Shown here: positions 1 through 64,000 of the stretch, one piece after another | Numbering within the stretch: the stretch's first letter is position 1 | Layout: every line of letters begins with the position of its first letter | Source of the DNA: Neobacillus sp. OS1-2 | Lineage (GTDB): Bacteria; Bacillota; Bacilli; Bacillales; Cytobacillaceae | Length of the DNA: 64,000 nucleotides | Assembly (NCBI RefSeq): GCF_030915505.1 | Contig: NZ_CP133265.1 | Location: forward strand, 4,120,001 to 4,184,000 | Direction of reading: 5' to 3' | The notes under the pieces: model-generated | What the model saw: the letters and a program-made list of their open reading frames with translations, nothing else | What the model was told of the DNA's origin: nothing | Databases searched by the model: none | Made by a program: the position numbers and the translations under genes

Positions 1-1
1 C

Positions 2-400
2 GGGCAGATATCAACTGTCCGGGAACATATGCCAGACAATCATAAATTATTTGTGGACCAAACTCCTGAAGTGGCAATTGAATGGGCAGAAAGCATTGGA
101 ACTTCAACATTGAGTGTTGTGAAATCCATTTTAAATACCTATCAATCTGAAAAACAAGCATTACAATCGATCTTTTCTTTGAAGAAAATGGAGCATCGTT
201 ATACCAAATACGAAATAGAAATTGCATGTAAAATGGTGCTCACCATGACAAGAAGACCGACGGTCAAAAGCATTCAAACGATTCTGAAAAGCAACAAGAA
301 AAAGGATGCAGAACAAGAATTGAAGCAAAACACAGAAATAACCGACACCAACTATGGCTTCACCCGCGGGGCTTCTTATTATGGAGGAAAAGAAAAATGA
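2..400 (+). CDS. istA: IS21-family transposase IstA, C-terminal part (cut by window edge)
   Basis: The frame is open from the first bases of the window, so this is the C-terminal end of a longer protein rather than a 123-residue gene starting at position 29. The end of the protein (GFTRGASYYGG) and the immediate 4-base overlap with an IstB ATPase gene are the hallmarks of the IS21 istA-istB pair. IstA is the DDE transposase, but its catalytic core lies upstream of the window. Whether the element is intact cannot be judged from here. Confidence 0.8.
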   Translation, partial: GQISTVREHMPDNHKLFVDQTPEVAIEWAESIGTSTLSVVKSILNTYQSEKQALQSIFSLKKMEHRYTKYEIEIACKMVLTMTRRPTVKSIQTILKSNKKKDAEQELKQNTEITDTNYGFTRGASYYGGKEK

Positions 401-1152
401 TGAATGATCAAATGTTAACCAAACTGCAGGAAATGAAATTAACTGGGATGGCCGAAGCTTACAAGGAACAGTCCCTGAATAAAGAATATAAGTCCATGAG
501 TTTCGAAGATCGATTCTCACTGCTAGTTGATTTGGAGTATTCACGTCGCAAAAGTAATAACTTAAATCGATTAATTAAAAATGCCACATTTTCGGACTCA
601 AAAGCATGTATTGAAGATATTGAGTATTTTGAAGATCGCAAATTGAAGAAGGAACTTATTTTGAAATTAGCCAGTGGCCTTTATATCCAAGATCATCATA
701 ACATCATATTGAAGGGTCCTACGGGTTCGGGTAAAACCTATATGGCTTGTGCATTTGGTATATCCGCATGTCGTCAATTCTATAATGTAAAGTACATTCG
801 TTTACCTGAATTACTGGATGAATTGTCCTTGGCAAAATTGGCCGCCGACGGCAGCTACCGAAAGTTGATCAAGAAATATTCAAAAACAGATGTACTCATT
901 CTTGATGAATGGCTACTTACGGAACTATCAAAGGACGAAGCAAACATCCTGTTGGAGATTACTGAAGCTCGACACAAATCCTCCTCCACCATTTACTGTT
1001 CTCAAATTGATCCTAGTGGATGGCACTTGAAATTGGGAAATGGAACAATTGCAGAAGCCATTCTAGACCGCATTATCCATGATTCCTATCAATTCTTATT
1101 GGATGGTGAAATCTCCATGAGGGAACGTCATGGATTAGGAATGGAAGTCTAA
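397..1152 (+). CDS. istB: IS21-family helper ATPase IstB
   Basis: This is a 251-residue DnaC/IstB-type AAA+ ATPase that assists the IstA transposase in target selection. The Walker A motif GPTGSGKT lies near residues 107-114, and a Walker B segment (VLILDEW) near 165-172. The N-terminal region resembles the IstB N-domain (MLTKLQEMKLTGMAEAY). The ATG overlaps the istA stop as ATGA, which suggests translational coupling. The length is normal for the family and no disruption is visible. Confidence 0.93.
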   Translation: MMNDQMLTKLQEMKLTGMAEAYKEQSLNKEYKSMSFEDRFSLLVDLEYSRRKSNNLNRLIKNATFSDSKACIEDIEYFEDRKLKKELILKLASGLYIQDHHNIILKGPTGSGKTYMACAFGISACRQFYNVKYIRLPELLDELSLAKLAADGSYRKLIKKYSKTDVLILDEWLLTELSKDEANILLEITEARHKSSSTIYCSQIDPSGWHLKLGNGTIAEAILDRIIHDSYQFLLDGEISMRERHGLGMEV

Positions 1153-1154
1153 GA

Positions 1155-1358
1155 ATGGCTATTTTGACACGGAGAAAACTAATTAAAATGGAAGAATACT
1201 ATTATTGGGTCGGCTATAAAGAGTGGTATCCGTTCCCAAGTGAATTAAAGAAAAAGCTTCTAAATGTATATGGTGAAGAGCCATTTCCATATGAATGGAC
1301 TGAGCAGGATATCCATGAAGGGACAAGGAAAATCATCCTAGAATTCTTCAAGGCTTAA
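1155..1358 (+). CDS. small protein following istB, IS-associated
   Basis: This 67-residue ORF starts two bases after the istB stop and ends just before a terminator, so it is probably the third gene of the IS transcript. It is rich in aromatic residues (EEYYYWVGYKEWYPFP) and has no signal peptide or membrane segment. A start at the internal ATG at 1188 is also possible. I do not recognise a domain. Position and spacing argue for a passenger or accessory ORF of this IS21 subgroup. Confidence 0.55.
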   Translation: MAILTRRKLIKMEEYYYWVGYKEWYPFPSELKKKLLNVYGEEPFPYEWTEQDIHEGTRKIILEFFKA

Positions 1359-1380
1359 TATTATATTCAAACAATTAAAA

Positions 1381-1424
1381 TAGCTCCTCTAGATTCACAT
1401 TATAATCAGAGGAGCTTTTTATTG
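1381..1424 (+). terminator. rho-independent terminator after IS21 genes
   Basis: Arms AGCTCCTCT and AGAGGAGCT enclose an AT-rich loop and are followed by TTTTTATT. The site lies about 20 bases after the small ORF and should end the istA-istB transcript. Confidence 0.75.
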
Positions 1425-1444
1425 GTAAAGGGTTTGGCGAAGCC

Positions 1445-1499
1445 TGGTAAATTCCTTGTCAGAGAGTGGTACAAAAGATGGCAGAGGTGGTAAATTCCT
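1445..1499. repeat. direct repeat TGGTAAATTCCT x2, probable IS21 right-end repeats
   Basis: TGGTAAATTCCT occurs at 1445-1456 and again at 1488-1499. IS21-family ends typically carry multiple short internal repeats that bind transposase, and this pair lies just beyond the last IS gene. The left end is outside the window, so the exact boundary and target duplication cannot be seen. Confidence 0.4.
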
Positions 1500-1563
1500 A
1501 TGGCCGTAATCAATTAGACGAAAATCGTGGCAAAGCAGGTTCGATAAAAGTTCAATAACAGCT

Positions 1564-1674
1564 ATTCTTCCTGAACACGTATGGGAACATCTTACCTAAG
1601 ACATTGGAGAATATGTACCGTCCTTTTGGGTTGAAAAGTTTGAGGAATTCACAAAAAACTTGTACCTAGATTAA
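1564..1674 (+). pseudogene. short decayed coding remnant
   Basis: In one frame this stretch reads as protein-like sequence (ILPEHVWEHLT, in-frame stop, then DIGEYVPSFWVEKF and onward to a stop). There is no start codon or ribosome binding site. It looks like the tail of a gene interrupted by the IS21 insertion, or a small relic. I do not recognise the parent family. Confidence 0.25.
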
Positions 1675-1810
1675 CTATGTATTATTATTAATATGCACAA
1701 AGAAATTCTATGTATATAAGTCAATGACTCTGTTTCTCGCAAAAATTCGAGTTATTCGTACCAGGCTTGTGTCATGTTAATTTAATGGTTACTTAATTGG
1801 AGGGATTACG

Positions 1811-2953
1811 TTGTTGTTCTCGTTAGTGTTAGTGATACTACTGTTTGTGTCTGTTCCTACATATGCCTTTATTCGAATGGTACAAAGTTTTCTATCAAAA
1901 AAGAGGCGTCAAGTGAACAGAAGTGGCTCAGTTAGAACCAAGTTCATTGATGCTTTTTACTCTATGGCCATTATTTGTTTATTGATGATTGGATTTTTTA
2001 TCAATCATATTGGCTTGGAGGGGGGCGAGCAGATGTGGATTTTCTCCATGAACAGGGTCAAAGCAAATGGATATGCCTCACTCGCAAATGAGCATGTCTT
2101 GTCAGTGATTTTTTTATTAATCCTTGGTATGTTTAGCTTTTGGTTGATAGCTTCTCAAGTGGCGCTTTCCCCAATCCTATTTTGTGTAGGCAGCACGGTA
2201 ATGATATTAAATATCCTATTTGCAGTTATCTATTTAACGCATACAGCTTTCACCCATGATGGAGAGGAATTTTCTGTCCCGCTGTTGCAGGTTAGCTTCT
2301 TATCCTTAATTTTCCTCTATATTGCTCGATTACAGGAATCACTAAATGGTTTACTTGAAAAGATGGGGGAATCGGAGCCGGATTACAAGCATTCTTTCTT
2401 GCTTTTTCTTTACAGGATCTCTTCAAACTATCAAAAGATGTCACGAGTATGGGCAATCTGTCTTTTTCCCGTCCTGATCCTTATTCAATTGATATTGGTT
2501 CTGTTTGGTCAGCGGCCTGATAGCTTTATCCGAGTGTTCCTTGATACAAGTTCATTTCATTACTCTAGGATTCCCGCACCGGCACCGAAGGTCACTGAGG
2601 GGGACGGCCATTATCTGTGTACGGTTTCGGCAACCGGGCATAGTAAACTAGTGAAGCCAGTTAGGGCAGGAATAAGAAGGGGCTCAAGAATTATCGTAAA
2701 CCGGCAACTGCTAATTGCGAATGCTTTTGAAAATATTTTGGAGGAATATACGCCAAATTGCCATAAGGTAATCAGAACTTTTTACGATAAGTATGGATAC
2801 CCTCTTAGCCGACATATTCAGTCAAAATGGTCCGCAGACCTTGTCTACCTACTAATGAAGCCTATGGAATGGTTTTTCCTTTTGATACTATATACTGTGG
2901 ACCACAAGCCGGAAAACCGAATCCATATTCAATATAGTGAGTTGAGAAAGTGA
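1811..2953 (+). CDS. DUF6688-like multipass membrane protein
   Basis: This is a 380-residue protein starting at TTG, with GGAGGG about 7 bases upstream. Hydrophobic segments lie near residues 1-20, 50-70, 95-145, 155-172, 210-235 and 350-368. A conserved soluble stretch between about 255 and 345 (HYLCTVSATGH, IIVNRQLLIANAFENILEE, YDKYGYPLSRHI) matches my memory of the DUF6688 family. No function is established for the family. It stands alone between the IS21 element and a decayed HAD gene. Confidence 0.6.
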   Translation: MLFSLVLVILLFVSVPTYAFIRMVQSFLSKKRRQVNRSGSVRTKFIDAFYSMAIICLLMIGFFINHIGLEGGEQMWIFSMNRVKANGYASLANEHVLSVIFLLILGMFSFWLIASQVALSPILFCVGSTVMILNILFAVIYLTHTAFTHDGEEFSVPLLQVSFLSLIFLYIARLQESLNGLLEKMGESEPDYKHSFLLFLYRISSNYQKMSRVWAICLFPVLILIQLILVLFGQRPDSFIRVFLDTSSFHYSRIPAPAPKVTEGDGHYLCTVSATGHSKLVKPVRAGIRRGSRIIVNRQLLIANAFENILEEYTPNCHKVIRTFYDKYGYPLSRHIQSKWSADLVYLLMKPMEWFFLLILYTVDHKPENRIHIQYSELRK

Positions 2954-3062
2954 CAAAATGTAGAAAAGAATAAAATAACTTTTCTATGTTGTATTCTAAC
3001 AATGCCTAAGAGGAATTACAGAATATTTATTAGGATAAACTGTAAGTTTGGTGGTGAAAGTT

Positions 3063-3281
3063 ATGTTCATACAAGCTGTTTTCATAGATAGGGATGGTAC
3101 TATCGGGGGGAGCGATAAGGTTATTTATCCTGGAGAGTTTGAACTTTTTCCTAATGTTTCAGAGTCATTACAACAATTAAAAAGTTCTGGTGCTTTAATA
3201 TGTTCTTTTAAACTATCGAGGGCTTTACTGGAACAACGAAATTACCTTCTTCTTCAAGTAACGGGGAAGTTTAATAGATAG
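3063..3281 (+). pseudogene. truncated HAD-family phosphatase
   Basis: The N-terminus (AVFIDRDGTIGG, then YPGEFELFP) is a clear HAD-IIIA / histidinol-phosphatase-like motif I with the nucleophilic Asp. After about 45 residues the similarity fades into an unrelated tail (FKLSRALLEQ) and the ORF stops at about 73 residues, against roughly 170-180 for the family. Motifs II-IV are missing. I chose the ATG at 3063 because the HAD motif begins immediately afterwards. It is probably frameshifted and decayed. Confidence 0.6.
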
Positions 3282-3310
3282 TAGGATATATTTTGATCAG
3301 GAGGTGTATC

Positions 3311-3406
3311 ATGCAAAAGGCAATCGTAGTTTATTATGTTACCGATAAGAAGAATAACTTAAGTGATTTAAGTTCTTTATTGTTGAAACTGCAGCATATT
3401 ATGTAG
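3311..3406 (+). CDS. possible 31-residue small ORF
   Basis: An ATG is preceded by AGGAGGTG at ideal spacing and opens a 31-codon frame (MQKAIVVYYVTDKKNN...). The good ribosome binding site is the main support. It may be the 5' end of a decayed gene, since it follows a broken HAD gene. No domain is recognisable. Confidence 0.3.
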   Translation: MQKAIVVYYVTDKKNNLSDLSSLLLKLQHIM

Positions 3407-3471
3407 CTTGGTTTGCTAAGTTGATTTAATGGGTTAATGCTAAATTAACGTGTACTATAGTAAAACTAGGA

Positions 3472-3492
3472 GTTGCTTCGGCAACTTTTTTT
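3472..3492 (+). terminator. rho-independent terminator (GTTGC-TTCG-GCAAC)
   Basis: A compact stem with a stable TTCG tetraloop is followed by seven T residues. It isolates the upstream decayed genes from the metS leader. Confidence 0.75.
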
Positions 3493-3554
3493 GTTGTGCC
3501 AACTAAAGGGGAGAATTGACCTCCATTATTTTCGGGGTTGTGGGAATATTAATG

Positions 3555-3583
3555 TTGACGTCAGGAAAATTATTGAATAAAAT
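3555..3583 (+). promoter_or_regulatory. sigma-A promoter of the metS T-box transcript
   Basis: TTGACG (3555-3560) and TAAAAT (3578-3583) are separated by 17 bases. Transcription would begin near 3590, immediately ahead of the T-box leader. Confidence 0.6.
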
Positions 3584-3589
3584 ATTGGT

Positions 3590-3904
3590 AATTATCAAAC
3601 AAAGGCAATGAAGGGAAAAAGTAAAATGATTTTGTTTTTCGCCAGAGAGCTTCGGTAGCTGAAAAGAAGCAAAAACATTCATTTGAACAATGGTCTCTGA
3701 GCTTCGTACCAAACGTAATTAGTATTAGTAGGATACGACGGGATTTGGCACTCGTTATTAATGTCACAGTATAAGAGTAGCAAATAATACTCCGTACTTG
3801 TTGAGGCCAATGGTGTGAGCTATTGGCAAATTAAGGTGGTACCGTGTGGAAATTCAAACCTCGCCCTTAACTATTTATTACAGTTAAGGGCGAGGTTTTT
3901 TTTG
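3590..3904 (+). ncRNA. T-box leader controlling metS
   Basis: The T-box core AAGGTGGTACCGTG is at 3833-3846, with the UGGU bulge expected for a tRNA carrying discriminator A. A 13-bp terminator follows (CCTCGCCCTTAAC 3859-3871 / GTTAAGGGCGAGG 3883-3895, then an 8-9 T run). Stem I features are visible: AGTA at 3620, AGAGAGC at 3644, a GGTAGCTGAAAA distal loop and CTCTGAGC at 3695. A GCCAAT/ATTGGC stem III lies near 3806-3827. Uncharged tRNA should favour antitermination into the synthetase gene. The specifier codon is not obvious (see findings). Confidence 0.9.
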
Positions 3905-3941
3905 TTTTCAAAATTTAAATCATAGTAGGAGGTTTATCATT

Positions 3942-5582
3942 ATGAGTATTTTTATTGGTGGGGCTTGGGCTTATGCAAACGGCTCATTACATTTGGGTCA
4001 TATTTCGAGCTTGTTACCTGGGGATATTCTTGCGAGATATTATCGTTTAAAGGGAGAAAAAGTTTTGTATGTATCTGGCAGCGATTGTAATGGAACACCG
4101 ATTACGGTCAGAGCAAAACAAGAAGGGGTTTCTCCGAAAGTGATTGCAGACCGTTATCATAAAGAATTCGAAGATTGTTTTTCAAGATTAGGATTCTCAT
4201 ACGATACTTACACAAGGACTGACACTGAACATCACCATAAAACCGTTCAAGAGATATTTTTAGAGCTACTTGAAAAAGGATTGATTTACAAAAAGGAAAT
4301 CGAACAAACATATTGTGAACATTGTCAGCAGTTTTTGCCTGACCGTTATGTGGAAGGAATTTGCCCTGTTTGCAAGGAGCCTTCTCGCGGGGACCAATGT
4401 GATCATTGTTCAACCATATTAGAACCGCTTGAACTACTTGAAAGAAAATGTAAAATTTGTGGGAATGAGCCTACTACAAGATTTACAGAGCATTTTTACT
4501 TTTCCTTAAGTTCTTTCCAAAATGTTTTAGAAAACTTTACTCAAAAAGCAGAAGAAAAGAACCTATGGAGGGAAAATGCCATTTCTCTTACAAAACGCTA
4601 TTTAAAGGAAGGTTTGCAAGATAGAGCTGTTTCAAGGGATTTGCCTATTGGGGTAAGTGTTCCAGTTGCTGGATATGAAGAGAAGAAAATCTATGTATGG
4701 ATTGAGGCTGTATCAGGGTACTACACAGCTAGTAAGCTATGGGCTAAAGAAACCGATAGCGATGATTTATCATTTTGGAATTCCTCTGCTCGATCTTATT
4801 ATGTTCACGGGAAAGATAATATCCCTTTCCATTCGATTATATGGGCTGGAATTCTTGCTGGTCTTGGCAAAGAACCATTACCAACGCATATCGTTTCAAA
4901 CGAGTATTTGACATTGGAAAAGAAAAAATTATCTACCAGTAAAAATTGGGCTGTTTGGGTTCCAGATATTTTAGAAAGGTACGAACCAGATTCCATACGG
5001 TATTTCTTAACAATTAACGCACCAGAAAACCGAGATGCAGATTATTCTTGGAAAGAGTTCATTTTTAGCCATAATAGTGAGTTATTAGGGGCATATGGAA
5101 ACTTCGTTAATCGAACTTTGAAATTTATTGAAAAGTCATTTGAAGGTGGAATTCCTGAAAAAGACATAACTTCGAAGATTCAGGATAAAGTATACCACTT
5201 ATACAAAGAAGTAGGGCATTGCATTGAAAGTGCTGCATTCAAACAAGGGTTGGAAAAAGTATTCGAACTTGTTAGATTTTCGAACAAATACTTTGATGAA
5301 CAACAACCTTGGAAACAAATAAAGGATGATACCGAGTCTTGCAAACAAACTCTGGCGGATTGCGTTTATCTGGTTGCAAATGTTGCTCATATCCTTACTC
5401 CATTCCTTCCTTTTTCAAGCGAAAAGGTTAAGGAAATGATCAGCACAACAAAAACCGATTGGGGTCCGTTTTTGGTTAAATCGCAGCAACTGTCAAAAGT
5501 AGAACCCTTGTTTGAACGAATAGACCCAGTAAGAATGGAAGAAGAGCTTGAAAGATTAAACAACCAAACTGTTAAGAATTAA
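3942..5582 (+). CDS. metG: methionyl-tRNA synthetase, short type without C-terminal tRNA-binding domain
   Basis: The enzyme charges tRNA-Met with methionine. The class I signature HLGH is at residues 17-20 and the KMSKS equivalent KLSTSK at 329-334. Between them lies a connective domain with two four-cysteine zinc knots (C125/C128 with C141/C144, and C153/C156 with C170/C173). At 546 residues it lacks the appended Trbp111-like domain of the usual Bacillus MetRS (about 660 residues). A strong AGGAGG precedes the ATG, and the gene is governed by the T-box upstream. The two-knot architecture resembles the second MetRS found in some Bacillus and Streptococcus species, known to resist inhibitors of the common form. 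Confidence 0.93.
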
Positions 5583-5654
5583 ATGGATTATCTTTATTTT
5601 TATAGTAAAATAACAACCCATATGGAGAAGTGAAGGGGGATGAATATAATGGAA

Positions 5655-5709
5655 TTTATAAAGGGAAACGCCTTTAAAAAATAACGGGTTCTCTTTAAGG
5701 GTGCAAAAC
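5655..5709 (+). repeat. about 55-bp inverted repeat, left copy
   Basis: The segment beginning TTTATAAAGGGAAACGCC and ending GGTGCAAAAC recurs in inverted orientation at 6184-6237 with roughly 80% identity, including the shared cores TATAAAGGGAA and AACGGGTTCTCTTT. The copies bracket about 530 bp holding the metS terminator and a tandem palindrome array. Confidence 0.65.
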
Positions 5710-5728
5710 AGAAAAACACAACACTAAT

Positions 5729-5767
5729 AGGATGCTAAATCGCAATGAATTTAGCATCCTGCTTTTT
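5729..5767 (+). terminator. metS transcription terminator
   Basis: AGGATGCTAAAT and ATTTAGCATCCT form a 12-bp stem around an 8-base loop and are followed by GCTTTTTT. It is the first strong terminator after the synthetase stop codon. Confidence 0.85.
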
Positions 5768-5917
5768 TATTATTGTATCAATATTTTGGGCTAGTTGGCA
5801 TATAAAACCGCACGATCAATCACATAGTAAATAACACCTTACGAATAGATATTCTCCATCTGATAATTGCATGGCTAAAATAGATGTAAATTATCACCTG
5901 ATTCCCTTGTGTTTGCA

Positions 5918-6103
5918 ATAAACGGATAAATTCCGTTTAAATAGGTAAATACCCATGTTTCCCCAAAAGTAAGGGAAGTTTTTCCGCTTATATTATCCAA
6001 AACCTTAGTTTTTGCCTTAATGACAAGTATTAATCGGAATATCTCCGCTTATATCTCCTTATTTTGCCTCGAAATTTACAATAGACGGAAATTCTCCACT
6101 TAT
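5918..6103. repeat. four tandem palindromic CGGA..TCCG units (locus A)
   Basis: Four diverged units of about 22 bp start near 5918, 5972, 6031 and 6081, each built around a CGGA/TCCG (or TCCA) dyad followed by CTTAT (for example AAACGGATAAATTCCGTTT and ATAGACGGAAATTCTCCAC). The spacing is about 50-60 bp. The same fourfold arrangement occurs at 39331-39525. No coding potential is convincing here. Confidence 0.6.
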
Positions 6104-6183
6104 GAATTTTCATACCTATCTTTTGACGAATCCCTTTGCGAATTACCACGCTTTTTCGTATGTTATTTAACCTGCTTTTCCAC

Positions 6184-6237
6184 ATTTTGCACTTCAAAAG
6201 AGAACCCGTTCCTTTAAAAAAGGGGTTCCCTTTATAA
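6184..6237 (-). repeat. about 55-bp inverted repeat, right copy
   Basis: This is the reverse-complement partner of 5655-5709. It lies just beyond the 3' end of the minus-strand esterase gene. Confidence 0.65.
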
Positions 6238-6301
6238 AAATGAAAAAGCAACACTTACATGTAACAGAGCCTTTTAAAAAAATAGTGTTGGCTGCGTGAC
6301 T

Positions 6302-7261
6302 CTAAACGTTTGACTCTACTCTTACTCTATCAAACCCGTTTTTAACGGCCTGTGTATATTCCTTTAAAGCTTGTTGAGAGATCTTTGCATCGGGATTGAT
6401 GCCTTCAAATCCATGATATGCACCGGGGTATAAATGAAACTCTACGTCTACACCAGCTTGAGCTAATTTTGTGACATAGGTAATGGTTTCATCGCGGAAG
6501 GGGTCCAATTGGCCAACACAGGTATAAGTGTATGGTAGATTACTATAATCATCCGCCCTGGCTGGGGCAGCATAGGCGGGAACCTGATCTGTTCCGTGCA
6601 AGTCCCCAAGATACATCTTCCAACCGACTTCGTTTGCTTGTTGATTCCAAACAAAGCCTTCTGTCACTTCGTTAGCAGAGGGGGTATTATTTCGGTCATT
6701 GATCATCGGATAGAGAGGCATTTGGAAACAAAGAGAAGGGTATTGCCGGTCACGGGCTAAAAGGCTTAAGGCCGCGGTAAGCCCACCGCCAGCACTTGCA
6801 CCTGCCACACCAATTCGATTCGGATCAATATTTAAGTGTTCAGCGTTGTCCGCAATCCATTTCAATGCAGCATAACAATCTTCAATCGGAGCAGGGTATG
6901 GATGTTCTGGAGCTAAACGGTAGTCAACAGACACGACCACACAATGAGTTGTCTTGACAAAACCAAGACAGAGTTGATCATCGCCATCTATTGAACCAAG
7001 TATGTAGCCCCCGCCGTGAATCCATAAGAGAGCAGGTAATGTTTCTTTTGATGATTTCGGACGATAAATCCGTACGCGTAATGGGTTACCATCAGGCCCT
7101 TCAATAAAATCATTTTCTAAAGATAAATCTTCATCCACTGTGACCGGGATATCCATTTGCCCTGCACCTTGTCTAAGCGCCTCTAAAAATTCGGGGCGGA
7201 TGATGAAATCCTTAAATAGCTCTAGCCCACCTAATAATTCTGGATTCACACGATTTTTCAT
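6302..7261 (-). CDS. alpha/beta hydrolase, hormone-sensitive-lipase (GDXG) family esterase
   Basis: This 319-residue cytosolic esterase shows the oxyanion-hole motif HGGG at residues 82-85, the nucleophile elbow GASAG with Ser157, and probable Asp253 (GQLDPFRDE) and His283 (GAYHGFE), completing the triad. It is expected to hydrolyse short-chain carboxylic esters, and the natural substrate is unknown. GAGGAG lies upstream of the ATG. It is transcribed toward metS and is monocistronic, with no signal peptide. Confidence 0.9.
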   Translation of the reverse strand: MKNRVNPELLGGLELFKDFIIRPEFLEALRQGAGQMDIPVTVDEDLSLENDFIEGPDGNPLRVRIYRPKSSKETLPALLWIHGGGYILGSIDGDDQLCLGFVKTTHCVVVSVDYRLAPEHPYPAPIEDCYAALKWIADNAEHLNIDPNRIGVAGASAGGGLTAALSLLARDRQYPSLCFQMPLYPMINDRNNTPSANEVTEGFVWNQQANEVGWKMYLGDLHGTDQVPAYAAPARADDYSNLPYTYTCVGQLDPFRDETITYVTKLAQAGVDVEFHLYPGAYHGFEGINPDAKISQQALKEYTQAVKNGFDRVRVESNV

Positions 7262-7613
7262 GAAACCACTCCTCGTTTTGATAGTTATAGAACGTTAATT
7301 TCATAGATGTGCATATTCCTACAAATACCATTGTAAGTGGAATAATAGGAAACCGTCAACAAAATATTCAGAAAATTAAATAATTTAATTCATTGACGAA
7401 GATTTCGGCACATTGGAGGTCTGACCTTTTTTATATGGTGGGGAATATGGTAAATTAGTATAGCGTATATATAGTTGATTTATAAAATTTCTAAAAAGGT
7501 TATTATAGAACCTACTATTTATACAGGAGGGGGAGAATCGTGCTTTAAGGTATTTGTTTTTTCTATAATGACGACTATGTAGCTTTGCTTATTTATATAG
7601 TGGGGTGTGGACT
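7262..7613. other. divergent intergenic region, esterase / methyltransferase
   Basis: This stretch of about 350 bp separates two divergent genes and must hold both promoters. I see AT-rich boxes near 7450-7480 but no spacing good enough to call a promoter. GGAGGGGGA near 7525 precedes a GTG frame that closes after two codons. Confidence 0.4.
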
Positions 7614-8210
7614 ATGGAAAATAACGTTTTTGAACAGATGGCAAATAGGTATGATACCGAAGAAAGAATGGAATTAGCCAAAGTGATCGTGAAGGAAGTA
7701 AGACCAGAATTACAAAATTGTAAATCAAAATCCTTAGTAGACTATGGTAGTGGGACTGGGCTAATTAGTTTAGAATTAGCAGATTTAGTAGACTCGATAT
7801 TGTTGGTGGATTCATCTAAACAAATGCTTGAGGTTGCGAAAACGAAAATTTCACAAAAAGGAATGACCAACGCAAACGTACTTTATTCAGATTTTACTCA
7901 TGAATCGCCTGATCTTAAGGCAGACATCGTTTTAATGTCATTAGTCCTTCTTCATATTCCTGAAACGAAAAAAATTTTACAAGAAATGTTTAACCTTTTA
8001 CATCATGATGGAAAGCTAATCATGATCGATTTTGACAAAAATGATAAAATCAATCATCCGAAAGTACATAACGGTTTCTCCCATGATGAACTGAAAAAAG
8101 AATTATCGGATGTTGGATTTACAACCATTGAAATGAAGACATTCCATCATGGAAAACGTATTTTTATGAATCAGGATGCCTCAATGTTTATATCCTGTTG
8201 TAAAAAGTGA
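7614..8210 (+). CDS. class I SAM-dependent methyltransferase
   Basis: A Rossmann-type methyltransferase of 198 residues. Motif I (LVDYGSGTGLISLELA) lies near residues 36-51, an acidic second strand ends ILLVDSS, and a post-motif segment reads DIVLMSLVLLHIPE. The ATG at 7614 is preferred over the upstream GTG because GGGGTG sits 6 bases before it. The acceptor substrate cannot be inferred. The gene stands alone. Confidence 0.85.
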   Translation: MENNVFEQMANRYDTEERMELAKVIVKEVRPELQNCKSKSLVDYGSGTGLISLELADLVDSILLVDSSKQMLEVAKTKISQKGMTNANVLYSDFTHESPDLKADIVLMSLVLLHIPETKKILQEMFNLLHHDGKLIMIDFDKNDKINHPKVHNGFSHDELKKELSDVGFTTIEMKTFHHGKRIFMNQDASMFISCCKK

Positions 8211-8370
8211 TTTATTGTTTTTTACTTAGATCACTCCAAATTCAACTTCCTAACATATCTCTCACCTAACCATTTTCTACATACCTTAAGCAGGTGAGTT
8301 CACATATGGCAACGAAATTATTATAAACATTGTTAAAATAGGAGAAAACCATTTTTTAAGGAGGAAACTT

Positions 8371-8907
8371 ATGAATCAACACTCTGACACAATCATCTTC
8401 ATTATCGCTTTGGTTATCTTCGTTATTTATAGGCGTGTGCGCCGAAATATCGGATGGCAGCAACTAAATCCAAGAAAACTCTTGGTTAGGACATGTTTAT
8501 TCATTTTTATTGGATTGATCTTTTTAGCAGGGGGAATTTCCCATCCGATCAGTTTATTGTCCGACGTGATAGGAATACTTGTAGGAATCATTCTTGCCTA
8601 TTACGGGGCTACATTAACTAGTTTTGAACAAAGAGAGGGGCGTTTGCATTACCGCCCGAACATTTGGATTGGCAGCACCGTAACTTTACTATTTTTAGCA
8701 CGCTTATTCTATCGCTTTTATAATATGTACACCGCGGGGATCGTAACTGGATTACCTCAGGAACAAACAAATGGTTTCCAAACTATGAGTTTCACAACCG
8801 GGCAATCGTGGACAGCGGGACTAATGCTCATCATGTTTGCCTATTACATTTTTTATTATTTAATTCTAATAAAAAAACAGAAGCAGCTATCCATGCAGGG
8901 AAAATAA
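8371..8907 (+). CDS. membrane protein, possibly CcdC/DUF1453-like
   Basis: A 178-residue integral membrane protein with hydrophobic segments near residues 6-20, 43-60, 65-82, 100-116 and 148-166. Basic residues (YRRVRRNIGW) follow the first helix. The segment RLHYRPNIWIGSTVTLLFLARLFYR resembles DUF1453/CcdC-type proteins, but I hold that loosely. AAGGAGG precedes the ATG. The function is unknown. Confidence 0.6.
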   Translation: MNQHSDTIIFIIALVIFVIYRRVRRNIGWQQLNPRKLLVRTCLFIFIGLIFLAGGISHPISLLSDVIGILVGIILAYYGATLTSFEQREGRLHYRPNIWIGSTVTLLFLARLFYRFYNMYTAGIVTGLPQEQTNGFQTMSFTTGQSWTAGLMLIMFAYYIFYYLILIKKQKQLSMQGK

Positions 8908-8949
8908 CACAGGTTTATCCTTATAGGAATCTGGCCCGCGAAAACCCAT

Positions 8950-8996
8950 GGGACGGTTCTGGTGGTCTATTTTAAAACCAAGAGAACCGTCTCCCC
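8950..8996. terminator. bidirectional hairpin between convergent genes (GGGACGGTTCT family)
   Basis: GGGACGGTTCT and AGAACCGTCTCCC form an imperfect inverted repeat around TTTTAAAACC. It sits midway between the stop codons of two convergent genes and belongs to a repeat family seen elsewhere in the window. Confidence 0.5.
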
Positions 8997-9008
8997 AGGT
9001 GCTCGGGG

Positions 9009-9962
9009 TTAATCCACTTTTAAAGATTTCTTTATGAGTAAGTATTGTTCCATCTCTTTCAAAAGACGAAATAATTGGGCTCTCGCCTCAAATTCATCTC
9101 TTGATGTTGGTAGAGGTTCTTCCTTAAATTGATGATGCAAATCATGCAAACGATTTAAATAATGTTGTGCGGTGTTCCCGGGGTGAATGCCTTCACTTAA
9201 TTCTTCAAGAAAGTCCGCAATCATAAATCGTTGAACAACCAGTAAATCGATTGAGGTCACCATCGGCAGGATTCGTTCAATAATCTCAAATTGTTTTTCA
9301 CGCGTCTTGAAATAGTAGTAATAATAATCTTGTGTTCGTAAAAAATGATTTTCGACATCTCGAAACGCCAAACTTTTCGCTTCATCCAAAGAGCGGGCCG
9401 TTTCAATGATTTCATTTCCCACCCAGCGACTTTCATTGGTTCGCAGGTACGAGACCATTTCCTGAAAGATCGTTCGGAAATTATCTTCTATTTCTACTTG
9501 GTATTGTTTCAATTTATTGTCAAGGCTTGGCATGTACAAATTCACAAGAAGAGCAACGCCAATACCTATGACAATAAGAGCTATTTCATTGTATACAATA
9601 TCAAGCGTTATGTTTTTGGCTGTGAAAAGATGAAGTATAATAACGGAACTTGTTACGATTCCTTCAGATACCTTTAACCAAACTGTGATGGGAATAAAAG
9701 CCAAGATCAACAATCCGAGCACAAGGGTATGGTAGGCAATCGTTTCAAAGAAGATATACGAAAAAGCGATGGCAATCATACAGGCAAAAAATCGGGCATA
9801 GGCAGCCTGCAGCGATTTTTTTTTGGAACTTTGGACACAAAGGATGGTCAAAATCCCTGCAGAAGCAAAGGAATTCAAGCCGAAAAATTGAGCAATACTA
9901 ATCGCTGCTGCAGCACCGATGGCCGTCTTAATGGTTCGATAACCGATTTTAAATGGGAACAT
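9009..9962 (-). CDS. aromatic acid exporter family protein (YqjA-like, FUSC type)
   Basis: A 317-residue inner membrane protein. The first about 150 residues hold about six hydrophobic helices (MFPFKIGYRTIKTAIGAAAA, then GILTILCVQSSKKKSLQAAYARF). A cytosolic helical C-terminal domain of about 160 residues follows (FRDVENHFLRTQDYYYYYF). This is the DUF939/ArAE architecture of B. subtilis YqjA. Relatives are linked to export of aromatic carboxylates, but the substrate here is unknown. It converges on the preceding gene. Confidence 0.82.
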   Translation of the reverse strand: MFPFKIGYRTIKTAIGAAAAISIAQFFGLNSFASAGILTILCVQSSKKKSLQAAYARFFACMIAIAFSYIFFETIAYHTLVLGLLILAFIPITVWLKVSEGIVTSSVIILHLFTAKNITLDIVYNEIALIVIGIGVALLVNLYMPSLDNKLKQYQVEIEDNFRTIFQEMVSYLRTNESRWVGNEIIETARSLDEAKSLAFRDVENHFLRTQDYYYYYFKTREKQFEIIERILPMVTSIDLLVVQRFMIADFLEELSEGIHPGNTAQHYLNRLHDLHHQFKEEPLPTSRDEFEARAQLFRLLKEMEQYLLIKKSLKVD

Positions 9963-10117
9963 ATCATACCTCTAATCATTGACTTCATTCCATAGTATAA
10001 ATAAAAATGCCAAAACCATCTAGTGATTTCTGATTTCAACGGGCTGGTTCTGATGGTCTGCATTTACCTCATTTAAAACCAAGGAACTGTCCCTGGGACT
10101 TTCTGAACATAATCCCT

Positions 10118-10876
10118 CTAGCTTATCTCAATAAATTCTCCATTTTCAGGAACCAAAATCCTATTTTCCAATTTGTTCTGTCTTATATATTCCCTAACCT
10201 CAGCACGACTTAATAAGCAGTGGTTCCATGATTCCATATGGGAAATAATCAGTTTTGTATGTAGTGAAGTCTGTAGGATGTTTTCAATATCGGCTAATCC
10301 CATTGTGATTGGCAGACCTTCCAAGAAACGTGCTTCTCCTGCAAAAACGATAGCAACAGATGGAGAATATTGTTGAAGATAAGATTCTATTTTCCCATAC
10401 CATACACTATCCCCAATAATATATAAGGTGGGTTCATCCTCTGTCTGTAAAATAAATCCGGAAACAGGTCCCATAGCTTCTGCCAGCTGATCATGGCCGT
10501 GTTTCCCTTCTGTTCGAATCAGTTTGATTCCATGCCAAACGAATTCTTTACTTATAGCAACGACATGCTTAAATCCTTTATTTTTCATTAATTGCTCATC
10601 AGCAGGTTGGCAAAATAACGGTAAATTTTTAGGTAAGCTTGATATAGCCTGGTCATCAAAATGATCACGGTGCGAATGTGTGACGATAATCGCATCAATA
10701 TCAAGTAATCTCTCTAAATCGACATCTAATGAAGATAATGGATTTTTAAGATGTTGATTTGGGGCATTAGGAACCGGTGCAAGTGTTCCCTGCTCGCTAA
10801 ACATAGGGTCTAAAAGGAATTTCAATCCATTATAATGAATAAGATGTGTTGCATGGCGAATTAATTGAATCTGCAT
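10118..10876 (-). CDS. MBL-fold metallo-hydrolase (UlaG/YtkL-like)
   Basis: This 252-residue beta-lactamase-fold protein has the metal-binding motif HSHRDH at residues 67-72, a possible later ligand in HGHDQ, and a distal His in ISHMESWNH. The N-terminus (MQIQLIRHATHLIHYNGLKFLLDP) is typical of the UlaG-like subgroup of hydrolases without a signal peptide. It starts 11 bases after the Dph6-like gene on the same strand, so the two are likely co-transcribed. The substrate is unknown. Confidence 0.85.
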   Translation of the reverse strand: MQIQLIRHATHLIHYNGLKFLLDPMFSEQGTLAPVPNAPNQHLKNPLSSLDVDLERLLDIDAIIVTHSHRDHFDDQAISSLPKNLPLFCQPADEQLMKNKGFKHVVAISKEFVWHGIKLIRTEGKHGHDQLAEAMGPVSGFILQTEDEPTLYIIGDSVWYGKIESYLQQYSPSVAIVFAGEARFLEGLPITMGLADIENILQTSLHTKLIISHMESWNHCLLSRAEVREYIRQNKLENRILVPENGEFIEIS

Positions 10877-10887
10877 AGTTTTTCCCC

Positions 10888-11577
10888 CTACCCGTTTAAT
10901 TTTGTCTCTTTTAAAAAATAACTTTTAAATTCTAGCTTCTTCGTTGTTTCAAGCTGGATGAATTCAGCCTGCTCCAATTGAATCTTTTTCGAGAAGAGGG
11001 GGCCATCAAATACAAAGGTATGGTATTCACCCGATTCTCCCATAGGGCAAATACTTGTCATTTGGACGTCCTGCAGAAACGATTTATCTAGCAATCTGCC
11101 GAGCCACGTTTCATTGAGGACATCTTCCCTTACACGAATAACAATGGCTTGATAGCCTGATTGGACAAAGCTGTCCAGTAAAGACAGAGCATCTTCTTTT
11201 TTGCTCCAAAGGGGGTACAAGGCATCGACACCTACAGCATTCGCTACATTTTCGCCCCAATCCCGATGTTCCTGTAAATAAAGATCTCCATACGCAATAC
11301 CAGTAATTTCATCTTTTTCCTTCAAGGCTTGTACGGTCTTAACAAATTCCTCGGTATAGGTTTCAAAGGTGCATTCTATAAAATGAACAGGTAGGGAAAG
11401 GGCCTCTCCCTGTAAGCGAATCATCTCTGTTCGCTCTCCATGACCAAATGTCCGTCCCAATTCTTTTGGAACGGTCGTAACGAGGCAGGCAACCTCATAA
11501 CCCTTCTCAATAAGAGTATCCAAAGCCATACAGCAATCCTTGCCGCCACTCCATGATAATGCTACTCGTTTCTTCAT
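10888..11577 (-). CDS. Dph6-related PP-loop ATP pyrophosphatase
   Basis: This 229-residue protein carries the adenine nucleotide alpha-hydrolase motif SWSGGKDC at residues 8-15, and later segments (GIAYGDLYLQEHRDW, CPMGESGEYHTFVFDGP) that are diagnostic of the diphthine-ammonia-ligase superfamily. Bacteria lack diphthamide, so the name describes homology and not function. The substrate is unknown. It is the first gene of a likely two-gene minus-strand operon with the MBL hydrolase. Confidence 0.85.
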   Translation of the reverse strand: MKKRVALSWSGGKDCCMALDTLIEKGYEVACLVTTVPKELGRTFGHGERTEMIRLQGEALSLPVHFIECTFETYTEEFVKTVQALKEKDEITGIAYGDLYLQEHRDWGENVANAVGVDALYPLWSKKEDALSLLDSFVQSGYQAIVIRVREDVLNETWLGRLLDKSFLQDVQMTSICPMGESGEYHTFVFDGPLFSKKIQLEQAEFIQLETTKKLEFKSYFLKETKLNG

Positions 11578-11842
11578 GATTCATCACCCTTACCGTATGT
11601 AATATTGATAGTTTATCATACAAATCTTCCGACTATCACTTAAAGTCTATTTATTCATGGTCCATTTGGTGTAGTGTTACTTGTATATAATTTGAGTAAA
11701 TGCTATTACATCATAATGAATTAATGAACATTCAAAATAATTTAGATAAGATTAGTAAACCATATGGTGGCTTTTCTGATGGTGGGGAGTTTTTGTAGAC
11801 TAAAAGGATGAGTATAAAAGGGAAAAATGTAGACCAGGGCTG

Positions 11843-11895
11843 AGGATGCCTAGGGATGTAAAATCAATTTTACACTCCTGGGCATCCTATTTTTC
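11843..11895 (+). terminator. long hairpin with T-tract in an otherwise empty intergenic region
   Basis: AGGATGCCTAGG...GGCATCCT form the outer stem, with an inner TGTAAAAT/ATTTTACA stem, followed by ATTTTTC. The T-tract is on the plus strand although no plus-strand gene precedes it, so an unannotated short transcript or antisense RNA between 11578 and 11843 is possible. Nothing else is evident in 11578-11922. Confidence 0.55.
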
Positions 11896-11922
11896 TTTGG
11901 CTCACTGCTAAGCGATTTTTTT

Positions 11923-12432
11923 TTATGATTCTTCATCAATCATTTGGTCTAAGCGTTCAATCATTTTTATCGCCCTGTCTTTCTCTATGGTTCGATAATG
12001 ATGCATCCCACCTTGTTCCTCGTCCAACTCATCTGCTAATTTGACGATTTCTTGCAACGGTGTCCGTTTGATAAAACTTTCAGGCATATATGAATCGGTA
12101 TGAAATAAAATGGCGATGGCAATTTCTTTTGCCATAATTGGATTTTCTCCTAATCGGATCAACAATTTATGAGCTCGTTCCGCACCTTTGATGGCATGGA
12201 TATCATTCTTTTTGTATAAATCATAATCCCATTTGCCATTTTGATACCACGTATAATGACCCATATCGTGCAGCAGGGCGGCTTTGGTTGCCAAGTCCAC
12301 CGATACGTTCCGCTTTTTCGCTAATTTGAAGGCGTGGTATGCACAAGCAATAGCATGAGCAACGCCAGAGCGATTGAGATATTTTTTTGCGATATGATGA
12401 TTGAAAATTTGAATTAACGTAACATCTCTCAT
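11923..12432 (-). CDS. HD-domain phosphohydrolase
   Basis: A 169-residue HD-superfamily protein. The metal ligands His55-Asp56 are in KAALLHDMGHY, with further His residues in NDIHAIKGAERAHKLL and AIAILFHTD. I start it at the ATG at 12432 (MRDVTLIQIF), since a longer frame would run across the start of the divergent dipeptidase gene and has low-complexity, non-homologous N-terminal sequence. AAGGGTG precedes this ATG. It probably hydrolyses a nucleotide or phosphate ester, with the substrate unknown. Confidence 0.82.
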   Translation of the reverse strand: MRDVTLIQIFNHHIAKKYLNRSGVAHAIACAYHAFKLAKKRNVSVDLATKAALLHDMGHYTWYQNGKWDYDLYKKNDIHAIKGAERAHKLLIRLGENPIMAKEIAIAILFHTDSYMPESFIKRTPLQEIVKLADELDEEQGGMHHYRTIEKDRAIKMIERLDQMIDEES

Positions 12433-12652
12433 ATTAACACCCTTATTAAAAGTAATTTCTTGTAGTATATAACAGTTTGGAAATAGTAACAAAGATATGG
12501 ACGGGAATGAGGTTGCGCGAGAAATGGAAGAAGGAAGGATAGGCCCAACCCTCATTTTTTTGATGAGGATAGAAGGGGAAAGGCTGATGTTTGTTGTCGC
12601 CGTCAATTTTGTATAAAATAAGAAGTGAAAATAATTGAGAAAAGGTGATAAT

Positions 12653-14020
12653 ATGGGCAAATTGTCCGAAGTCATTTCAACTAACCATCATGAGAATGTT
12701 GAGGAATTAAAAGAACTGCTCCGGATTCCAAGCGTCAGTTCCTTATCAGAGCATAAAGAGGATATTCAAAGAGCAGCTTCCTGGATTGCCGATAAATTAA
12801 CAAACATCGGAATGGAACATGTGGAAATCGTCCAGACAAAGGGACATCCTATTATTTATGCGGACTGGCTTCATCAGGAAAACGCTCCAACCGTCTTAGT
12901 GTACGGCCATTATGACGTACAGCCCGTAGACCCTGTTCATTTATGGGAAACACCACCGTTTGAACCAACGATTCGTGATGAAAAGATCTTTGCTAGAGGG
13001 GCAACCGATGATAAAGGGCAGACGTTCTTACATATCAAAGCAGTGGAAACCTTATTGAAGGTAGAAGGTAAATTACCGGTAAACGTAAAATTCTGCATCG
13101 AAGGTGAAGAAGAAATCGGAAGCCCTAATCTTCCACCATACTTATCCGCGAATAAAGAGAAATTATCCTGTGATGTGGTCGTTATTTCCGATTCGGATAT
13201 GTGGGACAGAGGCGTCCCGGCCATCACCTATTCTTTAAGAGGTCTTTGTGCGCTCGAGTTTACCCTAAAAACCGCAAATTCTGATTTGCACTCAGGCATG
13301 TTCGGAGGGGGAGTTCAGAATGCCAACCATTTATTGGTGCAGTTGCTTTCGACTCTTCATGATGCAAACGGAAAAGTGAATGTGGACCATTTTTACGATG
13401 ATGTGGTAGATCTAACTGAATTTGAAAAAGAACAAATTAAAGCATTGGGTTTCAATGAAGAAAAGCTGAAGCAATCATTGGGGTTGACGGAATTAACCGG
13501 AGGGGAAAACAATTATCCCTATCCTGAGAAAATCAGTTCCCGGCCTACATTAGAAATTAACGGCCTATGGGGCGGGTTTCAGGGTGAAGGGACAAAAACG
13601 GTTATCCCGAACGAGGCCCATGGCAAAATCACTTGCCGTCTCGTTCACAATCAAAACCCGGAAAAGATCCAGCAATTAGTCAAGAAGCATCTGGAAGAAC
13701 ATGCACCAAAAGGATCCACGATCAATGTGACGCTTGGCGATACGGGAAATCCATTTTTAACTCCAATCGACAGTCCGATGATCCAAAAAGCAGCCGAAGC
13801 GTATCAAAACATATATGGGAAAACACCTGTTTACAAACGAGAAGGTGGTTCGATTCCCATTGTTTCGGATTTCAACCACTCCCTAAATGTACCTGTTGTC
13901 TTAATGGGATTCGGTTTACCAGATGAAAATCTTCACGCGCCGAATGAACATTTTAACTTGGAAAACTTTGATAAAGGCATTTTGACCATCTGTTCCTTTT
14001 TAGAACTTCTAACGAAGTAA
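12653..14020 (+). CDS. M20-family dipeptidase
   Basis: A 455-residue zinc metallopeptidase of the CNDP/PepV-like branch. Residues GHYDVQP (His86, Asp88), GATDDKGQ (Asp119) and EGEEEIGS (Glu152/153) supply the di-zinc site and catalytic base, and a lid domain follows from about 215. It cleaves dipeptides in the cytosol. The start at 12653 follows AAAGGTGA at good spacing. It is divergent from the HD gene and ends at a strong shared terminator. Confidence 0.9.
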   Translation: MGKLSEVISTNHHENVEELKELLRIPSVSSLSEHKEDIQRAASWIADKLTNIGMEHVEIVQTKGHPIIYADWLHQENAPTVLVYGHYDVQPVDPVHLWETPPFEPTIRDEKIFARGATDDKGQTFLHIKAVETLLKVEGKLPVNVKFCIEGEEEIGSPNLPPYLSANKEKLSCDVVVISDSDMWDRGVPAITYSLRGLCALEFTLKTANSDLHSGMFGGGVQNANHLLVQLLSTLHDANGKVNVDHFYDDVVDLTEFEKEQIKALGFNEEKLKQSLGLTELTGGENNYPYPEKISSRPTLEINGLWGGFQGEGTKTVIPNEAHGKITCRLVHNQNPEKIQQLVKKHLEEHAPKGSTINVTLGDTGNPFLTPIDSPMIQKAAEAYQNIYGKTPVYKREGGSIPIVSDFNHSLNVPVVLMGFGLPDENLHAPNEHFNLENFDKGILTICSFLELLTK

Positions 14021-14024
14021 AAGG

Positions 14025-14068
14025 GTGCGCTGTCACGACCCGTAAAAGGGGTGACAGCGCACTTTATT
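14025..14068. terminator. bidirectional terminator
   Basis: GTGCGCTGTCAC and GTGACAGCGCAC form a perfect 12-bp stem between the convergent dipeptidase and hydrolase genes. Confidence 0.85.
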
Positions 14069-14078
14069 CATTCGTAAA

Positions 14079-15014
14079 TTAGTTATCCTTTACGTACTTA
14101 TTTAGGAACCTGAGTACACGACGTGTATACTCATTTTTATGCAAACGGTACGAATGAATGTGTTCACAATCTTTCGTCAGCCATAATTCTTTTTGGTTAC
14201 CGGTTGAAATCGATTGATACAATTTTTCACTCTCGGCATATGGAATCGCTTTATCTGACGTACTATGGATGATGAAAAAGGATTTTCCTTTGGTATTTTT
14301 TACATGATTGATGGGTGAAACTTCAGTGGGGTCAATATTGAGGAGCTTCCGCATGGAATGATAAACAATCGGTGTAAATGGCCGTTTTGGTAGCTTGGTC
14401 CAATGTGAAAGGTTTTCTTTTAGAAAAGGTTCTAAATCACAGAAGGGACTGTCGGCAATAATGGCGGAAACAGCAGGGTGTTCGCATCCAGCAATAAGGG
14501 CAGATGCAGCTCCCATACTCCAGCCAAGGAGTGCCACTTTTTCCTGATGTTTTTCCTGAATCGCATACTCAATCGCTGAATACAAATCGTGTCTTTCAAA
14601 ATAGCCAATCCCCGTGGTTTTTCCCTTCGACTTTCCTGCATTGCGAAAATCAAACATCAGTACATTATAGCCTTGTTCTGTTAAAACTTTAACGAGCTGC
14701 AGTCCTTCAATCCTTTCCATGGCGCGTTCATTCATGTAACCGTGTGCTGTGATGACTGTTTTCCTGCTTTTCTTTGAAACGGCTGGAATCCACCAGCCAG
14801 ACAGTTTGATTTGATCTTTTCGGCTAAAAAACTCAATCTCTTCGAAGGTAAGTCCATATTCCCCTGGATTTTTTGTTGTTTTTGCCGGGAATGGATGTGT
14901 CAGATACAAACCAATCCCTAATGGGGCAAGAAAAAATAATGCAGGTGCTGCCAAAAGCGGTTTCCACAAGGATTTACTTGATTTACTTGATTCCTCATTC
15001 TTTTCCTCACTCAA
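14079..15014 (-). CDS. membrane-anchored alpha/beta hydrolase (YqkD-like)
   Basis: A 311-residue serine hydrolase with one N-terminal transmembrane helix (about residues 18-38) after a charged, Ser/Lys-rich cytoplasmic tail. The nucleophile elbow is GWSMGAAS with Ser166. HGYMNERAME forms the oxyanion region, and likely Asp and His are in STSDKAIPY and CEHIHSY. The architecture matches B. subtilis YqkD. The catalytic domain is probably outside the membrane. The substrate is unknown. Confidence 0.85.
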   Translation of the reverse strand: MSEEKNEESSKSSKSLWKPLLAAPALFFLAPLGIGLYLTHPFPAKTTKNPGEYGLTFEEIEFFSRKDQIKLSGWWIPAVSKKSRKTVITAHGYMNERAMERIEGLQLVKVLTEQGYNVLMFDFRNAGKSKGKTTGIGYFERHDLYSAIEYAIQEKHQEKVALLGWSMGAASALIAGCEHPAVSAIIADSPFCDLEPFLKENLSHWTKLPKRPFTPIVYHSMRKLLNIDPTEVSPINHVKNTKGKSFFIIHSTSDKAIPYAESEKLYQSISTGNQKELWLTKDCEHIHSYRLHKNEYTRRVLRFLNKYVKDN

Positions 15015-15127
15015 TATGAACTCCTCCTTTCCATTTGAAGTTATCGGTACACTATCATATGCCAGTTACTACAAAAGCGGAAAATTTTCTAGTCCCAATT
15101 TATGCCTGTTTTTGAATAGGCGGGGAA

Positions 15128-15197
15128 TTCTACAATTGGAACGGTTTTTTCTACAAAATTTACATTTATTCTACAAATTTGAGGATTAATTCTACAA
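15128..15197. repeat. four phased direct repeats TTCTACAA
   Basis: TTCTACAA occurs at 15128, 15149, 15169 and 15190. The spacing of 21, 20 and 21 bp places every copy on the same face of the helix. It lies between the hydrolase promoter and a small downstream gene. Confidence 0.6.
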
Positions 15198-15341
15198 AAG
15201 TTGGAAACTAACTTCCAAATTAACGTTATTCGCGAACTCCCCAAACAGAAAGGGGGAATGATTTTAATTCATATGCTTCGAGGTAAATGTTTTTTCCTCC
15301 AAAAGGGGACACTAAACATAAAATTTGATGGGGGTGTTAGC

Positions 15342-15497
15342 TTGAATCATAACGAAAAGATGAAAAAACTACTTCGCGAATACGGCTATCCTGAAGAGGC
15401 AATCCCAAGAATAATGCAAGAAATTAGTTCTATGAGTTACGACAGGGTAAAAAAGCTTATCTTACCATATAACGATATCACCGCAGATAAGAATTAA
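15342..15497 (+). CDS. small hypothetical protein, 51 residues
   Basis: TTG at 15342 follows GGGGGTG at 7 bases and opens a compact, charged and probably helical protein (NHNEKMKKLLREYGYPEEAIPRIMQEI). A longer frame from 15201 exists, but its N-terminal part shows no ribosome binding site. I do not recognise the family. The helix pattern resembles small DNA- or protein-binding domains. Function unknown. Confidence 0.5.
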   Translation: MNHNEKMKKLLREYGYPEEAIPRIMQEISSMSYDRVKKLILPYNDITADKN

Positions 15498-15698
15498 CTT
15501 CTTCCGACCATGTCTTGCGCTGTTTTCCCTTAAGTATTCATGCGAAAGGCATATTCTGAATAGTACATATAGTTAAAGAGTTTCATCTTGACTTAATAAA
15601 AGGGGAAATACTAAAATGAATTAAACCGATTGAAATACTCGAAATTAAAATAATGATTTGTAAATCAATGGATGATCAAAAGCGAGAGGATGTTTTGC

Positions 15699-16694
15699 GT
15701 GTCACAAAATGATTTCAAAACAGTCAAAGAGATCAACGCCGATGGGTCGTTTAATCGCCAGAAAAATAGATTTACGACACCGTTTGGAAATCAAGAGGGG
15801 GAGTTGCCTGTTGAGGCAGGAAGGTATCGACTTTTATGGTCGGCTGTTTGTCCGTGGGCACACCGTTCGGTGATCGTTCGAAAAATTCTTGGTTTAGAAG
15901 AGGTCATCAGTCTCGGAACCGCCAGCCCGATGCGTCCCAAACTCCCACATGTGGATTGGGAATTTTCATTAGATGTGGGCGGGGTCGATCCGGTATTAAA
16001 TATCCGGTATTTAAGTGAAATCTATCAAAATACAGTTTCGGATTACACGGGTCGGCCCACAGTCCCAGTTATCGTGGATGTAAAGGAACAAAAGGTAGTA
16101 AACAATGATTATTTTAAACTCACAAACTATCTCGAGACTGTTTGGTCACCTTTTTTTAAAGTAAATGCTCCTGATTTGTATCCAGAACACTTACGGGAGG
16201 AAATAGATGCCTTAAATGATTACATCTTCCATGATGTTAACAATGGTGTCTATAAATGTGGCTTTGCCCAATCACAAGAAGCCTATGAAGAGGCATTTGA
16301 TATCCTTTTTGCCAAATTAGATGAACTGGAGCAGCACCTCGGAAGCAAACGATTCTTATTTGGAGATTATATTACTGATTCGGATGTCCGGCTTTATGCG
16401 ACGCTCGTCCGCTTTGACGTGGCTTATTACTCGGCATTTAAGACCAATCGGAATCGTATCGTTGATTTTCCAAATTTATGGGGCTATCTGCGGGATCTCT
16501 ACCAAACGCCGGGATTTGGGGATACCACTGATTTTCACGCAATTAAAGTCCATTATCATTTATCAAACCATATTGCCGGCAACGACCAAAAAAGCGGTCC
16601 CATTTTGCCAAAGGGTCCTGATTTATCAAGTCTTCACTCCCAGCATCATCGCCAAGATTTAAGTCATAAAACTGAAAAATTTTTAATACATTGA
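15699..16694 (+). CDS. glutathione S-transferase family protein (glutathionyl-hydroquinone reductase type)
   Basis: A 331-residue xi-class GST/ECM4-like protein. The catalytic Cys51 sits in the diagnostic WSAVCPWAHR motif. The C-terminal helical domain contains FLFGDYITDSDVRLYATLVRFD. Relatives reduce glutathionyl-hydroquinones. Bacillaceae usually make bacillithiol instead of glutathione, so the physiological thiol is uncertain. The GTG at 15699 is preferred because GAGAGGA lies 8 bases upstream, whereas the earlier ATG at 15672 has no site. Confidence 0.85.
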   Translation: MSQNDFKTVKEINADGSFNRQKNRFTTPFGNQEGELPVEAGRYRLLWSAVCPWAHRSVIVRKILGLEEVISLGTASPMRPKLPHVDWEFSLDVGGVDPVLNIRYLSEIYQNTVSDYTGRPTVPVIVDVKEQKVVNNDYFKLTNYLETVWSPFFKVNAPDLYPEHLREEIDALNDYIFHDVNNGVYKCGFAQSQEAYEEAFDILFAKLDELEQHLGSKRFLFGDYITDSDVRLYATLVRFDVAYYSAFKTNRNRIVDFPNLWGYLRDLYQTPGFGDTTDFHAIKVHYHLSNHIAGNDQKSGPILPKGPDLSSLHSQHHRQDLSHKTEKFLIH

Positions 16695-16722
16695 GTGGAA
16701 TACAATGGGAGGCGGGTAAGTA

Positions 16723-17226
16723 GTGATTATACGTGATGCAAGAGTAGATGAAATACCCTACATTCGCGAGCAACGAATCCTCTCATACAAAGAGCATGCA
16801 GAAAAAATTCCAGACGCTCATTGGCAGGCTCTTAAGCAGGCTATTACATCAGAGGCCGATGCTCAAGGGGACGTGGAGCGGATTGTTGCAGAAATGAATG
16901 GAGAAATTGCAGGCAGCGTCATTTTATTTCCGGCAAAGACCAATGCCTATGAGGGGTATCTAGAAGAACTGGATTATCCAGAAATCCGCATGCTTGCCGT
17001 TACACCACAAGCGCGTGGGAATGGGGTAGCAACTGCATTAATCATGGAATGTATTCAGCGGACGAAAGAGAAGGGATATTCATCCATTGGACTGCATACC
17101 GGCGCATTTATGGACAGTGCGATGAGATTATATGAACACCTAGGATTTGAACGATTACCACAATTTGACTTTGAACCTGCGAATGATGGCATCATCGTTA
17201 AGGGCTATCGGTTAACCTTTGACTAA
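16723..17226 (+). CDS. GNAT family N-acetyltransferase
   Basis: A 167-residue acetyltransferase. The acetyl-CoA binding motif A is clear in the segment RMLAVTPQARGNGVATALI, followed by a typical C-terminal beta strand and helix (AMRLYEHLGFERL). It starts at GTG after GGGAGGCGGG. It is 28 bases after the GST-like gene and may be co-transcribed with it. The acceptor is unknown. Confidence 0.85.
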   Translation: MIIRDARVDEIPYIREQRILSYKEHAEKIPDAHWQALKQAITSEADAQGDVERIVAEMNGEIAGSVILFPAKTNAYEGYLEELDYPEIRMLAVTPQARGNGVATALIMECIQRTKEKGYSSIGLHTGAFMDSAMRLYEHLGFERLPQFDFEPANDGIIVKGYRLTFD

Positions 17227-17249
17227 GAAGGGGATAGTTCATCATTTAT

Positions 17250-17276
17250 GGCGAACAGTGACATGCACTGTTCGCC
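17250..17276. terminator. hairpin between convergent genes
   Basis: GGCGAACAGTG and CACTGTTCGCC form a perfect 11-bp stem with a 5-base loop. No T-tract follows, so termination strength is uncertain. Confidence 0.5.
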
Positions 17277-17314
17277 GTAACGGGTTTGCACTTTTCTTAC
17301 GAAGTCATGCAAAT

Positions 17315-18100
17315 TTATCTAAAGGAACGATTCATGCTATTGGTAAAGTCGTCCCAAAGTCCGTCTCTGTTTCGCCCATTCGTAATATCGTTTGAGTAAT
17401 TTGTCATTTGTTTAAAGAAGGTTTGATCATATGATACATATACATGATCAATGTTATTAACTGCTGCGCGTACTTGTTTGGCTATTTTTTTGTCGAGACC
17501 AGAAGTAGCTTTCTTAAAGTTGGCATTATTCCCATTTAAAGTCCCATCGGATCCTGTAATATTATTGGTCCCATCGGAGCCTATGGTATCATTGGTACCG
17601 TTACCGTTACCTCTAGTTTCGGGAATGCCATTATTGACTATTCCCCTTACACCATCGTTCACGTTTTCTTCGATCGTTGCGCCACGTCCATTGGTATTAT
17701 TAGGATAAGCATCTTTGTTTGTCCTGTTAAGTCGGTTTGTACCTGTATTGTTTGTTGTCCGCGTTGCCCCATTATTATTTTTTAATTTAACAGCCACATA
17801 CGCATCATTATTTCGAATGATCACATGTGCTAAATCAACTTCTTGCAAATTCTCAACATTTCTTCCGGCTTTAGTGGAAACGTGTAATCTTTGATTTGAA
17901 CCATTCTGAAGCCCATTATTCAAATCGTTTCTTACATTTCGAACGCCCACTCCGTTATCGGCGTCGTTTCTTACATCTACACCCATATTGTCTCTATTGG
18001 TATCGACTGCATGATCATTACGATCGGCACAGCCAGTTAATCCGATTAATGCAGTGGCTAAAACGAAAGGAACCAAGCTTTTTTTCTTCAATTGTGTCAC
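17315..18100 (-). CDS. YhcN/YlaJ-family sporulation lipoprotein
   Basis: A 261-residue secreted lipoprotein with signal peptide and lipobox LTGC (lipidated Cys24). A low-complexity Asn/Asp/Gly-rich region precedes and interrupts a domain (VENLQEVDLAHVIIRNNDAYVAVKL) of the YhcN/YlaJ family, and the C-terminal part ends KQVRAAVNNIDHVYVSYDQTFFKQM. Members sit in the forespore or spore membrane and affect germination. The long Asn-rich linker (about residues 105-195) is expanded. Good evidence for a spore former. Confidence 0.87.
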   Translation of the reverse strand: MTQLKKKSLVPFVLATALIGLTGCADRNDHAVDTNRDNMGVDVRNDADNGVGVRNVRNDLNNGLQNGSNQRLHVSTKAGRNVENLQEVDLAHVIIRNNDAYVAVKLKNNNGATRTTNNTGTNRLNRTNKDAYPNNTNGRGATIEENVNDGVRGIVNNGIPETRGNGNGTNDTIGSDGTNNITGSDGTLNGNNANFKKATSGLDKKIAKQVRAAVNNIDHVYVSYDQTFFKQMTNYSNDITNGRNRDGLWDDFTNSMNRSFR

Positions 18101-18300
18101 TCCCCCTAAAATGTCTTACAATGATATGGTCACCTATCTAAGTTGAACTATTCGAATTCTGTAGCAGGTAATTTTTGAAATCGTTTATGGCGTGATTAGA
18201 GGAGTAAATAGTGAAATAATTGATAAAAATAAGGTTGACCAAAGGTAAAATTAGATACGGCAGAACCATAATTATTTTTAAAAAGAGGAGAGGAACATTC

Positions 18301-19060
18301 ATGAAACTTTCAGGTAATACCATCCTGATAACTGGCGGAGCATCCGGAATTGGGTTCGCTTTTGCACAACGTTTTATCAAGGCAGGAAGTAAGGTGATTG
18401 TTTGCGGAAGACGGGAAGAAAGCTGAAAGAAGCCAAGGAGAAATTTCCTGAAATTATTACGCGTAAATGTGATGTAACAATTGAATCTGATCGATTGGCT
18501 CTTTTTGATTGGGTCACGAGTCAGTATCCTAATTGAACATACTTGTTAATAACGCCGGAATCCAACAACGTTATAATATACTAAAGGTACAAGCAAGAGA
18601 GGAATGGGGCTATTTCAATAAGGAAATCTCAGCAAATATGGAAGCACCGATTCATTTTGCGATGTTATTTACACCATTTTTCGCAAATAAAGAGAATGCA
18701 GCTATTTTAAATGTTACCTCCGGCTTAGCCTTTACTCCGATGGCCATTGCCCCGATTTATTCCGCGACAAAGGCCGCACTTCATGCCTTTACGGTAAGTT
18801 TACGTTTACAGCTTTCGGAAACGGCCATTAAAGTAATTGAAATAGCACCACCAGCAGTCAATACGGATCTAGGCGGAGTAGGACTACATACGTTTGGTGC
18901 CCCATTGAATGAATTTGCAGACTACATTTTTAAAGGACTGGAAGAAGGTAAAACTGAAATTGGCTTTGGCCGGGCTGAACTGGCCATGCGAATGTCGAGA
19001 GATGAAATAGATGAATCAGTGGTAAGTATGTACAATAATATGAAGCATTCTATCAAATAG
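18301..19060 (+). pseudogene. SDR-family oxidoreductase broken by two frameshifts
   Basis: The reading frame begins [19 protein letters not shown] (NAD-binding glycine motif), loses frame after GRREE near 18420, continues in another frame ([18 protein letters not shown]...QYPN), shifts again near 18533-18537, and resumes LNILVNNAGIQQRYN with the catalytic YSATKAA. Restoring one A in GAAGAAAG and one T in AATTG rebuilds a full DltE-like SDR of about 253 residues. It is either a young pseudogene or carries two homopolymer sequencing errors. Confidence 0.85.
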
Positions 19061-19272
19061 TAAATCAACGTGGCTTACTCACATAATGAGAAGTCCTTTT
19101 TTAATGCCATCAGAACACCACAATGGTACCTGAATACGGATACCCAAAACCCGTTCTGTTCAAGAAAGTTTACAGAAAGGACATATACTTTTAAAATAAA
19201 AGTAAGAATATTCAAAAATGAAAAAATGTTTATGTCTTTCTTCGTTACAATTCTTTGTTCTGAGGTGATAGA

Positions 19273-21117
19273 TTGATAGCCCTTTATAAAATGAATGATT
19301 TATATGAAGACCAAATGATAAAGGTATTAAAGGATATGGGATACCCAACGGCTAGTTTTTATTCGATTAATTCAATATTAGATCAGATCATGAACCCAAT
19401 GGTTATTATTACACCTGCTATTTTTCAGAAAGAATTGGAGGGTCTTACCTTTCCTATTATCCCTATCCCCATCACCATAGAGGATATAAAAAAGAATATA
19501 AAGCGATTGTTTGATCATCCCGAGCAAAGCGAGTATTCGTTTCTCACAACAAGTGAAGAAATCGAGTGGTTAAGAAAAGAAAATGGAGAACAGGTGATGA
19601 AGGATGAAATTCAAATCACCATTGTAACAGAAAAACAATCTACTGGACCGAAGCCGAATCATGTATACCTGGCCCCAATATGGATGAAAGGCTTCATTAC
19701 TAACCCTAGGATTAAAAATGTACATTTTATTAAGCCTGCTTTCACTTCTGTGATTCCTTTTTTACAAATAGCAGGCTCATTAGTGAAGTTAAATGAGGAA
19801 ATTTTAAATGAACGGTATCAAGTAGATGCGATCGTCAATTCCACACATGATGGTGTTGTTGCGATTGACAGAACAGGGAATATTCGATTGGTGAATGAAC
19901 ATGCCAAAACAATCTTGGGTGTTGAAGAGGATATGAAGGGAAGAAACATTACGGATTTCATCCCACAATCGGATATGTTACGTGTATTAGAAGCCGGGAA
20001 GATTGAAAGGGGCGATATTGCTACAGTAGGAGGGCGTCAAATTGTTATCAATAGGTCTCCTGTCATCGTCAAAGGAAAAATTGTCGGGGCAGTATCAAAT
20101 TTTAAAGAAATTACAGATATTCAAAAAGTAGAATTACAACTTCGTAAAAAACTTCATCAAAATGGCTTGGAAGCAAAGTATCGATTAAGTGACATTATTG
20201 GGGAAACGCATGAAATAATGGAGGCAAAAGAACTTGCAAGGAAATTTGCTGAAACGGAATCAACTGTACTAATAACCGGTGAGTCTGGAACGGGTAAAGA
20301 ATTATTTGCTCAAGGGATTCATTCAGCAAGTCATCGATCACTTGGCCCCTTTGTAGCCGTAAACTGCGCGGTTTTACCAGAAAATCTTCTTGAAAGTGAA
20401 ATGTTTGGATATGAGAAAGGCACATTTACAGGTGCGCTAAAAGATGGCAAGCCCGGCTTATTTGAACTTGCACACGGAGGTACCCTATTTTTAGATGAGA
20501 TTGGTGAGATACCGTTAAGAATTCAGGCTCTCTTATTAAGGGTGCTTCAGGAAAGGACTATTCGACGTGTGGGTGGCGAGCGGATCATTCCAGTGGATGT
20601 TCGAATTATTACAGCAACAAATCGAAATTTAGAGGAGGAGGTTGAAGAGAAACAATTCCGTTCTGACCTATATTACCGGTTAAATGTGCTAGCTTTGGAA
20701 TTGCCGCCTCTACGTGGGCGTTTAGCCGATATTCCTAAACTGGTAGAATCTTTCCTAGATGAGTTTAATGACAAAAGAAAAAATAAAATTATAACCGTTG
20801 AAAACGAATTGATTTGTTTATTTCAGAAGTACGACTGGCCAGGGAATATTCGTGAATTAAGGAATACGATTGAACGGATGGTGGTTCTGGAAGAGAGTGA
20901 TAGTTTAAGACTTCAGGGGGCAAAATTTCTTTCTGAAAAAATAAGGAAACGGCAGTTTTCCGAAGAAACAACCAATAAACATAGTATAAAAAATAAGGAA
21001 AAAGAACTCATTCTCACAACGCTAGAAAAATTTGATCATAATAAAAAGTTAGCGGCCCAATCACTGGGAATAGACCAATCCACCCTTTGGAGAAAAATAA
21101 AGGAATATAATTTATGA
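19273..21117 (+). CDS. sigma-54-dependent enhancer-binding activator (PAS-AAA+-Fis)
   Basis: A 614-residue activator starting at TTG after GAGGTGAT. Residues 1-175 form an unrecognised sensory region. A PAS-like domain ([18 protein letters not shown]) spans about 183-285. The AAA+ domain has Walker A GESGTGKE (336-343), the sigma-54 contact loop GTFTGA (383-388, with Thr for the usual Ala) and Walker [10 protein letters not shown]. The C-terminus is a Fis-type helix-turn-helix ([19 protein letters not shown]). It lies directly upstream of, and should activate, the -24/-12 promoter at 21227. The first helix-rich sensory part probably binds the pathway inducer. Confidence 0.93.
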
Positions 21118-21156
21118 TGTTTTAAATTGCAATCTAATGATGCAAATCAAAACATC
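21116..21156. promoter_or_regulatory. 16-bp-arm dyad, candidate enhancer site for the activator
   Basis: GATGTTTTAAATTGCA and TGCAAATCAAAACATC match at 14 of 16 positions around a 9-base spacer. The centre is about 90 bp upstream of the -24 element, a typical distance for an upstream activating sequence. It begins at the activator stop codon and is followed by GTTTTT, so it could also act as a terminator. Confidence 0.5.
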
Positions 21157-21167
21157 GTTTTTACTAG

Positions 21168-21191
21168 CAGGGTTTTGTATCCCTGTTTTTT
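21168..21191 (+). terminator. terminator of the activator gene
   Basis: CAGGG and CCCTG flank an 8-base loop and are followed by six T residues. Confidence 0.65.
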
Positions 21192-21226
21192 CTTTATATT
21201 TCAGACTTTTCCGAATTTACTACTCC

Positions 21227-21241
21227 TGGCACAAGAATTGC
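21227..21241 (+). promoter_or_regulatory. sigma-54 (-24/-12) promoter
   Basis: TGGCACAAGAATTGC matches the consensus TGGCAC-N5-TTGC exactly, with the invariant GG and GC 10 bases apart. It precedes the aldehyde dehydrogenase gene by about 100 bases and follows a sigma-54 activator gene. Confidence 0.88.
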
Positions 21242-21337
21242 AAATATAGAGGGAGATAGATTTTAAATTGGAGATAGAAGGGGTAAGACCGCTTCGTAAC
21301 GTAAAAGATTCATAGCACGGCAAAATGGAGGTTAACA

Positions 21338-22789
21338 ATGGAGCAAAAAATGTATATCAATAGTGAATGGGTAAAGTCCGTTTCTGGAGAGTTTTTTCCA
21401 ACATACAATCCTGCCAATCATGAGGTAATTGCCAGAGTTCCCAGGGGAAATAAGGAAGATGTACATCAAGCAGTAACAGCGGCGAAAAATGCCTTTGAAT
21501 CCAATGAATGGCAATCAGTAAAACCTGGTATAAGAGGAAATGCACTTTCTGAGGTTGCCCGAAAAGTACGTGAAAGATCTGAGGAGCTTGCCTTAATTGA
21601 GACCTTGGACACCGGCAAGCCGCTATCACAGGCTAGAAGCGATGTTGAAAGTAGTGCGCGCTATTTTGAGTACTATGCAGGTGTTGCCGATAAGATGTTT
21701 GGAGAAACAATCCCGGTAGCGCCAAATGTGATTGACTACACGGTTCGTGAACCAATGGGTGTTTGTGCGCAAGTGATTCCTTGGAATTATCCACTTCAGA
21801 TCACTTCAAGGGGAGTGGCAGCCGCCATAGCGGTTGGAAATACAGTGGTGGTGAAACCGGCTGAAGATACTCCTCTATCGGCCTTAAAGTTAGCAGAAAT
21901 ATTTTCCGAGATTGAAGTCCTGAAAGGTGCTCTACACGTTGTAACAGGCTATGGTACAGAAGCAGGAGCAGCATTGGTCAATCACCCTGATGTCAATCAC
22001 ATCACATTTACTGGTTCAGTTAATACCGGCACAAGTGTAATGATCTCTGCGGCGAAAAATATTGTTCCTGTCACACTCGAACTGGGAGGGAAATCACCTC
22101 ATATTGTTTTTCCAGATTGTGATATGGAAGAAGCGGTTACATGGGTTACACGATCAATTATTCAGAATGCGGGTCAAACATGTTCTGCCGGTTCAAGGTT
22201 GCTCATTCATTCTAAAATTAAAGATGAATGGATGGAGAAATTAATCGAGAGAATGAAAAGAATTAAACTAGGCCCTGGGGTTAATGACAGCGAGCTAGGC
22301 CCCATTATTTCAAAAAGGCAGTTTGATCGAATACTAGCCATGGTTGAAAGAGCAAAAGAGCAAGGTGCACGTGTCATCATGGGTGGAAGGCGGGCAAAGC
22401 TGGAAGGGTTGGAAGATGGATATTATTTTGAACCGACCATAATTGAAAACGCTTCCCCAATGAGTGAAATAGCTCAGGAGGAAGTCTTTGGCCCCGTTTT
22501 GACTGTATTTGAATTTGAAACAGAAATGGAAGCTATTACATTAGCAAATGGAACTTCATATGGTCTCGTAACAGGGATTTGGACAAATGATCTATCACGG
22601 GCACACAGAATTGCAAGTAAAGTGAAAAGCGGGCAGGTCTTTATCAATGACTTTGGTGCAGCCGGTGGGGTCGAACTTCCATTTGGCGGTTATAAAAAAA
22701 GTGGAATTGGCCGTGAAAAAGGTGTGGAAGCACTAAGGAATTATACGCAATTAAAAAACATCGCGATAAAAATAAAAAGCGCAGAATAA
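21338..22789 (+). CDS. NAD(P)-dependent aldehyde dehydrogenase
   Basis: A 483-residue ALDH-superfamily enzyme that oxidises an aldehyde to its acid. Asn150 (PWNYP), the general base Glu248 (LELGGKSP) and the catalytic Cys282 (GQTCSAGSR) are all present. It is the first gene after the sigma-54 promoter, with GGAGG upstream of the ATG. In the proposed pathway it would convert 4-dehydropantoate to 3,3-dimethylmalate (the EC 1.2.1.33 step). This assignment is by context, and betaine-aldehyde-type substrates remain possible. Confidence 0.93.
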   Translation: MEQKMYINSEWVKSVSGEFFPTYNPANHEVIARVPRGNKEDVHQAVTAAKNAFESNEWQSVKPGIRGNALSEVARKVRERSEELALIETLDTGKPLSQARSDVESSARYFEYYAGVADKMFGETIPVAPNVIDYTVREPMGVCAQVIPWNYPLQITSRGVAAAIAVGNTVVVKPAEDTPLSALKLAEIFSEIEVLKGALHVVTGYGTEAGAALVNHPDVNHITFTGSVNTGTSVMISAAKNIVPVTLELGGKSPHIVFPDCDMEEAVTWVTRSIIQNAGQTCSAGSRLLIHSKIKDEWMEKLIERMKRIKLGPGVNDSELGPIISKRQFDRILAMVERAKEQGARVIMGGRRAKLEGLEDGYYFEPTIIENASPMSEIAQEEVFGPVLTVFEFETEMEAITLANGTSYGLVTGIWTNDLSRAHRIASKVKSGQVFINDFGAAGGVELPFGGYKKSGIGREKGVEALRNYTQLKNIAIKIKSAE

Positions 22790-22855
22790 ACGTGTGCCAA
22801 CGGTAAGGAAATCTTATGCAGGGAATAGAAATGATTGATGAAAGGAGTGATAGAG

Positions 22856-23944
22856 TTGCAACACTTTTCAATTGCGTTAATTCCGGGAGATGGAATTGGC
22901 CCGGAAGTGATGAATGAGGCTATAAAGGTAGTAAAAAAAGTAGAAGAGATACACGGCGGTTTGACTTTTTCTTTTGAATCTTTTGATTGGGGCTGTGATT
23001 ATTATCTTCAAAATGGAAGAATGATGCCTGAAAATGGATTAGATCTATTAAAAGATTTCGACGTTATTCTATTTGGAGCTGTTGGTGCCAAATCTGTACC
23101 AGATCACATTTCAGTGTGGGAGCTCATTTTGCCTATTCGCCGGAAATTTCAACAGTATGTGAATTTGCGGCCCATTAAACTGCTTCAAGGTATTGAAAGC
23201 CCATTAAGGTATAAAGACCATAAAGACCTTGATTTTGTTGTCATTAGGGAGAATACCGAAGGGGAGTATACCAATATGGGCGGACGGGTTCATGAAGGAA
23301 CGCCCTATGAATTAGCTGTGCAAAATAACATTTTTACTAGGTTCGGTTCTGAAAGAATATTAAACTATGCTTTTTCCATGGCTGAAAAAAGGGCAAAGAA
23401 AAATCTTACAGTGGCAACAAAATCGAATGCAATTAACTTTACCATGCCTTTTTGGGATGAAATGGTGAATGAAATAGGGAATAGTTATCCAGATGTAAAA
23501 ACACAGCTCTACCATATTGATGCCCTTGCTACCTATTTTATTTCTAAACCGGAGACACTCGATGTCATTGTGGGCAGTAATTTATTTGGTGATATTCTAA
23601 CAGATTTAGGGGCAGCGATAGTAGGGGGATTAGGGTTGGCTCCATCTGGGAACATCAATCCCGAGCGGATCTATCCCTCCATGTTTGAACCGATCCATGG
23701 TTCTGCTCCCGACATAGCGGGAAAAGGAATCGCCAATCCCATCGCTTCAATTTGGAGCCTTAGTCTCATGATGGACCATCTTAAACTCCCTGATGTTGCG
23801 AAATTAATCCTAGATGCCATTGAAGGGGTATTAGTAGAAGGGAAGATAAGAACACCTGACCTAAGGGGGACGGCGACAACCACTGAAATGGGGGACGCCA
23901 TTATCGCGAAAATGGTTCAAGTAAGCCTTAGACCTAAAATCTAA
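22856..23944 (+). CDS. tartrate / D-malate-type beta-decarboxylating dehydrogenase
   Basis: A 362-residue member of the isocitrate/isopropylmalate dehydrogenase family, closest in pattern to YcsA/DmlA (IALIPGDGIGPEV, FDWGCDYYLQNGRMMP, VIRENTEGEY, GSNLFGDILTDLGAA). It oxidatively decarboxylates a 2-hydroxy acid with a beta-carboxylate. The TTG at 22856 follows AAAGGAGTG. In this operon the likely substrate is (R)-3,3-dimethylmalate, giving 2-oxoisovalerate (the EC 1.1.1.84 reaction), an inference from its neighbours. Confidence 0.9.
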   Translation: MQHFSIALIPGDGIGPEVMNEAIKVVKKVEEIHGGLTFSFESFDWGCDYYLQNGRMMPENGLDLLKDFDVILFGAVGAKSVPDHISVWELILPIRRKFQQYVNLRPIKLLQGIESPLRYKDHKDLDFVVIRENTEGEYTNMGGRVHEGTPYELAVQNNIFTRFGSERILNYAFSMAEKRAKKNLTVATKSNAINFTMPFWDEMVNEIGNSYPDVKTQLYHIDALATYFISKPETLDVIVGSNLFGDILTDLGAAIVGGLGLAPSGNINPERIYPSMFEPIHGSAPDIAGKGIANPIASIWSLSLMMDHLKLPDVAKLILDAIEGVLVEGKIRTPDLRGTATTTEMGDAIIAKMVQVSLRPKI

Positions 23945-24006
23945 ATGCTACTTCTTTTTGAGAAAAAAATGGATTTCAAGTATAAATTACCGGAGGTGTC
24001 TATCCT

Positions 24007-24771
24007 ATGACTATATTAAATGGAAAAACGGCAATTGTAACTGGAGCAGGATCGGGAATGGGGAAAGCGATTGCGCAGACTTTCGCTCATGAAGGGGCTA
24101 ATGTAACGTTTGCTGATTTACATGTTCAGTCAGCCATAACAGCGGCAAGTGCCACCGGTGTAAACCATGTGCAGGCCATTCAAGCCGATGTAACGAATGA
24201 TTCGGATGTGGCAAACCTTGTGAATCAAACAGTGGAAGTATATCACGGATTGGATATTGTCATTAATTGTGCCGGTGTTCCACAATCCTTCACATCGATA
24301 GAGGAATTAACCGTCGAACAATGGGATGTAATCATGAATGTGAATACCAAATCCATCTTTTTAACCTCTAAGTATGCGGTTCCGATCATGAAACAACAAA
24401 AGAGTGGAAGTATTGTTACTATTGCTTCCATTGCTGGTATCAGAGCGAGACCCGGGTTAAATGCGTATTGTGCATCAAAAGGGGCAGCGATTATGCTGAC
24501 CAAAGCATTAGCCCTCGAGTTAGCACCCTATCAAATTAGAGTAAATGCCATCAATCCCGGCCCAGCCGATACACCTATGATTGGGAAGTTCCTTGTTGGA
24601 AATGAAGATCAAAAGGAAGAGGGAATGAAAAAGATCTTTCAAGATAGTGTCCCACTGGGAAAATTAATTCAACCAGAGGATATTGCCCAAGGGGCACTTT
24701 ATTTAGCCTCTGATCTGGCTAAGATGGTGACCGGTGAGGTCCTAAATATTGATGGAGGACGTGGGATCTAA
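24007..24771 (+). CDS. short-chain dehydrogenase/reductase
   Basis: A 254-residue classical SDR with the nucleotide motif TGAGSGMG (residues 12-19), NCAG (87-90), catalytic Ser141 and the Tyr154-x3-Lys158 pair (YCASK). It oxidises an alcohol or reduces a carbonyl with NAD(P). Placed between two dehydrogenases of the operon, it is the natural candidate for pantoate 4-dehydrogenase (the EC 1.1.1.106 step). GGAGGTG precedes the ATG. Confidence 0.9.
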   Translation: MTILNGKTAIVTGAGSGMGKAIAQTFAHEGANVTFADLHVQSAITAASATGVNHVQAIQADVTNDSDVANLVNQTVEVYHGLDIVINCAGVPQSFTSIEELTVEQWDVIMNVNTKSIFLTSKYAVPIMKQQKSGSIVTIASIAGIRARPGLNAYCASKGAAIMLTKALALELAPYQIRVNAINPGPADTPMIGKFLVGNEDQKEEGMKKIFQDSVPLGKLIQPEDIAQGALYLASDLAKMVTGEVLNIDGGRGI

Positions 24772-24797
24772 ATTAAAACGATAGAGAGGAGTTTAAA

Positions 24798-25666
24798 ATG
24801 GAACCCATTATTCGCTTAGAAAATATATCGTTTTCCTACAAAATTAACGAAAAAACGAAAGTATCCGTGCTGAAGAATATCTCTTTATCCATCTTTCCCG
24901 GAGAATATGTGGCCATCATTGGTCACAATGGCTCAGGTAAATCTACTTTATCTAAACACCTTAACGGGATTTTAACCCCTGACGACGGAGACGTCTGGGT
25001 TCATGGCCACAACACGAAGGATATAAAAAAGAAACGGGATATTCGTCGCTCTGTTGGCACCGTCTTTCAACATCCTGATAACCAAATTGTTGCGACGATC
25101 GTAGAGGAAGATGTTGCATTTGGACTGGAGAATATTGGCGTCCCAAGAGAAGAAATGAAAAAAGAGTCGATGACGCGCTAAACGTTGTCAAAATGTCTCC
25201 GTTTCGTCATCGACCACCCCATCATTTATCTGGGGGGCAAAAGCAGAGAGTTGCGATTGCTGGAGTATTAGCCATGCAGCCGGATTGCATTGTTTTTGAT
25301 GAGGCAACAAGTATGTTAGACAGTTTTGGTCGAAAAGAAGTTCTTCAGGTGATGAGAAAAATGAACAATAGTGGAATGACGATTATTACCGTTACCCACC
25401 ATATGTCAGAAGCAGCGGAAGCTGACCGGATTATCGTCATTGAGGGCGGACAAATGGTGATGGACGACACGCCACGTGAAATTTTTAAACATAAGGAGGA
25501 ATTAGAAAAACTTCAATTAGAAGTTCCCTCTGTGAGCCAAATGGCCGAAGTGATTCATGGCCAATTATCTGATTTTTCAAAAGACTTAATTCAAGAACAG
25601 GAGTTTATAGAAGAAGTGGAGAAATTCTCCAAGGAGGATAACCTCTCCAAAGAGGAGGTGGGATAA
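24798..25666 (+). pseudogene. ecfA1: EcfA1 ATPase of an ECF transporter, split by a -1 frameshift
   Basis: The first 127 codons carry Walker A (GHNGSGKST) and Q-loop (VFQHPDNQ). After a run of six A residues near 25159-25164 the frame ends at 25181. The other frame continues without loss (VDDALNVVKMSPFRHRPPHHLSGGQKQR, Walker B CIVFDEATSMLD, H-loop VTHH). One extra A, or a -1 slip on AAA-AAA, restores a normal ATPase of about 289 residues. Everything else looks conserved, so this may be a sequencing error or slippage-dependent expression rather than a dead gene. Confidence 0.88.
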
Positions 25667-26562
25667 TGTCGAAGCGATCCATTATCGAAATAGAAAACCT
25701 ATCACATACGTATATGAAAGGAACCCCGATGGAGCATGTCGCCTTACACGGAACCAATCTGTATGTAGAAGAAGGGGAATGCATTGCCATTATTGGCCAT
25801 ACGGGGTCAGGAAAGTCTACCTTAATCCAGCACTTCAATGGGCTAATGCGTCCGGAATCCGGAAAGGTAGTCATTGATGGGGAAGACCTATCAAAGAAAA
25901 AGGTAGATTTAAAGACGCTGAGGCAGAAGGTGGGCCTTGTCTTTCAAAACCCGGAGGATCAAATTTTCGAAAAAATTATTGGTGATGATATTGCCTACGG
26001 GCCTTTCAAATTAGGCCTTCCACTAAAGGAGGTGAGGGAGCGCGTTAAATGGGCGATGTCGGTTGTGGGTTTGGATTTTGAGGAAATGAAGGACAGACAG
26101 ACTTTTGCCTTAAGCGGCGGCCAGAAACGAAAAGTAGCTTTAGCGGGGATCCTTGCATTAAAACCCAAGATTTTAGTACTTGATGAACCGACAGCGGGTT
26201 TGGATCCAAGGTCAAGGAAGGAATTACTTGATAAAATCAAACGGTTAAACAAGGAAGAAAAGTTAACGGTCGTTTTTGTGTCGCACAATATGGAGGAGGT
26301 GGCCATGCTAGCTGATCGTGTATATGTAATGGCAGATGGGACTGACGTATTAACAGGAACCCCGAAAGAAATTTTTACGGATAAAGAAAAACTGCAGCGT
26401 TATCAAATTGGCACCCCTGAAACGGTGAAAGTTCTGTACCGATTAAGCGACCTTGGATACAAAGTAAAAACGGACGCCTTTTCCATCTCTGAAGCAGCTG
26501 ATGAAGTGTTGAATGTTCTTACAGGCAGGAAGGGAGGGGCGAAATATGTCAAGCGAATTTGA
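25666..26562 (+). CDS. ecfA2: EcfA2 ATPase of an ECF transporter
   Basis: This 298-residue ATPase energises vitamin or small-solute uptake together with EcfA1. Walker A GHTGSGKST, Q-loop VFQNPEDQ, signature LSGGQKRK, Walker B ILVLDEPTAGLDP and H-loop VSHNMEEV are complete. The ATG overlaps the EcfA1 stop (TAATG) and follows GAGGAGGTG, while EcfT begins inside its last codons. This indicates tight translational coupling. Confidence 0.93.
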   Translation: MSKRSIIEIENLSHTYMKGTPMEHVALHGTNLYVEEGECIAIIGHTGSGKSTLIQHFNGLMRPESGKVVIDGEDLSKKKVDLKTLRQKVGLVFQNPEDQIFEKIIGDDIAYGPFKLGLPLKEVRERVKWAMSVVGLDFEEMKDRQTFALSGGQKRKVALAGILALKPKILVLDEPTAGLDPRSRKELLDKIKRLNKEEKLTVVFVSHNMEEVAMLADRVYVMADGTDVLTGTPKEIFTDKEKLQRYQIGTPETVKVLYRLSDLGYKVKTDAFSISEAADEVLNVLTGRKGGAKYVKRI

Positions 26563-27388
26563 TATATCCCGTAATATTACCATTGGGCAGTACGTACCAA
26601 CCGGCTCCTTTATTCATCGGTTAGACCCGAGAATAAAGCTGCTTGCTTTTGTCATACTCGTGATGGCGATTGCGCTGAATACGAGTTATATCGGGAATGC
26701 CATCGGTTTAGTCTTATCTCTCTATTTATTCTGGGGATCCAAAATTCCCATTAGCTATGGGTTATCAGGTGTGAAACCGGCCATCCCGTTTATTGTTATC
26801 TTAGCCATTTTACAGCTGCTTTTTCAAGGACAGCTCTTTTCCGATGGCAAAGTATTTGTTGATTATGGGTTTATCCTCATCACGAGTGAAAGTATTCGAT
26901 TGGTGATTGTTTCAGCCGTTCGGTTTATTGAAATTATCTTCTTAAGCAGTGTTCTCACCTTATCGACTTCCACCACAGAATTAACACATTCCATTCAAAG
27001 CTTACTCAGTCCGTTAAAGAAGATTCATTTTCCAGTCCACGAAATCTCGCTGATTACAACAATTGCCATTCGATTCGTTCCAACCTTTGCCATTGAGATG
27101 GAAAAAATGATGAAGGCACAAGCATCAAGGGGGGCCGACTTTGGTACCGGCGGCTGGTGGAGAATCATTCAAAGGACAAAAGAAATGTTTCCCATCATTA
27201 TTCCGTTATTTAATATCGCCTTGTCTAGGGCCGAGGATTTAATTCTCGCCATGGAGTCCCGCTGCTATACACCTGGCGGCGACAGGAGCTCCTATTCCGT
27301 GTATCAAGCGTTAGCAAAGGATTATCTTGTTTTATTGGTTGGACTTTTATTTGCTTTCCTACTGCTTTTTTATCCGTTTCCTTTTTAA
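26546..27388 (+). CDS. ecfT: EcfT transmembrane coupling protein
   Basis: A 280-residue membrane protein with about 5-6 helices that couples the two ATPases to the substrate-binding S component. The ATPase-contact motifs with conserved Arg are visible (QASRGADFG and MESRCYTPG). The ATG at 26546 follows GGGAGGGG and overlaps the EcfA2 end by 17 bases. The presence of its own EcfT and ATPases marks a dedicated (group I) importer rather than use of the shared cellular module. Confidence 0.92.
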   Translation: MSSEFDISRNITIGQYVPTGSFIHRLDPRIKLLAFVILVMAIALNTSYIGNAIGLVLSLYLFWGSKIPISYGLSGVKPAIPFIVILAILQLLFQGQLFSDGKVFVDYGFILITSESIRLVIVSAVRFIEIIFLSSVLTLSTSTTELTHSIQSLLSPLKKIHFPVHEISLITTIAIRFVPTFAIEMEKMMKAQASRGADFGTGGWWRIIQRTKEMFPIIIPLFNIALSRAEDLILAMESRCYTPGGDRSSYSVYQALAKDYLVLLVGLLFAFLLLFYPFPF

Positions 27389-27424
27389 TGTGAAAAATAC
27401 CAAAAACAAAAGGGGAGAAATACT

Positions 27425-27976
27425 ATGAAAAAGGGATTAACAGTTCGCGATATTGTCATTGCAGGTGTGCTGGGTGCGGTAGCCATTCTATTAGGGGTAA
27501 CCAGGTTGGGGTATATTCCAGTTCCAACGGCGGCAGGGAATGCCACGATCATGCACATTCCCGCAATTATTGGTGGCATAATGCAGGGACCGGTCGTCGG
27601 CTTAATAGTTGGGGCCATTTTTGGGATTTCTTCCTTCCTAAACGCAACCGTTCCACTCTTTAAGGATCCATTGGTTGCGATTTTACCCCGGCTTTTCATT
27701 GGCGTAGTGGCATGGCTGATCTATGTTGGAATCCGTCGTAAAAGTGAATATCTTGCAGTGGGGGCCGCCGCCTTTATCGGGACATTGGCAAACACGGTCC
27801 TTGTGTTAACAATGGCTGTCATCCGTCATTATTTAACCCCAGGAGTTGCTTGGACAGTTGGCATAACAAACGGAATCCCTGAAGCCATTGTTGGTACCAT
27901 TGTTACGTTAGCAGTTGTATTAGCGTGGAAACAGATTGGCAAAGGTCAAAAATCAAAGATTTCCAGGGATCTTTAA
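27425..27976 (+). CDS. ECF transporter S component (substrate-binding)
   Basis: A 183-residue hydrophobic protein with about six membrane helices and the characteristic ECF_trnsprt segment VTRLGYIPVPTAAGNATIMHI followed by IIGGIMQGPVVGLIVGAIFG. S components bind the solute in the membrane. The gene sits directly between EcfT and the catabolic hydrolases, so its ligand should be the operon substrate. I propose pantothenate or a pantoyl amide, but sequence alone does not show the specificity. Confidence 0.85.
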   Translation: MKKGLTVRDIVIAGVLGAVAILLGVTRLGYIPVPTAAGNATIMHIPAIIGGIMQGPVVGLIVGAIFGISSFLNATVPLFKDPLVAILPRLFIGVVAWLIYVGIRRKSEYLAVGAAAFIGTLANTVLVLTMAVIRHYLTPGVAWTVGITNGIPEAIVGTIVTLAVVLAWKQIGKGQKSKISRDL

Positions 27977-27979
27977 AAA

Positions 27980-28942
27980 ATGAATGATCAAATCACGGAT
28001 GTTCCAGGTGTAAAAGTTGGAAATAAAGAAGATCACCAGGCCCTTACTGGGTGTACAGCCATCCTTTTTGAAAGTGGTGCAGTTGCGGGGGTGGACGTCA
28101 GAGGATCCGCTCCCGGAACCCGGGAAACCGATCTTTTGAATCCTATAAATCTCGTTGAAAAAGTCCATGGTATTTGTTTAAGTGGCGGCAGTGCGTTTGG
28201 GTTGGATGCCGCCTCCGGTGTGATGCAATTTTTAGAGGAAGAAGATATTGGCCTGGATGTGGGTGTGGCCAAGGTACCCATTGTCCCGGCGGCCGTTCTA
28301 TTCGATCTCCCTTTTGGTGACCCAAAGGTCCGGCCTGACAAACAGATGGGATATGATGCCGCAAAAGCGGCGACGGCAGAGAAATTTATTACTGGCAATT
28401 ATGGGGCAGGCTGTGGAGCAACTGCTGGTAAATTAGCCGGTCTCGGCTTTTGTATGAAGGGCGGTCTCGGAAGTGCATCACTCCGTTTAGAAAATGGTGT
28501 TGTGATTGGTGCCATTGTTGCCGTTAATCCAGCTGGGGATGTCCGCGAACCATCCACAGGTAAAATTTTAGCTGGGCCGTATCAGAATGGAATGATTCTT
28601 GATAGTATCAAACTTCTCGAACAAAACTATCAATCCACCATTCCTGCCGGTTCAAATACCACCATTGGAGTAGTAGCGGTGAATGCCGAGTTAACGAAGG
28701 CGGAGGCAACGAAGGTGGCGCAAATGGCCCAAGACGGATATGCGAGAACGATTTTTCCAGCGCACACCATGTTTGATGGTGATACAATTTTCGCTGTTGC
28801 CACTGGAGGGGAAAGAATTCCCGTAGATGTTATTGGCGGGTTGGCAGCGATGGTCATGGAAAGGGCGATTGTTAATGCGGTTAAATCTGCAGATAGTATT
28901 GGGGGAATTACCGCATATAAAGATTTACCAAAAAATCAATAA
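27980..28942 (+). CDS. P1/DmpA-family N-terminal-nucleophile hydrolase
   Basis: A 320-residue relative of DmpA, BapA and NylC, enzymes that self-cleave and use the new N-terminal Thr or Ser to hydrolyse beta-peptides and unusual amides. The predicted cleavage is between Asn226 and Thr227 (GSNTTIGVVAVNA), with conserved GGSAFGLDAASG and YGAGCGATAGK segments. It starts 3 bases after the S component gene. In the proposed pathway it is one of two candidates for the amide-cleaving step (pantothenase). Confidence 0.88.
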   Translation: MNDQITDVPGVKVGNKEDHQALTGCTAILFESGAVAGVDVRGSAPGTRETDLLNPINLVEKVHGICLSGGSAFGLDAASGVMQFLEEEDIGLDVGVAKVPIVPAAVLFDLPFGDPKVRPDKQMGYDAAKAATAEKFITGNYGAGCGATAGKLAGLGFCMKGGLGSASLRLENGVVIGAIVAVNPAGDVREPSTGKILAGPYQNGMILDSIKLLEQNYQSTIPAGSNTTIGVVAVNAELTKAEATKVAQMAQDGYARTIFPAHTMFDGDTIFAVATGGERIPVDVIGGLAAMVMERAIVNAVKSADSIGGITAYKDLPKNQ

Positions 28943-28957
28943 AACGGAGGGTTCTAG

Positions 28958-30160
28958 TTGGCTGTATTTAATGATGTGGATGATCAGGAAGTTGTAAATT
29001 TGACGCAAGCTCTTGTTCGGATTCCAAGTGTCTACCGCCCGCACGACCCTATGGCAAATGAAAGCAGAGCGGCGCAGTATGTATATGAGTATCTAAAGGA
29101 ATTAGGACTTGAGGTATATATCGAAGAGGTCGTCAAGGGGCGGCCGAATGTCATAGGTATTCTTGATTCAGGCAGACCCGGAAAAACGATTCTCTTTGAG
29201 GGGCATACCGATGTTGTGACAGAGGGTGACTGGGATGCTTGGAGCTATGATCCATTCGGAGCTGCCATTGAGGGCGGGAGAATGTTTGGCAGAGGAACAA
29301 ACGATACAAAAGGAAATCTATCTGCTGCGATTGCTGCGGTCCATGCAATTAAACGAAGTAACGTGAAATGGAATGGAAAAATTATTTTGTGTGTTCCCTG
29401 CGATGAGGAAGGCATGATGATCGGCATAAAACATTTCATTAAGCGTGGCTGGGCACAAGGTGTAGACGGTGCCATCATCTGCGAACCGGAGGAAAATCAG
29501 ATTTGTATCACGCAAAAAGGGGCGATGAGAACCATCATCCGCACTTACGGGAAAATGGCTCATGGAGCCATGCCGCTTTCTGGAATCAATCCAAATACGA
29601 GAATGGCGCAGATTATTTGTGAACTAATGGCACTTGAGGAGAAAGAAAAACAGCGAGTCGGGCAACACCCATATTTAGGGTTACCAAGCATTACGCCAAC
29701 GATCATTTTAGGACCTGAAAAAGGGGAGCCACAGATTAATGTCATTCCGGACCAATGTTATAGTGCCCTTGATATTCGTACCGTTCCTGGGCAGAACCAC
29801 GACCAGTTACGGGTTGATATGGAGGATATTTTAGAGCGATTGGGTTCCAAGGATCCAGATTTTAAGGCTTCCTTGGAAGTGATTGAAAGCCGGCCATGGA
29901 CAGAAACGAGTTTGGATGATGCGATTGTCAGAGCGAGTGTGGAATCCTTCCGTTCAGTTGCCGGAAAGGAACCCATCTATAATGGCGTACCTGGTGCAAC
30001 CGACGGCACATTCCTTCACCTTGCCGGGATTCCGATTGTCACAACAGGAGCAGGTGACCGTCATATTCCACATCAAATCAATGAATATATTGATCTAGCA
30101 GAATTAGTCGAAGCATCAAGGATTTATGCGCAGACTGCGATGCTATTTTTGAATGAGTAA
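28958..30160 (+). CDS. M20-family amidohydrolase (ArgE/DapE-like)
   Basis: A 400-residue di-zinc hydrolase. Ligands and base are visible in FEGHTDVV (His83, Asp85), GTNDTKG (Asp116) and CDEEG (Glu150/151), with the distal His in DRHIPHQ. Relatives deacylate N-acyl amino acids, and pantothenate is formally N-pantoyl-beta-alanine, so this is a second candidate for the hydrolytic step. It begins with TTG after CGGAGGG and is the last gene of the operon before a terminator. Confidence 0.9.
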   Translation: MAVFNDVDDQEVVNLTQALVRIPSVYRPHDPMANESRAAQYVYEYLKELGLEVYIEEVVKGRPNVIGILDSGRPGKTILFEGHTDVVTEGDWDAWSYDPFGAAIEGGRMFGRGTNDTKGNLSAAIAAVHAIKRSNVKWNGKIILCVPCDEEGMMIGIKHFIKRGWAQGVDGAIICEPEENQICITQKGAMRTIIRTYGKMAHGAMPLSGINPNTRMAQIICELMALEEKEKQRVGQHPYLGLPSITPTIILGPEKGEPQINVIPDQCYSALDIRTVPGQNHDQLRVDMEDILERLGSKDPDFKASLEVIESRPWTETSLDDAIVRASVESFRSVAGKEPIYNGVPGATDGTFLHLAGIPIVTTGAGDRHIPHQINEYIDLAELVEASRIYAQTAMLFLNE

Positions 30161-30167
30161 CACTTAA

Positions 30168-30220
30168 GGTGCCAGGCAATGTCCAGAAATTTGGATGGTG
30201 CCTGGCACTGTTTTATTTTT
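30168..30220 (+). terminator. operon terminator built from a GTGCCAGGC palindrome
   Basis: GTGCCAGGC and GCCTGGCAC pair around a 22-base loop and are followed by TGTTTTATTTTT. The palindrome belongs to a dispersed intergenic family (compare GTGTCAGGCACC near 39136). Confidence 0.75.
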
Positions 30221-30238
30221 CACAGTTCTTGAATGTAA

Positions 30239-31363
30239 TTAAAGTAGCTGTTTCTCGGATTCCTTCGTATAATGCAAAACTTGATCAAGTTTCCCATTTT
30301 TGAGTTTTACTGCCCATTCAGGATCAGCTAGCAGTGCGCGACCGACTGCTACGTAGTCAAATTCGCCTGCTTTGATTTTTTCATCGACAATTTTGAGATT
30401 GTCTTCAATTGTGACATGATCATGATCCTGATTGCTCAGAAAGGCGCGGTTTATTCCGATAGAACCGACCGCAATCGTTGGCTTTTTAGTAATTCGTTTC
30501 GTCCAGCCGGCTAAGGTTAATGATGGATCTTCATCTTTAAATTCAGGTTCCCATATTCGTCTGGTAGAGCAGTGGAAAATATCTACACCAGCTTCAACTA
30601 AAGGAGTGAGCAATTGTTCAAGCTCTTTAGAGTTCTTCGCTAATTTAGCTTGATAATCGGTTCCTTTCCATTGTGAATAACGAAAGACAATAGGAAAATG
30701 GGGCCCAACTTCTTTTCGGCAAGCACGTACAATATCTGCAGCAAATTTTGTTCGTTCGCCTAGATCCCCACCATACTCATCATTTCGCTTATTCGTTACT
30801 TCCCAAAAGAATTGATCAATTAAGTATCCATGCGCGCCATGCAATTCAATTCCGTCAAAGCCGATGCGCTTCGCATTTGCTGCTGCTTCAGCGTATGCAT
30901 CAATCATTTCAGCAACTTCTTCACTCGTTAACGCCTTTATTTTCTCATTTCTCTGGCCTCTTAACGAAAATCCAGAAGGACTCACAGGGGGTGCATCAAT
31001 ATTGGGTTCACTGCCTGCTTTTCGAGCGGCACCTACATGCCATAATTGCGGAATGATTTTGCCCCCTGCTTGATGGACTTCATTCACTACATTTGCCCAG
31101 CCATGTAAGGCATCCTCCCCATAAAAACGGGGAATATCGGCGTGCATGACAGCAGCCGGATGGTTGATCGCTGTCCCTTCCGTTATGATGAGCCCAATTT
31201 CATTTTCTGCACGTTTGCGGTAATAGTGGGCAACATTTTCCCCTGGGATTCCCCCGGGCGAAAAGATTCTTGTCATGGGGGCCATCACTAACCGACTTGC
31301 TAACATTTCATTTCCAAATGGTGCAGTTTGAAACAATGTATGTCCTGCGTACCTTTGATCCAA
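30239..31363 (-). CDS. old yellow enzyme family NADH:flavin oxidoreductase
   Basis: A flavin-dependent ene-reductase of about 374 residues. Landmarks include RLVMAPMTR near the N-terminus, QLWHVGAAR, a long active-site segment (FDGIELHGAHGYLIDQF) and the phosphate-binding end KAGEFDYVAVGRALLADPEW. It converges on the catabolic operon and is not part of it. The TTG at 31363 has GGAAGGA about 10 bases upstream. A GTG three codons earlier overlaps the binding site too closely. Confidence 0.9.
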   Translation of the reverse strand: MDQRYAGHTLFQTAPFGNEMLASRLVMAPMTRIFSPGGIPGENVAHYYRKRAENEIGLIITEGTAINHPAAVMHADIPRFYGEDALHGWANVVNEVHQAGGKIIPQLWHVGAARKAGSEPNIDAPPVSPSGFSLRGQRNEKIKALTSEEVAEMIDAYAEAAANAKRIGFDGIELHGAHGYLIDQFFWEVTNKRNDEYGGDLGERTKFAADIVRACRKEVGPHFPIVFRYSQWKGTDYQAKLAKNSKELEQLLTPLVEAGVDIFHCSTRRIWEPEFKDEDPSLTLAGWTKRITKKPTIAVGSIGINRAFLSNQDHDHVTIEDNLKIVDEKIKAGEFDYVAVGRALLADPEWAVKLKNGKLDQVLHYTKESEKQLL

Positions 31364-31562
31364 GGCGAGCACTTCCTTCCATTTATTGCATTTAACGTTC
31401 TTCCTTTATTCTACATTTCCACTAAACAAAGATAAACCGATATGTTTATGTTTCTACCTTTGTAAAAACGATAGGAGACGTTCCACGACCACCAGATTAT
31501 AAAAACATAAAGGATAAAAAATCCTAAAATTCTCATAATAAAAGAAAAACGGGTGTGAGCAA

Positions 31563-31994
31563 ATGAAAAACGAAGAGATTGTAGTTGAGGAATTAAATAC
31601 ATTATTAAGAGGTACTTATATGGGGATTCATGCTTTTGAACATCATATTCAAAGACTGGACGATGAACAAGTAAAGCAGAAGTTCCAATCTATGCAGCAA
31701 CAGGCCAAACAGAATGCTCAAAAACTTGCCGAACGGATCCAAAATTTAAATGGTGTCCCTGCAGATAGCGAAGGGGTATCAGGCAAGATGCACAGTTTGA
31801 TGCACAAGGTAATGCTTACGAATGATACAAGAGACATTATGAAAGACGCCTTAAAAGGAGTGGAACAATACGGTGTTGAATATTCAGAAGAACTCGTAAG
31901 GGGAGATCTTGATCCGGAAAGTAGAAAAATAGTAGAAGAGGTAATAGATACAAGCCGTATGCAAGCGGAAATGCTAAGGAATTTACTTCATTGA
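31563..31994 (+). CDS. DUF2383-type ferritin-like protein
   Basis: A 143-residue all-helical protein with Glu and His residues spaced along long helices (EELNTLLRGTYMGIHAFEHH, GVEQYGVEYSEEL), matching the DUF2383 ferritin-like fold. No function is established; relatives are common in spore formers. GTGAG precedes the ATG only weakly. The next gene is 73 bases downstream. Confidence 0.75.
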   Translation: MKNEEIVVEELNTLLRGTYMGIHAFEHHIQRLDDEQVKQKFQSMQQQAKQNAQKLAERIQNLNGVPADSEGVSGKMHSLMHKVMLTNDTRDIMKDALKGVEQYGVEYSEELVRGDLDPESRKIVEEVIDTSRMQAEMLRNLLH

Positions 31995-32067
31995 AGCAGG
32001 GTTGTAGTTTGATGAAATGGATACTATTACAAAAGGGTAAGTTTACAACGTAATTAATTAAGAGAGA

Positions 32068-32643
32068 GTGAAATCTTTGAAAACGACCCATCCAAGTTAT
32101 GATGAAATACGAAACATAGAATATAAACTAGGGCAAATGAAGCATGAATATTGGATTCATCATGATTTATTCTCTTTTCAATGGTGGGTGCTTTTGTTCG
32201 TTTTAATTTTTCCGTGGATTTTTTGGTTGAGATATGTAGATAAAAAAAGAATAACGGAAATTGTTCTTTTTGGCAGTCTATTAATGCTCTTAGTTGAACT
32301 TTTAGACGATATTGGTATAAATCTGCATTTGTGGTCCTATCCATATCAATTATTTCAGCTCATACCAAGATTAACACCGATTGACAATGGAATAATCATC
32401 GTTGCTCATATGTTTGTTTTTCAGTTTTTTGAAAAATGGAAGTCTTTTTTAATTGCCAATTTAGTAATGGCAACAATTTTTACTTTTATATTTGAACCAA
32501 TTACAGTCTGGTTAAATATTTACAAGTTAGAACATTGGAAATACGTATATTCTTTACCTATTTATATTATAAAAGCTGGATTTATAAAATGGGTTGTTGA
32601 AAGACTCATAAATATAAAAAATGAAACAATCAGGAGAAATTAA
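32068..32643 (+). CDS. CBO0543-family membrane protein
   Basis: A 191-residue protein with an N-terminal soluble segment (YDEIRNIEYKLGQMKHEYWIHH) and about four or five transmembrane helices from residue 33 on, including WWVLLFVLIFPWIFWLRY and the conserved ELLDDIGINLHLWSYPYQLF. This pattern matches the uncharacterised CBO0543 family. The start is GTG at 32068 or TTG at 32077, with AGAGAG just upstream. Function unknown. Confidence 0.75.
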   Translation: MKSLKTTHPSYDEIRNIEYKLGQMKHEYWIHHDLFSFQWWVLLFVLIFPWIFWLRYVDKKRITEIVLFGSLLMLLVELLDDIGINLHLWSYPYQLFQLIPRLTPIDNGIIIVAHMFVFQFFEKWKSFLIANLVMATIFTFIFEPITVWLNIYKLEHWKYVYSLPIYIIKAGFIKWVVERLINIKNETIRRN

Positions 32644-33109
32644 TTCATTAAATTACTTTCAATTTACTTTTCTTCTTGAACTAAATGGAAATTATATACA
32701 GTGTTAACGGCAAAACATTGCTATGGGACGGTCCTCTATCATTGGTTATTTGTATACATAGAATAAGTGTTTAAGGACTTGATTTAGAGCTTCTGTGGGT
32801 TACGATTTGTATTTGGCAATAAAAAATAAAAAATACTGTTTACGCCAGTATGTTCTATGAATGTAACAAAGCCTATTATGTGCAGGGATTGTATAAAAAC
32901 GTGCATAATTTAGGCTTTTTAATTTTACTCGTAATTGTGGTAAAGCACCCGTTTGTTTAAGAACAATTATTCACAAACTCAAAATTTCTGCTACCTAATC
33001 GACATTTTAATACCACCTTAATTATTGGGGAAAATACTTTTGAGGTGATTTGAGTGATTAAAAAGGTTCGCCGCAGCGATCGTCACTTTTTTACTACCCA
33101 CCTATTTGT
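32644..33109. other. non-coding accessory stretch with repeat fragment and hairpin
   Basis: It contains a GGGACGG fragment near 32725, a segment at 32767-32813 (GTTTAAGGACTTGATTTAG...) repeated near 45518-45560, a strong hairpin at 32868, and a CGCCGCAGCG element near 33068. No convincing gene is visible. Confidence 0.5.
32868..32925 (+). terminator. hairpin with T-tract
   Basis: AAAGCCTATTATGTGC pairs imperfectly with GTGCATAATTTAGGCTTT and is followed by TTAATTTT. It has no gene immediately upstream on the plus strand other than the CBO0543 gene 220 bases earlier. Confidence 0.5.
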
Positions 33110-34090
33110 TTAAGTCTGATTATTTTCCAGGCAGACGACCACCTTTCCCTTGGCATGTCCTTCCCCAAGATAACGAATAGCCTCTTCAACCTGACTTAAC
33201 GAGTATCGTTTATCTATAACAGGTACAAGCTTACCAGCAACGAAAAGTTCTTTTAAAAAATTTTGGTCATTTTTATTTGGTTTATGAACAAGGATAGCCA
33301 TCTTCTTGCTTTCAGTTTTATAAATCATGGGTCCCAGCAACAAAAGTTGCAAGATTAGAGACATGGAGCCTCCGATCATAACATATGTTCCTTTGGGATT
33401 TAGTACACGCTTGTAGTCGAAGATAGACCGAGTTCCTACTACATCGAGAATCAAATCATAAAACTTTCCTCTTTGTGTGAAATCTTCATCAGTGTAATCA
33501 ATAATATGGTCTGCACCAATGTCGATTAGTGTATCTAATTTTTTCCCACTGTCCACACAAGTTACTTCAGCCCCATATAATTTGGCGATTTGCAATGCAA
33601 AGGTCCCAACACCTCCACCAGCACCATTAATTAAGACCTTTTTAGCTTCATGAATCTGTCCTATATCACGAAGCCCCTGGAGAGCTAGAACTCCCGCTTG
33701 CGGTATCGCAGCTGCCTCCTCAAATGTCATACTGGCTGGCTTTAACGTCAATGCCTCTGCATGAATACTTACATATTCCGCAAACCCACCCCAACCACAC
33801 CAGGATATGTCTCCGAATACTTCATCCCCTATAGAGATATGATTTACTTCTCTACCAATTGCTTCAACCCTTCCTGCTATATCAGCACCGAGGATTTTGT
33901 ATTTTGGTTTTAGCAGGCCCCCAAGACGAGACAGGAATGGTTTGCCTCTAAGAAGGTCCCAGTCCCAAGAATTCACAGAAACAGCATGAATCTTTACCAA
34001 TACTTCATTTTGTTTTAGAGTAGGTATTTCTATTTCTTTTAGATTAAGAACGTTTGTCGTTCCGTATTTATTGTAAACCATCGCTTTCAT
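33110..34090 (-). CDS. zinc-free medium-chain dehydrogenase / quinone oxidoreductase-like
   Basis: A 326-residue MDR-superfamily NAD(P)-dependent oxidoreductase. It has the N-terminal GroES-like fold (MKAMVYNKYGTTNVL, AVSVNSWDWDLLRGKP) and the nucleotide-binding motif GAGGGVGTFALQIAK. The catalytic zinc ligands of true alcohol dehydrogenases are absent. The ATG at 34090 has GAAGGAG upstream, and the longer frame to 34132 is unsupported. The substrate is probably an activated alkene or quinone. Confidence 0.87.
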   Translation of the reverse strand: MKAMVYNKYGTTNVLNLKEIEIPTLKQNEVLVKIHAVSVNSWDWDLLRGKPFLSRLGGLLKPKYKILGADIAGRVEAIGREVNHISIGDEVFGDISWCGWGGFAEYVSIHAEALTLKPASMTFEEAAAIPQAGVLALQGLRDIGQIHEAKKVLINGAGGGVGTFALQIAKLYGAEVTCVDSGKKLDTLIDIGADHIIDYTDEDFTQRGKFYDLILDVVGTRSIFDYKRVLNPKGTYVMIGGSMSLILQLLLLGPMIYKTESKKMAILVHKPNKNDQNFLKELFVAGKLVPVIDKRYSLSQVEEAIRYLGEGHAKGKVVVCLENNQT

Positions 34091-34391
34091 AATGGATTCT
34101 CCTTCAAAATTTGAGTATTGACAAAATTTCATTCTGTTCCTGCCTTTTCATTGCTCATTATTAAAGGGTTTGATGAAGTTATAACAGATATCTGTTTTTA
34201 GAGTATTTTAATTATAAGACTTCCTTTATGAATATCGTTCTTATTTATATGTGGAATACCATATATTTCTTCCTGATTTTGTTGAATTCCTTCTTCAAAT
34301 AACCTGCCACTTTAGTTGAATAAAGAAAGAGTGATTCCTCGTAATTAAAAACCGTTGAAATAAAAAAGACCGTCATTGTGACGATCCATAC
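34091..34391. other. intergenic, AT-rich with a repeat fragment
   Basis: It contains the promoter region of the oxidoreductase, a TAACCTGCCACTTTAGTTGAA element at 34300-34320 related to other copies nearby, and a small hairpin (GACCGTCATTGTGACGATC) at the csaA 3' end. No gene seen. Confidence 0.4.
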
Positions 34392-34724
34392 CTAGGCAAT
34401 CGGTGTGCCATTTTTAACAGGCTCATCTGGCTTTAAGAGAACTACATCACCCTCTTCTGGAACACCCCCAATAACTAATACCTCAGATTTGAATCCAGCT
34501 ATTCGTCGAGGTGGGAAATTTACAACTGCGACCACTTGACGACCTATTAACATCTCTGGAGTATACCTTTTTACTATTTGTGCACTAGATTGCTTGATAC
34601 CAAATTCTTCACCGAAGTCAATACCCAGTTTAATTGCTGGCTTACGAGCCTCTGGAAAGGGTTCAGCACTTATTACAGTACCAATACGAATATCTAGTTT
34701 TTGAAAATCCTCAATCGTTGCCAT
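34392..34724 (-). CDS. csaA: CsaA, tRNA-binding-domain chaperone
   Basis: A 110-residue single-domain Trbp111/EMAP-type OB-fold protein, nearly collinear with B. subtilis CsaA ([24 protein letters not shown], then IVKRYTPE and [23 protein letters not shown]). CsaA is described as an export-associated chaperone, and the fold also binds tRNA. TTG at 34730 has GGAGG at better spacing (8 bases) than the ATG at 34724, so two extra residues are possible. The metS protein in this window lacks exactly such a domain. Confidence 0.9.
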
Positions 34725-35125
34725 GGACAAAACTATTACCTCCAAAAAATTCAAATTACTTTTTCTGTATTTATATTAACAATTAATGGTACCTTTAGGA
34801 ATATCCTTGTTCAACTAACCTGCCCCGTTAGCACAATAAGTAAAGGTTGAGATAAATGTATAAATAGTAACACACATACAGCTAAGGTTTCATCAGGCAA
34901 ACGAGCTTATCATACCCATCTCTCCAAGTAAGTCCTATCGCTGTTTACGTTAAAAACTATAATTATTTTCTGAAGATAATAAATAAACAAAGTTAGAAAT
35001 GAGGCTGTTCTACTTCCGATATTTACGTTGAATACGGTCAAAAATCATACTGTATATAATGGCAAGGTAGTTCAATAAGGAAATGGTAAAATGAAAGAAA
35101 ATACTGTAATGCAGGGGAGGGTAAT
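34725..35125. other. non-coding stretch with duplicated intergenic segment
   Basis: It holds a CTAACCTGCCCCGTTAG element near 34815 and a segment at 34889-34957 (CATCAGGCAAACGAGCTTAT...) that recurs at 45582-45650 with high identity. GGGGAGGG near 35113 is the ribosome binding site of the next gene. Confidence 0.5.
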
Positions 35126-35578
35126 ATGGTTATTCGTAAACTAAACATAGATGAAGAACCTCCAATGGATTTGTTGTTATTAGCTGACCCTTCTAAAGTA
35201 ATCATTAAAGAATATATGCAAAGAGGGGAATGCTTTGTAGCCGAAACGGATGCTCAAATAATTGGGGTTTATGTCCTACTGCCGACAAGACCAGAAACCG
35301 TAGAGCTGGTGAATATTGCTGTAATAGAAACCCAGCACGGTAAAGGCTTGGGGAAACAACTTGTAATAAATGCAATTCAAGTGGCTAAGTCAAAAGGATA
35401 TAGAACCATAGAAGTCGGAACAGGAAATTCAAGCATTGGACAATTAGCCCTTTATCAAAAATGTGGTTTTAGAATTACTGGTGTTGATATAGACTTTTTC
35501 ATTAGGCACTATCCAGAAGAGATTTTCGAAAACGGGATACAATGCCGGGATATGGTTCGATTATCTCAAGATTTGTAG
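35126..35578 (+). CDS. GNAT family N-acetyltransferase
   Basis: A 150-residue acetyltransferase with motif A (VNIAVIETQHGKGLGKQLV), motif B (GTGNSSIGQLALYQKCGF) and a C-terminal segment ending YPEEIFENGIQCRDMVRLS, as in the YvbK/aac-like group. GGGGAGGG precedes the ATG. It stands alone among repeats. The acceptor is unknown. Confidence 0.87.
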   Translation: MVIRKLNIDEEPPMDLLLLADPSKVIIKEYMQRGECFVAETDAQIIGVYVLLPTRPETVELVNIAVIETQHGKGLGKQLVINAIQVAKSKGYRTIEVGTGNSSIGQLALYQKCGFRITGVDIDFFIRHYPEEIFENGIQCRDMVRLSQDL

Positions 35579-35943
35579 GTGCAAAATGGAACTCCTTGTT
35601 GAACCACCATGAAAATAAGTTTCTTCACGAATTGAAAATGACAATACTTAGGAAGACCCTGCTCAATCGTTAAAAAAAGAGGAGAGCGGTAATTAATAAA
35701 TCTATGGATTGGGGTTGACTGGATTAAGGTCTATATCAGTATTGACACCACCTAACCATTTTCATTCTCTGTGGTGCAGCTCTGCTGCATGGATGGGTAA
35801 CGGGTAGCAATAGTTAAAGTTAAGGATCGCCGCGGCGGTCTTTTTCTTGTTCCACTAACTATGCAGGTTATTTCAGGAAGACATACAAAAAGTCCCAATA
35901 CAGAGGACTGAATAATGTTATTATTTAGTAAAGGGGTGGTTGT
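35579..35943. other. intergenic with hairpin and repeat fragments
   Basis: CCACCATGAAAATAAGTTTCTT near 35604 recurs at 36511. A CGCCGCGGCG hairpin followed by GTCTTTTTC lies near 35826-35847 and may act as a terminator. A CTAACTATGCAGGTTA element lies near 35854. A sigma-A-like promoter for the next gene is probable (TTATTTAGTAAAGG region) but not called. Confidence 0.4.
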
Positions 35944-36132
35944 ATGAAGGATGAGAATAAACCATTTAATGATGCAATAGACCATTTTAACGAGATTGAA
36001 GGAAATGCTGGTAACCCTTCTAATGCTAAGATAAACAGGTTACCAAAACCATTAAAATACTTTGGATACTTTATGGTTGGTTTCATTTCATTATCCATTC
36101 TGTTAATGATTATAGTTAATTTATTAAATTAA
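35944..36132 (+). CDS. small single-pass membrane protein, 62 residues
   Basis: A polar N-terminus (MKDENKPFNDAIDHFNEIEG) is followed by one transmembrane helix (YFGYFMVGFISLSILLMIIV). AAAGGGGTGG precedes the ATG. A diverged, truncated duplicate lies at 45261-45389 together with its upstream region, which supports this as a real gene unit. Function unknown. Confidence 0.65.
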   Translation: MKDENKPFNDAIDHFNEIEGNAGNPSNAKINRLPKPLKYFGYFMVGFISLSILLMIIVNLLN

Positions 36133-36278
36133 CTAATAGCTGACTGGTGGCATTTTCTTGTGGTGCTAACGGGTCAGGTTAGTATAACAGTGTAGTTTAA
36201 AGTGTGTTTAACAAACGGGGCATTTAAAAGAAAAAAATGTAAAGTTTAGACAAAATAATAATCAAGAGGGTGTTAAAT

Positions 36279-36461
36279 ATGTCTAATGGTGTTATTGCCA
36301 TAGTTGCCTTAGTCTCCGCTGTGATATGGATTACGGTTTCCAAAGAGGCTGTAAAACCTTCAAAAGAGATAAATTGGCGAAAAATGATAACCTTACTGTT
36401 CGCAGGAACTTTATCGGCATTAGTTATAACTATTTCGCTTTTTCAAAGCCTGCCGTTTTAG
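36279..36461 (+). CDS. small two-helix membrane protein, 60 residues
   Basis: ATG at 36279 follows AAGAGGG at 8 bases. The protein has two hydrophobic helices (VIAIVALVSAVIWITV and LLFAGTLSALVITISLF) joined by a basic linker (KEAVKPSKEINWRK). I recognise no family. It might be a small stress or toxin-like membrane peptide, but nothing in the sequence shows this. Confidence 0.55.
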   Translation: MSNGVIAIVALVSAVIWITVSKEAVKPSKEINWRKMITLLFAGTLSALVITISLFQSLPF

Positions 36462-36797
36462 TTCCGTTAACGGGTGATATTGTTTAATAAGCGTCTCTTT
36501 CTTATTCAACTACCATGAAAATAAGTTTCTTAAATGTCTTTTCCTCTAAACCAAAAGACTCCCATCACATGAAAAAGGAGAATGAATTCATTATGGAATC
36601 ATCCCCTCAAATAGTTTGAATATGCTTATACTTATATTACTCATTAATGACTAGCTAAACGTTTTCAAAATCCGCCTTAAACAACAGAATAGCATCCATA
36701 TTTACAGCAAAATCATGGTCACTGATATTGAAATTGGTATATTTAACCATCTATGGAATGCTATCGTATCTGACGTAATTTGCTTTAGAAGACAAGG
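36462..36797. other. intergenic region
   Basis: It contains further repeat fragments (CGTTAACGGGTGATATTG, CTTATTCAACTACCATG) and no convincing coding frame. It ends at the 3' end of the minus-strand reductase gene. Confidence 0.35.
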
Positions 36798-37373
36798 TCA
36801 TCTCACCGTCTGGTAAACGAGGGCTATGGCTCCAGAATCAAATGTCTTGTTTTCGATAAGTTTAAGATTGATCTTCTCCTTGTGACCTTGGAATAACGGC
36901 AACCCGCTGCCAACCAGGACGGGAGAAACCGTAATTTTATACTCATCTATTAAATCAAGCTGCATAAGGTAGTGTGCTAACCTTGGACTGCCGAGGATGA
37001 CCATATCCTTGCCTGGCTGCTGTTTGAGGTTCTTGATCTCTTCCTCGACATTTTCTTTCACCAGTCTGGAATTGTTCCATTCGACTTTCTCCAGAGTGGT
37101 TGAAAAAACGATTTTGGCAGTCTTTCCGATCCACTCGGCATGATTCCGTTCATGCTGCGAAGCTGAGGGGTTCGAAGGCACAGATGTCCAGTAACTGTGC
37201 ATCATCTGATAAGTCCCACGTCCCCATATGACAGTGTCGGCAGTACTCAGAATTTCTTTCGCGTGTTTCTCCAAGTCAGCATCGTAGGAAACCCAGCCGA
37301 TGTCCATTTCACCGTTCGGACCTTCTACAAAACCGTCAAGCGATGCGTGCAGAAATAGAACGAGTTTTCTCAT
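36798..37373 (-). CDS. dihydrofolate-reductase-like (RibD C-terminal domain) protein
   Basis: A 191-residue member of the DHFR/RibD_C superfamily, as in B. subtilis YyaP and YwjB. It shows LFLHASLDGFVEGPNGEMDIG at the N-terminus, a middle strand DTVIWGRGTYQMM and the nucleotide-binding segment DMVILGSPRLAHYLM. It probably reduces a pteridine- or pyrimidine-like substrate with NADPH, and the true substrate is unknown. It is monocistronic on the minus strand. Confidence 0.87.
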   Translation of the reverse strand: MRKLVLFLHASLDGFVEGPNGEMDIGWVSYDADLEKHAKEILSTADTVIWGRGTYQMMHSYWTSVPSNPSASQHERNHAEWIGKTAKIVFSTTLEKVEWNNSRLVKENVEEEIKNLKQQPGKDMVILGSPRLAHYLMQLDLIDEYKITVSPVLVGSGLPLFQGHKEKINLKLIENKTFDSGAIALVYQTVR

Positions 37374-37581
37374 TTTTTAGTTCTCCTTTGTTCATGAGGG
37401 ATATTTTCTTCAGACTTCTTTACCTCCAATGTAAGTATAACCAATTTTTTTATTAATTCGGGTAAAAAAGTTCTTTTAGTTATTCAATCATTGAAGAAGA
37501 TAGTTGTATGAAGGTATAAAAGTAATGCAATAGTCGTCATTTTACTTATAAACTGTATGCTATAAAAACTGAGAATTCTTA

Positions 37582-37890
37582 TTATATAGGCAATGACACA
37601 CTATCACATGTTCCAGGTTTTGGTTCATAAAAACAGTGTTCTTTAAATTGACCAGTATGAGGTTGACCGTACCATGTAGGAGGACACGATGGTGCTGTTG
37701 GATTAAAGTACCAAAGTGCATATTTTGCAGGATGATCTCTCCAAGAATTAATATTTTGTTGTGCTAATCTTCTTTCAGAGGCTCTTAATCTTTGATAAAA
37801 TTCATTCCCTTTTTGCACTACTTCAAAAGAAAAATTTCCACCTTGTACTTGAAATATTACATCATGACTTCTAGCCCTTACTCTTGGCAT
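37582..37890 (-). pseudogene. cwlJ: CwlJ-type spore cortex hydrolase with internal deletion
   Basis: The 102-residue product matches the two ends of CwlJ (about 140 residues). The N-terminus MPRVRARSHDV is joined directly to FQVQGGNFSFEVVQKGNEFYQRLR, and the C-terminus (PAKYALWYFNPTAPSCPPTWY, HCFYEP) is intact. The missing block of about 40-45 residues would normally include the catalytic Glu region. The frame is preserved, so a protein could still be made. The ATG at 37890 follows GGGAGGTGAT. It is probably inactive as a lytic enzyme, or has a changed role. Confidence 0.7.
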
Positions 37891-37975
37891 ATCATCACCT
37901 CCCAAATTATTGTATGAAAAAAGCCTTCCTTCATTGGAAGAAAATAGAGCCAATATTAATTAGGGAGAGAAAACA

Positions 37976-38653
37976 ATGACACAATCATTAATCTTTGATA
38001 TGGATGGAACACTATTTCAAACAGATAAAATTTTAGAAATATCACTTGAAGACACTTTTAACCATTTGCGGTCACTAAATAAATGGGATACAGTAACACC
38101 TATTGATAAATACCGTCAAATTATGGGTGTACCTTTACCAAAGGTATGGGAAACCTTGCTACCTAATCATAACAATGAAGAAAGAGAACAAACGGATGCA
38201 TATTTTTTAGAGAAATTAGTTAGAAATATAAGAAGTGGGAAAGGTGCTTTATATCCAAATGTAAAAGAAGTTTTCACTTTTTTAAAAGAACATAATTGTT
38301 CAATTTATATAGCAAGTAATGGTTTATCTGCATATCTAAAAGCAATTGTGAGTTATTATAATTTGGATAAATGGGTTACTGAAACATTTAGTATTCAACA
38401 AATCGAATCGTTAAGTAAATCAGACTTAGTTAGGAGTATTCTAAAAAAATATGATATTACTAACGCGGCAGTAGTTGGAGACCGTTTATCTGATATTAAT
38501 GCGGCTAAAGATAATGGTTTAATTTCAATTGGATGTAATTTCGATTTTGCACAAGAAGATGAACTTTCTCAGGCTGAAATTGTAATAGATGACCTAATTG
38601 AATTAAAGGCAATATTGCCAAAATTGGAAAATATGTATTTAACTAACAAGTAA
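37976..38653 (+). CDS. HAD-superfamily phosphatase
   Basis: A 225-residue haloacid-dehalogenase-type hydrolase. Motif I DMDGT is at residues 8-12, motif II in YIASNG, and motif IV in VVGDRLSDINAAKDNG. A helical cap lies between about 15 and 90. It resembles phosphoglycolate phosphatase or PpaX-like proteins. It diverges from the cwlJ relic, with GGGAGA upstream of the ATG. Substrate unknown. Confidence 0.87.
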   Translation: MTQSLIFDMDGTLFQTDKILEISLEDTFNHLRSLNKWDTVTPIDKYRQIMGVPLPKVWETLLPNHNNEEREQTDAYFLEKLVRNIRSGKGALYPNVKEVFTFLKEHNCSIYIASNGLSAYLKAIVSYYNLDKWVTETFSIQQIESLSKSDLVRSILKKYDITNAAVVGDRLSDINAAKDNGLISIGCNFDFAQEDELSQAEIVIDDLIELKAILPKLENMYLTNK

Positions 38654-38860
38654 ATAGCTACGAATGATAAGGGCAGTCAACCAAATAGCAGTGTGAATTA
38701 CTCTGCTATTTTAGCTGCTTTTATACCTGTGGGTACTCCAAAAGGTAAGTTTAACGTTTAAATGGAATGGTATGCCCCATTTTCGATAGTTGAATAAGAC
38801 GACATAAAAATGATCATTTCATCATATTTATCATCAATGAGAGGGTTAAGAGGTGAAAAT

Positions 38861-39049
38861 ATGTTACGGAAAGTTGGCGGCAGATTCATCTGGTTTCTGA
38901 TTGGAAGTTCGATCTTTGCTACATTTATCGGGTATACCCTGTTTAAAGCTGGCCTCATATCATTTCCAGGTTTTCAAAAATCCCAAAGAGCACTAGATAG
39001 TAATGATCGTAATCGAAATAGAAGAGTTGGTAGAATTCGAATTACGTAG
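38861..39049 (+). CDS. small membrane protein, 62 residues
   Basis: ATG at 38861 follows AGAGGTG at 5 bases. One hydrophobic helix (FIWFLIGSSIFATFIGYTLF) is followed by a very basic, Asn/Arg-rich tail (RNRNRRVGRIRIT). A longer frame from 38810 has no ribosome binding site. No family recognised. Confidence 0.5.
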   Translation: MLRKVGGRFIWFLIGSSIFATFIGYTLFKAGLISFPGFQKSQRALDSNDRNRNRRVGRIRIT

Positions 39050-39330
39050 AGAGTGGAACATCAATTTTTAAAAAAATAGCAAGGCGAGTAAAAAATGCAG
39101 CGTGAACAAAATCATGATGCATTTTTAATTTGGTTGGTGTCAGGCACCATGGCCTATGGACAATAAGTATTGTACATTAAGAAAGAGGGTCAAAGCTTCT
39201 GTCATTTGCATTGCCGTTTTGAGTGCTAGTTTTATTGGTCTTTTTATATGATGGTCGATAAAAAGCTGCTGATTCCCGCATCTAGGATCAAGAGGGTCCG
39301 CATTTATCGGTTGGGGGTTCAGGTTAAGCT

Positions 39331-39525
39331 GATAAATAGACGGAAAAATTCCGCTTAATTAGAAAATATAATTAGAATAGGCATAAATAGACGGAGAGAT
39401 TCCGCCTATTGACTTGAAAAATTCAAAAATTGGAGATTTTGCTTTGCATAAGCGGAAATTCTCCACTTATATCCCCCAAAAACGAGCTCTATTCTGCATC
39501 TAACCGGAAAATCTTCGCTTATTTT
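39331..39525. repeat. four tandem palindromic CGGA..TCCG units (locus B)
   Basis: Units such as TAGACGGAAAAATTCCGCTTA start near 39337, 39387, 39449 and 39501, with spacing of about 50-62 bp. They share the CGGA(A/G)AxxTTCCGCTTAT core with locus A at 5918-6103, also four units. Confidence 0.7.
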
Positions 39526-39569
39526 ACTTTTGCTGGATACTCGATTAAGGACAAGACATCCTAATAAAG

Positions 39570-39600
39570 AAACTCGCCAATAGCTATGGCGAGTTTAACT
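39570..39600 (+). terminator. terminator-like hairpin
   Basis: AAACTCGCCA and TGGCGAGTTT form a 10-bp stem with a 7-base loop, followed by AACTTTTT. The transcript it would end is not identified. Confidence 0.55.
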
Positions 39601-39718
39601 TTTTATATACCAATAATGATGCCAATACTAATGCCATTTTAGCACGTATTTTAAGAAAAGCACCTCAAAACGGAACCCTTTATTATCAGCATCAGTTTTG
39701 CACTGATACTTAAAGATT

Positions 39719-40126
39719 TTAGTTCTTCATTTGTACCGAATCAAAGATGCAATTTGCAATGAAGCGATTGCTGTAGTGCGTGTGTGCTCTAAAGGCTAGC
39801 TCATTGGCAAAAAGAGTAAATGTATCAAAAACATTGTCCCCCTTATAGAGCATGGCATTGGCAACACCGCGTTTTGCCTGGTTCATTGGAATAACAAACG
39901 TTCCCTTAGGATACATTCTTCCGTTTATTTTCATATATTTCATTGTTTGTTTGACCTTCACGCCATTTCGAAGTAAATATTGGACCATTTTATGTGCTTC
40001 CAGAATATTTTTTTGTTGAGATTTATAAATGGGAATCAAATAGTAGTCGGTAAAGAAATGACTATTTTTCCCTCTGATTCGTCCTAATGAAAAAGTATTT
40101 GACAATTTTAACAAGAATGCTAACAT
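39719..40126 (-). pseudogene. C-terminal remnant of an M14-type metallopeptidase
   Basis: A 135-residue frame whose centre (AHKMVQYLLRNGVKVKQTMKYMKINGRMYPKGTFVIPMNQAKRGVANAMLYKGDNV) resembles the C-terminal domain of large Bacillus M14 carboxypeptidase-like proteins. The catalytic zinc domain is absent. The 5' end overlaps the probable thi promoter, which fits a decayed fragment. Parent assignment is from memory of the family pattern. Confidence 0.5.
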
Positions 40127-40127
40127 T
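40100..40127 (+). promoter_or_regulatory. probable sigma-A promoter of the thi operon
   Basis: TTGACA at 40100-40105 is a perfect -35 element. TAACAT or AACATT 16-17 bases later is a weak -10. It lies about 45 bases before the TPP aptamer. Confidence 0.5.
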
Positions 40128-40169
40128 ATCCATGTAAGGTCATCAATAAAAATAATAAATAAAGTTTAT

Positions 40170-40262
40170 CCGCTAGAGGTGCCTTTTTAAAGGGCTGAGA
40201 TTGAAGTGCTACTTCAGGACTCTATGAACCTGATCTGGATCATACCAGCGTAGGGAAGTGGA
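40170..40262 (+). ncRNA. TPP riboswitch (THI element)
   Basis: The conserved cores GAGGTGCC, GGGCTGAGA, GAACCTGATCTGGATCATACCAGCG and TAGGGAAGTGG are all present in the right order. Binding of thiamine pyrophosphate should favour the terminator downstream and switch off the thiazole genes. Confidence 0.97.
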
Positions 40263-40304
40263 AACTGGATATTTGAGGAATGCATTTTTCTATTTCAAAT
40301 TTCA

Positions 40305-40337
40305 ACCACTTTCTTAATCATAGGAAGTGGTTTTTTG
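40305..40337 (+). terminator. riboswitch-controlled terminator
   Basis: ACCACTTTC and GGAAGTGGT pair around a 9-base loop and are followed by TTTTTTG. It is the expression platform of the TPP riboswitch. Confidence 0.85.
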
Positions 40338-40371
40338 TTTTTACTTTTAGCGGAATCTTCTGAAAGGGGTG

Positions 40372-41010
40372 ATGAGTATTTTCAAAGAGAAAGAGTTTCA
40401 TATCATTTCCAATGGTAAGATGCCGATTGAGCAGTTCCGGGAAATTATCATTGATATTCACCCCTATGTAACGGCCATCCATTTACGGGAAAAACAAAAA
40501 ACGGCTCGAGAACTATTTCGAACGGTTCAACTTTTACATTCTGCCAATATCCCGCTTTCAAAGGTTATCATGAATGATCGCCTGGATGTTGCCTTCGTTA
40601 CAAGGGTTGGTGGGGTTCAATTAGCCTTTCACAGTTTAGAACCAGCTATTGTGAAGGAAAATTTCCCTCAGTTTCGGATCGGGAGCTCGATTCATTCTTA
40701 TGAGGAAGGAGTGGCTGCAAAAGCGAATGGGGCAGACTACGTCATTTACGGTCACATTTTCCCTTCTCAATCTAAACCAGATGTGGCGCCAAAAGGAGTG
40801 AGGGAATTGTCAATGTTGGCACAACTTGGCATTCCGACTATTGCGATTGGAGGCATCACACCAGAGAATACAGCACAGGTCCTTCAGGCAGGGGCAAATG
40901 GGATCGCCGTTATGTCTGGAATTCTAGATGCACGCGATCCACTAGCAGCAGTTAAGACTTACACAAAAGTATTAAAAATGGGAGATGGAAAAAGTGAAAA
41001 ATTCATTTGA
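40372..41010 (+). CDS. tenI: thiazole tautomerase TenI
   Basis: A 212-residue TIM-barrel protein of the ThiE/TenI family. TenI isomerises the thiazole phosphate made by ThiG. VTAIHLREKQK, VIMNDRLDVA, GSSIHSYEE and IAIGGITPENTAQVLQAGANGIAVMSGI follow the family. The first-gene position ahead of thiO fits TenI rather than ThiE. The ATG at 40372 follows AAAGGGGTG closely. Confidence 0.92.
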   Translation: MSIFKEKEFHIISNGKMPIEQFREIIIDIHPYVTAIHLREKQKTARELFRTVQLLHSANIPLSKVIMNDRLDVAFVTRVGGVQLAFHSLEPAIVKENFPQFRIGSSIHSYEEGVAAKANGADYVIYGHIFPSQSKPDVAPKGVRELSMLAQLGIPTIAIGGITPENTAQVLQAGANGIAVMSGILDARDPLAAVKTYTKVLKMGDGKSEKFI

Positions 41011-42124
41011 TGTCATTATTATTGGCGGTGGAATAATCGGATCCTCCATTGCCTATCAGCTATCAAAGATGGGAAGAACAGTGGTCATACTTGAGAAGGA
41101 TCGGTTGGCTTGCCAAGCAACAAATGCTGCCGCTGGGATGCTGGCTGTACAAGCGGAGATGGAACAGGATGGTCCGCTATTCCAAATGGCTCTAAAAAGT
41201 CAAGCCATGTTTCCAACTCTCTCGAGCGAATTAGTTGAATATACTGGAATTGATATCGAGTTTGTCCATAAAGGAATGCTAAAAATTGCGGAAACCGAAG
41301 AAATAGCATCCATAGTTCAGCAACAGGTCACCTACCAAAAGAAGTGGGATCCTGCCATAACATGGCTTGATAAAAAGGAATTGCTTGAAATGGAACCATC
41401 CATATCTCCAAGCGTTTCTGGAGCCATGTTTCTTCCTAACGATGGCCATGTCCAACCAGCAAATTTATCAAAAGCATACGCTCAAGCAGCAGCCTATTTT
41501 GGCGCTGAGATTCGTGAGTATACGGAAGTCGTTTCCATTCATTATGAAAACGGTCAGGTTAAAGGAGTTAACACGTCCCATGGTGTTATACACGGAGAAA
41601 AGGTGGTCGTTGCCACCGGAGCATGGACAGCGAAATTAATGCGTGAATCCGGGCTCGAAATAAATATGTATCCAGTTAAAGGAGAGTGCTTTTCTGTCAA
41701 ACCGGAAAAGCCGTTGATCAACACAACTATTTTTTCCGACAAGCGGTGTTATCTGGTACCAAAACGAAATGGAGAAATCTATATCGGTGCCACCATGATT
41801 GAGCATACATTTGATCAAACGGTTACACCTGTAGGGATTGCAAGCTTAATAGAAAGAGCCACACAACTTGTACCTGGGCTGAATGAAGCCTCGTGGGAGC
41901 GAGTATGGTCTGGAATCCGCCCGCAGACAGGGGATGGGATGCCCTACATTGGCGAACATCCAGGTTGGAAGGGATTGTACGTTGCCGCAGGGCATTTTCG
42001 AAATGGGATTTTATTAGCTCCAATCACAGGAAAACTAGTGGCGGAACTCTTAACAGGGAAATTACTGGATCAAACGCTACTTTCTGCTTTTCATTTGGAA
42101 AGGCATAAAGAAACAGTTTTGTAG
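40985..42124 (+). CDS. thiO: glycine oxidase ThiO
   Basis: A 379-residue FAD-dependent oxidase that converts glycine to the iminoglycine used by ThiG. The dinucleotide motif VIIIGGGIIGSSIAYQLSK is at the N-terminus, with VVATGAW and the C-terminal GLYVAAGHFRNGILLAPITGKL typical of the DAO family. It overlaps tenI by 26 bases in another frame, suggesting coupled translation. The overlapping GTG at 40994 is an alternative start. Confidence 0.93.
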   Translation: MEKVKNSFDVIIIGGGIIGSSIAYQLSKMGRTVVILEKDRLACQATNAAAGMLAVQAEMEQDGPLFQMALKSQAMFPTLSSELVEYTGIDIEFVHKGMLKIAETEEIASIVQQQVTYQKKWDPAITWLDKKELLEMEPSISPSVSGAMFLPNDGHVQPANLSKAYAQAAAYFGAEIREYTEVVSIHYENGQVKGVNTSHGVIHGEKVVVATGAWTAKLMRESGLEINMYPVKGECFSVKPEKPLINTTIFSDKRCYLVPKRNGEIYIGATMIEHTFDQTVTPVGIASLIERATQLVPGLNEASWERVWSGIRPQTGDGMPYIGEHPGWKGLYVAAGHFRNGILLAPITGKLVAELLTGKLLDQTLLSAFHLERHKETVL

Positions 42125-42134
42125 GAGGGAAGGT

Positions 42135-42338
42135 ATGGAAGTCGTCGTAAATGGGGAGTTAATCCAACTACCAAATCATGTCGTTTGTATTGCAGATGTT
42201 CTCAAGCATTATGACATTCAGGATAAAATCTTCGTCGTGGAAGTAAACGGGGAAATAGTAGTGAAACATGAACACCAGAGTACGAGAATATCAGATAAAG
42301 ATCGAATTGAAATAGTCCATTTTGTAGGAGGCGGTTGA
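42135..42338 (+). CDS. thiS: sulfur carrier protein ThiS
   Basis: A 67-residue ubiquitin-fold protein ending in the diagnostic Gly-Gly (VHFVGGG). ThiF adenylates this C-terminus, which is then converted to thiocarboxylate and delivers sulfur to ThiG. GGAGGG precedes the ATG and the next gene starts one base after the stop codon. The protein has one residue beyond the usual GG. Confidence 0.93.
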
Positions 42339-42339
42339 T

Positions 42340-43107
42340 ATGTTAAAAATAGGTCCATTATCCTTTCAATCTCGTTTATTACTAGGAACTGGAAAGTATC
42401 CAAGCTTTGAAATCCAAAAGGATGCTGTGGAAGTATCTGATGCTGAAATCCTTACGTTTGCAGTGAGAAGAATGAATATTTTTGAACCAAGCCAGCCCAA
42501 TTTTTTGGAGCAGTTGGATACCTATAAATATACGCTTTTGCCTAATACAGCTGGTGCCAAAACGGCAGCTGAGGCAGTGCGAATCGCAAAATTAGCGAAA
42601 GCTTCAGGGCTATGCGATATGATTAAAGTGGAGGTAATTGGCTGTGATCAAACATTACTTCCTGATCCCGTAGAAACGCTAAAGGCAACGGAAGAATTGG
42701 TGAAGGAAGGATTTATTGTTCTCCCCTATACTTCAGATGATGTAGTGTTAGCTAGGAAGCTGCAAGAAGTTGGCTGTCATGCGGTTATGCCAGGTGCATC
42801 GCCAATTGGATCCGGTCAGGGGATTATCAATCCAATAAACCTTAGGTTTATCATCGAACAGGCCGTCGTTCCTGTGATTGTTGACGCTGGTATTGGCTCG
42901 CCAGCCGATGCTGCCTTGGCGATGGAATTAGGGGCAGATGGTGTGTTAGTAAATACCGCAGTGTCAGCAGCAAAGGATCCGGTAAAAATGGCAAAAGCCA
43001 TGAAGCTTGCAATTAAAGCTGGACGAATAGGCTTTGAAGCTGGAAGAATCGAGAAAAAGAAATATGCAACTGCAAGCAGTCCCAAAGAAGGAATGAGTAT
43101 TGGATGA
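42340..43107 (+). CDS. thiG: thiazole synthase ThiG
   Basis: A 255-residue TIM-barrel enzyme that condenses deoxyxylulose phosphate, iminoglycine and ThiS thiocarboxylate. Conserved stretches: [43 protein letters not shown] (Schiff-base Lys) and [25 protein letters not shown] precedes the ATG. It overlaps thiF by 4 bases. Confidence 0.95.
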
Positions 43108-44123
43108 TTCAACGGTACTCACGGCAAGAACTATTTTCACCCATTGGAAAAGCTGGGCAACAAAAGATTTCAACCAAACATGTACTCATCATCGGAGTGG
43201 GAGCACTCGGAACAGGCAGTGCCGAAGCATTGGTCCGCGCTGGAATTGGCAAACTTTCCATCGTTGATCGTGATTATGTGGAATGGAGCAATTTGCAGCG
43301 GCAACAATTATATACAGAAGAAGATGCCAAAAACCGAACCCCAAAAGTCATAGCTGCCAAAAAGCGCTTATCAGCGGTTAATTCATCTGTGAAAATTGAA
43401 GCAATTGTTGCAGATGCTACGGCCTCAGAGCTTGGAGAATGGGCTAAACAGGTAGATCTTATCATTGATGCAACGGATAATTTTGAAACAAGAATGATGA
43501 TAAATGATGTATCTCAACAAGTGGGGGTCCCCTGGATTTACGGTGCATGTGTTGGAAGCTACGGCATTTCTTACACGATTATTCCTGAAAAAACACCTTG
43601 CCTGTCATGTTTACTTAAAACAGTTCCCATTGGCGGGTTAACCTGTGATACCGCGGGTATAATAAGCCCGGCTGTTCAAATGGTGGTTGCTTATCAAGTA
43701 AGTGAAGCGTTGAAAATTCTAGTCGGTGATTTCGATTCCTTACGAAACAAACTTGTTTCCTTTGATGTATGGAAAAACCAGTTTAGTGCGATTCAAGTCG
43801 ATAAATTGAAAAGTGAAAATTGTCCTTCTTGCGGGATAAACCGATCGTATCCTTATGTATCTTTTGAGAATCAAACGAAAACAGCGGTACTTTGTGGAAG
43901 GGATACGGTTCAGATCCGTCCACCCAGTCCAACTCTACGCGATTTGGCTGCACTAGAAATCGTATTGGAAAAACAAGGGGGGACGATTCAGCGAAATCCA
44001 TACCTTTTATCCTATACGGTGAATCCTTACCGATTAGTGATATTTAATGACGGAAGAGTGCTTATACATGGAACGAAGGATATAACAGAAGCAAAGTCAC
44101 TATACCATAGATACTTGGGTTAA
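43104..44123 (+). CDS. thiF: ThiS adenylyltransferase ThiF
   Basis: A 339-residue E1-like enzyme. The N-terminus [18 protein letters not shown], nucleotide motif [17 protein letters not shown], Arg finger and Asp ([13 protein letters not shown]) and zinc cysteines (CLSC and CPSC) are present. A rhodanese-like tail is absent, though an extra C-terminal segment of about 80 residues ([14 protein letters not shown]) follows. It is the last thi gene here, and no thiD follows it in the window. Confidence 0.93.
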
Positions 44124-44136
44124 AACCATAAAACCA

Positions 44137-44187
44137 GGGTCAGACCCCCGCCGTGCTAACGCTTTAGCGCACCGGGGGTCTGATCCC
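44137..44187. repeat. dispersed GGGTCAGACCCC palindrome, copy 1
   Basis: GGGTCAGACCCCCG and CGGGGGTCTGATCCC flank an inner GTGCTAACGC/GCTTTAGCGCAC stem. A near-identical element lies at 52913-52960. Here it separates thiF from a truncated epimerase gene. Confidence 0.8.
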
Positions 44188-44193
44188 ATCTTT

Positions 44194-44610
44194 GTGGATG
44201 ATTATACCCGCCGCCTCCATTTCCATGTAGAACGCATCGCGGGCGGGGAGCCAATTGGCTTTGCCAATATGAAGGCGGAAATGTCGTTTATTCAGGCAAC
44301 GGAGGCAGCGCTATTTTTAAAATGGGCTGGAACAGCAGTGGTGGAAGGCCCCTATAATGCAACAGCAAATGGGAGAATTAGTTTAGCAGATTTAATCAAA
44401 TTAATCGAAGCACCCACTGGAAAATCAGCAAGAATCTCGTTAGTCGGGAATGATGAGATTGCTTCACCGTATGGCATTCATACGTCTTGGTATATGTCGA
44501 ATGAAAAAGCCGTAAAAAGTGGATTTCAATTTACCAATCTTGATAATTGGTTACAGCCATTAATCGAAGACATTGCCAGTAATGTTCCTAATAATAATGA
44601 CAAATATTAA
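44194..44610 (+). pseudogene. C-terminal fragment of an NAD-dependent epimerase/dehydratase
   Basis: 138 codons resemble the last part of an extended SDR (RLHFHVERIAGGEPIGFANM, SFIQATEAALFLKW, YNATANGRISLADLIKLIE, SGFQFTNLDNWLQPLIEDI). The N-terminal cofactor-binding Rossmann motif is missing, and the frame begins directly at the end of the GGGTCAGACCCC palindrome. I see no ribosome binding site. It is probably a deletion remnant. Confidence 0.65.
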
Positions 44611-44720
44611 TGGAATGTTTGTTCTCCTTTTGTTTTGATTTAATGATAGAATAGAAGAGCAATAGAATAGGATTCTCAAGGGTGGTCGGCACACTCCCAG
44701 CAGAAAGGGGGTGATGCTGA

Positions 44721-44804
44721 ATGACAGTATTTGAAGCATTAATGATTATGATTGGATTTGCAAACCTAATCGTGTTCATTCTGTCATTTTACCATAAAAA
44801 ATAA
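44721..44804 (+). CDS. holin-like type I toxin peptide, 27 residues
   Basis: The peptide MTVFEALMIMIGFANLIVFI... ending FYHKK is a single hydrophobic helix with a short basic tail, the pattern of the TxpA/BsrG/YonT toxins annotated as putative holin-like toxin. GGGGGTG lies 8 bases upstream. The downstream arrangement of a CCACCC/GGGTGG hairpin, a GTGCCGATCCCC segment and an AGACCG/CGGTCT terminator is also typical of these loci. Expression should be held down by an overlapping antisense RNA. Confidence 0.8.
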   Translation: MTVFEALMIMIGFANLIVFILSFYHKK

Positions 44805-44841
44805 TCCACCCTTGATGAGTTAGGCAGACTCGGGTGGATTA
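44802..44841. terminator. hairpin at the toxin stop codon
   Basis: TAATCCACCC and GGGTGGATTA form a perfect 10-bp stem. On the minus strand TTATTTTTT follows the stem, so it probably ends the antisense antitoxin RNA. Confidence 0.65.
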
Positions 44842-44940
44842 CTTTACCTCAGTGCCGATCCCCTTGATGGGAACCTGCTATTGCATTAGACCGTGTGGTG
44901 TACAAGCACCGGCGGTCTTTTTTAGTATATGCAATTCTAT
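44805..44940 (-). ncRNA. predicted antisense antitoxin RNA
   Basis: By analogy with TxpA/RatA and BsrG/SR4, an RNA transcribed from the minus strand should overlap the 3' part of the toxin mRNA, starting near 44940 and ending at the hairpin at 44802-44841. TATAAT on the minus strand near 44953 is a possible -10. No transcript can be proven from sequence. Confidence 0.4.
44888..44923 (+). terminator. terminator of the toxin mRNA
   Basis: AGACCG and CGGTCT with inner GTG/CAC pairs are followed by TTTTT. The position and form match other holin-like toxin loci. Confidence 0.8.
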
Positions 44941-45759
44941 AGTTCAATTATAACCAAAATGAATAGAAAAGAAAACAGAATAGAATTTAAAAATGCCTGT
45001 ACTGGACTATTACTGTTTTGGCTACCTTAAAATATCCAAGAGTTGTAAGTCTAGTGTGTCCATGTTTTGCTAGAGTCATTGACCAAAATCTAAATAATGG
45101 TCCAATGCGTTCTTAATAATGAGAACATTGTTTTGAAAAGTTGTTACCCTCACGTCTGTATAATTCTTATTGGACTAACAGGCATAGTTCAACAAAGAAA
45201 CACAGAAAATGTAAATGCTGAGGACTTAAATGGTATAATTTAGTAAAGAGGTGTAGTTGTATGAAAGATGAAAATAAATCTTTTAATGATGTAATAGACC
45301 ATTTTAACGAGATTGAAGGAAATGCCGGAAATCCTGCTAATACTAAGATAAATAACTTGCCAAAACCATTAAAATACTTCGGATACTAACTTTATAGCTC
45401 AGCTGCCATTCTGGGCGGCCTTTCTTATTAAACTAACCAGCCCTATATAGACAGATCAGCAAAAAAACGTTGATGTGATGCACCCTTTATCTTTATGTTT
45501 ATGTATTCATAGATAAGCGTTTAAGGACTTGACTTGGAGCCTCTGTGGGTACGATTTGTCTAGAAAGGCTGAAGCAGTTGCTTCATCAGGCAAACGTGCC
45601 TATCATACCCACCTCTCCAAGGAAAAGTCCTATCGTTGTTTACGTTAAAACCTATATTTATCTATTAGAACAGAATTTGGATATGGTCTAACATTCATAT
45701 CCTAAAAAACGTTCTAATAAAAAAGTTGCATCACTATAGTGATTGCACCAATGTAAAGG
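44930..45759. other. accessory intergenic stretch with duplicated segments
   Basis: It contains a truncated copy of the small gene at 35944 (45261-45389), a CTAACCAGCCC element near 45430, and a 150-bp segment at 45510-45660 whose two halves also occur separately at 32.77 and 34.89 kb. Apart from the truncated gene I see no coding frame. Confidence 0.55.
45261..45389 (+). pseudogene. truncated duplicate of the 62-residue membrane protein gene
   Basis: The 42-codon frame MKDENKSFNDVIDHFNEIEG...KPLKYFGY matches the first 42 residues of the protein at 35944-36132 with about six substitutions, then stops before the transmembrane helix. The upstream GTAAAGAGGTG and AT-rich leader are duplicated too. 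It encodes only the soluble N-terminal part. Confidence 0.7.
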
Positions 45760-46230
45760 CTAATCCCAGATACGAATTCTGGGAACACCCGCTGTTCTTA
45801 AATAATCCAATAACTGACCAGTATGAACTGATTCATGATAGGCAACACGTAATAGCATGTCACCTAAATCTCTTATGTACCCTGAATCGGAGCGGTCAAT
45901 CTTTATATTTACCAAGTCTTCTTCAGTAAAGGACTTGATTGTATCTATGAAATCATTTCGAAATGGTTCTGCAAAATCCAATTTTGCTTTTACAGAAGTG
46001 AATGTTCTATCTTCGAAAGGGGAGTCGAAAACAGATAAACTCCCTCTATTTTTAATTGCAAGGTGGTAATAATGTTCGCTTTCCAATACGTGTCTAATCA
46101 TTTCTATGCAATTCATTGCTTCATCATCTGGCTTCCATTGGAGTTTTTCTTTAGGAATAGATGTCCAAACCTTTATGCTTCTCCTTCTAACTTCATTAAA
46201 GTTTAAAATAATTAAATCAATTGAGTTCAA
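45760..46230 (-). CDS. DinB-family protein
   Basis: A 156-residue four-helix DinB-like protein. Three His positions expected for the metal site are visible, in MIRHVLESEHYYH and in YHESVHTGQLLDYLR. The family includes thiol-transferases dependent on bacillithiol or mycothiol, but many members have unknown roles. GGAGG precedes the ATG. It is transcribed alone on the minus strand. Confidence 0.88.
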   Translation of the reverse strand: MNSIDLIILNFNEVRRRSIKVWTSIPKEKLQWKPDDEAMNCIEMIRHVLESEHYYHLAIKNRGSLSVFDSPFEDRTFTSVKAKLDFAEPFRNDFIDTIKSFTEEDLVNIKIDRSDSGYIRDLGDMLLRVAYHESVHTGQLLDYLRTAGVPRIRIWD

Positions 46231-46493
46231 AATAATTCCTCCTTAGATAGGCATAACCTAATTATACATGTATGAATACTCGTTCCAATATTAAGGAGGG
46301 AAATTTTACATAAATATTCAAACTATATATTTACGTTGATGATTCAACTAGAGGGTGCAAGAGTCAAAGTGTTAAAAAGGGAACTGTGGCGATAGTTTTT
46401 TTGCCTTTTTTTAAATGAAAAGAAGGGAATATAAAAGAGTAATAATAATAAAAACCAATATAGCTAAATGATTAATATGGGGGAGGATGAGTA

Positions 46494-46832
46494 ATGATGG
46501 CAAAGTATGAAAAGACAATCATTGGTCAATTTGAGGGAGTGGTTAATCACTTGCAAAACGATATTGGTAATAGTGGAATAAGTATGAAATTAGTTGATGA
46601 AAGCAACTACACGATGGGAGATACCAAAATTGCGGTTCGAGTTTATGATAAATATTTTATGAGAAATGGAAACAGAGCCAGTTTGAGCCTTACTGTAGTA
46701 GGTGATAACAGTACTATTTTTATTTCAGCAATTGGTGCTGGTGGGGGACAAGGTGTTTTTTTTAACTTTAGTCTTGGCGCTGAAGATGATATGGTGGCAA
46801 TCGTGGAAAAAAGTATAGAGCAATTTGAATAA
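46494..46832 (+). CDS. DUF6054-like small protein
   Basis: A 112-residue soluble protein (MMAKYEKTIIGQFEGVVNHL, then KIAVRVYDKYFMRNGNRASLSLTVVG and ISAIGAGGGQGVFFNFSLGAEDDM). The pattern matches my memory of the DUF6054 family, which has no known function. GGGGGAGGATGA precedes the ATG; starts at 46494 and 46497 are equivalent. A weak AACT/AGTT hairpin with T-tract near 46385 lies upstream. Confidence 0.6.
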   Translation: MMAKYEKTIIGQFEGVVNHLQNDIGNSGISMKLVDESNYTMGDTKIAVRVYDKYFMRNGNRASLSLTVVGDNSTIFISAIGAGGGQGVFFNFSLGAEDDMVAIVEKSIEQFE

Positions 46833-47145
46833 TACTAATTTGATTCCTAAATGCAGTTTCCTCATAATACGTTTTTATATAAAAACGAATGCCAATAAGT
46901 ATTTCATATCATCCAGTCGGATATTTTTGCAGTAAGGTATTAGTAACAAGATTTCAAAAAAATGGATACCAAATCCGTCCGAAAATGCAAAAATCAGCCC
47001 CAAATAACAGATTTGAACGCAAAAATGAAGGGTTTCGTTCAAAAAGTGCCACCAAATTAGAAATTTAGCCATTCGATTCTTTCAGCAAAACCCGATATCG
47101 TAGAGGTGCCGGAAACGGAAACCAGCGGTGAAAGGGTGGCACAAA
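46833..47145. other. intergenic, AT-rich with short A-rich iterations
   Basis: TGCAAAAAT, CGCAAAAAT and TTCAAAAAG recur between about 46985 and 47045, upstream of a DNA-binding-like gene. They are too irregular to call iterons. A probable ribosome binding site AAAGGGTGG lies at 47131. Confidence 0.35.
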
Positions 47146-48021
47146 ATGATGAATGTAAAATCAGGTAACATCGAGGGATTTGAACAGTTTTCGCAATTTG
47201 AAAGTTTGAAAGAGTTTAATCATCATATCGAAATGTGGTTAGCCGAGCACAAGGCTGATTTTTCAAAAGGTGAGCTGGTCGGATTAAAACGGCTGGTTCG
47301 ATTTGCTGCGAAGATCCCTGGGGTTTGCAATGCCAAAATCGGTACCGTGTTAAAGGCGATTCATGATGAATACCACGATAATGGGATTTCCCGTTCCACC
47401 TTTAAACGGATGATTGGCAAAGCAAAAGCAGTAGGTATTTTCACTGTGTATGAAACAGAGCGGGGTAACGGATCCCAGTCCAGTAACCTCTATGTGTTTA
47501 ATCGCTTTCCAGTAAGTGAACCACCCAAACAGGAAACAATGAACCACCTAATAGAAACTAGTAATCTTTTAAAAACTGAAAAAGATCAAGAGATAAAAAA
47601 ACGTAATGAAGAACCGTCTGTATTACATCACACCTTTGTGAGCAACCGAGTTCCACAGGAATTTGTTCAATTTGTTAGCTATTTCTTCGAAGATGCAAAG
47701 TTAATCGAAGACTATTGGCATATGGTACATATCCTAGCTTTTGATTATAAACTGCACGAAGAAACAGAAATCATTGTCGAAATCGCCATTGAATCCTTTA
47801 GACAACTGATTAGAAAGCTTAAATTTACAAAGGCTGTCAGGAAGCCGATTGCCTACTTTTATGGAATCCTAAAACAAAAGTTCTGCCGGTATTACGATGA
47901 GTGGTTAGAAGAAAGGTGTGAAGAAGGAATCGTTGAAGATGAACCCATTCTCTATACTGTTAATGGTGTAACCTTCCAATGGGATTGGCTGCATGGAGGA
48001 AATGTGAAGATGGTTGGGTGA
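47146..48021 (+). CDS. helix-turn-helix protein, mobile-element or replication-like
   Basis: A 291-residue soluble protein. Residues about 40-120 look like a winged helix domain (FSKGELVGLKRLVRFAAKIPGVCNAKIG, then GISRSTFKRMIGKAKAVGIFTVYETERGNG), followed by a polar linker and a helical C-terminal part (FYGILKQKFCRYYDEWLEER). The layout resembles Bacillus proteins related to replication-initiator helix-turn-helix folds, but I cannot name a family. The ATG at 47146 follows AAAGGGTGG. Confidence 0.6.
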   Translation: MMNVKSGNIEGFEQFSQFESLKEFNHHIEMWLAEHKADFSKGELVGLKRLVRFAAKIPGVCNAKIGTVLKAIHDEYHDNGISRSTFKRMIGKAKAVGIFTVYETERGNGSQSSNLYVFNRFPVSEPPKQETMNHLIETSNLLKTEKDQEIKKRNEEPSVLHHTFVSNRVPQEFVQFVSYFFEDAKLIEDYWHMVHILAFDYKLHEETEIIVEIAIESFRQLIRKLKFTKAVRKPIAYFYGILKQKFCRYYDEWLEERCEEGIVEDEPILYTVNGVTFQWDWLHGGNVKMVG

Positions 48022-48257
48022 AGCAGGGGACGGTTCTTTCGCTTCATCAAACACTTTTGTTGGTGAATAAAAAAATGCAGTATGGAAGCTACTGTTGGTG
48101 ATCTGATGAGACCTTTTACTTTCTAAGGGGAAAGACTTACTATTAGGTTTGTAGGTATTATTTGGTAAATTGGTCATTTTCTTTTGCTACGTTTTAGTAT
48201 TAATTTGTATAGTGGTAAAACCAAAATATCATAACAGAAATATTGGAGGTATGAGAT

Positions 48258-48701
48258 ATGAAAATCCTTAGAATGGATCATGTGGGTGTAACCGTAAATG
48301 ATCTCTCTGCAGCTAAAGAGTTTTTTCTTGACCTTGGCCTTGAGGTGCAAGGGGAATGGGAGAAGCAGATGGAAGGAGAGTGGATGGATCAGGTAATTGG
48401 GCAAAATAATGTTAAAGTAGCAAGCGTAGGATTGGGGATGCCAGACGGTCAGGCATGGATCGAGCTAATCAAGTATGATTCGCCGTCAGATGATAGAGAA
48501 ATTCAGCAACCTCTCGTAAATACCCAGAGTATCCGGCATATTGCATTTGCTGTTGAAGATATTGAAGCTGTTGTTGCCAAATTGAAAAAGAAAGGGACAG
48601 AATTCTTTGGTGAGATCCAACACTATGAAGAAAGTTATAAGTTATGTTACTGTCGTGGGCCAGAGGGAATTATTGTAGAGTTGGCGGAGCAAATCAAATA
48701 A
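48258..48701 (+). CDS. VOC-family (glyoxalase-like) protein
   Basis: A 147-residue vicinal-oxygen-chelate protein with two beta-alpha-beta-beta-beta repeats (MDHVGVTVNDLSAAKEFFLDLGL and IRHIAFAVEDIEAVVAKLKKKG). Metal ligand candidates are His in MDHVGV, His in IRHIAF and the terminal Glu in GIIVELAE. It could be a glyoxalase, epimerase or resistance protein. TTGGAGGT precedes the ATG. Monocistronic. Confidence 0.88.
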   Translation: MKILRMDHVGVTVNDLSAAKEFFLDLGLEVQGEWEKQMEGEWMDQVIGQNNVKVASVGLGMPDGQAWIELIKYDSPSDDREIQQPLVNTQSIRHIAFAVEDIEAVVAKLKKKGTEFFGEIQHYEESYKLCYCRGPEGIIVELAEQIK

Positions 48702-48800
48702 AGTAAGGATACTTTTCATATCATACCTAAAAAGCAGAAAAACAATAAATTGCATTTCTGCTAGAGTCATTTCCTATTCATTTGCACAAAATAAGCAGTT

Positions 48801-49400
48801 TCATCCATTCCGTAATAGTTTCATAAGAATATCTATATCGATGTCTTGATCCTCTGCTTCATTAGGGAGTAACATTAAACCGGATATGACCGAGAAGTAG
48901 AACATCAAAAGCTTAGTTGGGTCACCTTTACAAAATTCACCGGACTTCTGTCCATTTTCAAAAGTAGAAATCAAATGTTTCATTAAAGGAGGAATTTGAT
49001 ATTGCTGAACAATTTCTTTTGCCTTGTCAGGGACTTCATCGGAAATTTGTACTTGTTGGATAAGCATAAACGAATGCCTATTTCGAGTATCGAGCATTTT
49101 TTTGGTTAATTCTTTCATCTTTTCTGAAGGAGAACCTGCCATATTTTCAAATGAAGCAAATGCCTGAGCAGTTTCTTCCATTGCATCCTTTACAAGTTCA
49201 ATAAAAAGTTCATCCTTTGATTGGTAATATCGATAGGAAAGCCCTTGGCTGATGTTCGCCTCTTTAGCAATCATGCTCATTTTTGTACCAATAAGGCCGC
49301 GGCGTGCAAATATTTTTAAAGCCGCATTCTTAATTTGCTCTCTTCGTTTTTCATGGATTTTGTCCAGTTGATGATCATTTAATGGAGATATGTTTTTCAC
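48801..49400 (-). CDS. TetR/AcrR family transcriptional regulator
   Basis: A 199-residue repressor with an N-terminal helix-turn-helix (IKNAALKIFARRGLIGTKMSMIAKEANISQGLSYRYYQSKDELF) and a C-terminal ligand domain with SVISGLMLLPNE. It starts at GTG after AAAGGG. It lies 48 bases downstream of the minus-strand SDR gene and faces a DrrAB-like exporter 1.1 kb away, either of which it may control. Confidence 0.9.
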   Translation of the reverse strand: MKNISPLNDHQLDKIHEKRREQIKNAALKIFARRGLIGTKMSMIAKEANISQGLSYRYYQSKDELFIELVKDAMEETAQAFASFENMAGSPSEKMKELTKKMLDTRNRHSFMLIQQVQISDEVPDKAKEIVQQYQIPPLMKHLISTFENGQKSGEFCKGDPTKLLMFYFSVISGLMLLPNEAEDQDIDIDILMKLLRNG

Positions 49401-49447
49401 GCCCTTTCATTTTTGTTTCCTATCTCATGTATTCATCCAAATCAACG

Positions 49448-50347
49448 TTACAGAATTTGTTCCTCACTCATGTTCCAAAGTTTCCTTGCTAATTCTTTAT
49501 CAGTTGCTAATGCAGTGGGTGCCTTCTGTTGTCTATCAGCAAAATATTTGCCGCTTTGGTTTGAGGTATCTTTTAATTCGGCAAGCCACACTAATGTGTC
49601 TGCACCTTTCTCCGGCGTCCGGGAAAAAAGATTCATGACAGCCATGGTTGCCTTTGCCATCATTCCATTATTTTGATTGAAATTTGTAGCTACCAGTCCC
49701 GGGTCAAAACAATAAACAGTGATTGATGATCCTTCTAGACGACGCGCTAATTCGGCAGTAAAGAGGATATTGGCCAGTTTCGTTTGTGCATAACGTATGG
49801 TTGGGCCGCCTAGTACCTTTTTCATCCCCCCATAAAGATGCTCCCCATTCCCATGTTCAAACTCAAAGCCTCCTTTTATCATTTTATGACCATGTGAAGC
49901 CGTATTGATAATACGTGCGGATTCACTTTCTTTTAAACGATCCAATAGCAGGGAAGTGAGAAGAAATGGGGCCAGGTGGTTAACAGCCCAGGTCATTTCC
50001 ACTCCTTCCTCGGATTTCTGAAAGGAATCGAATAAGGCGCCTGCATTATTCACTAAAACGTCGATTCTTGGACAGCTTTCAAGAATTTGCGCAGCAACTT
50101 TCCGGATGGATTTTTGCGAGGAAAGATCAGCAATAAATAGATCAATCTTAATGGGTTTCTTGGTTTGCATCCGTAATAGAGTTGAAATTTCCTCCGCCTT
50201 CCGTTGATTTCTGGCAATAATCCCTAAATTTGCGTTGCGTCTGGCAAAGGCCTTTGCCGCCGCAAGTCCAATCCCACTTGTCGCTCCTGTAATCAAAACA
50301 TATTTGTCTTGCAAGTTCCATTCCTTTTTTGTTAATTTATCAGTCAT
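49448..50347 (-). CDS. SDR-family oxidoreductase (retinol-dehydrogenase-like)
   Basis: A 299-residue extended-type SDR with ITGATSGIGLAAAKAFARR, LVNNAGALFDSFQ and the catalytic YAQTKLANILF. The C-terminal segment ends NMSEEQIL. The ATG at 50347 (MTDKLTKKEW) follows AAGGCGG, and the longer frame to 50389 adds an unsupported Lys-rich leader. It is probably co-transcribed with the TetR gene, 47 bases downstream. Confidence 0.9.
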   Translation of the reverse strand: MTDKLTKKEWNLQDKYVLITGATSGIGLAAAKAFARRNANLGIIARNQRKAEEISTLLRMQTKKPIKIDLFIADLSSQKSIRKVAAQILESCPRIDVLVNNAGALFDSFQKSEEGVEMTWAVNHLAPFLLTSLLLDRLKESESARIINTASHGHKMIKGGFEFEHGNGEHLYGGMKKVLGGPTIRYAQTKLANILFTAELARRLEGSSITVYCFDPGLVATNFNQNNGMMAKATMAVMNLFSRTPEKGADTLVWLAELKDTSNQSGKYFADRQQKAPTALATDKELARKLWNMSEEQIL

Positions 50348-50560
50348 CTTTTTAACCGCCTTTTTTATTTTTTTGAATGAACAATTCATTCATTTTTAAA
50401 AACAGTATATGCGGCAATTTTTTAAATTGCAACCAGAAGTTTTAAAATAACATTTTTTTGTTCATATTCAGTTCATAAATGGCGTCTATAATCCAATTGT
50501 AATCAAAATATGAGTGAATACAACATCAGCTATCGGAAGGTTTATTAAAAGGAGGATCAT

Positions 50561-51574
50561 ATGAAAAATAAGGATGGAACGAAAGTAGAAAATGTGAAGT
50601 TTGCAGTCGAGGCCAAAGGGCTTATCAAGACCTTTGGCGATCATCGAGCGGTTGACGGAGTGGATATGTTGGTACCAACTGGTTCTATTTATGGAGTGTT
50701 GGGACCTAATGGCGCAGGGAAGACGACAACGATTAGAATGTTGGCAACATTACTCCGAGCTGATGCGGGTTCAGCAAAGATTTTTGGATATGATGTAGTG
50801 AAGGATGCACAAATTGTGCGTCAGCTAATTGGTGTTACGGGTCAGTACGCTTCAGTCGATGAGTCACTAAGTGCGACAGAGAACCTAATCATTTTCTCAC
50901 GATTACTGGGGCTTAGTCGTCTAGAGGCAAAACGGAAAGCAAATGAGTTACTCGAGGAATTTGGATTAATGGAGGCTGCAAAACGTCCATTGAAAAATTT
51001 CTCAGGGGGTATGCGTAGACGACTGGATTTAGCTGCTAGTTTAATCTCGCAGCCACCACTCTTATTCTTGGATGAACCGACTACTGGATTGGATCCACGG
51101 ACACGAAATCAAATGTGGGATACCATTCGTCGCTTAGTAAAATCAGGGTCAACCGTTGTGTTAACTACTCAGTATCTCCAAGAAGCAGATGAACTAGCGG
51201 ATCGAATTGCTGTCATTGATCATGGAAGTGTCGTTGCAGAAGGTACTGTAAATGAACTTAAAGAATCGATTGGTACTTCATCATTGCATTTAAGTATTCA
51301 ACACACTCAGGATATCCCCAATGCTCGAATGATTGTTGAACGAGTCTTAAAAGTACCATCAGCTGTGTCACCAGAAGGCGGTATGATTACGGCACCAATG
51401 GCAACGGCGGATATTGTTACGGATCTGCTAGTCGCCCTTCGGGAAGCAGACATCAAATTGGCTGAGCTAAGTGTTCAAAAACCATCTTTAGACGAGGTCT
51501 TTTTGACCATTACAGCTGAAGGCGAAAAGGAAAGCCAAGCAGATTCGAATCATAAAAAGAGGGGGATTATTTAA
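50561..51574 (+). CDS. ABC transporter ATP-binding protein (DrrA-like)
   Basis: A 337-residue exporter ATPase of the daunorubicin-resistance type. Walker A GPNGAGKTT, signature FSGGMRRRLD, Walker B LLFLDEPTTGLDP and a long C-terminal extension ending PSLDEVFLTITAEG are visible. AAAGGAGGA precedes the ATG. It overlaps the permease gene by one base. A lipophilic drug or lipid is the expected cargo. Confidence 0.92.
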   Translation: MKNKDGTKVENVKFAVEAKGLIKTFGDHRAVDGVDMLVPTGSIYGVLGPNGAGKTTTIRMLATLLRADAGSAKIFGYDVVKDAQIVRQLIGVTGQYASVDESLSATENLIIFSRLLGLSRLEAKRKANELLEEFGLMEAAKRPLKNFSGGMRRRLDLAASLISQPPLLFLDEPTTGLDPRTRNQMWDTIRRLVKSGSTVVLTTQYLQEADELADRIAVIDHGSVVAEGTVNELKESIGTSSLHLSIQHTQDIPNARMIVERVLKVPSAVSPEGGMITAPMATADIVTDLLVALREADIKLAELSVQKPSLDEVFLTITAEGEKESQADSNHKKRGII

Positions 51575-52389
51575 TGAAGAAACAATCGAGCATGTCAGTT
51601 TCCGGCATTCAGCTGCGAAATAAGACTAGCTTCAAGCAGACAGTGCAAAATTCATTAACCATGGCTTATCGTGGGTTACTGAAAATACGTCGAACACCTG
51701 AACAACTATTTGACGTTACGTTTCAGCCAATTATTTTCACGTTAATGTTTACCTATATTTTTGGAGGGGCTATCGCCGGTAATGTGAAGAATTATTTACC
51801 GATTATTATTCCAGGGATTCTTGTTCAGACGGTGATCACCACTTCAGTTGTCACGGGTACTCAATTACGGGAGGACATGGATAAAGGGGTATTTGACCGC
51901 TTTAAGTCATTACCAATTGCCCGGATTGCCCCGTTAGCAGGGGCTTTGCTTGCTGATACGATCCGTTATACAATCGCAACGGTACTTACATTTTCGATGG
52001 GATTTGTTTTAGGCTATCGCCCTGAGGGAGGATTAGGCGCTGTGGTCATTGCAGGACTACTTGTCATTGCTTGTTCATGGGCAATCAGCTGGATATTTGC
52101 CTTTTTTGGAGTTATTGCTCGTACGGCTTCAAGTGTACAAGGGATTTCGATGATTATCCTCTTTCCATTGACCTTTCTTTCGAATGCATTTGTTCCGGCT
52201 GATACCATGCCGAACTGGTTACAATGGTTCGTGAAAATCAATCCCATCTCACATCTCGTAACGGCTGTTAGGGATTTGGCGAATTCTGGAACAATTGGCT
52301 GGGATCTAGTAATTTCACTCATTGGGGCAACCATTATTGTAGCGATTTTTGCACCCATTACAGTTCGTGCCTACATGCGCCGTGCATAG
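51574..52389 (+). CDS. ABC transporter permease (DrrB-like)
   Basis: A 271-residue ABC-2-type permease with about six membrane helices. QNSLTMAYRGLLKIRRTPEQLFDVTFQPIIFTLMF at the N-terminus and FPLTFLSNAFVPADTMPNWLQWFVKINPISHLV near the C-terminus are family hallmarks. GAGGGG upstream and one-base overlap with the ATPase indicate one operon. A terminator follows. Confidence 0.92.
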   Translation: MKKQSSMSVSGIQLRNKTSFKQTVQNSLTMAYRGLLKIRRTPEQLFDVTFQPIIFTLMFTYIFGGAIAGNVKNYLPIIIPGILVQTVITTSVVTGTQLREDMDKGVFDRFKSLPIARIAPLAGALLADTIRYTIATVLTFSMGFVLGYRPEGGLGAVVIAGLLVIACSWAISWIFAFFGVIARTASSVQGISMIILFPLTFLSNAFVPADTMPNWLQWFVKINPISHLVTAVRDLANSGTIGWDLVISLIGATIIVAIFAPITVRAYMRRA

Positions 52390-52440
52390 TGAGTAACGCT
52401 AGTAATAGAAAGTGAAGTTATCAACTGAACAAATTGATAA

Positions 52441-52478
52441 GGAGTGGCGGTTTAATTCCGTGCCATTCCTTTTTTTGT
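52441..52478 (+). terminator. terminator of the ABC exporter operon
   Basis: GGAGTGGC and GCCATTCC pair with one G-T wobble and are followed by TTTTTTTG. Confidence 0.8.
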
Positions 52479-52595
52479 TTTGTAGAAATTTATCACAACA
52501 TTTAGTCTCAGAGAAAAAGGGTTTAAAAAAGGAGGATAATTTATATCTCTAATTAATCAGAAATGGTAAAATTATCAAATGGGGGTGGATGAAGA

Positions 52596-52868
52596 ATGTC
52601 CGATAAAAGTCAAACAAACAATAGTTCAGTTGTTGCTTTAACAGTGGGTATTTTATCATTATTTATTCCGTTTTTGGGATTAATCTTAGGCATTATTGGA
52701 ATAGTCTTTTCAAGAATAGCTGTAAAACAAATGAATATAACAAATGAAAATGGTCGAGGATTGGCAACCGCCGGTTTAATTTGTAGTATCGTTGGAATAA
52801 TTATTCAACTTTTAATGGTGTTGGGCTATGTTGCCTTTTTCTCAGTAACCAGTTATATATCCAACTAA
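52596..52868 (+). CDS. DUF4190-type small membrane protein
   Basis: A 90-residue protein with two hydrophobic helices (VVALTVGILSLFIPFLGLILGIIGIVF and AGLICSIVGIIIQLLMVLGYVAFF) joined by the polar hairpin ISRIAVKQMNITNENGRGLA-like segment characteristic of DUF4190. GGGGGTGGATGA precedes the ATG. Function unknown. Confidence 0.8.
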   Translation: MSDKSQTNNSSVVALTVGILSLFIPFLGLILGIIGIVFSRIAVKQMNITNENGRGLATAGLICSIVGIIIQLLMVLGYVAFFSVTSYISN

Positions 52869-52912
52869 AGGTTGGACTTGGTATCAATCGTTTAATAGGT
52901 AGGGAACCACTA

Positions 52913-52965
52913 GGGTCAGACCCCCGTGCTAATGCTTTAGCACACTGGGGGTCTGACCCCTTTTT
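52913..52965. repeat. dispersed GGGTCAGACCCC palindrome, copy 2
   Basis: GGGTCAGACCCCC and GGGGGTCTGACCCC flank an inner GTGCTAATGC/GCTTTAGCACAC stem, followed by TTTTT. It is nearly identical to 44137-44187 and could serve as a terminator for the DUF4190 gene. Confidence 0.8.
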
Positions 52966-53072
52966 CGTTGCGATAAAAAAGCATGTTAGATTCCTTTACA
53001 TGATTATGTTAATAAATCTTTCACCATGATATAAAGTATGTAGAACATTGAATCAAAAGGAGGTTGGATTCG

Positions 53073-55481
53073 TTGATCAAATCAAAATTAATCCTAATAG
53101 GAAATGGAATGGCCGGGGTCAGGGTGATTGAAGAAGTGTTGAAGTTGAACCGAGATCGATTCGAAATCGTTATTTTTGGAAATGAACCCCATCCAAACTA
53201 TAATCGAATCAGTTTATCAACCGTATTACAAGGAGGTGCTTCCGTTCATGATATCACCTTAAATGACTTGAAATGGTATTCGGACAACAAAATCCGCCTA
53301 TATACGGGAGAAACAGTCATTTCTATTGACACAGCCATGCAAGTTGTTACCACAGACAAAGGAAATAAAGAAACATATGACAAGCTAATTATTGCGACGG
53401 GGTCAAATCCATTTATGCTGCCATTACCAGGAGCAGATAAAGCCGGTGTTACCGCATTTAGAAATATCAAAGACTGCGATGAAATAATTGAATATTCAAA
53501 ACGCTATAAAAAGGCGGCGGTCATTGGCGGTGGGCTATTGGGACTTGAAGCAGCGCGTGGGTTGTTAAATTTAGGAATGGAAGTGGACGTCATCCATATC
53601 CACGACTACTTAATGGAGCGGCAATTAGATCGCACCGCAGGGAAATTAATGCAAAGGGAATTAGAAAAGCAGGGAATGAATTTTCTTTTACAAAAAAACA
53701 CAACCGAAATTATCGGGAAAAAACATGTCACGGGATTAAGATTTCATGATGGAAGTAAAATCAAGGCGGATTTGGTGGTCATGGCCGTTGGAATTAAGCC
53801 CAATGTAGAAATGGCAAAAAATGCGGGCATCCCAGTAAATCGCGGGATTATTGTCAATGACTATTTAGAAACAGGGGTCTCCAATATATATGCTGTGGGG
53901 GAATGTGCAGAACATCGAGGAATTGCCTACGGTTTGGTAGCACCGCTCTACCAACAAGGCCAAGTGCTTGCAAAACGACTTTGTGGGATAGAGGACGACG
54001 GATATCAAGGTTCAATCCTCTCGACACAATTAAAAGTTTCTGGCGTTGATGTGTTTTCTACGGGGGAAATCAATGAAAGACATGGAACAAAAGTATATAA
54101 AGTATACGATGATTGGAGCGGCGTGTATAAAAAAATTCTGATCGAAGACGAGAAAATTACGGGTGCTGTCCTGTTCGGGGATACGAGAGATGGAACCCGA
54201 TTACTCAGATTAATTAAGAATGGTGCCAAAATGGAGGAGTACCTTGAGACGAGTCAAAATACTGCTTCAGTAAGTAATATCACAGCAGATATGGCAGATG
54301 ACGAAATCATCTGCGGATGTAACGGTGTCAGTAAAGGAAGAATTGTGGAGGCCATCCAAACGCAAGGTTTAACAACGGTTGATCAGGTAAAAGGCTGTAC
54401 AAATGCCTCTCGTTCATGTGGTAAATGCAAATCCTTGGTGGAGGATTTATTAGCCTGCACGCTTGGCCGCAACTATCATGCATCTGAGAAGGAGGCCATC
54501 TGCAGTTGTACGACATTCTCGAGAGATGATATCGTACAGGAAATTCGTGATAAAGGATTGACACACATTTCTGAGGTAATGAATGTCCTCGGCTGGAAAA
54601 CAGATGGATGTTCAAAATGTAAGCCAGCCATCAATTATTACTTAGGTATGGTAAATCCTCTTGAGTATCAGGATGAAAAAGAGGCTCGCTATGTCAATGA
54701 AAGACTTCATGCCAATATCCAAAAAGATGGAACCTTTTCTGTTGTTCCTAGAATGTACGGCGGTGTGACCACTTCAGATGATTTACGAAAGATTGCTGAT
54801 GTGGCTGATAAATATCAAGTGGGCACAATCAAAGTGACTGGCGGTCAGCGAATTGATTTACTTGGTGTGAAAAAGGTAGATCTACCCAAGATTTGGGCGG
54901 AACTTGATATGCCATCTGGATCCGCTTATGCTAAGGGACTGCGAACGGTAAAAACATGTGTGGGTGAAACGTATTGTCGGTTTGGAACAAAAGATTCAAT
55001 TGGCATGGGAATTAGAATCGAAAAGAAGTTTGAAGGAATAAATACACCTCACAAATTCAAAATGTCAGTTTCCGCATGTCCACGGAATTGTGCGGAGGGC
55101 GGAGTGAAGGATGTCGGGGTGGTTGGTGTGGATGGAGCATGGGAAATGTATGTAGGTGGAAACGGTGGAACACATCTGCGTGCAGCTGATTTATTATTCA
55201 AACTTAAGACAGATGATCAGCTGGTTGAGATGATTGGAGCATTCCTACAGTACTATCGTGAGACAGCCAACTATTTAGAAAGAACCTCTGCATGGGTGGA
55301 CCGTCTTGGGATTGATCATATTCGGGAGGTCCTTTCGGAGGCAGGAAAAGTAAAAGAATTAAATCAACGGCTAGATGAAGCCTTGTCAATCATTCAAGAC
55401 CCTTGGAAAGAAGTGATTCAGAACAAAACACTAGTAAGAGACTTGTATGAATCAGTGAAAGTTCCAGCAATAATTAAATAA
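53073..55481 (+). CDS. nirB: NAD(P)H-dependent nitrite reductase large subunit
   Basis: An 802-residue flavo-siroheme enzyme that reduces nitrite to ammonium in the cytosol. Domains in order: FAD/NAD-binding (LILIGNGMAGVRVIEE; VIGGGLLGLEAARG), two BFD-like [2Fe-2S] segments (CGCNGVSKGRIVEAI and CSCTTFSRDDIVQEI), the ferredoxin-like half domain, and the siroheme/[4Fe-4S] cysteines (TCVGETYC and SACPRNC). TTG at 53073 lies 8 bases after GGAGG and is preferred to an overlapping TTG at 53064. It leads a five-gene operon. Confidence 0.95.
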   Translation: MIKSKLILIGNGMAGVRVIEEVLKLNRDRFEIVIFGNEPHPNYNRISLSTVLQGGASVHDITLNDLKWYSDNKIRLYTGETVISIDTAMQVVTTDKGNKETYDKLIIATGSNPFMLPLPGADKAGVTAFRNIKDCDEIIEYSKRYKKAAVIGGGLLGLEAARGLLNLGMEVDVIHIHDYLMERQLDRTAGKLMQRELEKQGMNFLLQKNTTEIIGKKHVTGLRFHDGSKIKADLVVMAVGIKPNVEMAKNAGIPVNRGIIVNDYLETGVSNIYAVGECAEHRGIAYGLVAPLYQQGQVLAKRLCGIEDDGYQGSILSTQLKVSGVDVFSTGEINERHGTKVYKVYDDWSGVYKKILIEDEKITGAVLFGDTRDGTRLLRLIKNGAKMEEYLETSQNTASVSNITADMADDEIICGCNGVSKGRIVEAIQTQGLTTVDQVKGCTNASRSCGKCKSLVEDLLACTLGRNYHASEKEAICSCTTFSRDDIVQEIRDKGLTHISEVMNVLGWKTDGCSKCKPAINYYLGMVNPLEYQDEKEARYVNERLHANIQKDGTFSVVPRMYGGVTTSDDLRKIADVADKYQVGTIKVTGGQRIDLLGVKKVDLPKIWAELDMPSGSAYAKGLRTVKTCVGETYCRFGTKDSIGMGIRIEKKFEGINTPHKFKMSVSACPRNCAEGGVKDVGVVGVDGAWEMYVGGNGGTHLRAADLLFKLKTDDQLVEMIGAFLQYYRETANYLERTSAWVDRLGIDHIREVLSEAGKVKELNQRLDEALSIIQDPWKEVIQNKTLVRDLYESVKVPAIIK

Positions 55482-55504
55482 TAAGAAGGGAGGAGTAAAC
55501 ATAG

Positions 55505-55831
55505 ATGGAAAATACGTTGCGTCACATTTATATCGGAAATCTATCAGAGATGCCAAAAAAATTAGGAAAAACAGCCACCATAGGCAATAAGGAAATAGCT
55601 GTTTTTACCTTAGAAAATGGGGAGATCCGTGCCATTGAAAACCGGTGCCCACATAAAGGCGGAGTTCTTGCGGAAGGAATCGTGAGTGGGGATTATGTGT
55701 TTTGCCCGATGCACGATTGGAAAATTTGTTTGTCCGATGGCAATGTGCAGGCTCCTGATAAAGGCTGTGTACAAACATACCCTGTAGAAGTGATAGAAGA
55801 TCAATTGTTTATTATATTGAAAGATGAATAG
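55505..55831 (+). CDS. nirD: nitrite reductase small subunit (Rieske type)
   Basis: A 108-residue Rieske-fold subunit. The cluster ligands are visible as CPHKGG and CPMHDW (Cys-x-His and Cys-x2-His). It partners the large subunit for nitrite reduction. It starts 23 bases after nirB, with GGGAGGAG upstream. Length and motifs are normal. Confidence 0.95.
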
Positions 55832-55929
55832 ATGATAAAAAATGAATCCTTTTGTGTCAAAAATAGAGAGATGAATGGACTTGCCATTAGGAGGGCTAGC
55901 TCGATATCTGGATAAAAGGGGTGGGACGT

Positions 55930-56778
55930 ATGTCTATAGTTAGTCCAAAACAAGTGGTTGAGAGTATCGTTCAGGCGGGGGAAGCAAAAGCAAAATTGCC
56001 GATAAAAGATTTACTCATCCGAGGAGCCCTATCAGGGGCGCTTCTAGGATTCGGTACGACCTTAGCCTTTACCGCTGAAGTGCAGACGGGGTTGGGAATT
56101 GTTGGTGCACTGCTTTTTCCAGCGGCATTCGTCATCATCATTCTCCTTGGATTGGAATTAGTAACTGGTAGTTTCGCGTTGATTCCTGTCGCTGTCATGG
56201 AAAAAAGAGCCACTCTCAGTCAGATGTGTAAGAATTGGTTTGGAGTGATTATTGGTCATATCATTGGAGGAGTCCTCTATGCATGGCTTTATATCATTGC
56301 GATCACGCAACTTGGCCATGTGACAGACAATCCAGTAACAGCAAAAATTATCACCCTTGTACAAGCAAAGACAGTAGGCTATAAAGCCCTGGGTGTGGAT
56401 GGTTTGATCGTTGTGTTTGTAAAGGCCATGCTTTGTAATTGGATGGTTACATTAGGGGCGGTTATGGCGATGACGACAAAATCTGTGAGTGGTAAAATTG
56501 CTGCCATGTGGCTCCCCATTTTAATCTTCTTTGCGCAAGGTTTTGAACACGCAGTCGTGAATATGTTTGTCATTCCCGCAGGTATAATGCTCGGTGCTGA
56601 CGTAACCATCGCTGATTGGTGGGTTTGGAACCAAATTCCTGTCCTTGTGGGGAATATGGTTGGGGGCTTTATTTTTACAGGGTTAGCATTGTATGTAACC
56701 CATTGGAAAGGAAAGTCAAAAGTGATAAGGGAAATGCCAAAATCAACTACCGCACTGCCAAGTTCACAAAGAGGATAG
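55930..56778 (+). CDS. nirC: formate/nitrite transporter (NirC/FocA family)
   Basis: A 282-residue channel with six membrane helices. Family segments include GALSGALLGFGTTLAFTAEV, LELVTGSFALIPVAVMEKRA and LCNWMVTLGAVMAMT. In a nitrite reductase operon it should carry nitrite inward. The ATG at 55930 follows AAAGGGGTGG. Confidence 0.92.
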   Translation: MSIVSPKQVVESIVQAGEAKAKLPIKDLLIRGALSGALLGFGTTLAFTAEVQTGLGIVGALLFPAAFVIIILLGLELVTGSFALIPVAVMEKRATLSQMCKNWFGVIIGHIIGGVLYAWLYIIAITQLGHVTDNPVTAKIITLVQAKTVGYKALGVDGLIVVFVKAMLCNWMVTLGAVMAMTTKSVSGKIAAMWLPILIFFAQGFEHAVVNMFVIPAGIMLGADVTIADWWVWNQIPVLVGNMVGGFIFTGLALYVTHWKGKSKVIREMPKSTTALPSSQRG

Positions 56779-56788
56779 GTGAGGAAAG

Positions 56789-57577
56789 ATGGGGAAAGCT
56801 TATATCGTTGGTTCTGGACCTGGTGACCCGGAATTAATAACCGTGAAGGCATTAAAATGTATACAACAAGCGGATGTGATCCTTTATGACCGCCTCGTTA
56901 ATCGGGAATTATTGGCGGAAGCCAAACGAGAGTGCCAGATCATTTATTGCGGAAAACAACCTGCACATCACACGATGAAACAAGAAACTATTAATCATTT
57001 ATTAGTAAAATTTACGAAACAAGGGAAAACGGTTGTCAGGTTGAAGGGCGGCGACCCCTTTGTGTTTGGCCGGGGTGCCGAGGAGGTCGAAGCACTAGCA
57101 AAGGTTGGACTATCCTATGAGGTAATCCCAGGTATCACCGCTGGGATCGCCGCACCTGCCAATGCCGGAATTCCGATTACCCATCGTGAAATGGGCAGCT
57201 CGTTTGCCATTGTAACGGGGAATCGGAAAAACGGTGGACCGAGAGATGTGGATTGGAAGAGTCTAGCATTGGCCGTTGATACCATTGCTATCTATATGGG
57301 TATTAGTAATCTCGGATATATCTGTCAAGAGTTGATGTGCCAAGGGAAAAATGAACACACTCCTGTTGCCGTCATTGAGCAGGGTACGACAATGAACCAA
57401 CGGGTGGTAACAGGCTCCTTACGATCGATTGCTACTATAGTAGAGAAAGAAAGGGTAAAAAATCCTGCCATCGTGGTGGTGGGGGAGGTCGTCCGCTTTA
57501 GAGAGAAAATACTTCCATTCCAGCAAGTAAACGTAGAAAACTTCGAACGATTACACGAAGGAGGTTCAAGATGGTAG
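56789..57577 (+). CDS. sumT: uroporphyrinogen-III C-methyltransferase
   Basis: A 262-residue SAM-dependent enzyme making precorrin-2 for siroheme, the prosthetic group of nitrite reductase. VGSGPGDPELITVKALK, RLKGGDPFVFGRGAEE, GITAGIAAPANAGIPITHRE and the C-terminal VVVGEVV follow the family. It starts 10 bases after the transporter gene, with GAGGAAAG upstream. The oxidase and ferrochelatase needed to finish siroheme are not in this window. Confidence 0.95.
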   Translation: MGKAYIVGSGPGDPELITVKALKCIQQADVILYDRLVNRELLAEAKRECQIIYCGKQPAHHTMKQETINHLLVKFTKQGKTVVRLKGGDPFVFGRGAEEVEALAKVGLSYEVIPGITAGIAAPANAGIPITHREMGSSFAIVTGNRKNGGPRDVDWKSLALAVDTIAIYMGISNLGYICQELMCQGKNEHTPVAVIEQGTTMNQRVVTGSLRSIATIVEKERVKNPAIVVVGEVVRFREKILPFQQVNVENFERLHEGGSRW

Positions 57578-57651
57578 AAAAATAAATGGGGGTGTTATAC
57601 TAGTAAGAATAGTTTAGGTAAACAGGTTGAAAAAGGTGGCGGTTTAGGATC

Positions 57652-58683
57652 ATGCAACAATGGATTAAAGAGGTGGCTAGAGGGAAAAAGGGCTCCAAGG
57701 ATTTAGACTATCATCAAACAAAAGCAGCAGCTCAGGCAATAGTGAATGGGGAAGCAACCGATGCTCAAATCGCTGCATACTTGACTGGTTTAAGGCTAAA
57801 GACAGAATCTACTGAAGAATTGCTAGCATTTGTCCATGTTTTTCAAGAGAATTGTCAAAAGCTAAATCTAGCAAACCATCAAATCATTGATTTAGCCTGT
57901 CCCTATAATGGACGGAATTCTTTTACTGGGACCATTCCTGCTGCGATATTACTAGCGGAATCTGGGCTCCCAGTTTTTCTACATAGCAGTGATTCACTTC
58001 CTCCCAAATACGGGATTACGATGAAAGCAGTCTTGGAAGAAATGGGGATCAATGTCTCCCAATCCGCTTCGTCGATAGAAAATACAATGGACAAAGCAGG
58101 AATTGGCTTTGCATCGACGGAAGCATACTGCCCCGGTCTTGGCAGGCTACGAAAAATTCGTGAGGAAATGGGGATCAGAACACTAGTAAATACAGTGGAA
58201 AAGCTATTAAATATTTCACAGGCAGAAACATTGATGATGGGGGCCTTTCATCGCACGGCTATTAATAAAATAGCACCACTGTTTAAAGAACTCCCTTATA
58301 AAAATGTTTACATTGTGCAAGGAATGGAAGGTTCAGAAGATTTACCTGTTCACCGGAATAGCTTTATTTTTAAACTATCAAGTGATGGAATGGAATCATG
58401 TATTGTAAAGCCTGAGGATTATGGATTGCTAGTAGACGAATGGAACAGCAGCATCCAATTATCGGCGAAAGAGCAGTCCGACATTTCGTTAGCGCTGCTG
58501 AGCGGCGAGCGATCAGGGGCACTGCGCTATTATTATCATCAAGTTCTTTTTAATGTCGGAATCCGTTATCATCTCTTTGGTATTTCTTCAAGCATTGAGG
58601 AAGGAATTGATAGGGCAAAAGAACAACTCAGAACACAAAAAGGGTTGCGTCAATTAGGAAAATGGAAAGCAAGCCAATCCTAG
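57652..58683 (+). CDS. anthranilate phosphoribosyltransferase-like protein (TrpD2/YbiB type)
   Basis: A 343-residue protein with the phosphoribosyltransferase fold of TrpD (N-terminal helices with AAAQAIVNGEATDAQIAAYLTGLRLK). The canonical glycine-rich PRPP loop of TrpD is replaced (DLACPYNGRNSFTGT), as in TrpD2 proteins that bind DNA or have no anthranilate activity. It is the last gene of the nitrite operon, 74 bases after sumT. Its role in nitrite assimilation is unclear. Confidence 0.85.
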   Translation: MQQWIKEVARGKKGSKDLDYHQTKAAAQAIVNGEATDAQIAAYLTGLRLKTESTEELLAFVHVFQENCQKLNLANHQIIDLACPYNGRNSFTGTIPAAILLAESGLPVFLHSSDSLPPKYGITMKAVLEEMGINVSQSASSIENTMDKAGIGFASTEAYCPGLGRLRKIREEMGIRTLVNTVEKLLNISQAETLMMGAFHRTAINKIAPLFKELPYKNVYIVQGMEGSEDLPVHRNSFIFKLSSDGMESCIVKPEDYGLLVDEWNSSIQLSAKEQSDISLALLSGERSGALRYYYHQVLFNVGIRYHLFGISSSIEEGIDRAKEQLRTQKGLRQLGKWKASQS

Positions 58684-58716
58684 AAACTCCGTATATAACT
58701 GCGGAGTTTCTTTTCT
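58683..58716 (+). terminator. terminator of the nitrite operon
   Basis: GAAACTCCG and CGGAGTTTC form a 9-bp stem with a 10-base loop and are followed by TTTTCTTTT. Confidence 0.85.
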
Positions 58717-58841
58717 TTTGCTTTTGGCTGGTTATTGTGACAAGTTGCTGAACATTTTTGCCCCCTTGTCTCCTGTCTGTGATATACAGATTTTGGCACT
58801 ATATAATTCCTGATTATTGATTACTATATATCAACTTTTTA

Positions 58842-58871
58842 TTGACTTAAAAATATATCCCATGTTATATT
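58842..58871 (+). promoter_or_regulatory. probable sigma-A promoter upstream of the esterase operon
   Basis: TTGACT (58842-58847) and TATATT (58866-58871) are separated by 18 bases in AT-rich DNA. It lies about 570 bases before the esterase start, so either a long leader or an extra small transcript is implied. Confidence 0.45.
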
Positions 58872-59008
58872 GTTGTTAAATTAATCAGATAATTTAGAAA
58901 ATGGCGAATAAGCACTAAATTATGGGTGATTAATATAGATTAATGGATGGATATCAATTGTTATATATTATTCGAGTGTTTCACACTAGCTAAAGGTGGT
59001 GAGAAAAA

Positions 59009-59055
59009 TGTAAAGGTTTACATTTCACTAGCGAAATAAACTGTAAACGCTTCAT
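59009..59055. promoter_or_regulatory. two cre-like boxes
   Basis: TGTAAAGGTTTACA at 59009-59022 has perfect 6-base arms, and TGTAAACGCTTCAT at 59042-59055 fits the CcpA cre consensus at about 12 of 14 positions. They lie downstream of the probable promoter, where CcpA roadblock repression operates. Another LacI-family regulator is possible. Confidence 0.45.
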
Positions 59056-59247
59056 TTTTAGTTTGTGAAAGAAAGATAAGGACTCACGCACTGTTCCGCT
59101 ACTATTACCTCAAAAGATACTGCACAAGCATTCTACCAAAGCGTCATGCCGCTATTTCATTCTCGGAAATTTGAAACATTCAAACAAAAAGGCGCCAGCA
59201 ACGCTTTATATCTCGATTGGATAACCTTCGCTCAGAATTTCAAGTAA

Positions 59248-59418
59248 CACACATGCTACAAGGAAGCCGACGTTGGAAAAAGTAGCAATACATATGGATT
59301 TTGTGGATCGCCTCTATGTAAAAAAGGTGACGTAAGTCCAAGTCTTTTTCTAAATTGTCAAAATGATCCGACTGAAAACTGGTGGGTCATGGGCTCAATT
59401 CGTTATACAGGAAAGTAG
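59248..59418 (+). pseudogene. open remnant of 56 codons without start
   Basis: From just after an in-frame stop to a TAG there is an uninterrupted Cys-rich frame (TYGFCGSPLCKKGDVSPSLFLNC, NWWVMGSIRYTGK) with no start codon. It looks like the C-terminal tail of a gene whose 5' part is lost. I do not recognise the family. Confidence 0.3.
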
Positions 59419-59430
59419 GGGAGGAATAAA

Positions 59431-60921
59431 ATGTCAGTGGTCTTAGCAAAAACCCGCTTTGGTATGGTGGAAGGGATACGCGAGGGAGAAATTTGCATTT
59501 GGAAAGGTATTCCTTATGCGGCACCACCGATTCATTCTCTCCGATTTCGTGCACCACAGCCACCAGAATCTTGGCTAGGGGTGAGGGAAGCTAAAAAGTT
59601 TGGTCCAGCATCACTTCAATCCGAAAGCCTCGCAATGAAGTTTTTAGGTGACTCGCCAACGAATACAAGTGAAGATTGTTTATATCTCAATATTTGGTCA
59701 CCAGGTTCAGATACTAAACGGCGGCCTGTAATGGTTTGGATCCATGGAGGTTCATTTATGTATGGGTCTGGTTCAAGCCATTTATATGACGGAAAATCAT
59801 TTGCGGAACAAGGAAATGTAGTTATCGTCACACTCAATTATCGTCTTGGTGTTTTTGGATTTCTTCATTTAAGTGATATGGGGGGTGAAGCCTATCGAGG
59901 TTCAGGAAACTGCGGACTCCTCGACCAAGTGGCTGCATTAAAATGGGTCAAAGAAAATATCGAAGCCTTTGGCGGAGATCCAAATAATATCACGATTTTT
60001 GGTGAATCTGCGGGAGCTGTCAGTGTGGGTAATCTTTTATCCATGCCAATTGCAAAAGGGCTTTTTCATAAAGCCATCCTGCAAAGTGGCACTGCTAGAT
60101 GTAAGGTTCCCGTTGAAAAAGCAAATGAAATGACGGAACAACTTCTCTCAGAACTTCAGGTGAATCCAAAAGACCTGTCAGAATTAGAAAAGATTCCAGG
60201 AGAAACCATTTTAAAGGCTATTAACATCTTTCCACGAACGGCATTTGGCCCTGTTGGGGATGGAATAAACATGCCCGCCAATCCGGAAAAAGTCCTGGAT
60301 GAAGGCTTTGCAAGCGATATTCCTGTATTAGTCGGTACAAATAAGGATGAATCACTCCTTTTTACCCATTTCGATCCCATGTGGGAACAAATGGATCAAA
60401 GTACATTGCAGAATTTTTTCGAACTTTCATTCCACCCCTATTGGAAGAATGTATCCAAATATGTATGGCAAGGTAAGGAGGTAAATCGGTCACTCTATGA
60501 AGATGCCATGACCCACTATGTATTTACAGTTCCAGCCTATTTTTTCTGTGCTAGTCAAGCAAGACTTGGGGCGCCTGTTTGGATGTACCGATTTGACTAT
60601 GAAAGTAGTGTATCTGATGGAGATTTAAAGGCATTTCATGCACTTGAGATTCCTTTTGTCTGGAATAACCTCCGTAATAAAGAGACGGAGAATATGACAG
60701 GAAATGATCCTCATCGGTACAAACTAGCTGAACAGATGCACCTGGCATGGATTGCTTTTGCGCATCATGGTGATCCGAATATAGCGGAATTACCTAATTG
60801 GCCGAAATACGATCTGGAAAACAGAGCAACAATGCTTTTTCATACCACAAGTGAGGTTGTACATGATCCTGAGCGTCAAAAACGTTTGAACTGGGAACAA
60901 GTCTTTCAAAATAGTAAATAA
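59431..60921 (+). CDS. type-B carboxylesterase (PnbA-like)
   Basis: A 496-residue carboxylesterase/lipase. HGGSFMYGSG is the oxyanion region, the nucleophile Ser193 is in FGESAGAV, and EDCLYLNIW is the family signature. Probable Glu (NKDES) and His (FHALEIPF) complete the triad. There is no signal peptide, so it should act in the cytosol on esters. It precedes an oligopeptide-type ABC importer by 18 bases and probably shares its transcript. Confidence 0.9.
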   Translation: MSVVLAKTRFGMVEGIREGEICIWKGIPYAAPPIHSLRFRAPQPPESWLGVREAKKFGPASLQSESLAMKFLGDSPTNTSEDCLYLNIWSPGSDTKRRPVMVWIHGGSFMYGSGSSHLYDGKSFAEQGNVVIVTLNYRLGVFGFLHLSDMGGEAYRGSGNCGLLDQVAALKWVKENIEAFGGDPNNITIFGESAGAVSVGNLLSMPIAKGLFHKAILQSGTARCKVPVEKANEMTEQLLSELQVNPKDLSELEKIPGETILKAINIFPRTAFGPVGDGINMPANPEKVLDEGFASDIPVLVGTNKDESLLFTHFDPMWEQMDQSTLQNFFELSFHPYWKNVSKYVWQGKEVNRSLYEDAMTHYVFTVPAYFFCASQARLGAPVWMYRFDYESSVSDGDLKAFHALEIPFVWNNLRNKETENMTGNDPHRYKLAEQMHLAWIAFAHHGDPNIAELPNWPKYDLENRATMLFHTTSEVVHDPERQKRLNWEQVFQNSK

Positions 60922-60939
60922 ATAGGGGGATTTGCAAGA

Positions 60940-62526
60940 ATGCCAAAATTAAAGAAAAGTTTTCAAGCTATCCTATTGCTTTTAGTTGCTTTGACGATGG
61001 TATTGGCAGGATGTAATAGTTCAGAAAGTTCGACCTCTGAAAGTTCAACCTCTAAAGGAAGTACCCCTTCAGACAATGCATCAAAAGGGGAGCCGCAAAG
61101 AGGTGGAGCCATTACGGTTGCATATGTGGCGGATGTTACAAACTTTGACCCTATTAAAGGTACGACGGGTAATGACCATTCATTGTTATGGCCAATATAT
61201 GACACACTCGTTACATTCACCCCTGATTTGAAGCCTGAACCAGGGTTAGCTGAATCATGGGATATCCCAGATGACAAGACATTGATTCTTCATCTTAGAA
61301 AGGGCGTAACCTTCCAAGATGGGACGAACTTCGATGCAGAAGCAGTCAAATTTAATATTGAACGCGTCAATTCAGCCGATTCCCAGGTCAGTGATTTAAA
61401 GAGTATCGAAAGTGTGGAAGTTGTGGACGAACAGACAGTAAAACTTCATTTAGCTAAGCCTGATTCTTCTGTTTTGCTAGCCTTAACGGATCGCGGAGGA
61501 ATGATGGTTTCTCCAGCAGCAGTAAATAAGTATGGGGCAGATTACGCGCAACATCCTGTAGGAGCTGGTCCATTCAAAGTGACTAATCATGTTCCAAACG
61601 GCCAGATTGACTACGAAGCAAATAAGGATTACTGGAAAGAGGGCCAGCCGTACCTTGATAAAATAACGGTAAAAGTCATTCCTGATGCCAATTCACAAGT
61701 CAATGCCTTGAAAACGGGTCAAGTTGATTTTGTCCCGGGAGTGCAAGCACAGATGATCCCTTCATTAGAGAAAAACCCTAAAGTGGTCTTAAGTACAGAA
61801 CAAACTTTAGGTCTCAACATGCTTTATCTCAAAACGAATGTGGAACCGTTTAATAACAAAGCGGCCCGCTTAGCGGTATTATATGGAATTGATCGTAACG
61901 AAATCATTAATGCGATTAACTTTGGTCAAGGGGAAGCCACCGCTCAGCCATTCCCTAAAGGGTATTGGGCACATGACGAAGGGATCACCATCAAGTATGA
62001 CCCTGAAAAAGCAAAGCAGCTCCTAAAGGATGCCGGTCTTACCAATGTTTCGTTCACGCTCGTAACGTATCCAATTGATTATTGGACGAGGTTAGCCAAT
62101 GCCATTAAAGGACAACTGGAAAAAGTGGGCATAACCGTAAAGATCGAGCCATTAGAAGCAAATGCGGCTGTACAAAAGTTTATGACGGATAAAGACACGG
62201 ATGCGCTGACAGGGAACTGGTCAGGACGGCCAGACCCACAAATGACGATTAATAGTTTGTACTCAAAAGATAGCTTTTATAATCCTGGAAAGCTTTCTAC
62301 ACCAGAATTGGAATCCCTCATTTCAGAAGCTGCCGGCACGTATGAACAGGATAAACGGGGAGAGCTGTATGGAAAAATCATTAACGAGGCGATCATCCAA
62401 CAAGGATTCTCGATTCCACTATTCTCCGGGTCGATCACACATGCAATGGACAAGAAAATCAAGGGCTTTGAGCCAAACTTGTTAGGAAAGCCGATCTTCT
62501 CACAGCTTTGGGCAGATCAAAAATAA
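60940..62526 (+). CDS. oligopeptide-type ABC substrate-binding lipoprotein
   Basis: A 528-residue family 5 solute-binding protein. The signal peptide ends in the lipobox VLAGC (lipidated Cys25), followed by a Ser/Thr-rich linker. Family signatures include YDTLVTFTPDLKPEPGLAESW, LHLRKGVTFQDGT and VGAGPFKVTNHVPN. It binds peptides or other small ligands at the outer face of the membrane. The esterase next door hints that the ligand is an ester or is released from one. Confidence 0.93.
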   Translation: MPKLKKSFQAILLLLVALTMVLAGCNSSESSTSESSTSKGSTPSDNASKGEPQRGGAITVAYVADVTNFDPIKGTTGNDHSLLWPIYDTLVTFTPDLKPEPGLAESWDIPDDKTLILHLRKGVTFQDGTNFDAEAVKFNIERVNSADSQVSDLKSIESVEVVDEQTVKLHLAKPDSSVLLALTDRGGMMVSPAAVNKYGADYAQHPVGAGPFKVTNHVPNGQIDYEANKDYWKEGQPYLDKITVKVIPDANSQVNALKTGQVDFVPGVQAQMIPSLEKNPKVVLSTEQTLGLNMLYLKTNVEPFNNKAARLAVLYGIDRNEIINAINFGQGEATAQPFPKGYWAHDEGITIKYDPEKAKQLLKDAGLTNVSFTLVTYPIDYWTRLANAIKGQLEKVGITVKIEPLEANAAVQKFMTDKDTDALTGNWSGRPDPQMTINSLYSKDSFYNPGKLSTPELESLISEAAGTYEQDKRGELYGKIINEAIIQQGFSIPLFSGSITHAMDKKIKGFEPNLLGKPIFSQLWADQK

Positions 62527-62586
62527 TTTGAATGGTGAAGTGGGATTTCTATCCTACTTCACTCTCTTTTACAAAGGAGGGTAAAC

Positions 62587-63531
62587 ATGTTTTTGAAATT
62601 TCTGCTGCGCCGCCTGCTCTATGTTATCCCGATGCTGTTTTTTACCACCTTTTTGGTATTTTCGTTAATTTTATTAATACCAGGTGATCCAGTCCTCGCC
62701 ATGCTTGGTGATAGTGCCACGCATGAAAAAGTGATAGAATTGCGCAGCCAATTAGGACTTGATCAACCTGTTATCCTCCAATATTTTCATTGGCTAAATC
62801 ATGCGATTCATGGGGATTTAGGGAGATCCATTTTTACAGGTCAACTTGTGGATGAAGCTATCATGCATACTCTTTTTGTTACCATTCAACTAGTTGTGGT
62901 GGGAATGATTTTTGCCATTGCTGGCGGGATGTTTTTTGCTATTACCTCGATCTATTTCCCAAATAGCTGGATGGATTATGTGGCGCGTTTCTTTGGCACA
63001 TTAGGGACAGCGATACCGAACTTTTTAGTTGCTATGGTCCTCATCATCCTTTTTAGCCTAACACTTAATTGGTTTCCGGCCATTGGCTTTACCAGTATTA
63101 CAGATGGACCTGGATTGTTCTTAAAATCTATTATTCTCCCAGGCTTCTCCATGAGTTTGGCCGGGATTGCCATCATTACACGGCATTTGCGCTCCTCATT
63201 GATGGAAACAATGGATGCAGAATTTGTTCGTACGGCCTATTCAAAAGGGGCGACCCGTTATCGGGCTATATTTAAACATGCGCTCCAGAACGCTATGGTA
63301 CCTGTTATCACAACGATTGGTCTCATGTTTGGCAACGCGTTAGGAGCAACTGTTGTTGTTGAAAGTATTTTTGCTATTCCAGGAATGGGGCAGCTTGCTG
63401 TCAATGCCATTGAACAGCGTGACTTCACAATGGTCCAGGGTGTTGTCCTTGTCATGATTGTGATGGTTATCGTCATTAACTTTATTACAGATATTGTTTA
63501 TGCGCTGTTAGATCCAAGAATCGAATATTAG
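62587..63531 (+). CDS. ABC transporter permease DppB-like
   Basis: A 314-residue permease of the peptide/nickel (DppB/OppB) family with six membrane helices. The N-terminus LRRLLYVIPMLFFTTFLVF and the EAA-like motif FVRTAYSKGATRYRAIFKHALQN are typical, as is IPGMGQLAVNAIEQRDF. AAAGGAGGG precedes the ATG. Confidence 0.93.
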   Translation: MFLKFLLRRLLYVIPMLFFTTFLVFSLILLIPGDPVLAMLGDSATHEKVIELRSQLGLDQPVILQYFHWLNHAIHGDLGRSIFTGQLVDEAIMHTLFVTIQLVVVGMIFAIAGGMFFAITSIYFPNSWMDYVARFFGTLGTAIPNFLVAMVLIILFSLTLNWFPAIGFTSITDGPGLFLKSIILPGFSMSLAGIAIITRHLRSSLMETMDAEFVRTAYSKGATRYRAIFKHALQNAMVPVITTIGLMFGNALGATVVVESIFAIPGMGQLAVNAIEQRDFTMVQGVVLVMIVMVIVINFITDIVYALLDPRIEY

Positions 63532-63545
63532 AGAGGATTAAGAGG

Positions 63546-64000
63546 ATGAGTTTTAAAACAATCTTTAAACGATTAATGGCCGAAAGACTTGCCTTTGCCA
63601 GTTTTATCTTTCTCGCTCTTCTTACCGTTATCGCCATTCTGGCACCATTTATTGCACCATACGAGCCTTTCAAACAAGATTTATCACAGGTCATGTCGCA
63701 GCCAAGTGCTAAGCATTGGCTGGGTACAGACGGATTGGGATCTGATATTTTTAGTCAACTGCTAGTAGGTTCACAGACGGCAATTAAGGCAGCCTTGTTC
63801 TCGATTATGATTCCCCTTTTTATTGGAGTACCTTTGGGGATTTTAAGCGGGTATTTTGGCGGGATGATCGATGATATTTTTATGCGGATTGTAGATGCGA
63901 TCATTGCCATTCCAGCCATTATCCTTGCTTTGGGCATTACAAGCGCCTTAGGTGTTAACCTTTGGAATGCGATGATGGCGATTGGGGTTGTCTTTACCCC
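63546..64000 (+). CDS. ABC transporter permease DppC-like (cut by window edge)
   Basis: The frame starts at ATG 63546 after AAGAGGA and is still open at the right edge (about 151 residues seen). FASFIFLALLTVIAILAPFIAPYEPF, HWLGTDGLGSDIFSQLLVGSQTA and GVPLGILSGYFGG are hallmarks of the DppC/OppC permease. It should pair with the upstream DppB-like protein. The C-terminal half and any ATPase genes lie outside the window. Confidence 0.9.
   Translation, partial: MSFKTIFKRLMAERLAFASFIFLALLTVIAILAPFIAPYEPFKQDLSQVMSQPSAKHWLGTDGLGSDIFSQLLVGSQTAIKAALFSIMIPLFIGVPLGILSGYFGGMIDDIFMRIVDAIIAIPAIILALGITSALGVNLWNAMMAIGVVFT

Follow-up and report, generated by a model that had tools for sequence, protein, structure and literature searches.

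A fixed-spacing array of four palindromic sites carried by two types of non-autonomous transposon in Neobacillus sp. OS1-2 and other Bacillales

Two palindrome arrays and their surroundings

The window, which is the whole stretch of DNA analysed here (64,000 bp), represented C1:4120001-4184000 of the 4.73-Mb genome of Neobacillus sp. OS1-2. It contained two arrays, each comprising four units of a 21-bp palindromic site, TA-NN-CGGA-N5-TCCG-NN-TA, all listed on the plus strand. In array 1, units 1 (5919-5939) and 3 (6031-6051) were exact sites; units 2 (5970-5990) and 4 (6082-6102) were diverged and read from the sequence, and unit 4 also matched the 18-base unit pattern proposed originally. The four-unit set is hereafter called the core. 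The exact sites of array 2 were units 1 (39337-39357) and 2 (39388-39408), and its units 3 (39449-39469) and 4 (39501-39521) were diverged, read from the sequence and matched the 18-base pattern. The original prediction of four palindromic units at each of two loci was thus borne out. It had given the spacing as 50-62 bp; the spacing was indeed regular, but it took two fixed values of about 51 and 61 rather than a range (51/61/51 in array 1, 51/61/52 in array 2). The 18-base core that it proposed had 13 matches in the window at up to three mismatches, 11 of them inside the two arrays, compared with a mean of 0.64 and a maximum of 3 in the shuffled window.

Array 1 was held by a complete element of 530 bp with ends of type A (element 1, 5682-6211, plus strand), which possessed the terminal inverted repeats TAACGGGTTCTCTTTAAGGGTGC and GAACGGGTTCTCTTTTGAAGTGC and the full core. 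It was flanked by the target-site duplication CTTTAAAAAA on the left (5672-5681) and right (6212-6221). The two copies were identical at 10 of 10 bases, compared with a best fit of 9 bp over the whole type-A set. The neighbours of element 1 were a methionyl-tRNA synthetase gene, which ended at 5582, and an opposite-strand alpha/beta-hydrolase gene, which ended at 6302. A T-box leader (3599-3871, plus strand) was located upstream of the synthetase gene. In the left end of the element, a terminator-like hairpin with a T tail (5728-5761, plus strand) pointed towards the core, and a minus-strand version was present too; the scan of this element found two such hairpins against a shuffle mean of 0.5.

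Array 2 was held by another type-A element (element 2, 39156-39682, plus strand), whose left limit is approximate: its left stretch resembled that of other type-A copies such as L165, and no left end was recognisable. The right terminal inverted repeat, TAAAGGGTTCCGTTTTGAGGTGC on the minus strand (39660-39682), matched the type-A end pattern with zero mismatches. A terminator-like hairpin on both strands (39570-39596) lay between the core and the right end, and the scan of element 2 found three hairpins against a shuffle mean of 0.4. Terminator-like hairpins occurred near element ends in all three stretches scanned.

An ORF at 39719-40126 on the minus strand adjoined element 2 and converged on it; it had no match in Pfam or NCBIfam. 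In genome G041, the parts matching this ORF were separated by about 830 extra bases, so that the window ORF may have undergone an internal deletion. The G041 equivalent of the array-2 locus showed no core within the stretch compared, and its surroundings were too different for an empty insertion site of array 2 to be defined there. Two further RNA features were observed in this part of the window: a TPP riboswitch (40165-40273, plus strand) upstream of thiamine genes, and a BsrG-type toxin/antisense RNA locus (44657-44914, plus strand; Rfam RF01412, 108.7 bits).

Fixed layout and distribution of the core

The 18-base pattern with one mismatch allowed had 25+24 matches genome-wide, compared with 0+0 for the reversed control. 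A sequence-only core model, built on 18 copies that were all from this genome and included two from the window, found 24 full-length copies in it. A 25th copy was split, with partial matches at 4301600-4301690 and 4303082-4303193 around one insertion that carried an IS3-like rve/HTH_21 transposase. This split copy (locus L337, C1:4300800-4304000) had type-B-like flanks. In a scan that was independent of the core model, the strict 12-base site occurred exactly at 47 places in the genome, all within the 24 full-length elements and the split one; the same scan found no solitary exact site in the genome, such as an autoregulated regulator might leave. With one mismatch allowed, there were 96 places compared with 11 in the control, and at least three of them (748813, 753963, and 1172014) fell outside the elements, as expected by chance.

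The unit centres were located at model positions 16, 67, 128, and 179, symmetric about 97.5. The core is a dyad of dyads, and the copies therefore matched the model on both strands: the opposite-strand match covered the whole length in 19 of the 24 full-length copies and part of it in the other five.

The spacing was also counted with a two-unit pattern that allowed any gap from 37 to 67 and was, again, independent of the core model. Among the 132 matches listed, 123 were spaced 50-52 and nine were spaced 60-62 (50, 3 matches; 51, 69; 52, 51; 60, 1; 61, 7; 62, 1). With one genome per species, this pattern matched at least 120 loci; the full core was present in 111 of the 120 listed and was partial in the other nine, some of which lay at the edge of a stretch. 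Genome-wide, the units were clustered in four-unit elements at fixed spacing, and the lone, randomly spaced units that would have spoken against a defined element did not appear, since the listed matches all fell at 50-52 or 60-62.

A total of 206 core copies was extracted, of which 200 were distinct and 192 of the distinct ones had enough flank. All four units scored at least 10/12 in 174 of the 192 copies and three units did so in the other 18, although the searches that yielded these copies, with either the model or the two-unit pattern, were biased towards the architecture. Among the copies with four units at 9/12 or better, 98 were spaced 51/61/51 and 60 were spaced 51/61/52, and the remainder deviated by 1-2 bases. 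An extra unit was found in only three of the 384 flanks. Core length ranged from 193 to 198 over the 200 distinct copies, with 195 or 196 in 183 of them. These copies, many of which shared a genome with others and were hence not independent, were 81.5% identical in the units and 54.9% in the spacers; in the 8460 of 19900 copy pairs with spacer identity below 45%, the units were still 76% identical. These data showed that the cargo is a 195-bp set in which four palindromic sites, each of 21 bp, keep a fixed spacing.

The core was present (E <= 0.001) in 19 of the 23 other genomes of the genus, being absent from G005, G006, G008, and G018, and in one of 16 genomes of other families; up to 63 candidates were scored per genome in this survey, with both strands counted. 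In an order-wide sample that included the own genome, and in which stricter filters than those of the genus survey applied and eight candidates were scored per genome, core matches were found in 47 of 299 genomes, which represented 20 of 113 genera. The free-gap loci listed belonged to Neobacillus, Cytobacillus, Mesobacillus, Robertmurraya, Rossellomorea, Sutcliffiella, Pseudoneobacillus, Lederbergia, Solibacillus, Sporolactobacillus, and unclassified Bacillus. Neither the plasmid records nor the phage records matched window 39332-39690.

Core copies were mostly at the 3' ends of genes. The core overlapped an ORF of at least 90 aa in none of the 26 own-genome placements, and in 3 of 60 placements in a second set and 1 of 122 in a third. 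By a simple ORF rule rather than annotation, 94 of the 122 placements could be classed, comprising 35 convergent, 53 codirectional, and six divergent gaps, compared with 69, 238, and 99 among 406 other gaps of the same loci. Convergent gaps were therefore over-represented and divergent gaps under-represented among the core placements (Fisher p about 4e-5 for each). The own-genome placements comprised 13 convergent, six codirectional, four divergent, and three unclassed gaps, the total of 26 including two elements that were counted twice from overlapping loci.

Element ends, target duplications and candidate transposases

The core copies were enclosed by two types of ends. Type-A ends resembled AAAGGGTTCC/AACGGGTTC and read TAAAGGGTTCCGTTTT(..)GGTGC or TAACGGGTTC. 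Both ends were present in 12 distinct type-A elements from the whole set of fetched loci, and eight of these, element 1 of the window included, contained the full core. The flanks of the 12 fitted best at 9 bp, with 77% matching compared with 33% for mismatched flanks, and at least seven of nine bases matched in nine of the 12 end pairs. Type-B ends resembled GGCTCTGTTAT and read GGCTCTGTTATnnnTnAaTGTTGATTTT. The type-B set comprised 22 distinct end pairs that were 200-300 bp apart; 20 of these elements were 275-277 bp long and the other two were 239 and 244 bp. The flanks of the 22 pairs fitted best at 8 bp (81% compared with 44% for mismatched flanks), seven or eight bases matched in 18 of them, and the target was 92% A+T. 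The full core lay within 21 of the 22. Duplication lengths adjoining 8 bp in type B or 9 bp in type A showed little or no excess.

Terminal inverted repeats and target duplications of fixed length, the criteria for MITEs, were thus seen across the set, and none of nine type-B stretches of 501-601 bp contained an ORF of 100 codons or more. The inverted terminal repeats, the set-length target duplications, the many copies, and a core that was almost always outside ORFs directly supported the view that the array is cargo of non-autonomous transposons. The original prediction had suggested an element that spreads as an array. A defined four-unit element has indeed spread, but it did so as cargo of elements with terminal inverted repeats, which leave 8- or 9-bp target duplications, and not alone. 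One core-less type-A element (L157) held an IS256-like ORF, which was read as a later insertion.

The elements would be moved by a transposase acting in trans. Type-B-like ends, defined as ends within four mismatches of 22 specified bases, flanked the transposase on at least one side in six of nine distinct IS1595-family loci, and none of them was identical. The IS1595 family leaves 8-bp target duplications. Because its ends resemble those of type B, the type-B mover is likely to be an IS1595-family transposase. Two other candidates were tried and rejected: IS6 (PF13610; 30 loci, 10 of them above the cut-off) had similar ends at one of the 30 loci, about 1.4 kb from the match, and ISL3 (PF01610) had type-B-like ends at none of three loci. 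A partner transposase of type A was not found among the fetched loci.

The ends also enclosed other cargo. In G005, which had no core match, type-A ends surrounded arrays of another palindrome, TGTCCGAAT..ATTCGGACA; the four loci examined with a repeat finder (L158, L160, L161, and L163) had copy numbers of 7.6, 10.0, 13.9, and 22.8, with a 52-bp period throughout. In locus L336 of G051, type-B-like ends enclosed a tandem array of 28.8 copies, whose 52-bp unit held a similar palindrome. Some elements with type-B-like ends were only 77-78 bp long, and in three others (L329, L330, and L332) a GC-rich block took the place of the core. Cargo and ends thus combine, and the palindrome types have a nearly equal step. 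We infer that the palindrome arrays were taken up independently by the elements. A broader and rather doubtful reading is that helically phased arrays of palindromic sites are portable cargo, repeatedly acquired by unrelated mini-transposons of Bacillales since binding of a host chromosome protein pays. It draws on two or more types of palindrome, each with a step close to 52 bp and each found in two end types. If it were true, these arrays would be a counterpart in bacteria of the satellite repeats spread by transposons, building anchor or roadblock sites on the chromosome.

Possible function of the sites and relation to known systems

The conserved letters within the unit formed two symmetric half-sites. 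Within-unit pairs hardly covaried: two of 47 (10/22 and 173/185) were in the top 2.5%, about one being expected by chance, and one inner position per arm was usually non-complementary in the 200 copies. The 40 top covarying pairs included 112/144, just outside unit 3 on the axis of that unit, and 46/149, which lay on the dyad axis of the whole core; the latter was canonical in only 5% and was thus taken as a subtype marker. To judge from their anatomy, the units look like dimer operators rather than hairpins, and since their arms hardly covary, the best guess is that they are bound by a DNA-binding protein acting as a dimer. Protein binding, one of the two functions originally suggested, is therefore the best remaining reading on anatomical grounds, and the binding protein itself is putative. 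On balance, we considered it probable that the array is cargo of non-autonomous transposons whose sites are bound by such a protein, with a putative role as anchor or roadblock.

At each site, the double-stranded DNA would most likely be contacted by a dimer of a putative host or element-related protein. The distances of 51 and 61 represent about 5 and 6 helical turns, each less 1.5-2 bp, and since they are about one turn apart, the sites may face one way, so that four bound dimers would face alike and could interact. Because the copies were mostly at gene 3' ends, with terminator-like hairpins nearby in the three copies scanned, the bound core would lie in DNA that is little transcribed. There, we speculate, it could serve as an anchor or a transcription roadblock, through which the insertion would do no harm or even be of use.

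Hairpins, the other suggested function, are disfavoured, and it is unlikely that the units act as such in single-stranded DNA or in transcribed RNA, be it a small RNA, an element that stabilises transcripts, or another form. The units are palindromic, window 39240-39620 gave a fold z of -2.87 (a stretch that includes the terminator hairpin), and a minus-strand hairpin of unit 1 (39354-39340) met the terminator rule. The core might also be transcribed, as type-A copy L165 had a promoter-like match of 11/12 pointing into it, in a scan whose total of two matches was below the shuffle mean of 3.7. However, the fold z was -0.66 in L015 and -1.82 for DNA, the RNAalifold covariation term over 18 copies was +0.17 with a kept double change in three of 18 predicted pairs, and the breaks in the arms were uncompensated across the 200 copies. 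Rfam at gathering thresholds detected three families in the window and none at the arrays.

The core might instead have a part in the transposition process, for instance through internal sites at which a transposase or resolvase joins the ends. It lay between the ends in every copy checked, and accessory sites of recombinases likewise comprise several palindromes at set spacing. We regarded this explanation as improbable, because one core occurred in two end types whose target duplications differ, and elements with the same ends lacked it (one of 22 in type B and four of 12 in type A, in addition to the short forms). A core shared in this way is unlikely to be part of one transposition machine, which favours a host or element-related DNA-binding protein. 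There is a similarly small chance that the array is a functionless relic repeat, a passive passenger of the transposons. Carriage by mobile elements and the patchy occurrence, with no core at E <= 0.001 in four of the other 23 congeneric genomes, are in line with this, but the higher identity of units than of spacers, the length held at 193-198 despite spacer drift, and the spacing kept by the 98 and 60 four-unit copies argue against it. It is highly improbable that the units are REP/BIME palindromes which a RAYT (Y1) transposase moves as REPINs: they are extragenic, arrayed, and located for the most part at the 3' ends of genes, but Y1 transposition is not known to leave target duplications, and the terminal inverted repeats and target duplications of the elements largely refute this reading.

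The BIME/REP arrays of enterobacteria also are extragenic palindrome arrays mostly at gene 3' ends. They differ in their transposase class and in that they are not known to have target duplications, and the array elements, unlike them, always show the same four-unit layout. A CRISPR array was rejected as well, since the spacers were homologous between copies (54.9% compared with a composition expectation of 28.5%) and the units within a copy were diverged. The elements resemble MITEs in being short, in their core without an ORF, terminal inverted repeats, target duplications and many copies, and in ends that resemble those of a transposase-bearing element; they differ in that the interior is a spacing-fixed array of four palindromes common to a second end type.

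The Correia element of Neisseria is a MITE with an internal IHF-binding site (PMC10969869). The array elements are similar to it as MITEs that carry a protein-binding site, a putative one in their case, but in the Correia element the protein and an operon effect are known, and the array elements have four palindromes at fixed spacing and a putative binder. The stem-loop families of Bacillus genomes, bcr1 among them, are interspersed repeats, the listed families being 72-167 bp long, and bcr1 is called mobile in a cited title; the portion of that account consulted describes them without mention of a four-palindrome array, which sets them apart by description (PMC2267715). In a literature search mainly at title and abstract level and mostly in openly accessible journals, no description was found of a fixed-spacing four-palindrome cassette common to two MITE types.

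Mini-transposons are usually viewed as empty shells between their ends. The interior of the array elements is strictly kept, and the spacing between the sites is maintained to about one base across several genera while the intervening sequence drifts. The strict 195-bp core makes its function testable, and the genome offers 25 marked places, often between convergent genes.

Two minor observations concerned the flanks. A short GTGTCAGGCACC at window 39137-39148 recurred, in either orientation, near several copies including L022 and L039. A third group of core copies (L041, L045, L047, and L048) had flanks made up of TGTACAAGTTCATTAG-like sequence or of what surrounds it.
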